Source of the DNA: a virus
Length of the DNA stretch: 33,910 nucleotides
IMG/VR virus record: IMGVR_UViG_3300020477_000080
Span: 1 to 33,910 of that record
Strand: one strand, 5' to 3'
Shown here: one piece after another, positions 1 to 33,910 of the stretch
How positions within the stretch are numbered: the stretch's first letter is position 1
How the letters are laid out: each line of letters starts with the position of its first letter
The notes under the pieces: model-generated
Told to the model about the DNA's origin: nothing
What the model saw: the letters and a program-made list of their open reading frames with translations, nothing else
The model's database searches: none
Position numbers and translations under genes: made by a program

Positions 1-178
1 CCTCGGTCGGACGCTGGCCCCAACGCTTCCCAAAAGCCGACATCGCCTTACGCCCACCTGCGGTGAAACCGCCCCAGTTGACTTCGATGTCTTTCATTAG
101 GGACTTCGAAGCCGGGGACCACAGCGGAACTTCCTTGGGTTTCGGGGCAGCCTTGCTGTAGTTTCTGTTATTCCACAT
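1..178 (-). CDS. Unknown protein, N-terminal part, cut by window edge
   Basis: Reading leftward from an ATG at 178-176 there are 59 codons without a stop, running off the window. The product starts MWNNRNYSKAAPKPKEV and is basic, rich in Lys, Trp and Gly, with no domain I recognise. A GAGGAG ribosome-binding site lies 10 nt upstream of the ATG. That site falls within the 16-bp gap and the first bases of the divergent terminase gene, so the two starts are back to back. The clean reading frame, the ribosome-binding site and sensible composition support a real gene. The short visible length leaves doubt. It would be the start of further leftward genes beyond the window. Confidence 0.5.
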   Translation of the reverse strand, partial: MWNNRNYSKAAPKPKEVPLWSPASKSLMKDIEVNWGGFTAGGRKAMSAFGKRWGQRPTE

Positions 179-194
179 TTGCTAGAAACTCCTC

Positions 195-1016
195 ATGCGA
201 AAACGCGACGAGCTAGGACCCCAGTTCCCACTCCGAGTGGTCAAGCAAGAAGCCTTCTGTAAACAGGTGGCTCTCCATGACATTGACGCTACGGAAGCAT
301 ACACCCTTGTCTATGACCAGCAAGACAAGACCCGCGCCCAACGCTCCTCCTCGAGACTGCTCCACAAAGATGCCGTCAAAGACCGTATTGAATGGCTCTC
401 TACCAATCGCTCCCAGCGGGAAATCGAAGTCGTAGTCGAGAACCAGTACGCAAACCAAGAATGGGTAAAGAAGGAACTGGTTTCTCAGTACTACGGCTCT
501 GTCGCAGCAGATGACCGGACCAATGCCCTCAGAGCTCTCAACATGATTGGCACCGATCTGGGCATGTTCGTCCAGCGCAGAGAAGTCCTCACCGGAAAAA
601 TAGACCCCCTACAGGAGAGCCCCGATGTCCTCAAGCGAAGAATCGCCGCAAGCATCTCCCTTCTCTTCCCTGGATCCTCAATCCCTGGAGTCGATGGATC
701 AGAAGGAACTGGCCGAGCTTTACCAGACCCTAGAGAATCTGAAGGGCAACAAGTCGTCGATATACCAGCCCTACCCGAAGCAACTGGAATTTCACGCGAT
801 GGGGAGCGAGAAGAGATTTCGGTGCCTGATGGCAGCCAACCAAGTGGGGAAAACATACTGCGCGGGGATGGAGACGAGCTATCACTTGCAGGGGATCTAC
901 CCCAATTTCTGGAAAGGACGCCGGTTCCTAGTGGCTCCTCGAGCCTGGGCGGGAGGTCCGAACTCGGAACACGTGAGGGACAATCTTCAGAGGATCCTGT
1001 TCGGCCCGCCGGGTGA
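195..1016 (+). CDS. Putative terminase small subunit
   Basis: Probably the DNA-recognition subunit of the packaging motor, inferred mainly from its place directly before the large subunit. The 273-aa product has an ordered helical N-terminal part (about residues 1-143) containing EAFCKQVALHDIDATEAYTL, which fits the helix-turn-helix start of small terminases, and DDRTNALRALNMIGTDLGMF, a run common in that family. From about residue 144 onward it lies entirely over the large-subunit gene in another frame and becomes rich in Gly, Ser, Pro and Glu, so it is probably disordered. No good ribosome-binding site precedes the ATG. The 392-nt overlap with the next gene is unusual. Either the tail is real overprinting or an indel has removed an earlier stop. 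Confidence 0.7.
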   Translation: MRKRDELGPQFPLRVVKQEAFCKQVALHDIDATEAYTLVYDQQDKTRAQRSSSRLLHKDAVKDRIEWLSTNRSQREIEVVVENQYANQEWVKKELVSQYYGSVAADDRTNALRALNMIGTDLGMFVQRREVLTGKIDPLQESPDVLKRRIAASISLLFPGSSIPGVDGSEGTGRALPDPRESEGQQVVDIPALPEATGISRDGEREEISVPDGSQPSGENILRGDGDELSLAGDLPQFLERTPVPSGSSSLGGRSELGTREGQSSEDPVRPAG

Positions 1017-2103
1017 GGAAGGCACCGGGACCATTCCCGGCCATGCCATTGTCAAAATCGAACGCTCTCGAGGCATCAAAAACGCAATCGACTATGCCCT
1101 GATCCGTCATTCCAGCGGCGGCAACTCCTATATCAAGTTCAAATCCTACGACCAGGAGACAGATGCCTGGTCCGGGGACACCCTCACCTTCATCTGGTTT
1201 GATGAAGAGCCCCCTGAAGACAAATGGCAGGAAGGAATCACCCGAACCAATACCGGAGATAATGGAAGTCCAGGCTTCATCTATATGACCATGACCCCAC
1301 TCCTGGGGATGACCAAGATTGCCCGCCGATTCCACCCAAGCCCATCAACCGTAGACTCCGGGGTTGTCCAGATGGGACTTAAAGACGCTCTCCACTACTC
1401 AGAAGACGATATCCGTCAGATTACAGACGCATATCCAGAACATGAGAGGAGAGCCAGAGTTCTCGGCTTCCCCCAATTGGGTGAAGGAGCAGTCTTCTCC
1501 TTCGAGATAGATGACATTACCTGCGAACCCCCCTCCAATGTTCCCTGGTGGCTTACTATCGGGGGAATTGACTTCGGATGGGACCATCCTGCCGCTGCCG
1601 CTGAGCTCAAATGGGACCGAGATGGGGATATCCTCTACGTGACGCGGATATTCCGGCAACGAAAGGCGAAGACGGCGGAAATTGCTTCGGTTTTACGCAG
1701 TTGGGGGGCCGATATCCCCTGGGCATGGCCCCATGACGGCTATGTCCACGACCGACAGTCTGGAAAGTCCGTCTCAGAACTGTTTCGGGAGGAGGGGTTG
1801 GCGATGTTAGAGAACCATGCAACCTTCCCTGATGGATCAATGGGCCTCGAGGCGGGTATCCTCGAGATGAATAACCGTTTTGCGACAGGAAGACTCAAGA
1901 TCTCCAAGAGTTGCCTACCCGTCATCGAGGAAATCCAAACCTACCACCGCAAAAACGGGCGGATCGTAAAGGAAGACGATGATGCCATCTCTGCGGTACG
2001 TTACGCGATGATGATGCGTCGTTTTGGTCGGCTCCCGGTTCCCCCCCAACCCCCCCGAATCTCCGGGGGTCCGACCTACGATCCGTTCCACGTGAAACAA
2101 TGA
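625..2103 (+). CDS. Terminase large subunit (ATPase-nuclease)
   Basis: Motor and nuclease that packages DNA into the procapsid. The 492-aa product has a Walker A motif AANQVGKT (residues 70-77), a hydrophobic Walker B strand ending in FDEE (192-195), and a coupling motif YMTMTP (220-225). The C-terminal RNase H-fold nuclease shows GGIDFG (Asp316), WPHDG (Asp371) and the DDD run at 451-453 before AISAVRYAM, the usual three acidic positions. The ATG at 625 has a strong AGGAGAG ribosome-binding site 5 nt upstream, inside the small-subunit gene, so this start is preferred over the Met at residue 24. Length is normal for the family. A terminase-first order is not T7-like but occurs in many other podoviruses. 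Confidence 0.96.
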   Translation: MSSSEESPQASPFSSLDPQSLESMDQKELAELYQTLENLKGNKSSIYQPYPKQLEFHAMGSEKRFRCLMAANQVGKTYCAGMETSYHLQGIYPNFWKGRRFLVAPRAWAGGPNSEHVRDNLQRILFGPPGEEGTGTIPGHAIVKIERSRGIKNAIDYALIRHSSGGNSYIKFKSYDQETDAWSGDTLTFIWFDEEPPEDKWQEGITRTNTGDNGSPGFIYMTMTPLLGMTKIARRFHPSPSTVDSGVVQMGLKDALHYSEDDIRQITDAYPEHERRARVLGFPQLGEGAVFSFEIDDITCEPPSNVPWWLTIGGIDFGWDHPAAAAELKWDRDGDILYVTRIFRQRKAKTAEIASVLRSWGADIPWAWPHDGYVHDRQSGKSVSELFREEGLAMLENHATFPDGSMGLEAGILEMNNRFATGRLKISKSCLPVIEEIQTYHRKNGRIVKEDDDAISAVRYAMMMRRFGRLPVPPQPPRISGGPTYDPFHVKQ

Positions 2104-2111
2104 GGTAATAC

Positions 2112-2342
2112 ATGGGTGCTCCCGATATTCCGCCGCCCCCGCCGCCTGAACCCCAGGTGATTCCCTACGAAGCGGTCAAGCAGGTCCGAAACATGGACAT
2201 GCTACGACGCCGAAAGCTCCGTGGTGCCACGCTCATCGCTGGGGGCAATAGTTCCCGTCCCCCTGCTCAGACTCTTGGGTCGGCGAGCCTCGTTGGCGGA
2301 TCATCTGGAGGCACAGCCGCCGCGAGCGGGAGCTATACCTAA
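2112..2342 (+). CDS. Small conserved phage protein upstream of portal
   Basis: A 76-aa protein with a proline run near the N-terminus (PPPPPPEP), a basic stretch MLRRRKLRGATLIAGG in the middle and a Gly/Ser-rich tail. Small proteins of this build, with Pro-rich start, Arg-rich centre resembling RRRKGRAATILTG, and Gly/Leu tail, occur next to portal genes in many podoviruses. Their role is not established and they may be minor virion or assembly proteins. A GAGG ribosome-binding site sits upstream of the ATG, and the stop overlaps the portal ATG by one base (TAATG), showing translational coupling. Family assignment is from memory of the pattern. Confidence 0.75.
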   Translation: MGAPDIPPPPPPEPQVIPYEAVKQVRNMDMLRRRKLRGATLIAGGNSSRPPAQTLGSASLVGGSSGGTAAASGSYT

Positions 2343-4021
2343 TGCCCCTCACAACTCCCCGTTCCATTCGTCGGCACTTTGACCGGCTGAAATCAGACCG
2401 AGGACGCTGGGAGTTTCTCTGGCAGGACATTGCCGACTACGGGATCGGACGAAGGCTCTTCACGCGCCAGCCTACGGCCACCGGAGAAGGCAACCGCACC
2501 TACCGGATCTACAACAACACCATGATGGTGGCGAATGACCTGCTGGCTTCAGGTCTGCACAATCTTCTTACCAGTACCGCGAACCGTTGGTTTCATCTTG
2601 AACCCGACAACCAGATGCTTCTTGAGCTTCCCGAGGTTGCAGACTGGTTTTCTACTGCGGAAGATATCCTTTTCTCCCTCGTAGAGCGCCCCGAAGCGGG
2701 ATTCCACCCGCAAGTCCATGAGGTCTACAACGACATCGCGGCCTTCGGGAATGGGTCCCTCACGACCCTACGCGCTCCGGGGGAAGGCATCTTCTTCCAA
2801 GCCATGCCCCTGATGGAGACGTATATCGACGAAGGACCTGACGGAAGAATCAATATGATCTTCCGGCACTGGCGCTACAACGCTCTCCAGATCCAGCAAC
2901 GATATGGCGAGGGAGCCTACGAACCTGCTGATAAAGCCATCGCAGGCGACGACTTGGCTCGGCAGTTCTGGTTGCTTCAGGCATTCATTCCTAACGAAGT
3001 CTTCGACTATGAGAAGAGCTTCGGCCCTCAAGCATCGCAGGTCAAAGCTGTCACTCTGGACTATGAAGGCATGAAGGAAATAGAGACGACCTATTTCCGA
3101 GAAATGCCGATTGCATTCGCTCGGTGGAACAAAGACCCAGGCGAGCTTTATGCCCGAGGACCTGGAGTCCAAGCTCTCTCCGATCAGCGAATGCTCAATG
3201 AGATGCAGAAGACCACACTCGAGGGCGCGCAAAAGGCAGTCAATCCGCCGCTCATGGTCCCTGATAATGGCTTCATCACCCAAATGGATATGAGCCCAGC
3301 AGGGCTTACGGTGTATCGCGCAGGAACCCCAGACCCCGTGAGAGAACTCTATACCGGACGGTCAATGGGGACAGACCTTGGAATGCAAATGATCCAAGGG
3401 GTCCAGACGAATGTTCGAGCTGCTTATCATTACGAGATGCTCCAGCTTCTCCAAGACCCAAGGATGTCTGCCACCCAAGTTCTTGAGCTCTCCTCTCGTA
3501 GTCAGCAGATCCTCTCTCCTGTGATTGGCCGCATCCAGGCGGAACTGCTTGAACCCGTTATCGAGCGATCCTTTAACCTAGCCATGCGTATGGGGGCCAT
3601 GCCTCCTGTGCCTGAAATCCTGGCTGGAGAGCGTCTCAACATACGGTACGTGTCTCCTATTCAGCGCGCTCAGCGCGCAGGAGAAGCCCAGGCTTTGCTC
3701 CAGGCAATGAACTCTGTGATCCAACTTGCCCAATTGGACCAAACAGCACTCGACTCATTGGATTCGGACAAGATCACGCGGTTCCTCTTCGAAGCATGGG
3801 GAGTGCCGCCTGACTTGCTGCGAAGCGAGGATCTTGTCGAAGAGATGAGAACACAACGAGCACAGATGGCTGCTCAACAAGAACAACAAGAGACACTCAT
3901 GGAAGGCGCAAAAGCTGCCGCCCCCCTCCTGAGTGCAGCAGGTGGAGTCGAAGGACTTGGAGGACTTTTAGGTGGACCAGGCGGAGTTGGCGGACAAGGC
4001 GAAGGACCTGGCGTTCAATAG
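2342..4021 (+). CDS. Portal protein (head-to-tail connector, T7 gp8 type)
   Basis: The 559-aa product forms the ring at the capsid vertex through which DNA enters and leaves. The N-terminal region (SIRRHFDRLKSDRGRWEFLW, then IADYGIGRR) and the middle run FARWNKDPGELYARGPGVQ with the following ALSDQRMLNEMQK helix are hallmarks of the podovirus head-tail connector family. The C-terminal region is Gln/Ala-rich and ends in Gly-rich residues, typical of the flexible portal end. It is coupled to the preceding gene by TAATG, and its last 50 nt overlap the next gene. Length matches the family (about 500-560 aa). Confidence 0.95.
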   Translation: MPLTTPRSIRRHFDRLKSDRGRWEFLWQDIADYGIGRRLFTRQPTATGEGNRTYRIYNNTMMVANDLLASGLHNLLTSTANRWFHLEPDNQMLLELPEVADWFSTAEDILFSLVERPEAGFHPQVHEVYNDIAAFGNGSLTTLRAPGEGIFFQAMPLMETYIDEGPDGRINMIFRHWRYNALQIQQRYGEGAYEPADKAIAGDDLARQFWLLQAFIPNEVFDYEKSFGPQASQVKAVTLDYEGMKEIETTYFREMPIAFARWNKDPGELYARGPGVQALSDQRMLNEMQKTTLEGAQKAVNPPLMVPDNGFITQMDMSPAGLTVYRAGTPDPVRELYTGRSMGTDLGMQMIQGVQTNVRAAYHYEMLQLLQDPRMSATQVLELSSRSQQILSPVIGRIQAELLEPVIERSFNLAMRMGAMPPVPEILAGERLNIRYVSPIQRAQRAGEAQALLQAMNSVIQLAQLDQTALDSLDSDKITRFLFEAWGVPPDLLRSEDLVEEMRTQRAQMAAQQEQQETLMEGAKAAAPLLSAAGGVEGLGGLLGGPGGVGGQGEGPGVQ

Positions 4022-4268
4022 GCAAGGTCAATATCGAGGTTGTTTTGATACGGATTCGGGACATTTTGTATTGGGGGATTTATTCCATATCTGTAACGCC
4101 GGTCAGACTACTTATCCGCCTCATGGCAATCGGGACATGTCACTCCTCGCAGAAGGAAGGCGTCAAGTATGGCTACACATCCAGGCCATGCTCAATGCAG
4201 ATGAATCCGACCTCTACCGATTGGCCCAAGAGAGGGTCCGAAACGAACGGGAGATGATGAACCGATGA
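3972..4268 (+). CDS. Bbp19-like phage protein
   Basis: A 98-aa protein whose core (FDTDSGHFVLGDLFHICNAG, then EGRRQVWLHIQAML) matches the small family typified by Bordetella phage BPP-1 Bbp19, which sits between portal and scaffold in many podoviruses. Its function is unknown. I choose the GTG at 3972 because a GGAGG ribosome-binding site (3959-3963) lies 8 nt before it. This start overlaps the portal gene by 50 nt. The end overlaps the scaffold start as ATGA. No membrane segment or catalytic motif is visible. Confidence 0.8.
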   Translation: MDQAELADKAKDLAFNRQGQYRGCFDTDSGHFVLGDLFHICNAGQTTYPPHGNRDMSLLAEGRRQVWLHIQAMLNADESDLYRLAQERVRNEREMMNR

Positions 4269-5203
4269 GTGAAGGAAATGTAATTGCGTCCGAGCCCGCC
4301 GCAGTTCCCGAGGCACTCGCCTCCGTAGAAGCTGCGCCGCCCCCCGAAGCACCGGAACCTGCACCGGAAGCACCCCCCCTCAGTCCATTTGAAATCTCAG
4401 TCAATGGGCTACCCCCCGATCTGAGAAACCATCCGAGCATGTCAGACTTCAAGGACTTCGAAGGTCTGGCAAAGAGCTATGTGAACCAGCAGAGTCTTCT
4501 GGGCAAAGAACGAATCGCAAAGCCCAGCGATGACTGGTCAGATGAACAATGGACAGAGTTCTTCGGAACCGTTGGTCGTCCCGCGACTGTCGAGGGCTAC
4601 ACCTTTAAAGAGCATCTGAACGAAGAGACATTCGAAAATGCCAGCGTCCTTCTGGATCCGATGACAGAAGCCTTCCACGCGGCTGGGCTCTCCGATAAAC
4701 AGGCTTCCAAAGTAGCCGAGGCGTACCTCGGTACAGTCAATGCCCAACAGGAGCAGATGGCAACTGCGGCAGCAGAAGGGGTAGAAGCAGCCCAGGCCCA
4801 GCTAAAGCAGGAGTGGGGATCGGCTTACGAGGCCAAGCTCGAGGCTGCTAATGAAGCGGCATCGAGTCTCTTTGGAGGTCAACTCACCGACTTCCAGTCC
4901 ATTCGCTTGAGTGATGGCACATTCCTGGGGGACAATCCACTCATGGTGCGACTTCTCGCTGCGCTTGGAGAGAGCGTATCCGAGGGCAGCGTGCATTCTG
5001 GTGGTGGATTTGCAACCCTAACCCCCGAAGATGCAGCTTCCGAGCTTAAAACCTTGGAAGGGGATGCGAATTTCAGGGAGGCATGGCTGGACCGTGACCA
5101 CCCGCAACATGAAGAGGCTTTGAAGAGGAGGTTGCAACTCAGAGCGATGATGGATCCGGGCAATGCTACGAATCCCATCAGCTTTGATGCTCCAAAACTT
5201 TGA
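4265..5203 (+). CDS. Capsid scaffolding protein
   Basis: A 312-aa protein directly before the major capsid gene. It begins with an Ala/Pro/Glu-rich, probably disordered stretch (about residues 5-42). This is followed by a region (LPPDLRNHPSMSDFKDFEGL, KSYVNQQSLLG) and a helical Ala/Gln/Glu-rich segment (about residues 150-200) that resemble podovirus scaffolding proteins. Such proteins guide procapsid assembly and leave before or during packaging. The ATG overlaps the previous stop (ATGA). No protease domain is visible, and there is no separate prohead protease gene nearby, as in T7. Confidence 0.88.
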   Translation: MSEGNVIASEPAAVPEALASVEAAPPPEAPEPAPEAPPLSPFEISVNGLPPDLRNHPSMSDFKDFEGLAKSYVNQQSLLGKERIAKPSDDWSDEQWTEFFGTVGRPATVEGYTFKEHLNEETFENASVLLDPMTEAFHAAGLSDKQASKVAEAYLGTVNAQQEQMATAAAEGVEAAQAQLKQEWGSAYEAKLEAANEAASSLFGGQLTDFQSIRLSDGTFLGDNPLMVRLLAALGESVSEGSVHSGGGFATLTPEDAASELKTLEGDANFREAWLDRDHPQHEEALKRRLQLRAMMDPGNATNPISFDAPKL

Positions 5204-5335
5204 TCGGGTAGCTCGAAAGAGTCCGGTGACGATGGGAAAGACCATGGATTGGCGGCTTTACCGCAAGGAGGGGTCCGGTAAACCGGGTAGCTCCCCGCAC
5301 AAACTCAATTAATTCTCTAACTAGGGAGGCAGCGA
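5204..5335 (+). promoter_or_regulatory. Capsid gene leader with paired direct repeats
   Basis: This 132-nt gap precedes the most highly expressed gene of the virion. It holds two direct repeats in mirrored order: CGGGTAGCTC at 5205-5214 and 5284-5293, and GTCCGGT at 5221-5227 and 5273-5279. A short hairpin (GCGG, 5-nt loop, CCGC) lies at 5252-5264 and a GAAA-loop mini-hairpin at 5212-5221. I see no convincing sigma70 promoter or T-run terminator. The layout suggests a structured mRNA leader or a phage-specific promoter, and the sequence alone does not decide between them. Confidence 0.4.
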
Positions 5336-6193
5336 GTGAGTAATTTCATTACGACTGCATTTATTGACGAGTTTCGTGCGGGTATCGATATGCTCGCACA
5401 GCAGGAAATGTCGCGTCTGCGATCCGGAGTTCGGGTCGAGACAGTTCGCGGCGAAAGAGAAGCCTTCGACCAGTTGGGTCTGACGGCTATGTCAAAGCGG
5501 ACTGGGCGTCATGTGGATACCGCTTACTCTGACACACCCCATGAAAGACGTTGGGTGATTCCGGATCCCTACGATGTTGCTGACCTCGTAGACGTTCCGG
5601 ATCGACTCAAGGTCTTGAATGACCCCACTAACGAGTACAGCCGTAGCTTCGCGATGGCTGCTGGACGGCAGATTGACGATGTTATCGTCGCTGCTTTCAC
5701 CGCAGCAGCCACCACGGGTGGTGATGGTACGCCGGGAGCCACCGCGTTTCCGGCGGCAAATACCATTGCCCATGGTTCTGCGGGTCTGACCATTGACAAG
5801 ATTCTCAATGCCAAGGAAATCTTGGACGAGAATGAAGAGATGGACGGTGACCGATTTGCAGTGATTTCTGCACGTCAGTTCCGCGATCTCCTCTCCTTGG
5901 TCGAAGTCACGAGCGCCGACTTCAACACTGTGCGTGCGCTCACTTCTGGTCGCGTGGACGGGTTCCTCGGGTTCAATTTCATTCGATCCGAGAGACTGCC
6001 TGCGGTTACGACTACCCGCTCCACCTTCTTCTGGCAGAAAACCGCAATGCTTCTCGGTGAAGCACAGAGCGGAACTGCCACCATCGACCGGCTTCCCCAG
6101 AAGCGCAATTCCATGCAGGTCCTCTATCAGATGCAGATTGGGGCCACACGGATGCGCGAGACTGGTGTCGTCGAAGTCCTGTGCAGCGAATAG
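5336..6193 (+). CDS. Major capsid protein
   Basis: A 285-aa protein that should build the icosahedral shell. It follows the scaffold gene and has the sequence style of a podovirus HK97-fold capsid family: an N-terminal helix (FITTAFIDEFRAGIDMLAQQ), a middle with NTIAHGSAGLTIDKILNAKE and FAVISARQFRDLL, and a C-terminal part with LLGEAQSGTATIDRLPQK and IGATRMRETGVVEVLC. The start is a GTG preceded by a GGGAGG ribosome-binding site 6 nt upstream, and no earlier start fits. Family assignment rests on context plus the general pattern of these segments. Confidence 0.9.
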   Translation: MSNFITTAFIDEFRAGIDMLAQQEMSRLRSGVRVETVRGEREAFDQLGLTAMSKRTGRHVDTAYSDTPHERRWVIPDPYDVADLVDVPDRLKVLNDPTNEYSRSFAMAAGRQIDDVIVAAFTAAATTGGDGTPGATAFPAANTIAHGSAGLTIDKILNAKEILDENEEMDGDRFAVISARQFRDLLSLVEVTSADFNTVRALTSGRVDGFLGFNFIRSERLPAVTTTRSTFFWQKTAMLLGEAQSGTATIDRLPQKRNSMQVLYQMQIGATRMRETGVVEVLCSE

Positions 6194-6205
6194 GGAGCAC
6201 TCATC

Positions 6206-6781
6206 ATGGCTAACTTTTTCTCTCAGATTTTCGCAAGTGCTCCTGGTGATGGAACTGCAACCCAGCCTGCTTCCGGCTACCTCGCCCCGAAAGGGCAAGG
6301 AAATGGTCGGATCCGGCAGGTTTTCTCACGGGTCGTAATTCCGGATCTTAGCGATGTCGATGGAAGTGGTACTGACATTGACGCGGGAGACACCATCATG
6401 CTGTTGCCTCTCAGCACTGGGGATCGCCTTGGCGAACTCTGGATCGGCTGGGATAACACGGCGACAGGAACCCTCACTCTTGATGTGGGGCTGTACGATC
6501 TCACCAGCACAGGTGGACTGGGTGGGGTGATCGCCGCAGACCTTTTCCTTGATGGTGCCAATGGAATCAATGCCCACGCGTGGGCAGATGATTTCGAAAC
6601 GGCTGGCGATCTTGATGTCAACAACCGATTCGCACGTCTTTGGGATTGGGGAATCACTGCCGGTACTGGAATGGCCGCGAACGTACAGAAAGATGTCTGT
6701 ATCGTATGCACGGTCGCAACAGAAGGGACACCGAGTGCTTCTCTGACTCTCAATGTCGGTGCACTGTTCCGCGACGACTAA
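6206..6781 (+). CDS. Probable virion protein, candidate capsid decoration protein
   Basis: A 191-aa protein encoded 12 nt after the capsid gene and just before a strong terminator, so it is co-expressed with the capsid protein. Composition is rich in Gly, Thr, Asp and Ala with alternating hydrophobic residues, suggesting a beta-rich fold. No signal peptide, membrane segment or enzyme motif is visible. I do not recognise the family. Position and expression context suggest a head protein present in many copies, such as a decoration or stabilising protein, but this is inference. The GGGAG ribosome-binding site lies 8 nt before the ATG. Confidence 0.8.
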   Translation: MANFFSQIFASAPGDGTATQPASGYLAPKGQGNGRIRQVFSRVVIPDLSDVDGSGTDIDAGDTIMLLPLSTGDRLGELWIGWDNTATGTLTLDVGLYDLTSTGGLGGVIAADLFLDGANGINAHAWADDFETAGDLDVNNRFARLWDWGITAGTGMAANVQKDVCIVCTVATEGTPSASLTLNVGALFRDD

Positions 6782-6787
6782 GTTTTA

Positions 6788-6840
6788 GGGGGCCGGGGGG
6801 GCCTCACCACCATCACATCCATTAGAGCCCCCCGGTTCCC
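6788..6840 (+). terminator. GC-rich hairpin terminator after capsid genes
   Basis: An arm of 13 bases (6788-6800) pairs with 6828-6840, including two G-T wobbles, around a loop of about 27 nt. The stem is almost pure G-C and is followed by the pyrimidine-rich tract TATTTCTTAT. The position, after the two capsid-region genes and before the tail genes, suits partial termination that makes more capsid than tail mRNA. The U-tract is imperfect, so read-through is expected. Confidence 0.65.
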
Positions 6841-6883
6841 TATTTCTTATACCGAGGCCTATATAGACGTATAGAGGAAAGCT

Positions 6884-7456
6884 ATGGTTGCAGTCGCAAG
6901 TGATCTCGATATTGTAAACGGCGCACTCTCCAAAATTGGAGTGGCCCCGATTGCTGCAATTGGAGAAGCGACTGCTGCGGGAGCTTTAGCTCAAACGACC
7001 TACAGCGTTTACCGGGACCAACTACTGCAATCGCACCCCTGGAACTTCGCAACCAAAACCGCAGCACTCACCACCACCATCACTCCAATACCCACAGGTT
7101 GGTCGCAAGCCTACCAGCTACCCGCTGATACCTTGAGAGTCCTCGAGATAATCGGTGGTGAGCAAATGGTTTGGTCGGTGGAAGGTGGGGATCTGTGCGT
7201 CAATACGACAACCACCTTTACGGGCATCCGATACATTGCCCAGATTACGACGGCTGGGAATTTCTCGGCTGGTTTTGTCGATGCACTCATGTCCAAGCTA
7301 GCCGCTGAATGGGCCGAACCACTGACGAGTTCTAACTCTCTTGGTGAAATGATGGCGAAAAAGGAAGAGCTTACCTTACGAGAAGCCCGCTCCTTCGAAG
7401 GCCAAGAGGGGAGCCCGAAGGTCGTCGAGTTGTTTAGCTGGACGCAGTACAGGTAA
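6884..7456 (+). CDS. Tail tubular protein A (T7 gp11-like)
   Basis: A 190-aa protein that should form the upper tail ring (gatekeeper or adaptor) below the portal. The start ASDLDIVNGALSKIGVAPIA and the run YRDQLLQSHPWNFATK are characteristic of the T7 gp11 family, followed by WSQAYQLPADTLRVLEI. Length is close to T7 gp11 (196 aa). A GAGGA ribosome-binding site lies 6-7 nt before the ATG. It is the first gene after the terminator, so a promoter or read-through is needed; the 43-nt gap before it contains the AT-rich run CCTATATAGACGTATAG. Confidence 0.93.
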   Translation: MVAVASDLDIVNGALSKIGVAPIAAIGEATAAGALAQTTYSVYRDQLLQSHPWNFATKTAALTTTITPIPTGWSQAYQLPADTLRVLEIIGGEQMVWSVEGGDLCVNTTTTFTGIRYIAQITTAGNFSAGFVDALMSKLAAEWAEPLTSSNSLGEMMAKKEELTLREARSFEGQEGSPKVVELFSWTQYR

Positions 7457-7459
7457 CTC

Positions 7460-10129
7460 GTGGCATACACCACTCCGTTACAACGATCCTTTAACGGAGG
7501 TGTATGGTCTGCTCGTCTCTTCGGACGATCTGACCTAACGGCCTACCAGACTGCGCTCTCCAAGTGCGAGAACATGTTCCCTTCGGTGTCGGGTCATATC
7601 CGGAAACGCACCGGATCCCTTCATGTAGGGACGTGTCCTGCCGGTACCATCACAAGCCCTGTCTCTCAGACGATACGTCTAATCCCCTTTGTCTTCTCGT
7701 CCTCGGATGCCAGTGTCCTCGAGATCGGATACGACTCCACTGCAAGTGCCACGCAGAAGGGATATATCCGGATCTGGAAAAACGGGGTACTTCAAGAATG
7801 GCAACCGGATAAGAACTTCCCAGCAACCGGCGTGCTCTCTGGCATGATCTCTCATCCCTTCACAGTGCAAGAGATCAAAGAGCTTGACTGGGCGCAGGAT
7901 GCAGACACCTTCATCTTTACCCATAAGAACCATTCACCCAAACGTCTCATCCGTTTGATGACCCAAGCTCAGTCCACACGTGGAATGGAGATGTGGGGTA
8001 CGGATCCTCTTTATGGGACTGAAACTCCAGGCGCAGTCGATACCTTTGGAAACCCGGTCTACCGACAGGACCCTGGCTTGTTGGGTGGGGGCGTCCTCGC
8101 GTTTTCCTATGGTCCCTATCTTCCACGGGGAATGATCCAGAACAATCAGGTTCCTACATGGCCCGTAGTAGGGGGTCCGATTGCTCCCAACCAAACTCCT
8201 TACCTCTGCGCGACTCTTGCAACAACAACTTCAGGAACCCCCGCCGCAGGGAAGAACAATCGTCCCGATATACCGAGCATGAGAGAACCACAAACATCCG
8301 GTTCTCCTTTCAAATGCCTGCTCACACTCCGTACTGGATCCGAAGTAGGTGGTGCGACAGATGACTTCAACGACGAACTCTTCACAGACACAAAAGTAGA
8401 AGACACCTTCAACGCCGACAGAGATGTTGGGCGAATGATCGTACTGAACTGCTTCCATGCCGGAACGGTTGCTGGCGAGCCCATGAAGCTCGACGGCATG
8501 TCGGATCTCTTCGATGCCGAGTTCGCTTATCCTTTGTATGGAAGGATCACAGCGGTTTCTACAGATCAGGCTTCTATCGAAGTAGAATTCTATGACGGCA
8601 TCTGGTACCGGACGATTGATGGACATGGTGGGACAGACAAAGATGGGCGTCCCCTCCCTAACAACTACATTAGTATTTGTACTCAGGTCTGGCATCTTGG
8701 CGCGTACTATGAAGATGCTGTCGCCGGGACGAAAGAGTATCCCTCTACTTGTACGTTCTTTGAAGAACGTCTCATATTCGGAGCGACGGACCTTTCTCCA
8801 GATTTAATACATGCTTCTAGGAATGGTTCGATTGGAGATTTCGATATCTTGAGTGCTTCGGATATCAGCCCATTTCAACCAGGGACAAAGCTCTCATCGC
8901 TAGATGGGGCAACAGCCTCATACACAACTCAGGGACCAAACCCACAAGCCGAAGTGCTAGCTACCTCTGGGATGTCTTTGGGCATCTCAAGCCAAGAGAT
9001 TGCTCAGATCCAATGGATCCGTGGTCTTGTCTCGAGCCTCGTAATTGGAACAACTCGCGGCATCTTCCAGATGCAAGCGAACAATTCCGAATCCATCTTC
9101 GGACCTACAGAATCCATTCAAAGTCGCCCGACTAACGCTTTGGGAGGAAGCCGAAAGGGACTGACCACTGTCCGTGATCGACTCCTATTTCCACTTCCTT
9201 CTGGAGAGCGCCTCTTCGAGATCGGATACGACCTGAGCGCAGATGGTTTTACCGCACAAGAAATCTCCGTCTTCAACTCCGATATTCTCGACGGGGGAGT
9301 TTCTGATGCGACCTTGCAGCAAGATCCAGAACCGATCTATTGGATTATCACTCAAGAAAAAAACCTAATCGGACTTACCGTAGACCAGGCGCAAAAGGTT
9401 TACGCATTCCACACTCACCTCTTGGGCGGAGAGAACGCGACTGTCGAATCTGTTGCTTCCGTTCCTGCCGCCGATAGTGGTAATGATGAGCTCTACATGG
9501 TCGTAACGCGCACGATCAATGAAACTGTAGTCAAAGCAATTGAGTACATACCGGCACCTTGGGAGATCGGAGACTCCACCGAGGCTCAATTCTTTGTCGA
9601 TTCAGGGACTCTAACTACCCATAGCCCGTCGCCTTCCAACACAGCGACAGCAGCACACTTGCCTCTCACCTCCGTAGATATTGTCGCGGATGGTGAGTAC
9701 ATCACGAATAACGGCACTCGTTACATCACCAACGGTTCGGGAGTCGTAACACTTCCTGATAACTACACGACAATCTATATGGGTCTGCCCTATACCTCTG
9801 AATTCCTATCTATGCCGGTTGTCATACCCGATCCCCAAGGGACGAGTTTCGGGAAGATGCAACTCGCTAGTGGTTTCAATGCCTATATCATCAGGACCTC
9901 TGCATACGAAGTAGCCGCAGGACATCCCGATTCCTTGCAATGGCAGAACATCCCTCTTCGTACTCCCGAGGATCCTTTGGGTTCACCTATTACTCCAGTC
10001 ACAGACATCCAACACGGGAGGCTGACAACGAATTCTAGTCGCTCCTATGTCATGGGCGCGCGTTCCCAGATACCTCTGAACTTCGAAATGGCTGCTATCA
10101 GTCTCTATATGGAGTCTTCCTCGAGATGA
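7460..10129 (+). CDS. Tail tubular protein B (T7 gp12-like nozzle)
   Basis: An 889-aa protein forming the tail nozzle beneath the gatekeeper. The N-terminus (PLQRSFNGGVWSARLFGRSD, then YQTALSKCENMFPSVSGHI and RKRTGS) is the conserved opening of the T7 gp12 and podovirus stabilisation-protein family. The middle contains YPSTCTFFEERLIFGAT and RNGSIGDFDI, also typical. The start is GTG with a short AGG ribosome-binding sequence, 3 nt after the previous stop. It is somewhat longer than T7 gp12 (794 aa). The 3' end overlaps the next gene by 4 nt. Confidence 0.93.
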   Translation: MAYTTPLQRSFNGGVWSARLFGRSDLTAYQTALSKCENMFPSVSGHIRKRTGSLHVGTCPAGTITSPVSQTIRLIPFVFSSSDASVLEIGYDSTASATQKGYIRIWKNGVLQEWQPDKNFPATGVLSGMISHPFTVQEIKELDWAQDADTFIFTHKNHSPKRLIRLMTQAQSTRGMEMWGTDPLYGTETPGAVDTFGNPVYRQDPGLLGGGVLAFSYGPYLPRGMIQNNQVPTWPVVGGPIAPNQTPYLCATLATTTSGTPAAGKNNRPDIPSMREPQTSGSPFKCLLTLRTGSEVGGATDDFNDELFTDTKVEDTFNADRDVGRMIVLNCFHAGTVAGEPMKLDGMSDLFDAEFAYPLYGRITAVSTDQASIEVEFYDGIWYRTIDGHGGTDKDGRPLPNNYISICTQVWHLGAYYEDAVAGTKEYPSTCTFFEERLIFGATDLSPDLIHASRNGSIGDFDILSASDISPFQPGTKLSSLDGATASYTTQGPNPQAEVLATSGMSLGISSQEIAQIQWIRGLVSSLVIGTTRGIFQMQANNSESIFGPTESIQSRPTNALGGSRKGLTTVRDRLLFPLPSGERLFEIGYDLSADGFTAQEISVFNSDILDGGVSDATLQQDPEPIYWIITQEKNLIGLTVDQAQKVYAFHTHLLGGENATVESVASVPAADSGNDELYMVVTRTINETVVKAIEYIPAPWEIGDSTEAQFFVDSGTLTTHSPSPSNTATAAHLPLTSVDIVADGEYITNNGTRYITNGSGVVTLPDNYTTIYMGLPYTSEFLSMPVVIPDPQGTSFGKMQLASGFNAYIIRTSAYEVAAGHPDSLQWQNIPLRTPEDPLGSPITPVTDIQHGRLTTNSSRSYVMGARSQIPLNFEMAAISLYMESSSR

Positions 10130-10554
10130 TTCGCCAAGTCGATTTCACATGTGAATTCTTGGAAGCGATCGACCCCATCGTTTTCAGTTCGAAGATCTAC
10201 GCTTATCGCGTTATTGCCGATCAAAGAGATCAGCATGTCCAAGCATTCTCAGATGAGGATGGTCCATTGTTCGCCTGGGGAATTATCGAACTATGGGCAG
10301 GTGTCGGTGATATCTGGCTTGTCTTTGACAAGCGCATGGCAGGCTTTAGCCAACTACGCGAACTCTTTCGCCTTGCCAAAGAAGGACTTCAAATAGTCGA
10401 GAAGCTCGGGTTTGTCCGTGCCCAAGGACAGGCCAAAAAAGATTGTGGAACCGAACGAATCGCCCAGGCCTTTGGTTTCGAAACGGAATCAGTAATGAAG
10501 AATTACGGACTCGGCGGGCAGGGCGATTATGAGATGTACCGGAGGATATTCTAA
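10126..10554 (+). CDS. GNAT-like small virion protein (T7 gp13 position)
   Basis: A 142-aa protein with the pattern of a divergent GNAT acetyltransferase fold: a strand LFAWGIIELWAGVGDIWLVFD, a helix (LRELFRLAKEGLQIVEKLG), FVRAQGQAKKDCGTERIAQA, then FGFETESVMKNYG. It occupies the place of T7 gp13, which has also been linked to this fold and is needed for internal-core assembly. The acetyl-CoA loop is not clearly present, so catalytic activity is doubtful. It overlaps both neighbours (ATGA and TAATG). Confidence 0.75.
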   Translation: MIRQVDFTCEFLEAIDPIVFSSKIYAYRVIADQRDQHVQAFSDEDGPLFAWGIIELWAGVGDIWLVFDKRMAGFSQLRELFRLAKEGLQIVEKLGFVRAQGQAKKDCGTERIAQAFGFETESVMKNYGLGGQGDYEMYRRIF

Positions 10555-11057
10555 TGCCGCCAGATCCCGTTACCATTACCGTTGCAATCGTTGCGTCTAC
10601 TATCGCATCAGTAGGCTCTTCCATAGGGGCCATGGCTCAAGCGGCCTCAGCAGCCAAAAAACAACAGGCGGCAAATCAACGCTTGGCCGCGCTCCGCAAT
10701 GCACAAGCAGAAGCCGATATGATTTCTCTGACTATGGCGAAGGCCCAAGAAGGAAGACGAGAGTTAGCACGGCAACAAGCGGCAAGTACAGGGATGTACG
10801 GAGCGACTCTCGACGCACTGGAAAACGACCAACTAGGTGAGTATTTCCAGCAAACACGTGAAGGGGGAACCCAAGTTGCTATGGATCGGGATGCTTACAT
10901 CTACCAACGCGACATGGAATCTGCCGTCATAGGAATGCAAGAAGATCAGGCCATGTGGCAAGGCGGATCGCAGATCATTGGTGCAATAGGAAGTGGTATT
11001 TCGGCATACGGGAAAGCTACTAACTATGGCGTCAAACGCACGGAAGCAATCGGCTAA
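10554..11057 (+). CDS. Internal virion protein (T7 gp14-like)
   Basis: A 167-aa protein. It has a hydrophobic N-terminal segment (residues 5-30, VTITVAIVASTIASVGSSIG) followed by a long Ala/Gln/Lys helical region (AASAAKKQQAANQRLAALR) and a Gly-rich hydrophobic stretch near the end (IIGAIGSGISAYGKA). This is the usual build of T7 gp14-like internal core proteins, which insert in the outer membrane during DNA ejection. Length is a little under that of T7 gp14 (196 aa). Coupled to both neighbours by TAATG. Confidence 0.8.
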   Translation: MPPDPVTITVAIVASTIASVGSSIGAMAQAASAAKKQQAANQRLAALRNAQAEADMISLTMAKAQEGRRELARQQAASTGMYGATLDALENDQLGEYFQQTREGGTQVAMDRDAYIYQRDMESAVIGMQEDQAMWQGGSQIIGAIGSGISAYGKATNYGVKRTEAIG

Positions 11058-12316
11058 TGGCACCTACCCTGCCTAAAAAGCTCTTGCAACACCGTCCCGA
11101 GGCGGGGGATTTCGATCCCCAGGGTCGTGTCGCTGCAGGCCAGTATTACGTTCGCCAAGCACAAGGCAATTTGCTGGCTACGCAAAACAAAGCCTCGCAG
11201 GACATGATTAGCACCGTTGGGGAGACGGCAATTGATTGGATTGATTCCAAACAAAAAGCCAAGTACCAGCAGATCACAGACGATCTTCTCAACGTCACTA
11301 ATCGCCCCGATATTGCTAGCCCCAAAAAGTACACAACCAAATCAGAAGAGATTAACGCTGCAAGAAAGCAGTATCGAGAACAAGCAGAGAAACTCTTTTC
11401 CCAAGGTAGGTTCAGGGATCCCGGTGCGATCATACCTACCCACGAAGACCTACTTCGGAAAGCAGGCACCAGTTACGCTCAACAGATTGGTATCGAAGCG
11501 AAATTTTCCGAAGCGATTGCAACCCACAAGTATCGCCTCGAGATGTACGCAGCCGACAGTACAGCGCAGCTCCAAGCAATAGAACCGCCTACAGCAGAAA
11601 ACATCTTGACAGAAGACCAGTATCAACAACTCACAGAGATGAATCCTGCGGCAGCCATAGTTGTTATCAATTCACTGAGTGCCACTAACGCAGAGCGTCA
11701 AAGATTTGGAAGACGTTTGGCCGAATATGAACTAAGGCAAGCCAATCAGGTATTAGAGAACATTAGAAGCAACTTGCGAAGTGGCATTCACGGGCTTGGA
11801 GCAGCAAAGAAGGCTGATAATCTAATCGAATCTTTGGCGATCTGGCAAGAAAGTGTGGACCAGATACCTGCGGAGTTTTTGTCTCAACCTGCCAATCACA
11901 CGATTACGGATAAGGTCAACCAGGTCGGACGTGAAGTCGTTGGCTATCGGAGAGATGCTGTCTGGGAGAGTATTGATACTCGAATTCTCAACTTTGAAAG
12001 CGATCCGGTATCCAAGGATCTTGCTGACTGGAACACCCATCTGCTCGACCTTATTACAACATACAATACAATGCCCGGACAACATACATTGGAAGACGCC
12101 AAGAAGTTTCAGAAAGCGGAGCAACATATTTTCGATAAGGTCACCCAGCGTTTTGCCGTCCTTAACAAAGAAATGGCAATAGAACTGAAGCGAGATCTAA
12201 CTCTTCTTGATAAGACAATAAATCCCGCCGATACGGAACGTAGACGCAAGATTAGTCAAGACCTGTATAACTACATGATCCGAATTGCGAAAGAACGAAA
12301 TCAAGGTGGTTTCTGA
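11057..12316 (+). CDS. Probable internal virion or ejection protein, unknown family
   Basis: A 419-aa, mainly helical, charged protein without cysteine-rich, membrane or enzyme motifs that I can see. It contains several long predicted helices, for example SEEINAARKQYREQAEKLF and AERQRFGRRLAEYELRQANQ. It lies between the gp14-like protein and the two very large ejection proteins and is joined to both by 1-nt start/stop overlaps, so a virion core role is likely. It might correspond to part of the T7 gp15 function. I do not recognise the family. Confidence 0.75.
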   Translation: MAPTLPKKLLQHRPEAGDFDPQGRVAAGQYYVRQAQGNLLATQNKASQDMISTVGETAIDWIDSKQKAKYQQITDDLLNVTNRPDIASPKKYTTKSEEINAARKQYREQAEKLFSQGRFRDPGAIIPTHEDLLRKAGTSYAQQIGIEAKFSEAIATHKYRLEMYAADSTAQLQAIEPPTAENILTEDQYQQLTEMNPAAAIVVINSLSATNAERQRFGRRLAEYELRQANQVLENIRSNLRSGIHGLGAAKKADNLIESLAIWQESVDQIPAEFLSQPANHTITDKVNQVGREVVGYRRDAVWESIDTRILNFESDPVSKDLADWNTHLLDLITTYNTMPGQHTLEDAKKFQKAEQHIFDKVTQRFAVLNKEMAIELKRDLTLLDKTINPADTERRRKISQDLYNYMIRIAKERNQGGF

Positions 12317-15300
12317 TGGCAAATGACGTATTGACAATCGAGGGAAACAACTCTGTCCAGACGGCCACGGAACGGGATCCGTTCGAAATTGATATAACCC
12401 CCGACTCCGAGTTGGCCCCCTCCGCAGAGCGTCGAATTGAACTAGGCGCAAATGTCGTAAAATCCGCAATTGAATTTACGCCTGTTCAAAGCACGATTGA
12501 TTCTCTAAACGCAGGGATCAAGGAAGCCGAACAGCAGGAAGATTCGTTTTCCACAGCTACATCACAAACCTCTCTGGAGCTTGATCGGTTCGAGCTTAAT
12601 GGTGACACCAGTGGTTCCTTTATAAGCGCACTTCTTCAATACGATCGTAACCCTACCGGAGCAAACTTATTTCCGGACGACGCTGTGTTTCGGACAATGC
12701 CGAAATCGGTACCCGGCGAAGTAGTATCCGATCCAGAACTATTTCTGCTACAAGGCAGGCAAAAATTAGCTGAGAGTTTCCTTACTGGCAGAGCTAACTC
12801 CGGTTATCACGGTACCCAGTCCTCTCAAGCTCAATCGCAACTGCTGGGTGTCGTCAAAAGACTTCAGAACCAGATAGACAGCATAAAGGCAGGGAATCTC
12901 CAAGGAGAACAAAACTGGCAGAGGCTTGCGAACGGTTATCAGCCACGACCATCCAAAAATGCCCAAAGCCAAAAGGCTTACACGCAAAGCATGGGACGGT
13001 TTCATGTGGATCCGAATGGGGAAATCAATCCGAATGGCGAGATTGAAATAAACCTTTTCGATTTCGGTGCTCCTCTCAACAGGCAGGGGCTCACGGACGA
13101 TCAGCTTTTCAACCTTGGACTCCAGCGAACCAGCACACGTCTTGGTGGATACAACGCCGCTCTACCAAACGGACAGTCAATCCAACAAGCACTGTCTGAT
13201 TTGACATCAAGAAAAGGCGACACATCGCTTCGTGCTGCCATCTATCTCGGTATGTTTTCGTCTGAGCAATGGAGTGACCCGAATAACGGACTCCAAAGAA
13301 ATGAGAGAATCCGATATCAGAAATTCTCAAACGATATCAAGAATGCCTTCAATCTTTGGGATGCACAGATAACACCGGAAGAACGGTCCAGAAAGATACT
13401 GCTGGCTGCTGCCTACCACGATGTTCTCGATTCGGTTCCACCCGGTCTCGAAATTACCGTTCAAAAAATGAAGAGAGACAATGACCTCCAGGGTGAGCAC
13501 TACCAAAAGAAGATGTCGTCTCGTGAGGGGATTCTTGAACACACGGTTCTTGCTGGTGAAGCGTTATTCAAACGAATCGGCCAGACCTTGCAGTTTCATT
13601 GGGATGCTCTGGATGCGGGTTTGGCACCTACGGGTGTCAAGGCCTTCAAATGGGGTTACCCGTTCGATGCTCCCGATCCTCTGACAGTTGCTATCCCCTA
13701 TGACAGCCCTGTAGGCATGGTCTATGGAGATAACATTCACGACGAAGGATTCGTAGAAACGGCGCTTTCTGGGTTTAGGCTTCCAGCCCGCACTCCAGAG
13801 ATTCCCATCATAGAACCAATCGTTGACGTATTCCGACGTGACCAAGTTTCTATGCAAGAATACGAAATCTCTGGAGGCCCCTTTGACCCGAGAATGTTCG
13901 CTTTCATCCACGGCGTTAATGACGACGCTTTTGATACGAACCGTCTACTAGACGAGGAAGGAAAAAATTGGCGCTTCATGCAAGATATTGCGCCTAGCGA
14001 TGTAGGACACTTTGAATCGCTATATGAACGTGGCAATAAGATGTATATCGCGATGGAGAGCCCGATTCATGTGATTGATCCAAACAATGCTCCTACTGCA
14101 TACGCAAGAGCACAAAAGCTCCAAGCAGGAAATGCAGGCATGGAACTGGGGGTAAATGATCTAGGAGACGCATTTACCAGAAGCTCCATAGACGGAACTT
14201 TCCAAGGAGGCATCTCCTCTCTGTTTTTGGCTAGCGACTTCGGGGACGATGGAATACCAGCGGGTACGGGATTCTGGGTTCCCAAAAGTCCCGAAAAGCA
14301 TCCGGGGGCTGCCGCACTCCTTGAAGCAGCCGAACAAGCTATGCCATATACCTTCGATGCTGCTACCACGGCAAAAAACAAACAACTCGGAACCTCGATT
14401 GCTATACGCATTGACGCTGTGCAGCGAATCTATGCGGCAACTGGCAGAATGTATGCGCTTCAAGACATCAGCTTCGGTAACGAAGTCTATAACCCAGAAC
14501 GCGGCTTGAATCCTTGGACAATCAAGGTGAGAACCCCGAACCTCGTACCAGACCCGGATTCTTGGGTTGGTGGGAAAGAAGGTCGATGGAACTGGAACGA
14601 GTTACAGCTTCGGGGGGAACCATTTCTTTATTACATAGATCCTACAACTTCACCTCTCGTTACTCGTGCTAACCAAGTCAATGACGAGAGGTTCCAGTCT
14701 GTTCTCCGAGGTTCAAGGGCTCTCGGTAACAGAGGGACAGACGGAGGCGCGGCTCCGATGATTGCGGAGACTGGCGAAGTCTTCTGGGTTCCCTCCCATA
14801 AGGTCCCGAAAAAAACGGAAGACCCAGCAGACTTGACCGAAGACATGCAACTCTGGCTTCAGGGTCGCTCCGAAGACGCCGATTTGCGTGCTGCACAAGA
14901 CAACTTATGGAGACTGCTCCAAACTTCGTTAGGAGACAAAGCCTCCACATACCCAATCGCTCGAGATGGTTGGTTGGATCAGTCGAAATTTCCCCAAGAA
15001 TGGATCGACCGATCTCCTGAACCCGGAGCAAAAAGCATCATGTATAAGCTTTATAACGGGTTCTCAGAGAATGCCACTGTAGAGTCGATTGGAACTCTGG
15101 CTTTATCCCTACCTGCCAGAGACTCCCGCTTTTCCAGCCTTGCCGAAGAACTGTTGGCAGAGCGTGGTCTGCTCACATCTCCAATCCCTAAAGACCTACC
15201 TCCTGAAACGGTGCGGCAATTAGGAATGTTGGTTTCTGCATATCTGGCAGCTAGGGAAAGAGGAATCTCAGTAGAGCAAGTATTTCCTGCGGCTCAACAA

Positions 15301-15321
15301 ACGATGTGGGGTTTTAGGTAG
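12316..15321 (+). CDS. Large internal virion protein (gp15 position)
   Basis: A 1001-aa protein just before the giant ejection protein and coupled to both neighbours (TGATG and TAGTG). By position it matches T7 gp15 (747 aa), which forms the periplasmic ejection tunnel. The sequence is mostly soluble and mixed helical. Recognisable stretches include ERSRKILLAAAYHDVLDSVP and QKLQAGNAGMELGVNDLGDA. I see no lytic transglycosylase signature (no ES-type motif followed by a GxMQ motif) and no peptidase motif. Assignment rests on synteny and size, not on homology I can name. Confidence 0.75.
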   Translation: MANDVLTIEGNNSVQTATERDPFEIDITPDSELAPSAERRIELGANVVKSAIEFTPVQSTIDSLNAGIKEAEQQEDSFSTATSQTSLELDRFELNGDTSGSFISALLQYDRNPTGANLFPDDAVFRTMPKSVPGEVVSDPELFLLQGRQKLAESFLTGRANSGYHGTQSSQAQSQLLGVVKRLQNQIDSIKAGNLQGEQNWQRLANGYQPRPSKNAQSQKAYTQSMGRFHVDPNGEINPNGEIEINLFDFGAPLNRQGLTDDQLFNLGLQRTSTRLGGYNAALPNGQSIQQALSDLTSRKGDTSLRAAIYLGMFSSEQWSDPNNGLQRNERIRYQKFSNDIKNAFNLWDAQITPEERSRKILLAAAYHDVLDSVPPGLEITVQKMKRDNDLQGEHYQKKMSSREGILEHTVLAGEALFKRIGQTLQFHWDALDAGLAPTGVKAFKWGYPFDAPDPLTVAIPYDSPVGMVYGDNIHDEGFVETALSGFRLPARTPEIPIIEPIVDVFRRDQVSMQEYEISGGPFDPRMFAFIHGVNDDAFDTNRLLDEEGKNWRFMQDIAPSDVGHFESLYERGNKMYIAMESPIHVIDPNNAPTAYARAQKLQAGNAGMELGVNDLGDAFTRSSIDGTFQGGISSLFLASDFGDDGIPAGTGFWVPKSPEKHPGAAALLEAAEQAMPYTFDAATTAKNKQLGTSIAIRIDAVQRIYAATGRMYALQDISFGNEVYNPERGLNPWTIKVRTPNLVPDPDSWVGGKEGRWNWNELQLRGEPFLYYIDPTTSPLVTRANQVNDERFQSVLRGSRALGNRGTDGGAAPMIAETGEVFWVPSHKVPKKTEDPADLTEDMQLWLQGRSEDADLRAAQDNLWRLLQTSLGDKASTYPIARDGWLDQSKFPQEWIDRSPEPGAKSIMYKLYNGFSENATVESIGTLALSLPARDSRFSSLAEELLAERGLLTSPIPKDLPPETVRQLGMLVSAYLAARERGISVEQVFPAAQQTMWGFR

Positions 15322-18300
15322 TGCCTACGGAAAAACCGCCCACTGATGAGGCTATGCCTCCCAAGCTCTATGGTGTTGAAGAGCAACCACAAACAGAAAC
15401 TCCCACTCCCGTAGTCCAAGAAGATCGGGAAACCATTCCCGCTCGTTCTTTCCTTCGTGAACAACGAGCAATGATTCCGGTCAATGAGGATATTGCTCCT
15501 CCATACAGACCCGCCCCACGTCCTGAACCATATCCGCACCCATGGTACAAGCAACTACATGGCGCGGCGGTGATGTCAAACATCCCAGCTTCCGCTCTTA
15601 CATCGTTTTACTACCAAGGTGACACTTCACCCCTCGGTTACCGCTCCCCAGACGACTACATAAATCCTTTCAAAGTCATAGAAGGCACTGAGTACGAACC
15701 ATTTTGGAGAGAATTCGTTGGTATCACTACCAGCGAAGGATTCATGAACAAAGTGGACTACCTCGACAGAATGGTAGAGATTAACGAAGCGGCGGCTCAG
15801 TCCCTCGGTACAACCTTGGTGGGTATCGCTACGGGCTCTATGACCGACCCCCTTAATTGGATGTTTCCTTTAGCTTTTCCAGTACGGGGGATTTCTCCTG
15901 CTGTCAAGTTCTCTCGTGCTTTGACCCATGCAAAAGGTGGTGCATCACTCATGGGTACTGGAGCTCTAGCCGCTAGTGCTCAAGAAGTTCCACTCGGAAT
16001 GCTCAATCCCCTATACGAGCACGAATGGGCTCTCTATGCAGCAAGTGGAGGAGCCATATTCAATCTCTTTATGGGGACTGGTCTGAAATTTGGTCACATG
16101 GCTTGGAATCTTAAAAAACGCACTCCCGAGGGCGGAGGCCCCCTCCCTCCCCAATCCGGACTTTATCCGGGTTCACGACCGCCTCCTGGTGGCCCCACTC
16201 CAAGTGGTCCCTATTCAGGGCGATACTCAGAAGGTCCCTATAGCCCAAATAGATGGTCAACTGAATCTGTCTACCCAGATGTACCGGATGACGCGCCCAC
16301 CACAGGTCGCCCACCGGAAATATCCGAGTGGACAGCTACTACACCCCCGTCACCGCAAGGACGGGCCAATATCGCAGAACTTCGCCGCCGCCGAGATGAA
16401 CTTCATTCTCTAATCCAATGGAAAATAGAAAACGACCCCCCTCTATTTCCTGGGGGCGTCGAGGGAGTACGTCCTTTGCAGGTCGTACCTAATCAAGAAG
16501 TTCCCCAATGGTGGACCGAGGAACGCGTGGCACAAAGGCTTCGGGGCGGTCCATTACCAAAGGATACTCCTGCTACTAGTCCATCCGAAACAATGATGAG
16601 AATTAGAAGGAATCTTAGTAGGAACGCGGAGTTCCAGAGTGCCGCATACCAGTTAAGCTCCGAGGAGAGAGCGGCTCACTTCGCGCGGGGTGAAGATGAA
16701 CCGTCATTAGAGGGCACCTTAGACAAAGAACTATTGGGAGTCGTTTACCCTTCTATTCCAGACCTTTATCGTGCAATTTCCGATATAGAAAGTCGGTTGT
16801 TCGAAGAGCTCTATGGTTTTGAACCCATCATTGTAGGCGATCCCAATTCCGGTGCCTTTACAGAAGAAACTCCCTTTGAGGAATTGATTTCTGTATTGAA
16901 GGTCATCCCACGAGCTCTACAGTTTAGATACCGTAGAGGACCATTCAACCATCCCAATCCCATCGAAAGTTACAGGTATATCGACAAAACAACTAAGAGA
17001 TGGAAACAAAAGATACTCCCTGTATGGGCGCATCATTTCACAAAAGGTGTCATGTTCCATTCTGGAGTCCTCGGGCCTTACATTATGCAGACCACACCAG
17101 AGGCTCTTCACGGAATTGATAGTGCGATAAAACTGATTCTCAAGGAGGCAGAGGTTCTTCCCCCGGAAATACGAAGAGATCTCGAACCTCTTATTCTGGA
17201 GATGCGTGGCTCTACTGAACTCGGTCCACTCATCGTAACTCTCAATCATCTCGAGGATCGAATACGCATACATGCTTCCCGAATACAGGGACAGCCATCG
17301 GCCTCAGATGTGGCCGCTTTTACTGCGGAACGAAATGAAGTTAATGAGGCGCTAGAACTTCGGAGGCGGATACGAGATATTGATGTCGTAGGTGGTCAGC
17401 AGGCTCTTTCGCGAGCCACAAGCGAAGCCCTCGATGAGATTGCCGAATCCCAGAATGCACCAGCGATAGCCGCTGATCCCCTTCCTGCTCTAGGGCCTGG
17501 AGAACCTCGTGCTCAAGAACCCAGTGCTATTGATCGTCGCTTCGACGAAGCATGGGACGCTCATGTAAGAGAAGAGAATCTTAACCACTATACCGGTTAC
17601 CTAGAGGCTGTCCTAGGAGGAGGGACTTCGGACCCAGTCGCCAGCAATGCCTGGGCTTTGGGTGAAAGGATATTTACACTTCTGGCCGTACCTCGGACTC
17701 TTCACCTCAGAGATTCTCCAATACACGACCTTATAAACCCTGACCTGTATGAAACGCAAGAAGCAACAGCCGCCTTGGTATTTAGACAAATCGGGGCAGG
17801 TGATAACGCGCCCGTTTTAGGCCCCCCAGTTGTAGCTCCTCCAGAAGTAGCTGAAGAGTTTGTTATGGCTTTGGCCAGAGAATGGGGTGAGGAACCCATT
17901 CCCCAACACTACCTGCAAGAACAAAGAGAGATTCTCGCCCAGTACTTCGAGGATGAGTCGCAGCTCATTGGAGAAGTCACAGTGTTGCCATCTCCAGAGG
18001 TGCCAGAGTTTCCGAATGCTCTCCTCAATCTTCGTCAGGAGATAGAAGCAATAAGGGATGCAATCTTTAGCGACGTTTCAGAGGGCCTACTTCCGAATCA
18101 CTGGGCAGTACTCGCCGATGCGCGTCTCGCAGGAGTCAATCGGTGGATGGGGGAACTCGCCAATCTCTGGGGTCAAACAATGCATCGACGTAATTTGGAT
18201 GCGATCGACGCTGAAATCGCGGCATCAGCAAATAGGTACAATGAAATAGCAGAACAAGTAGCAAGAGCACGCATGCTAGAACCTTCCGAAGCCGAAGCCA

Positions 18301-21300
18301 GGAGAATGGCAGACACTACTGTCCAGATTGCGGTGGACCCAACTACCGATCTCACAACGCCCTTGGCCATATCTCGGGTAGACGATCCTGATCGTCTCAC
18401 AGAGCTAGCTGCCCAAGATGCAATCCAATTCACTGAGGGGCATGGTGAAGTCGAGAGCGCAATGGAGGGCTGGGGTGAGGATGAACTCATCCCCTCTGGA
18501 GTATCTGATGACGGAGTACAGAGAATCACTGGTGTTGAAAATGCCGCTGATGTTCTTGCTCGATTGGACCAAGAGCTAGAGCTCAACGACGAGATAATGA
18601 AACGTCGTGCCTTCGAAGAGATGTACGAACGTGAGATGGAGGCATGGGATCAGTTGGATGCTCCTCCTGAATCTGCCCTCCAGCCAATGATCTTCCTTCC
18701 TCCTGAGATTCCCCTTCCAATGCGGAACCGTTGGTTTGCAATTCGAAACCAGCACGAAACGAACATGCGCCTTACGAGAAGCCCGTGGGCTTGGCCAGCC
18801 CAACAAATGGGTCGGGAACTAGCCGCCGTTCTCGAAACTCAAGGTGTAGTCCCCACTAGAGATGGTCTTTCACAAGCCATCGAGGACCTTGCAGACTCTT
18901 ATATACTCGGGATGCCTGCCGAGAGAGTTTGGTCACATCTACAGGAAATTGTCGATGCCACTTACGACCAGCACTGGAGCAACGTGGACTGGGACTCAGT
19001 TCGCGCAGATTTGAGTCGCCAGATAGAAGAATCTCGACAGCAGATTCTCGAAAGGATAGGGGAGGATGTAGACAGAGAATTTCTTATCGGAGAGATGTTC
19101 TCTGGACAGGATATCTACCGAGCAGGGGGACAACGTGTACGTTCGTTGTCTAACACCGAAGGCCATGGACCCGTCTTCGGTTGGCTTCACGGCAAGATAG
19201 ACGCAAATGGGGATTTGGATCCCAACTGGAATGTCTACTTGGATGCGCCGCCTTTTATCGGAAGGAACCCAGACCCCGAAGTCACACACCTTTCAATCCC
19301 AATTGCAATCAATCGCCGCTTCCTGCAAGAGCACCTCAACGATACTCCAATGGGTCGGGACCTCGCTCCCGAGCTTTATGGAGATGCTCGTACTGGTGAA
19401 GTAATTACCAAAACGATCTATGACCTGGAGCTCTTCGAAGCAATTGATGGCGGGCGTTCCGGAAGAATGATTCATGTGGGTCACGATTTGACGCCGGAGA
19501 TCTTTGAGCGGATTGTTCACCATATTGGTCCTGACTGGGATCTCTCTGTTCGTTCCGCAGATGCCGAACGTCCTCCCCTGACCGAAATTCAGCGCCGTGT
19601 AGTTCCCGGCAGCATGACAGAATCCGGACTCGATGAAATCGAAGCGATCGTAAATCCCTGGGTTCGTGATCCGGAAGAAGGGCGAGAACCTGAGCTTTGG
19701 TTCACCCCAGTCGGAAGTCCTATTCGCAACTATGCCCCAGAGATCCTCACCGAAAGGGACATGAACACTCTTCGTCTTCCTTTCGAGCGCGTCCGAGGAA
19801 TGGGACAAGTTGCTGGTGGGTCTGGTGCTGCGATGAATGGTGTCGGATCGCCAACCATGGACGATACGATTCTTTTCGAGAAGATGCTTCGTGGCGGGGG
19901 ACGGTGGTTTCCTCTCGGAAATCACGAACGCTACGACGGGTTCTATAACGTCAACACTCTTATCAAGCTAGGCCGCAACCAAGACTCCATGGATGTTGTC
20001 GGAGATAGCGAACTCCGGATTCTCGGAGAGCTCATGGCGGATATCCCTACGGATAAGGCCGCTCTAATACGACAACATTGGTGGACCCGTTCTGATCTCT
20101 ATCAGAATCTTGACGAAATACGCGATGAGCTTCTAGCCATTCGCGGTATCGGCCCACGAACTTGGGAAAAGATTTCAGATAAACTCACTCTCGAGCACCA
20201 ATATCTTCCTGATTATTTCGAAACAACTCTGGCCAATGTAGATGGGTACAAGAAATGGATTGCCAAAGGCGCACTCCATGGCAATCCCGTCCTACGTCAA
20301 ATAGACAGAACCTTATCTCCGTTGTTCGCAAAAATGCTTAGCCAGATGTTTGAAACGTCTGGAGTTCTATTCAAATCACATTTCCGGCAGAAACAGGCTC
20401 TAAGTGTAGAACGCCTTGTAGACAACTATGAGCTACGCATGACTATGCCAGTTGCTCAAAAGATCAACCTGCTTTACGACACCTATATCAAAACCGCACG
20501 AAATGGTATGGACCCAGATGAGGCAGCAAAAGAAGCCCTCGCGCAGAGCCATACAGTTACAGGCCAATGGAAGCAGCAGTTTGGTGCTCTCAAAGAAGAT
20601 GCCAAAGCGGCCTTGAACAACCGAGGTGTACTTACAAATCCTTACGAGAACGCCGCTAATACTGACCTGATTACTCCCACCGAAATCCGCAAGATGGCAG
20701 GACTCGCAGCCATATTTGGTGATAGTTATGCAAATGCAGGAGAAAAAGCGACGGAAGCGCAGCTTGCCTGGTTTCGAGGAGAAAGCGAAGGGATCCCGTC
20801 TGCATCTTCTGAGATCAACCAAATGGTCCACATGGCTCGAATCAAGGTCTTCGATCCCATGTATAAGATGGCGCGCGAGCTAGGAATGTTTCAAGGCGAT
20901 GAATGGAAAGGTGTAAGGGACTCTGGTAGGAGTTACTTCCCGCGCTTCCTCAATTACGAATTCATCGCAGACAATCAAGCTTTATGGGTAGAGCGCCTTT
21001 CCGAATGGAAGTATGCCCATGAAAACAAATTGAGAGATCCCGAGACATCTGACATTACAGATATCGCATTCGATTACATCGAATACACAATGGACGAAGC
21101 GACGGCATGGGCGCTAGACGCATACCAACATGCCATGCACTCTCCACGTGGTCGGCTTGTTGAACTTGATCCCGACATTATAGATTTCGTAACACCCAAG
21201 CATACTCGAGACAGAGTGCTTGGCGGGGATACACTGATACCCGATGAAGTAATCTTTCCATTCCTGGTTCTCGATCTCGAAGCAGTAGTGCGTCTTTACG

Positions 21301-23312
21301 TCAAAAACATGGCTCCTGAAATAGAGCTCAGACGTTTGGCTAGAAGTTATTCGAGAACGCAGGAACTAGATCGCCTTGCAGATCAAGTCATCAAGTTGCG
21401 CTCAGAAAACCGAGGGGATGGAGATCCACTAACTGCGGTAGAAATGCGCGAAGTAGAAGCGTCTCTACTAAATGCCGAACGTGATCTTTCTCTCCGCCAG
21501 CACTTTCAAAAAGTGCAAAAGCATCTCAAAGATGCCGATGCTGCTATGGCGAAAGTCAAAGACCTGGAGAAGCATGTTGCAGATAGAGCAAAGCCTCTTG
21601 CCAAGGCTCTCGGTCCCGATGTCGAGCTTGCAAAGCAACTCAATAAAGTCATAGAGCGCAATACAAAGAATGCTGCCCATTCACAAAAGATGGCAGCCGA
21701 AGCAGCCAAGACTCTCCGGAAAAGGATGTTCGAACTTGTACCGGAGCTTTCAAAGATACCCGGTTGGATGGACTCAATCCTAGAGATGAAGAAGGGGGAT
21801 GTACCTCCCTCGGCAATGCTTGCTCCATCCCAACTTGCAGCCAGGGCAAAGCTCGGAAGCATCTTCGCCTCAGAAACAGTCGCCGATCCTGGTGGTATTG
21901 CAAAGATCTTTAATGACCTGATTTATAAGGACTACGAACGAGTCCGGTCTTATCGACCACAAGAAGACCACTCTGAAATCAACCGTCAGCGGGATAGTGA
22001 CATCAAAGTGATGACTGAGCTCTTGGATGTGATGCGGAACATGTACCATGATTCTGCGGACGTTACAGAAATGCCATCACGAATTGCCCGTAGGGTCAAG
22101 AAGTTCAACGTCAACACCTATGGTGGTTCCTTCCTTTTGGCTTCGCTTCCTGATGCTGGAAGACTCGTCCTTATCAACGGACTCTCAGACTTCGCTGGAG
22201 AGCTCCGGTCTATTGTCACGGATCCGGCTGCTCAGCGAGCGTTCCAGATGACAGCCGAAGACGCTCAGGATTTCGGTGCTGCTGTTGAGATGGTTCTCAA
22301 TCTACGAGGGAGTCTCTATACGGAGACTGCTCGACACTTCGAAGGCAGCACGATTGATAGGATGCTAACTGCTGGAACAGATTGGATGTTCCTACTTAAC
22401 GGGCTTCCTGCTTGGAACGATTCGTGGAAACGAATGGCATCTGCATTGTTGTATATGAAGGTTATGCGGGCAGGCAGACGGCTGGTAGCGAAGGAAACGC
22501 TATCGGAAGCCGAATTGCTCGAGTTCCACAGGATCGGAATAGATGCCCATGACTTGGAGCAAATCTACAAGACCGCTCAAAGAGCGGCTGGTAGCGAGGT
22601 CATTTCTGATGGACTCCCGCTTGCCCCTACGAGCAAATGGGATGATCCTGTCTCAGCAGAGGTTTACCGAAATGCGATTGTCAGAGAAGTCAATAACCTG
22701 ATTATCACTCCGACCATTGGTGACAAACCTCTTCTCATGAATAATGAAGTTTGGAGTGCCATGCTCCAATTCTGGACATTCTCTTTTGCTGCTATGCCTA
22801 GACTTCTGGTCCAAGGTATGCAGCGATCTGATGCTATTGCTTTGAACCAACTCTTCTTGATGCTTTCTCTTGGTGTTCTCGCTTACGTCTTGAAGTCCAT
22901 CGCTCACGGCTGGGAGCTCTCAGACGATCCTCGAGAATGGGCATCGCAAGGCATCGACCGTTCTGGGATGCTGGGTGTCTTCTCAAAATACGACGGGCTT
23001 CTTTCGAGCCTTACGGGCGGCGAGGTCAGCTATGGGAGACTCTTGGGGAACCTCAAGCCCAATCCCCAGCTAGAACGCAATCAGCTTCCTGACCGTACCT
23101 TCGGAGCAAGCTGGAGCCGGGTGGAGGCAGCACGCGATCTCTCCCAAGCCCTCCTAGAACGGAACATGAAACCGGGGGATATTAACCACGTTAAAAACTT
23201 CATGTGGGGACAGTCTTTGTTTTATACCGACTGGCTTACTAACTTAGCTGCCGATCCCATGAAGGAGTGGGTGTCCGACCGCCCTGGTCCTAAGCCCTCG
23301 GAGCCACAATGA
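15321..23312 (+). CDS. Giant internal virion or DNA-ejection protein (gp16 position)
   Basis: A 2663-aa protein, about twice T7 gp16 (1318 aa). In order: Pro-rich start; a hydrophobic or amphipathic block (about 165-255) possibly membrane-active; a Pro/Gly linker (about 264-350); a long helical acidic centre; an unknown globular part (about 1240-1560); a helix-hairpin-helix-like motif ELLAIRGIGPRTWEKIS (about 1602-1618); a coiled coil (about 2010-2145); and a C-terminal region with a hydrophobic segment near 2509-2533 (LFLMLSLGVLAYVLKSIAHG). Position and C-terminal style fit gp16-like proteins that bridge the inner membrane. No transglycosylase motif and no single-subunit RNA polymerase motifs (as in N4 virion polymerase) were found. 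The GTG start overlaps the previous stop. Confidence 0.85.
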   Translation: MPTEKPPTDEAMPPKLYGVEEQPQTETPTPVVQEDRETIPARSFLREQRAMIPVNEDIAPPYRPAPRPEPYPHPWYKQLHGAAVMSNIPASALTSFYYQGDTSPLGYRSPDDYINPFKVIEGTEYEPFWREFVGITTSEGFMNKVDYLDRMVEINEAAAQSLGTTLVGIATGSMTDPLNWMFPLAFPVRGISPAVKFSRALTHAKGGASLMGTGALAASAQEVPLGMLNPLYEHEWALYAASGGAIFNLFMGTGLKFGHMAWNLKKRTPEGGGPLPPQSGLYPGSRPPPGGPTPSGPYSGRYSEGPYSPNRWSTESVYPDVPDDAPTTGRPPEISEWTATTPPSPQGRANIAELRRRRDELHSLIQWKIENDPPLFPGGVEGVRPLQVVPNQEVPQWWTEERVAQRLRGGPLPKDTPATSPSETMMRIRRNLSRNAEFQSAAYQLSSEERAAHFARGEDEPSLEGTLDKELLGVVYPSIPDLYRAISDIESRLFEELYGFEPIIVGDPNSGAFTEETPFEELISVLKVIPRALQFRYRRGPFNHPNPIESYRYIDKTTKRWKQKILPVWAHHFTKGVMFHSGVLGPYIMQTTPEALHGIDSAIKLILKEAEVLPPEIRRDLEPLILEMRGSTELGPLIVTLNHLEDRIRIHASRIQGQPSASDVAAFTAERNEVNEALELRRRIRDIDVVGGQQALSRATSEALDEIAESQNAPAIAADPLPALGPGEPRAQEPSAIDRRFDEAWDAHVREENLNHYTGYLEAVLGGGTSDPVASNAWALGERIFTLLAVPRTLHLRDSPIHDLINPDLYETQEATAALVFRQIGAGDNAPVLGPPVVAPPEVAEEFVMALAREWGEEPIPQHYLQEQREILAQYFEDESQLIGEVTVLPSPEVPEFPNALLNLRQEIEAIRDAIFSDVSEGLLPNHWAVLADARLAGVNRWMGELANLWGQTMHRRNLDAIDAEIAASANRYNEIAEQVARARMLEPSEAEARRMADTTVQIAVDPTTDLTTPLAISRVDDPDRLTELAAQDAIQFTEGHGEVESAMEGWGEDELIPSGVSDDGVQRITGVENAADVLARLDQELELNDEIMKRRAFEEMYEREMEAWDQLDAPPESALQPMIFLPPEIPLPMRNRWFAIRNQHETNMRLTRSPWAWPAQQMGRELAAVLETQGVVPTRDGLSQAIEDLADSYILGMPAERVWSHLQEIVDATYDQHWSNVDWDSVRADLSRQIEESRQQILERIGEDVDREFLIGEMFSGQDIYRAGGQRVRSLSNTEGHGPVFGWLHGKIDANGDLDPNWNVYLDAPPFIGRNPDPEVTHLSIPIAINRRFLQEHLNDTPMGRDLAPELYGDARTGEVITKTIYDLELFEAIDGGRSGRMIHVGHDLTPEIFERIVHHIGPDWDLSVRSADAERPPLTEIQRRVVPGSMTESGLDEIEAIVNPWVRDPEEGREPELWFTPVGSPIRNYAPEILTERDMNTLRLPFERVRGMGQVAGGSGAAMNGVGSPTMDDTILFEKMLRGGGRWFPLGNHERYDGFYNVNTLIKLGRNQDSMDVVGDSELRILGELMADIPTDKAALIRQHWWTRSDLYQNLDEIRDELLAIRGIGPRTWEKISDKLTLEHQYLPDYFETTLANVDGYKKWIAKGALHGNPVLRQIDRTLSPLFAKMLSQMFETSGVLFKSHFRQKQALSVERLVDNYELRMTMPVAQKINLLYDTYIKTARNGMDPDEAAKEALAQSHTVTGQWKQQFGALKEDAKAALNNRGVLTNPYENAANTDLITPTEIRKMAGLAAIFGDSYANAGEKATEAQLAWFRGESEGIPSASSEINQMVHMARIKVFDPMYKMARELGMFQGDEWKGVRDSGRSYFPRFLNYEFIADNQALWVERLSEWKYAHENKLRDPETSDITDIAFDYIEYTMDEATAWALDAYQHAMHSPRGRLVELDPDIIDFVTPKHTRDRVLGGDTLIPDEVIFPFLVLDLEAVVRLYVKNMAPEIELRRLARSYSRTQELDRLADQVIKLRSENRGDGDPLTAVEMREVEASLLNAERDLSLRQHFQKVQKHLKDADAAMAKVKDLEKHVADRAKPLAKALGPDVELAKQLNKVIERNTKNAAHSQKMAAEAAKTLRKRMFELVPELSKIPGWMDSILEMKKGDVPPSAMLAPSQLAARAKLGSIFASETVADPGGIAKIFNDLIYKDYERVRSYRPQEDHSEINRQRDSDIKVMTELLDVMRNMYHDSADVTEMPSRIARRVKKFNVNTYGGSFLLASLPDAGRLVLINGLSDFAGELRSIVTDPAAQRAFQMTAEDAQDFGAAVEMVLNLRGSLYTETARHFEGSTIDRMLTAGTDWMFLLNGLPAWNDSWKRMASALLYMKVMRAGRRLVAKETLSEAELLEFHRIGIDAHDLEQIYKTAQRAAGSEVISDGLPLAPTSKWDDPVSAEVYRNAIVREVNNLIITPTIGDKPLLMNNEVWSAMLQFWTFSFAAMPRLLVQGMQRSDAIALNQLFLMLSLGVLAYVLKSIAHGWELSDDPREWASQGIDRSGMLGVFSKYDGLLSSLTGGEVSYGRLLGNLKPNPQLERNQLPDRTFGASWSRVEAARDLSQALLERNMKPGDINHVKNFMWGQSLFYTDWLTNLAADPMKEWVSDRPGPKPSEPQ

Positions 23313-25306
23313 CCGTATCTGTCACAACTGTATACGTGGATGCCGCAGCGGGAGCTGCGACCATTCCGTTCAACGTCCCTCATTTCTCCGTAGACGACGT
23401 GAAAGTCTATGAGATCGACAACACCACTGGGGCAGTGACTACTCTTGTACGTGCGGTTAATTATGAGCACGCATGGACGACTCCTCCTGCTACCCGTCAG
23501 CTACCAGATACAGCGACGATCACTCCCGGTCCTAGTGGTGCACCTACTACCGTCCCTGTAGGGAAAACCTGGAGGGTAATCCGAAGGACTCAAGTCACAC
23601 AGGAAACTGGGCTCACTCCTGGTGATCCCTTCCCTGCTGCTGCACTGGAGGGGGTGCTCGACAAGCAGACACTCATAGCCCAGGAGGCACAGGCTAATTC
23701 GGATACAACAGTTAAGGCACCCGACTCTGAGTGGGGGGTGGCAAATCTTACCCTGCCGAGCATCGCTGCCCGTGCCGGGAAGTATCTGAGCTTTGGTGCC
23801 GATGGTTCTGTTGCGGCTTCTGATGCTGCTATTTCAGTAACGGGTATCAGTACCTTTTTCGAGACTCTTATTGGGAAGGGGGATGCTGAAGCTCTCGGAG
23901 CTCGAGACGCTGCCAGCTACCTCCTCCTTCGAAGCAGTCCTTATGGTGCAGGTACAGGGGATAGCCTTGTTGAAGTGACAGATGTCATTGGTGTCGGACA
24001 TCCCAGCACACTGATGTCTACCGATTATGTCGGCACTCTCCTCTTCATGCAGCAGACGGGCAGGATCTTCATTGGTAAGAATGGAACTGGTGGACCTGCT
24101 GGTGACTGGACTGATTGGTGGACAGAGTTTGGTTTGCCTCAAGCCGCAACGCTTTCCAATCCTTACGGATATGAGGGTAGGCTTTATGTGGATACCACCA
24201 CCAAGGAACTCAAGCGTGGCACAGGTGGTGGATGGGAAGTTATCTCTGGCCCCGAACCCCAGACCTACCAACGGGGTGCCATCCATGGGATGGAGATTGA
24301 GTGGAAAGACCCTGGCGTTGATTATGGGCATGGCACAGGAGCAAGATCCCAAGTCATGCTTACTGTCAAAGCAGGTGGATGCCGGTTGCATTCCGCTAGT
24401 AGTAAGGATGCCTTCGATGCAACTCTGGCAGTAGATATGCAGAAGGACCTGCTCTTCAATGGATGGGAACCCGGTGCTTATGTACCTGGCACGCCTGGAG
24501 CGGGAAACGCCAAGCCTAACAATTTGTTTGGTGGTGGAACTGGAATAGGAACCGATCCCCTCATAGCCGGTCGCATTGTGGGTGTATTTATCATCAGCGA
24601 TGGTACCAATGTCGATTGGGGAATTGATGTTCTCGATGATGCTACGAACTTACGTAACGAGGCAGCGGACGATCCCGCTTGGGGGTTCGTTGCGTATTGG
24701 CGGCGCATAGGATGGGTTGCTCTACAAGATGATCCCCGAACGATGCTAGCTGCTGCTGCCATTAACGTCGTCCCCTTTGTACAGAACGGGGACACGTTCA
24801 ATATCGTAGGTCAGTCGGCATGGACACCGGGTTCAGGAACTCCTTCTGCTGATGAAGTAGGGTCGGGATGCCATTGGTGGAATCCAGTAGCCGATTACGA
24901 AGCGGCTGGTACTGGGGGTGGGGAGATTGTTTGCATGGCCCCTCCAGGTGTTCAGGCCCAGGTATCTCTTGCTGAAGGGACTACAGGGACAGGGATACCG
25001 AATGGCACTTATTTACGTGTGTATCCGGTGGTGACTTCCACCTTCCAGGCGGGCAAGAGTCGGCATCCCGCTTCACTTGCGACCGAAGCCTCGATTGTGA
25101 GTGGATGGGGCCTACCGGACACACGCCAAAACACGATCAAAGATGAGAATTCTTTGACGCCCGCTGTGGGTGTTCTAACAACCGCAACAACAGCCGATTC
25201 TGCTCACAAGCGTTCGGCTGTATGGTTAGCTTCGAATACTTCCACGACTTTTGCAGTAGTGACCTACGTGCTCTCATGGATAGATGACCGTGGACGATTT
25301 GAATAA
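23309..25306 (+). CDS. Tail fibre protein with T7 gp17-type N-terminus
   Basis: A 665-aa protein. Residues 1-135 follow the T7 tail-fibre virion-attachment domain: TVYVDAAAGAATIPFNVPHF, a DDVKVYEI strand, VNYEHAW, then VGKTWRVIRRTQVTQETG and a terminal LIAQEAQAN helix. The rest is Gly/Thr/Asp-rich and beta-like with no chaperone domain visible. Aromatic and Gly-rich repeats such as GPAGDWTDWW probably contribute to receptor binding. No glycan hydrolase or lyase motif is recognised. The ATG overlaps the preceding stop (ATGA), so it is coupled to the giant gene. Confidence 0.9.
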   Translation: MTVSVTTVYVDAAAGAATIPFNVPHFSVDDVKVYEIDNTTGAVTTLVRAVNYEHAWTTPPATRQLPDTATITPGPSGAPTTVPVGKTWRVIRRTQVTQETGLTPGDPFPAAALEGVLDKQTLIAQEAQANSDTTVKAPDSEWGVANLTLPSIAARAGKYLSFGADGSVAASDAAISVTGISTFFETLIGKGDAEALGARDAASYLLLRSSPYGAGTGDSLVEVTDVIGVGHPSTLMSTDYVGTLLFMQQTGRIFIGKNGTGGPAGDWTDWWTEFGLPQAATLSNPYGYEGRLYVDTTTKELKRGTGGGWEVISGPEPQTYQRGAIHGMEIEWKDPGVDYGHGTGARSQVMLTVKAGGCRLHSASSKDAFDATLAVDMQKDLLFNGWEPGAYVPGTPGAGNAKPNNLFGGGTGIGTDPLIAGRIVGVFIISDGTNVDWGIDVLDDATNLRNEAADDPAWGFVAYWRRIGWVALQDDPRTMLAAAAINVVPFVQNGDTFNIVGQSAWTPGSGTPSADEVGSGCHWWNPVADYEAAGTGGGEIVCMAPPGVQAQVSLAEGTTGTGIPNGTYLRVYPVVTSTFQAGKSRHPASLATEASIVSGWGLPDTRQNTIKDENSLTPAVGVLTTATTADSAHKRSAVWLASNTSTTFAVVTYVLSWIDDRGRFE

Positions 25307-25318
25307 AGGAGAAACGCC

Positions 25319-25798
25319 ATGAAATGGTGGACTGTTCTGTTGGTGCTTGCGCCATTGGTGGCGTGGGCAGATGTAGCCCCGAACTATTCCCCTGGTGGAA
25401 GAGACTGGGGTAATGGATGTTACAGCTACGAGATGTTCAATCAGGGAACTGATGGACCTGGGCTTCGCTCAAGCGACCAGATCGTAGCGGGTGGTGCGGC
25501 ACGTAGTCGCATGACCTTTGATGCGACTCGATCTACAGGGAACACTTGGACCTGCAATGTATACGCGAACCAACTCGGCTTCGATGATGCGGCAGCAGGG
25601 GGTCCCAATGTGACACCCACTGGTGGAGCAGCAATGACCGGCGTAGTTAAAGTCACGACTTCGGCCATTACGGAAACTGCCCCGCTGATCTCATTGAACG
25701 GAGGATTCTTTAAGAGGTTCTTTGTTTCATGTGATGTCACCGTAGATGCAGAAGAGGTAGTCGTAGTCGATGCAATCGTGTGTCCATCCTCGAGGTAA
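25319..25798 (+). CDS. Exported protein with signal peptide, unknown function (1 of 3)
   Basis: A 159-aa protein beginning with a Sec signal peptide MKWWTVLLVLAPLVAWA, with an AWA cleavage site after residue 17. The mature part is Gly/Thr/Ala-rich, beta-like, and holds four cysteines (NGCYSY, WTCNVY, VSCDVT, IVCPSS), consistent with two disulfides after export. GGAG lies before the ATG. It is first of three adjacent genes with signal peptides between the fibre and the lysis genes. I do not recognise the family. A host-envelope role such as blocking superinfection, or a fibre-associated role, is possible but unproven. Confidence 0.8.
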   Translation: MKWWTVLLVLAPLVAWADVAPNYSPGGRDWGNGCYSYEMFNQGTDGPGLRSSDQIVAGGAARSRMTFDATRSTGNTWTCNVYANQLGFDDAAAGGPNVTPTGGAAMTGVVKVTTSAITETAPLISLNGGFFKRFFVSCDVTVDAEEVVVVDAIVCPSSR

Positions 25799-25801
25799 GA
25801 G

Positions 25802-26434
25802 ATGAAGAAGTTTCTTTTGGTATTGATGTTGATGGCGTTGCCTGCCTTTGCCGAGCAAGGACCCGAAGAGTGGGTCTGGGGATTGTCCACCGGGAACGCG
25901 AGCAGTCTTTTTGCAACCGGAAATCGGCATCAATTCGTGGCAACCAACACAAGTTGGTACGCGACCATGACGGATTACAACGACAAGGTCGCAGGCACTT
26001 CGGATTGGGCATGGATCGCTTCGCCCTCGAAAGGCTGGCAGTATTCTGGGCCGACACGAGATTTCACTGTCACTTACTACGGATCTTGGAATTGCAATGG
26101 AGCCTCCACGGATGCGGGGTATGGAACGGGCTACAGGGTGACCGTCAACCGCGACGCGGGCTCTGTCTCCGGATGGACAGGAGCAGCAGTAGTGGCTGGG
26201 CCTGTTCTGGTCGGTCCTTCGGGTTGTGCCTTTGGCGTGTGCTTGGACACTAGTCCACAGGGAAGTGCGAGTGGTACCGTGACAATGAACAACACGGATG
26301 TACTCAGAACCGAATCGAATTGCACAGTTTCGGGAGGCACACCTTTGATCGGAGGTGCCGAGTCGTGCGATACAACATCTTGTACTGGTCGAAACGGAGA
26401 AAAGGACTCTCAACTGACGGTGACTTCACAATGA
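25802..26434 (+). CDS. Exported Cys-containing protein, unknown function (2 of 3)
   Basis: A 210-aa protein with a signal peptide MKKFLLVLMLMALPAFA, cleaved after residue 17 at AFA. The mature region is rich in Gly, Ser, Thr and Trp, contains six cysteines (NCNG, GCAFGVC, NCTV, SCDTTSC), and resembles a small disulfide-stabilised beta protein. It starts 3 nt after the previous stop and overlaps the next gene by ATGA, so all three exported proteins are co-translated. No enzyme signature is visible. Family unknown. Confidence 0.8.
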   Translation: MKKFLLVLMLMALPAFAEQGPEEWVWGLSTGNASSLFATGNRHQFVATNTSWYATMTDYNDKVAGTSDWAWIASPSKGWQYSGPTRDFTVTYYGSWNCNGASTDAGYGTGYRVTVNRDAGSVSGWTGAAVVAGPVLVGPSGCAFGVCLDTSPQGSASGTVTMNNTDVLRTESNCTVSGGTPLIGGAESCDTTSCTGRNGEKDSQLTVTSQ

Positions 26435-26697
26435 AATTACTTCTACTTTGCTTCATCTTTGTGGCTACCCCGGCACTTGCTGAACCGATCCAAGAAGCCA
26501 AGAATATTCTCGGCTACATGAAAGCCGTGGATCCACAACGATCCATCTATTCTGAATCCATCTGGCAGGCTGCAGATTCTTTGCAAGTTCAAGTCTCGGC
26601 TGTCGAGAACACTCAGCCAATGCCAGGAGGTTTCATCGAGTCGCAGATTGCAATCCTTCGAGCAGAGCTACCGGCTGCTCCGAGTGAATCCCCATGA
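26431..26697 (+). CDS. Small exported protein, unknown function (3 of 3)
   Basis: An 88-aa protein with a signal peptide MKLLLLCFIFVATPALA, cleaved after residue 17 at ALA. The mature chain of about 71 residues is helical and Gln/Ala/Glu-rich, starting EPIQEAKNILGYMKAV. The frame is open further upstream to 26320, but the ATG at 26431 is chosen because it overlaps the preceding stop as ATGA and gives a perfect signal peptide. Mature sequence has no cysteine. It could be a periplasmic partner of the two preceding proteins or an accessory lysis factor. No family recognised. Confidence 0.78.
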   Translation: MKLLLLCFIFVATPALAEPIQEAKNILGYMKAVDPQRSIYSESIWQAADSLQVQVSAVENTQPMPGGFIESQIAILRAELPAAPSESP

Positions 26698-26969
26698 ATC
26701 TCAATGGAGACTTCCGAAGGCTGATGTTCACCCTCGCTGCTGCGGCGATTGTCGGAAGTTGGGGCTTCGCGGCCACACGTGCATCTACTGATGAGGTGGA
26801 GGAAAATACTGATGAGATTCGTAGGGTAGAATCTGAGTCTCGAGAAAGAGATGAGACAATGGGGAGAGATTTAAGAGAGATCCGTGAGACTGTCGTTGAG
26901 CTCTCAACTGAACAAAGAGCCTTCAGATCACGGGTCCTCGAGGCGATAAGAAACGGAGGGAGTAATTGA
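26694..26969 (+). CDS. Membrane-anchored coiled-coil protein, candidate inner-membrane spanin
   Basis: A 91-aa protein: short basic N-terminus, one transmembrane segment (about residues 10-28, LMFTLAAAAIVGSWGFAAT), then a highly charged coiled coil to the end (EVEENTDEIRRVESESRERD). This is the build of Rz-type i-spanins, which link the inner membrane to an outer-membrane partner and fuse the two in the last step of lysis. Adjacent holin and lipoprotein-like genes support this. A holin-accessory (XhlA-like) role is the main alternative. ATGA overlap with the previous gene. Confidence 0.65.
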   Translation: MNLNGDFRRLMFTLAAAAIVGSWGFAATRASTDEVEENTDEIRRVESESRERDETMGRDLREIRETVVELSTEQRAFRSRVLEAIRNGGSN

Positions 26970-27175
26970 TGAGAGATGCTATCACCCAGTCAGCACAGCT
27001 TGGTCGATCGACCGTGGCAGGTGCACTGTCTTTGATTGTCGCAAAACTCGCTACCACATGGGACCTTACGGCTCCCATCAGTCAAGAGTTAAGCCTTGTA
27101 TCCTTTGCGTTGTTCACCCAGCTAGGTATGTGGGCGAGAAACAACGAACACAAGTGGAGAGGATTCTTAGGATGA
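26969..27175 (+). CDS. Holin (T7 gp17.5-like, small)
   Basis: A 68-aa membrane protein with two hydrophobic stretches (about residues 14-30 and 39-56) and a basic C-terminus (ARNNEHKWRGFLG). Size and layout match T7-type class II holins that permeabilise the inner membrane. I choose the ATG at 26969, which overlaps the upstream stop as TGATG and has a GGAGGGAG ribosome-binding site, rather than the TTG one codon earlier. Location between two possible spanin genes supports the call. Confidence 0.7.
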   Translation: MRDAITQSAQLGRSTVAGALSLIVAKLATTWDLTAPISQELSLVSFALFTQLGMWARNNEHKWRGFLG

Positions 27176-27393
27176 TTAGAACAATCCTTATGTTCCTGAT
27201 GCTCGTAAGCAATGTCGGGTGTGCCGGTTTGGCATTTGATATGGATCCGTCACGAGGAGATTATGCCGTGACCTTCAGCGCCAAGGACTGCATAGACACC
27301 ACCAATGTGGTGGGTTCTTTTGTCTATGCAATTCCCTGGGCTGGACCGAAGGCTGTTGCTGTCTTCGGATGTCCTGCTGAAGTACGCCCTTAA
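27172..27393 (+). CDS. Small lipoprotein-like protein, candidate outer-membrane spanin
   Basis: A 73-aa protein with a hydrophobic leader MIRTILMFLMLVSNVGC and Cys17 at a possible lipoprotein cleavage site. The -1 Gly fits, but Asn at -3 is atypical, so lipidation is uncertain. Two more cysteines follow (KDC, FGC). Its position after the coiled-coil membrane protein and holin suggests an o-spanin. It is less Pro-rich than Rz1. The ATG overlaps the holin stop (ATGA). Its stop codon shares bases with the stop of the opposing endolysin gene (27390-27393). Confidence 0.6.
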   Translation: MIRTILMFLMLVSNVGCAGLAFDMDPSRGDYAVTFSAKDCIDTTNVVGSFVYAIPWAGPKAVAVFGCPAEVRP

Positions 27394-27794
27394 ATAGCAG
27401 AGAGCGGCTCTCCAACTCCGACCATCTGCACATGGAGTTGCTCCGGTGCATAGTCGGAACCGATATAGTATCGGTAACCCTCTCGTGTAATAGCATCACA
27501 CGCATCCTCTCGTCCTATGCGAGAGTCGAACATGATGTCTACAGCACATCCCCATCCAGCACCGAAGAGGTGACGTGATTCATCATGTCCCCCTACTTCC
27601 ATGTTCCGTTTGACAGTGCGGCATCCACCAGTGACAGAGCCACGGTGGGTCAAACAGACCTTCCAAACGAACCCAAGAAACCTTTCGATACGATCCCAAT
27701 CCATATCGGAAGGAGCGGGATACCAGAAGATACGTGCTTGGTCTGTCATACTCTTGATCGTATTACCAGGAGGCAGGCTTCCTCGGCTACTCAT
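27390..27794 (-). CDS. Endolysin, M15-family peptidase
   Basis: A 134-aa enzyme predicted to cut peptidoglycan stem peptides. It carries the zinc-site pattern of M15-type D-Ala-D-Ala peptidases and L-Ala-D-Glu endolysins: SRHLFGAGWGCAVDI supplies His75 and Asp86, and LHVQM supplies His121. The AGWGC insertion between the His and Asp is longer than the usual SxHxxGxAxD spacing. The start at 27794 has an AAGGAG ribosome-binding site and overlaps the preceding gene's stop by 8 nt. It has no signal peptide, so it needs the holin. Unusually, it is on the opposite strand from the other lysis genes. Confidence 0.8.
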   Translation of the reverse strand: MSSRGSLPPGNTIKSMTDQARIFWYPAPSDMDWDRIERFLGFVWKVCLTHRGSVTGGCRTVKRNMEVGGHDESRHLFGAGWGCAVDIMFDSRIGREDACDAITREGYRYYIGSDYAPEQLHVQMVGVGEPLSAI

Positions 27795-28143
27795 GGTAGT
27801 TCTCCTTGCCGGGAGAGGGTGAGGCAGTCGGATGAGACATCTCCGGGGGGGAATGCTCTTGTCCGCTGTCTTCCCTCTCCCCATTTGAATGGCGTATCCA
27901 GTTCAGCATTCCACGGAGAGAATCCATCTGTTCACCGTTGAGGGTCATTACAAGGATTTGTCCTTGGACATGGAAAGTAAATCGTTGTCGTCCTTCCACC
28001 CATTCTTCATTCTTGATTTCGAGTTCTCTTCCTGCTGCATGAAGTGTGACAAGCAGATTGTCAGTGACCTCACGTCCATCAATGAGGTTCCTCTCTTCGT
28101 AGGTCATGACTTGGATGGGACCTACACGTAGGTGCATCTTCAC
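27787..28143 (-). CDS. Unknown protein
   Basis: A 118-aa protein starting at a GTG (28143), with an AAGGA ribosome-binding site 8 nt upstream; the ATG two codons later is an alternative. It shows alternating beta-like stretches (LLVTLHAAGRELEIK, RQRFTFHVQGQILVMTL), a helix (MDSLRGMLNWIRHS) and a charged, Pro/Ser-rich tail. No domain recognised. It is immediately upstream of, and overlaps, the endolysin gene, so the two are translated together. Confidence 0.65.
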   Translation of the reverse strand: MKMHLRVGPIQVMTYEERNLIDGREVTDNLLVTLHAAGRELEIKNEEWVEGRQRFTFHVQGQILVMTLNGEQMDSLRGMLNWIRHSNGEREDSGQEHSPPEMSHPTASPSPGKENYHE

Positions 28144-28148
28144 AGTCT

Positions 28149-28538
28149 CTATCCTTTCTTATCAGAGTTCATTTGTTTGATGGCATCTTGTAATTGCTGC
28201 ATCCCTCGAGGGTCAGAGGTACGAGGCTCTTGAGGTAACTCACGACTCTTGAACTCAGGAGCCTTGGGCTTCACTCCCCCTCGTGGTTTCCAGCCTTCGA
28301 ACTTAGCACCTTGAACTACCCAGTTCTGAACCGTGGCATACCAGTTCACACGTTGGACTCCGTTCATTACGTGCCAGCGTAGGCACTCTTCCATCTTCCG
28401 TCTGATCTCAGGGATGTTCTTATAGTGGGGAGGTAGGTCACCAAGGTCTACCTTTTTCCGTACCCACTCTACAAGTTTCTTTCGTTCAGGTTTTTCTAGT
28501 GTTTCGGGAGCGTCAGTCAGTCCTTTCTTCTTCGGCAA
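28149..28538 (-). CDS. Unknown protein with replication-protein-like Trp motif
   Basis: A 129-aa basic protein. The segment MEECLRWHVMNGVQRVNWYA followed by TVQNWVVQGAKFEGW (Trp66 and Trp73) resembles the motif near the C-terminus of lambda-O-like and DnaD-like phage replication proteins (a helix, then dW, then nW). Paired with the upstream winged-helix gene, which it overlaps by 26 nt in another frame, the two may do the work of one replication initiator or helicase loader. It starts at TTG with an AAGGAG ribosome-binding site about 9 nt upstream. The similarity is short, so function is uncertain. Confidence 0.65.
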   Translation of the reverse strand: MPKKKGLTDAPETLEKPERKKLVEWVRKKVDLGDLPPHYKNIPEIRRKMEECLRWHVMNGVQRVNWYATVQNWVVQGAKFEGWKPRGGVKPKAPEFKSRELPQEPRTSDPRGMQQLQDAIKQMNSDKKG

Positions 28539-28833
28539 AGTCTAGTTCTCCTTGAATACGTCTGTTGATTCTCCATGTGGAAGCGTTTCGGTTTGTGATC
28601 CTACACTTCCGCGTTCCAGCCGGAACGATATAGCCTGCTCGTTCCATTTCAGACATTCGTTTCCAGGCCCCATCCGGAGCACCGTGATTAGCAATGAGTT
28701 CCCGTGCAGTAGGGGCTTCTGCATCCTTGACTAGTTCTGATTTGAACAGAGCCAAGAGCACTTTGAACTGGAGCTTGTTCAGTGTGCCGTCCCCGCGAAT
28801 TGCGTGGAAAGCATCAATTGAATTCTGTCGCAT
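28513..28833 (-). CDS. Winged helix-turn-helix DNA-binding protein
   Basis: A 106-aa protein. Residues 19-90 follow a winged-helix pattern: LQFKVLLALF helix, TARELIANHGAPDGAWKRMS with the recognition helix at about 52-66, MERAGYIVPAG hairpin, then RKCRITNRNASTWRI as the wing. Such domains occur in phage regulators and replication initiators. The ATG at 28833 has an AGGAGGAGAAC ribosome-binding site. A 14-bp hairpin lies immediately upstream of that site in the mRNA, which could control its translation. It is the first gene after the 480-bp structured region. Confidence 0.7.
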   Translation of the reverse strand: MRQNSIDAFHAIRGDGTLNKLQFKVLLALFKSELVKDAEAPTARELIANHGAPDGAWKRMSEMERAGYIVPAGTRKCRITNRNASTWRINRRIQGELDFAEEERTD

Positions 28834-28846
28834 GTTCTCCTCCTAA

Positions 28847-28909
28847 TACTCCACACACAGAGGCGCAATGATATTTGATAGGAGCATGAATGCCCCTGTG
28901 TGTGGAGTA
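28847..28909. repeat. 14-bp perfect inverted repeat (hairpin)
   Basis: TACTCCACACACAG at 28847-28860 pairs perfectly with CTGTGTGTGGAGTA at 28896-28909. Pairing continues inward after one mismatch (28862-28864 with 28892-28894). In the leftward RNA the stem ends a few bases before the AGGAGG ribosome-binding site of the winged-helix gene. No U-run follows, so it is not a standard terminator. Confidence 0.8.
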
Positions 28910-28917
28910 GAAACTTG

Positions 28918-28973
28918 GGAGGAGGGCAAGACAGTACAAGGTACCCGTCGGTACGATGTGCTTACCCTCCTCC
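28918..28973. repeat. Nested hairpin with 9-bp outer stem
   Basis: GGAGGAGGG (28918-28926) pairs with CCCTCCTCC (28965-28973). After one mismatch AAG pairs with CTT. Inside, GTACC and GGTAC (28941-28954) close a CGTC tetraloop. It begins 8 nt after the previous hairpin. Confidence 0.7.
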
Positions 28974-28976
28974 GTT

Positions 28977-29070
28977 GGAGGTCCTCTCTAGTCTTACAAG
29001 AGAAACCTTCCGTCGGATCTAGGTAGCTAAGCTAGACCCCCCAGGAGGAGCGCCGATTAAGGGTGGCTCC
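28977..29070. repeat. Three consecutive smaller hairpins
   Basis: 28977-29011: GGAGGT pairs with ACCTTCC (one bulge), with TCTCT and AGAGA stacked inside around a 9-nt loop. 29015-29038: TCTAG and CTAGA around a 9-nt loop, with GG/CC outside a bulge. 29047-29070: GGAGC and GCTCC with further inner pairs. Each alone is modest; the tight succession is the notable point. Confidence 0.5.
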
Positions 29071-29220
29071 CCGTGGGTTCTCTCAATCTTGACCGTCAGG
29101 AACGGGAGGGCAGTGTCACATGAGAGGCTAGCAATCAATGGAGTGACTGATGCACCGTATGTTACCGGTCTGATTGAGAAGAAATGGTGGCGGCTCAGGA
29201 TCCTTGAGACTTATGCGAAA

Positions 29221-29290
29221 CCATACTTGGAACAAGGATCCCGTTGGGACAAGGGTAGCCGCCAGTACCCCCAGAAGGACCCAAGTATGG
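29221..29290. repeat. 10-bp inverted repeat enclosing two hairpins
   Basis: CCATACTTGG (29221-29230) pairs perfectly with CCAAGTATGG (29281-29290). Inside are TCCC/GGGA around GTT (29239-29249) and GGGTA/TACCC around 8 nt (29253-29270), giving a possible three-way junction. It lies just downstream of the Rad52-family gene in the leftward transcript. No U-run follows. Confidence 0.6.
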
Positions 29291-29316
29291 CCTCCTACAG
29301 TGTAGTCTGGTGTGAG

Positions 29317-30153
29317 CTACCCGTCGAACTGGTAGATCTTCTCTTCGAACATCTCGAATTCGTTCTTTGCGATGTGTTCTTGTGCGTGAGCTACAAACTC
29401 AGGCATCCTTCCGCGTCCAGGCACCACAGGTTTTCCCAAATCTTTACAAACAGACTGAAAGACTTGGAAGCCATGGACTTTGTACTCCTCTCCATGTGTA
29501 CGACACACAGCGAGAAGTCTTCTTGCCTGTGATTCAGTAATCCCATCACCGTTAGTCTTCGGTGCGGGTGTCGATTGTTCTTGAGATGGTACTTCGAACT
29601 CACTCGGTGCAGATTCTTCTTGGTTGTAGAGATCCGGAGGTTCAATGTCTGAGTCAATCTGCATTGACTCTTCCTTAGCACCGAGGAGTTTCGCCAAACG
29701 TGCACGTTCTTTAGGTGAGATTACTGAGCTCCTTCCTCTTGTCTCTACTTCAACCCAAGGAGTTTCGAGTGCGTAGAGGTAGCGACCAATGCCCCACTTC
29801 ACAGCGGCGCGTTTGAATGCGTCACTGTGTCGGCCTTTGTCAGCCTCGACCTTGGTGCTACCTGCTGCGTCCTGCTTGTGGACCCAAGTCTCTTTGATGG
29901 GACACCAGATGCTAATGGTTGCAACACAGACAGGACCGTTGTCTTGTTGCGAGGAGGTCCAGTTACCTGCACCTACTACATCATCCAGTCTCTCCATTAC
30001 GTCGCGAGCGTCGATGTAGGCTAGTGCCATTCCGCGTGTCTTGTCCTTGTTCAAGCTCTGTACTCTCCATCTCACCCGGTTCGGGGGAAATGCCTGGAGC
30101 AATGATTCGGAAATCTGGTCCCAGTAGTTCTTCAAGTTGTCTGAGTTCGGCAA
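29317..30153 (-). CDS. Rad52/Rad22-family single-strand annealing protein
   Basis: A 278-aa recombination protein predicted to anneal complementary single strands. The Rad52-like core runs from about residue 17 to 135: AFPPNRVRWRVQS, then AYIDARDVMERLDDVVGAGN, GNWTSSQQD, and KGRHSDAFKRAAVKWGIGRY followed by LYALETPWV. These are the signature positions of the family. The C-terminal half is an acidic, Ser/Pro/Gln-rich linker and a small helical end. It begins at TTG with an AAGGAAG ribosome-binding site 7 nt upstream; no ATG occurs before residue 42. The first 173 nt overlap the upstream small gene in another frame. Confidence 0.9.
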   Translation of the reverse strand: MPNSDNLKNYWDQISESLLQAFPPNRVRWRVQSLNKDKTRGMALAYIDARDVMERLDDVVGAGNWTSSQQDNGPVCVATISIWCPIKETWVHKQDAAGSTKVEADKGRHSDAFKRAAVKWGIGRYLYALETPWVEVETRGRSSVISPKERARLAKLLGAKEESMQIDSDIEPPDLYNQEESAPSEFEVPSQEQSTPAPKTNGDGITESQARRLLAVCRTHGEEYKVHGFQVFQSVCKDLGKPVVPGRGRMPEFVAHAQEHIAKNEFEMFEEKIYQFDG

Positions 30154-30289
30154 GTTCTCTCTTCCTTCTTATCTCTCGTCGCTTATGGTTGGCTTTCATT
30201 GTTCGATTGATGGCATGTTGCATGACAGGACGAGTGACATCACGCAATATCACACCAACAACAGTTCTCAGAATAAATCTGAGCCACAT
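29981..30289 (-). CDS. Small basic protein overlapping annealing-protein gene
   Basis: A 102-aa protein from an ATG at 30289 with an AAGGAGAACCTCC ribosome-binding region. The N-terminus MWLRFILRTVVGVILRD is hydrophobic or amphipathic, followed by a very basic helix (TMKANHKRREIRRKRELAEL) and LLGPDFRIIAPGISPEPG. From residue 46 it is read from DNA that also encodes the start of the annealing protein. The same frame is open further upstream, but that part is antisense to the nuclease gene and has poor composition. Function unknown; a membrane-associated basic protein is possible. Confidence 0.6.
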   Translation of the reverse strand: MWLRFILRTVVGVILRDVTRPVMQHAINRTMKANHKRREIRRKRELAELRQLEELLGPDFRIIAPGISPEPGEMESTELEQGQDTRNGTSLHRRSRRNGETG

Positions 30290-30302
30290 GGAGGTTCTCC
30301 TT
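30290..30302. promoter_or_regulatory. 13-bp spacer holding two opposed ribosome-binding sites
   Basis: Between the leftward ATG (30289-30287) and the rightward ATG (30303-30305) lies GGAGGTTCTCCTT. GGAGG serves the rightward nuclease gene 8 nt downstream, and the complement of CTCCTT (AAGGAG) serves the leftward gene. There is no room for a promoter, so both transcripts must start inside the opposing genes and overlap. Confidence 0.7.
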
Positions 30303-30761
30303 ATGAACAGTAGACAGAAGGGAGCTCGAGGTGAACGCGAACTCGCTAAGGTACTGACTTCGTTAGGGTTTCCAGCACGTAGAGGGGTACAATACAGTGG
30401 TTTGGAGGGGAAGGATGTGGTGGCCCCGTCGTTACATGGTCTGCACATAGAGTGCAAACGGGTACAACGTCTCAACCTGGATGCTGCAATGCAACAGTCA
30501 GTTCGAGACGCAAGACATGGGGAGGTACCCGTGGTCATGCACAGACGGGACCACCACGAATGGATGGTTACCGTTCATCTGGATCAGATGATTCTGTTCG
30601 CTCAACTTCTTCTTCAAGGGCAAGAAACCAGTCATCATCCTTCGGAAACTGTTGAAGAGCTAGCAACAGATCAGAGTGTACCTCTTCAGGAAGCATCATC
30701 AACAGATCATAAATCCGTTCAGGACCAAAGCTCTCCCGAAGAACGTCAACCACAATCTTGA
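30303..30761 (+). CDS. Holliday-junction-resolvase-like PD-(D/E)XK nuclease
   Basis: A 152-aa protein with the archaeal-Hjc or phage resolvase-like nuclease pattern: RQKGARGERELAKVLTSLGF (Glu11 or Glu13), GLEGKDVVAP (Asp38), LHIECKRVQ (Glu50-x-Lys52), then AAMQQSVRDARHGEVPVVMH and HEWMVTV. It probably resolves branched recombination or replication DNA before packaging. The catalytic core ends by about residue 105; the rest is a Gln/Ser/Glu tail. It is the only rightward gene inside the leftward arm. Its last 194 nt are antisense to the 3' end of the neighbouring leftward gene. Confidence 0.85.
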   Translation: MNSRQKGARGERELAKVLTSLGFPARRGVQYSGLEGKDVVAPSLHGLHIECKRVQRLNLDAAMQQSVRDARHGEVPVVMHRRDHHEWMVTVHLDQMILFAQLLLQGQETSHHPSETVEELATDQSVPLQEASSTDHKSVQDQSSPEERQPQS

Positions 30762-30930
30762 GTTGATCTTCTGGGTCCAGCTTGAGTACTGCGTTGCTTG
30801 CTCTTTTCAGTTGGCTGTGTCGTTTCGTTTCAGTTTCGTCCACGACTAGACCAGATCTTTCTAATTGTGGGATGATTGAGTGCGATGTTTGTTCCTTCTC
30901 CCAGTAGTTTAGAGAAGCGTCTCTTTTCAT
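30568..30930 (-). CDS. Unknown protein, 3' end antisense to nuclease gene
   Basis: A 120-aa, charged, helical protein; LDPEDQLKIVVDVLRESFGP and IYDLLMMLPEEVHSDLLLAL are well-formed amphipathic helices, followed by an acidic end. No family recognised. The start is uncertain: ATG at 30930 is proposed, while a GTG at 30963 or ATG at 30951 would add up to 11 residues, and none has a clear ribosome-binding site, suggesting coupling to the upstream gene, which it overlaps by about 100 nt. Its 3' third lies opposite the nuclease tail. Confidence 0.6.
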   Translation of the reverse strand: MKRDASLNYWEKEQTSHSIIPQLERSGLVVDETETKRHSQLKRASNAVLKLDPEDQLKIVVDVLRESFGPERIYDLLMMLPEEVHSDLLLALQQFPKDDDWFLALEEEVERTESSDPDER

Positions 30931-32044
30931 CGTCGCCGCTGCCGAAGCCATTGCGATTGGCACGCTTGCGTTGGTGGTCAGTTGTAGATGCCATGAGTTC
31001 TCGTGCTTCTCGCATCATTCCGTCTACCACTGTGCGTCTGCGGCGAGCTTGGATCAGTTGAGCAAGTTCTTCTTCTTCGGCTTTCGACCCGTATCCAAAG
31101 TCCAGGTATTCAGTGATCGCACTCAGACAATCCAATCCTGTTTGCCCATCGTTCCCTGTTCCGTCAAGGAAGAGAGACTCAAGCAAGTCGAGTTTCCTCT
31201 CGTAACGTGCACGTGTAGAAGCAGCCCGAGGTTTCTTGCTGTTGTATAGGGCAGTACGCTTCTCTTCCAGTGAATGCAATACATCGGTGGCTTTCAAAAG
31301 AAAGGCAGAGAAGTAATTGGAAGCTGTCATGAGACTCATCTCAAGGTGTTCAAGTTGAGTAAAGAAGAGTCTCTGGTATTCCATTTGTTTCAGGTCTGAA
31401 AACTTCCTGTCTTCTAGTCGTGCGATGATCTGTGCTGCATTGCGTGTATGCCGACGGTAGTTCATCAACCCGTTAGCCTTGAGTCCAGGGAACTGGTTGG
31501 TACAAACTAGGTCTTGGGTGAGTACCGAGTCCCAGTATGCAGTGACTCCATCGACTCCAGTTCGGATACATCTCTTCGCCTCGAAGACTCTGTTATCACG
31601 TCCGTGTCTTTCAATCGTGAAGTCCAAGGATGGGATACTAAATTGGAATATCCCTCGAGTGCCATTGTTCACAGTGCCAGCACAGTCAGGTTTAATGTAT
31701 CCCTGTCTGACCTGCTCCCATACGTTGTCGTAGGTAGCTTGCCACTGCATGATGCCGAAGTCTTTCCCAACGATGGGACCCAGGAATTCTCCAGTGTCCT
31801 CGTTACGGATGGCCTTGTAGTTCTTGAGCTCAGGCTTACCAGTCAGGTGCTCAAGATTTACAGCGCCCAGTTCGAAGTTCATACCTGAAATCTCGGCAGC
31901 TTCTTCTGGACTCTTAGCATCTGAGATATCCCAGAGTGCTCCACCCCAAGGGATGCGTGCTCGAGCTACCTCGGTGCGCTCAGCTTCGATAGTTTGTCCT
32001 ACTTCTTCCAGTCGTTCCGGTTCAATCCTGTCGTTCCAACCCAT
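30830..32044 (-). CDS. DUF932 family phage/plasmid-like protein
   Basis: A 404-aa protein of the DUF932 (phage/plasmid-like, TIGR03299) type, found beside recombination and replication genes of phages and plasmids; biochemical role is not established. Visible family marks: KAIRNEDTGEFLGPIVGKDF (77-96), the FDFTI-like strand DFTIERHG, FEAKRCIRTGVDGVTAY, and DSVLTQDLVCTNQF (172-185). A long helical, basic C-terminal region follows. The ATG at 32044 is chosen because AGGAGG stands 6 nt upstream; the frame is open further but crosses the hairpins at 32081-32149. Confidence 0.82.
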   Translation of the reverse strand: MGWNDRIEPERLEEVGQTIEAERTEVARARIPWGGALWDISDAKSPEEAAEISGMNFELGAVNLEHLTGKPELKNYKAIRNEDTGEFLGPIVGKDFGIMQWQATYDNVWEQVRQGYIKPDCAGTVNNGTRGIFQFSIPSLDFTIERHGRDNRVFEAKRCIRTGVDGVTAYWDSVLTQDLVCTNQFPGLKANGLMNYRRHTRNAAQIIARLEDRKFSDLKQMEYQRLFFTQLEHLEMSLMTASNYFSAFLLKATDVLHSLEEKRTALYNSKKPRAASTRARYERKLDLLESLFLDGTGNDGQTGLDCLSAITEYLDFGYGSKAEEEELAQLIQARRRRTVVDGMMREARELMASTTDHQRKRANRNGFGSGDDEKRRFSKLLGEGTNIALNHPTIRKIWSSRGRN

Positions 32045-32173
32045 GTCGATCCTCCTAGTTGTCTGTTTATTTGTATGGGTGAGAGGTCCACCAACACCCC
32101 GATATCCCAACAGTAGAATTGATGGACCTCTCTGTGGGTACATCCCACAAACCCATCACCCACAAAACCAGTA
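32045..32173. promoter_or_regulatory. Leader of DUF932 gene with two hairpins
   Basis: A 129-nt gap. GAGAGGTCCA (32081-32090) pairs perfectly with TGGACCTCTC (32123-32132) around a 32-nt loop. Immediately next, TGTGGG (32133-32138) pairs with CCCACA (32144-32149) around a 5-nt loop. In the leftward mRNA the hairpins end about 37 nt before the DUF932 start. No obvious sigma70 promoter and no U-run is seen. Confidence 0.55.
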
Positions 32174-32596
32174 TCAGTCTTCGCCTGGTAGGTCTTTCAT
32201 TTTCTCCATGAGTTCACCTCCAGGTAAGCCTTGTCTCCAGAGATTGTATTCGTGCTCCCACTTCCAAGGCTTGTGAAGTAGAGAGATTATATTGCTCGTA
32301 TCGAACTGAAGCTCATCGACTAGGTACTCGATGAAGCGAGGGAAGTACTCGGTATCCGACCAGAACTCATCATCTCCATAGATGTCTCTTGTCTGAGCGA
32401 TAAAGTCCGATTGCTTTTGCAAGCGGATACCTTCGGTGACTCCCCAGTAAAGAGCAAAGTAGAAGGGTTCTCGTAAGGCATCGAAGGAACCATCTATATC
32501 CATGTAGTTGAGGAGTGGGTATTTCTTGAGCAGGTCATAATTGAACTGATCTTCTTTGGTCTTTAGGATCCGTTGGTATCCAAACTCTTCGAACAT
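32174..32596 (-). CDS. Unknown acidic protein
   Basis: A 140-aa acidic protein rich in aromatic residues (Phe, Tyr, Trp), for example EPFYFALYWGVTEGIRLQKQ and KPWKWEHEYNLWRQGLPGGE. No domain, membrane segment or catalytic motif recognised. The ATG at 32596 has a clear AGGAGG ribosome-binding site. It sits 9 nt after the upstream stop, within the leftward operon. A small host-takeover protein is possible from location, but the sequence does not show it. Confidence 0.7.
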   Translation of the reverse strand: MFEEFGYQRILKTKEDQFNYDLLKKYPLLNYMDIDGSFDALREPFYFALYWGVTEGIRLQKQSDFIAQTRDIYGDDEFWSDTEYFPRFIEYLVDELQFDTSNIISLLHKPWKWEHEYNLWRQGLPGGELMEKMKDLPGED

Positions 32597-32605
32597 GTCG
32601 TCCTC

Positions 32606-32944
32606 CTAGAACGGGTCGTCCATCTTGTGTTTAAGTGAGCGTTCGATTGCTGCCTCAGCATGTCTCACTTCTGTCTCTAGTTCTTTGGCGATGTCGGTAT
32701 GTAACGCACTCGTAATGAGAGAAAGAGAATGAAGACGATGATTGAATTCTGTAAGGAACTTAGAACTCACAGCAGCAATCTGTAGATGGTATTCTTCCGT
32801 TGTATGTCGATATTGGTCGGGGTGATCGGCGAATAGTTTGAGTCCTGCTTTGTATTCATCAAGCAGCTCCATCAGTTTGAGTAGCTTAGCGACTACTACT
32901 TGAGAACGAGTGTCCAAGTCTGCGAGTTTAGTGATATCGGTCAA
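32606..32944 (-). CDS. Unknown helical protein
   Basis: A 112-aa, all-helical charged protein with likely coiled coils (VVAKLLKLMELLDEYKAGLK, DIAKELETEVRHAEAAIERS). No family recognised. The proposed start is TTG at 32944, preceded 7 nt upstream by AAGGGG; the frame extends to another TTG at 32995, which lacks a ribosome-binding site. It overlaps the upstream gene's end by 17 nt, indicating coupling. Confidence 0.6.
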   Translation of the reverse strand: MTDITKLADLDTRSQVVVAKLLKLMELLDEYKAGLKLFADHPDQYRHTTEEYHLQIAAVSSKFLTEFNHRLHSLSLITSALHTDIAKELETEVRHAEAAIERSLKHKMDDPF

Positions 32945-33317
32945 CGTCTTCCCCTTCTGTGTTTTTTTCTTCGCTGTATTTAACAGCCATTTCAAAAACC
33001 GGAATACATGAAACCAATATAGCTTGCATGATTCTTGTTCCTGCCCAGAGACGAAGCTTCGCTTCTGTTACGTCGTAGATTTCTTCTCCGTCAACTGTGG
33101 ATTCTTGGATTGTCTTGTCGAATGCTTGAAGGCGTTCGTTTACCTCGGAACAAAGACTGTTAACCTCAGAAATCACACAGCCAAAAAAGATTCCACGTTG
33201 TTTTTCGGATGCGCCTTCCAACATCTTGTTAATTATCTCTGTAGTCATTTGGTTCTTACGTCGTTTCACGTACTTCAGCAAGTCTGGAAGACTCATGTCG
33301 TCGATCTCAAAGTCCAT
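32928..33317 (-). CDS. Unknown helical protein
   Basis: A 129-aa protein, helical and acidic at the ends, with a mildly hydrophobic middle (LWAGTRIMQAILVSCIPVFE) that is too polar around it to be confident of membrane insertion. The start MDFEIDDMSLPDLLKYVKRR is an acidic-basic amphipathic region. ATG at 33317 with GAGG about 6 nt upstream. No family recognised; it is the second gene of the leftward run. Confidence 0.65.
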   Translation of the reverse strand: MDFEIDDMSLPDLLKYVKRRKNQMTTEIINKMLEGASEKQRGIFFGCVISEVNSLCSEVNERLQAFDKTIQESTVDGEEIYDVTEAKLRLWAGTRIMQAILVSCIPVFEMAVKYSEEKNTEGEDVDRYH

Positions 33318-33334
33318 GTTTAACCTCTAGTCTT

Positions 33335-33640
33335 TCAATCAGAGCTTCTGATTGGTGTCGTTTTGAGTTTCCGTTCGGCTTGAACAGCGGCATAGAAAGC
33401 TTTCATGTTCCGTCGTTCGTCACGCCAATTCTGGAAATACGAACTTGTCTTTGCCAATCCCCATGCAGCAAAGCCCACGATATAGACGGGCAAGAGCATG
33501 AATGCAGCAATCAAACCATTGAAGAGAATTCCACCCAGGACAAGTGCCACGGTAATGAAACCAAGGTTATTGCGGTGTATGAGTTTGTTGATTCGTCCGT
33601 GGAACCATTCCATTGTGATGTCTTCTCGTTTGAGTTTCAT
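33335..33640 (-). CDS. Small membrane protein, unknown function
   Basis: A 101-aa protein with two adjacent membrane segments (about residues 26-45 and 46-65) flanked by basic ends, and a charged helical C-terminus (NWRDERRNMKAFYAAVQAER). The ATG at 33640 has AAGGAG 7 nt upstream; a longer reading to 33682 lacks a ribosome-binding site. It is the first gene of the visible leftward operon, following a 270-nt leader. Early phage membrane proteins are often exclusion or host-control factors, but nothing here shows this. Confidence 0.7.
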   Translation of the reverse strand: MKLKREDITMEWFHGRINKLIHRNNLGFITVALVLGGILFNGLIAAFMLLPVYIVGFAAWGLAKTSSYFQNWRDERRNMKAFYAAVQAERKLKTTPIRSSD

Positions 33641-33690
33641 TTCGTTCTCCTTATAAAAACGTACACAAATACAATTCGTCACAGAGATAA

Positions 33691-33771
33691 GAGAGAAGAC
33701 GAGGTTATTCGGGATAAACGTCTTTATTCCGTTAGGGCCGTGCCCAGCCCAAGTGCCACTCGTCTTCTCTC
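33691..33771. repeat. 13-bp inverted repeat enclosing two hairpins
   Basis: GAGAGAAGACGAG (33691-33703) pairs perfectly with CTCGTCTTCTCTC (33759-33771). Inside, 33710-33718 pairs with 33723-33731 (9 bp, one G-U on the plus strand) around a CGTC tetraloop. TTAGGGC (33732-33738) pairs with GCCCAA (33747-33752) with one bulge. The whole is a possible 81-nt three-way junction. The G-U pair would be an A-C mismatch in the opposite strand, weakly favouring a plus-strand RNA. Confidence 0.6.
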
Positions 33772-33826
33772 CGTTAGCGTAGTAGTTAATGCCTTACGTC
33801 ATATCGGGAACGCTCTCCCCCCCCGA

Positions 33827-33886
33827 GAAGCCCGGCAGCTTTGCTGCCAGGGCTTCGAGGGTGCGGGTTGGTGCCCGCTTGCGGGC
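33827..33886. repeat. Two GC-rich hairpins near right edge
   Basis: GAAGCCCGGCAGC (33827-33839) pairs with GCTGCC-A-GGGCTTC (33843-33856), 13 bp with one bulged A and a TTT loop. GCCCG (33873-33877) pairs with CGGGC (33882-33886) around CTTG. Neither is followed by a T-run on the plus strand. Confidence 0.65.
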
Positions 33887-33910
33887 CAGGTACTACGAAG
33901 CCGAAGGCCG

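Follow-up and report, generated by a model that had tools for sequence, protein, structure and literature searches.

An orphan structured RNA element in the early operon of a phage, with a plausible cis-regulatory role

GOLLD and ROOL are large, ornate RNAs that have families in Rfam and structures determined by cryo-EM (PMC12286853). The RNAs of type III toxin-antitoxin systems, such as ToxI and CptI, are pseudoknotted, lie upstream of a protein gene, and are found in phages (PMC3475682, PMC4627078). Here we describe E1, a 483-nt structured non-coding interval in the leftward operon of a phage, that shares features with these and other systems but matches none of the families that we searched.

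Like GOLLD and ROOL, some of which are carried by phages or prophages, E1 would be a large, dense non-coding RNA with a complex fold. Unlike them, it lies within a protein operon, where it abuts a ribosome-binding site, and was found in one phage lineage only, and it had no sequence or structure match to either at any threshold tested. The original prediction had raised a link to these two RNAs; covariance-model searches (cmscan, Rfam 15) gave no match to them at gathering thresholds or at E≤10. E1 resembles ToxI and CptI in being able to form a pseudoknot and in lying immediately 5' of a protein gene. It differs from the type III systems in having no tandem short pseudoknot repeats, and the 106-aa protein encoded downstream matched no PADLOC or Pfam family.

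E1 also resembles translational riboswitches and RNA leaders, in that a tract could pair with either an anti-sequester segment or the ribosome-binding site and is preceded by a compact domain able to form a pseudoknot. Unlike translational riboswitches, E1 lies between cistrons, has no match to an Rfam aptamer (gathering thresholds and E≤10), and has a predicted open form that is much more stable. In T7-like phages, long hairpins at intercistronic gaps are RNase III processing sites. At E1, too, long hairpins lie between genes of an early phage mRNA, but E1 is far longer than those sites and has crossing helices. Membership of E1 in GOLLD, ROOL, the type III antitoxins, or the ribozyme classes tested (Rfam models of group I introns and self-cleaving ribozymes, none of which matched) is not supported.

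The phage genome and the non-coding interval

The window, the whole stretch of DNA that was analysed, is the 33,910-base virus record IMGVR_UViG_3300020477_000080. Its left arm is read rightward and encodes TerS, TerL, portal, a protease-like protein, the major head protein, and a tail protein. Its right arm is read leftward and has mostly unassignable genes. The portal is ~33% identical to those of HTVC010P-kind Pelagibacter phages. The phage is a podophage, with portal and tail proteins that show distant similarity to their counterparts in HTVC010P-type phages. Where the two transcription arms converge (27200-27400) there is a strong hairpin with 23-nt arms that may be, and probably is, a terminator. 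Among the scanned proteins of the 38-kb genome (see below), the Rad52-like protein encoded next to E1 was the sole DNA-metabolism protein recognised, with no DNA polymerase, helicase, primase or integrase, and a search for tRNAs and tmRNA found none. A winged-helix reading of the 106-aa protein was not confirmed (the structure model was poor, pLDDT 43).

Table 1. Features in and around E1 (window coordinates).
Feature	Position	Strand	Details
E1, 483-nt structured non-coding interval	28834..29316	-	Rad52/Erf-like gene upstream, 106-aa gene downstream
Rad52/Erf-like single-strand annealing protein, upstream gene	29317..30153	-	Pfam PF04098, phrog_1097
106-aa gene downstream of E1	28513..28833	-	phrog_1123, E 2.6e-7
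TIGR03299/DUF932-like protein	30830-32143	leftward arm	weak matches
P1a CCAUACUUGG	29281..29290	-	partner 29221-29230
P2a UGGCGGCU	29257..29264	-	partner 29188-29195
P3a GGAUCCUUG	29233..29241	-	partner 29198-29206
P1b CCAAGUAUGG	29221..29230	-	inside P3 loop; pairs back to P1a across P2 and P3
P3b CAAGGAUCC	29198..29206	-	P3, 9 perfect pairs
P2b AGCCGCCA	29188..29195	-	P2, 8 perfect pairs
Middle domain	29081..29179	-	closed by 8-bp helix 29172-29179/29081-29088
Possible switch segment 1, CUCCUCCU	29043..29050	-	complements ribosome-binding site and 28967-28973
13-bp hairpin, possible switch segments 2 and 3	28918..28973	-	9 perfect: GGAGGAGGG 28965-28973 / CCCUCCUCC 28918-28926
18-nt-arm hairpin, 14 perfect bp	28847..28909	-	immediately upstream of ribosome-binding site
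Ribosome-binding site of 106-aa gene, AGGAGGAG; possible switch segment 4	28837..28844	-	complements 28918-28924 and 29043-29050
E2, second structured non-coding gap, same operon	30290..30567	-	z of -6.1 (minus strand) and -1.8 (plus strand)
E0, third structured gap, cut by window end	33683..33910	-	follows gene 33335-33682

E1 is present in two assemblies. A structure-guided pattern scan of GTDB found contig PBMF01000031.1 (38,477 bp; L250/L251 in our numbering), from a MAG labelled Chloroflexi bacterium SP22. The contig is the same phage, 99.8% identical over 10.3 kb of the right arm and opened at another point. Both of its ends match window positions 23563-23951, with 10 mismatches between the ends, indicating that the map is probably circular and ~38.1 kb. 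The window is missing ~4.2 kb of this map (L250:10350-14526), and the proteins encoded there match no Pfam or PHROG family. All 483 bases of E1, and also E2, were identical in the two assemblies. The lack of SNPs in E1 is uninformative, as ~1 would be expected in 483 nt at 0.2% divergence; the presence of an unchanged E1 in an independent assembly indicates that the region did not arise as an artefact of assembly. Rightward from position 27 kb, 11 SNPs in called genes were scored and most of them (8) were synonymous, supporting the gene calls. The left end of the genome (window 1-4974 versus L250:14527-19500) differs by 0.9%, compared with 0.2% elsewhere. The Chloroflexi bin may hint at the host phylum and proves nothing.

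E1 is non-coding. Scores from a codon model trained on the phage's own genes were mostly in the non-coding range in all six frames, and no frame was coding-like along E1. The reading frames tested had no match to a Pfam or PHROG family, and no conserved protein was found across the region in these scans. These results uphold the original claim that 28834-29316 contains no gene. The Rad52-like frame remains open for 62 codons past its TAG stop (29131-29319, minus strand), with scores that are not clearly coding-like, and this is probably due to chance. A plus-strand reading frame of 147 aa (29089-29532) spans the right half of E1.

The gap had also been called unusual. It is the longest in the window, but it is not the only one of its kind: the gaps at 30290-30567 and from 33683 to the window end are equally structured. 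E1 has a G+C content of 53%, and its 3' boundary is exactly the AGGAGGAG-AAC-ATG of the downstream gene, with the start codon at 28833. A site scan found nothing resembling a terminator within E1 or a promoter close to it, consistent with read-through transcription. From the order of the genes, we infer that E1 is transcribed within the leftward message.

Folding of E1

E1 folds better than shuffled controls and does so most strongly as the minus-strand RNA. The minimum free energy of the minus strand was -199.5 kcal/mol (z -6.4; 0 of 100 dinucleotide shuffles as good) and the plus strand had a z of -3.6 (1 of 100 shuffles as good). With 200 shuffles of the whole of E1, the values were -6.3 for the minus strand versus -4.6 for the plus strand, so E1 beat its controls in the two-strand comparison proposed at the outset. 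Two coding segments from the same operon that served as controls had minus-strand z values of -2.1 and -0.6. In a scan of the window with 160-nt sliding windows, those in E1 ranked third and fourth among 844.

The strand bias was not uniform along E1. The two hairpins at the 3' end (28834-28974) were equally strong on the two strands (z of -6.9 and -6.7). When the 18-nt-arm hairpin was excluded (28915-29316), z was -4.7 for the minus strand (0 of 200 shuffles as good) and -1.9 for the plus strand (8 of 200), and the first 137 nt, the pseudoknot domain, had a z of -2.35 versus 0.08. The structure excess is thus largely minus-specific outside the hairpins adjacent to the ribosome-binding site, which favors RNA over DNA structure. 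We think it likely that the functional form of E1 is the minus-strand RNA. The large structured RNA that was originally suggested, here placed on the leftward transcript, is backed by this bias together with the pseudoknot and the absent coding signal.

Every inverted repeat that had been listed was found in some form by our repeat search. The two stems with imperfect arms are 28847-28864/28892-28909 (18 nt, 94%; 14 perfect) and 28918-28930/28961-28973 (13 nt, 92%; 9 perfect). The perfect stems are 29221-29230/29281-29290 (10 bp), 29198-29206/29233-29241 (9 bp), 29188-29195/29257-29264 (8 bp), and 29081-29088/29172-29179 (8 bp). Helices and the stretches between them take up most of the 483 nt. 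The stems had been described as nested; this did not hold for the 10-bp stem, which crosses the 9-bp and 8-bp stems as in a pseudoknot.

The 5' third of E1 can, according to these pairings, form a pseudoknot of three perfect helices in which P1 crosses P2 and P3. On the minus strand the arms begin a short way past the Rad52 stop codon and follow one another, from 5' to 3', as P1a, P2a, P3a, P1b, P3b, P2b. The P1/P2 crossing had -38.3 kcal/mol in stacks, which 0 of 1000 shuffles reached in the 137-nt domain, a domain chosen post hoc. A generic test for crossing helices over the full 483 nt was weaker (3 of 1000), and its best pair was a different one. Statistics for the pseudoknot and for the possible switch described below were computed after the pattern had been seen.

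The 3' end of E1 contains a possible ribosome-binding-site switch. The C/U-rich segment CCCUCCUCC (28918-28926), an anti-Shine-Dalgarno tract, complements the upstream GGAGGAGGG (28965-28973), in a hairpin with an inner GUACC-GACG-GGUAC hairpin as cap, and it also complements the ribosome-binding site of the 106-aa gene. Pairing of the tract with the upstream copy of the site is predicted to be strongly favored over pairing with the site itself. In the predicted fold of the isolated 3' domain, the ribosome-binding site was open (-67.7 kcal/mol). When GGAGGAGGG was blocked, the predicted fold sequestered the ribosome-binding site (-55.0 kcal/mol). The predicted folds therefore include mutually exclusive pairings that involve the ribosome-binding site. 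The open form is favored by ~12.7 kcal/mol, so a switch would need a strong trigger or kinetic control. In context, the predicted accessibility of the site is ordinary for this phage. Two copies of CUCCUCC and one of GGAGGAG upstream of the ribosome-binding site were matched in 3 of 5000 shuffles, a count made post hoc, and G/A-rich sites and C/U-rich tracts easily pair by chance. The switch is a concrete proposal rather than a result.

Searches for relatives and other structured gaps

We found no diverged homologue of E1 by DNA, neighboring proteins, pattern, or covariance model. Infernal searches against Rfam 15, a check proposed with the original prediction, gave no family above the gathering thresholds. 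At E≤10, the matches were miRNA hairpin families (E 0.1-5, look-alikes) and a retroviral element, and we attribute these to chance. No homologue of E1 was detected by blastn among 50,697 phage and 72,556 plasmid records, and none of E0 or E2 among the phage records. Single-sequence patterns from the 106-aa, Rad52-like, and DUF932-like proteins found no relative in IMG/VR. The neighboring genes had been suggested as a route to relatives, and this route yielded none: a Rad52 profile found 80 loci, of which 0 share E1 or other neighbors. Relatives identified through TerL and portal carried no detectable Rad52 relative.

Pattern scans with P1b and P3b in IMG/VR and GTDB contigs gave only chance matches besides the same phage. 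The repeated motif GTNCCRACGGGWWCCTTGT, used as a scan pattern, had four matches; these lacked E1-like sequence and shared genes, and we read them as chance as well. We built covariance models for three elements (the pseudoknot domain, the 3' domain, and E2) and searched 100 loci with them, as well as 294 genomes from the same class as the MAG. For the 3' domain and E2 models the phage itself was the only match; the pseudoknot-domain model gave weak matches besides the phage. The two best of these, L259 and L260, appear to be in or across coding sequence, have no P1, and are Rfam-negative; we rejected them. Covariation among homologues is the usual proof of a new RNA class. With no diverged homologue, the case for E1 is built on the thermodynamics of a single sequence, on strand bias, and on the pseudoknot and the position.

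E1 is accompanied by two other structured gaps. E2 is upstream of a 102-aa gene and has a compact multibranched predicted fold with a 14-bp closing stem and no Rfam match. E0 is complete in the second assembly (L250:10121-10390), with a z of -6.5 on the minus strand and -5.6 on the plus strand and several long perfect stems, including one of 13 bp (GAGAGAAGACGAG/CTCGTCTTCTCTC). E0 also has a run of eight Gs, beside which there is an indel between the two assemblies. A likeness between E1 and E2 (18 of 23 around ACGGGTACC) was not significant (E 3.6). On the minus strand, E1, E2, and E0 together contain 13 copies of ACGG, ~3.6 times the 3.6 expected. In E1 it is often part of CC-RAC-GG, and 5 of the window's 11 minus-strand copies of CC[GAC]ACGG are in E1.

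Possible functions of E1

E1 is an orphan structured RNA in the early operon of this phage, and a cis-regulatory role for it is plausible. Our tentative reading, to which we give somewhat less than even weight, is that E1 acts in cis, as an intercistronic RNA element in the podophage's leftward early mRNA, between the Rad52-like gene and the 106-aa gene. The 3' C/U-rich tract would pair with either the upstream GGAGGAGGG or the ribosome-binding site of the downstream gene, and the pseudoknot and middle domain would bias this choice by way of a protein, a ligand, or timing during transcription. The choice would set translation of the 106-aa gene, and the stacked hairpins may also stabilize the message or mark it for processing. 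We infer the control of translation and any trigger, and this switch mechanism specifically is possible but doubtful.

The same helices could instead belong to a trans-acting non-coding RNA of which E1 would be the body, either excised from the leftward transcript or transcribed within it. Such an RNA would act in the manner of the large ornate phage RNAs, as a scaffold, a decoy, or a regulator of host machinery. The dense helices with a pseudoknot, a length like that of large phage RNAs, the presence of three structured gaps in one operon, and the preference for the minus strand are all consistent with this. We consider it rather unlikely, as E1 runs straight into a ribosome-binding site, has neither a promoter-like nor a terminator-like site of its own, matches no Rfam family, and has no detectable copy elsewhere in IMG/VR or in phage, plasmid, or class-mate genomes. 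Somewhat less probable still is that the hairpins are RNase III-type sites for processing or stability that split the early message, with the fold and pseudoknot having no other role. Long near-perfect hairpins at intercistronic gaps, and the recurrence of similar structured gaps in the operon, would be expected of such sites; 483 nt with a crossing pseudoknot far exceeds what processing needs, and processing does not predict paired Shine-Dalgarno and anti-Shine-Dalgarno tracts.

It is very unlikely that E1 is a DNA element, such as a replication origin, a primosome assembly site, or a recombination site, with hairpins in single-stranded or extruded DNA. A recombination gene adjoins E1 and the 3'-end hairpins are equally strong on both strands. 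However, the rest of E1 is minus-biased, its G+C content is 53%, and its repeats include no tandem iterons. The original prediction had offered an origin as an alternative, and both the strand-biased structure outside the end hairpins and the 38-kb map, in which no skew extremum falls at E1, argue against it. Decay of a former gene could account for the open Rad52 frame and the 147-aa frame, and is highly improbable: codon scores are mostly non-coding, no family matches, and decay makes neither a minus-biased fold nor three perfect crossing helices.

Compact phages seldom give 0.5 kb to non-coding sequence. E1, E2, and E0 together would devote ~1 kb of the early operon of a 38-kb phage to at least three structured non-coding elements, one of them with a large three-helix pseudoknot and a ribosome-binding-site switch. 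That they make up one or more new classes of large, structured RNA in phages is a candidate reading that we think less likely than not. The phage belongs to a lineage for which we found no cultured member and in which almost no early genes are annotated. The short anti-Shine-Dalgarno switch that we propose for E1 could be tested directly in a reporter, for which the identity of the host is not needed. If confirmed, E1 would add a large RNA class that is absent from Rfam. The structured RNA and the two further gaps suggest that early gene expression in this phage is controlled at the level of RNA.
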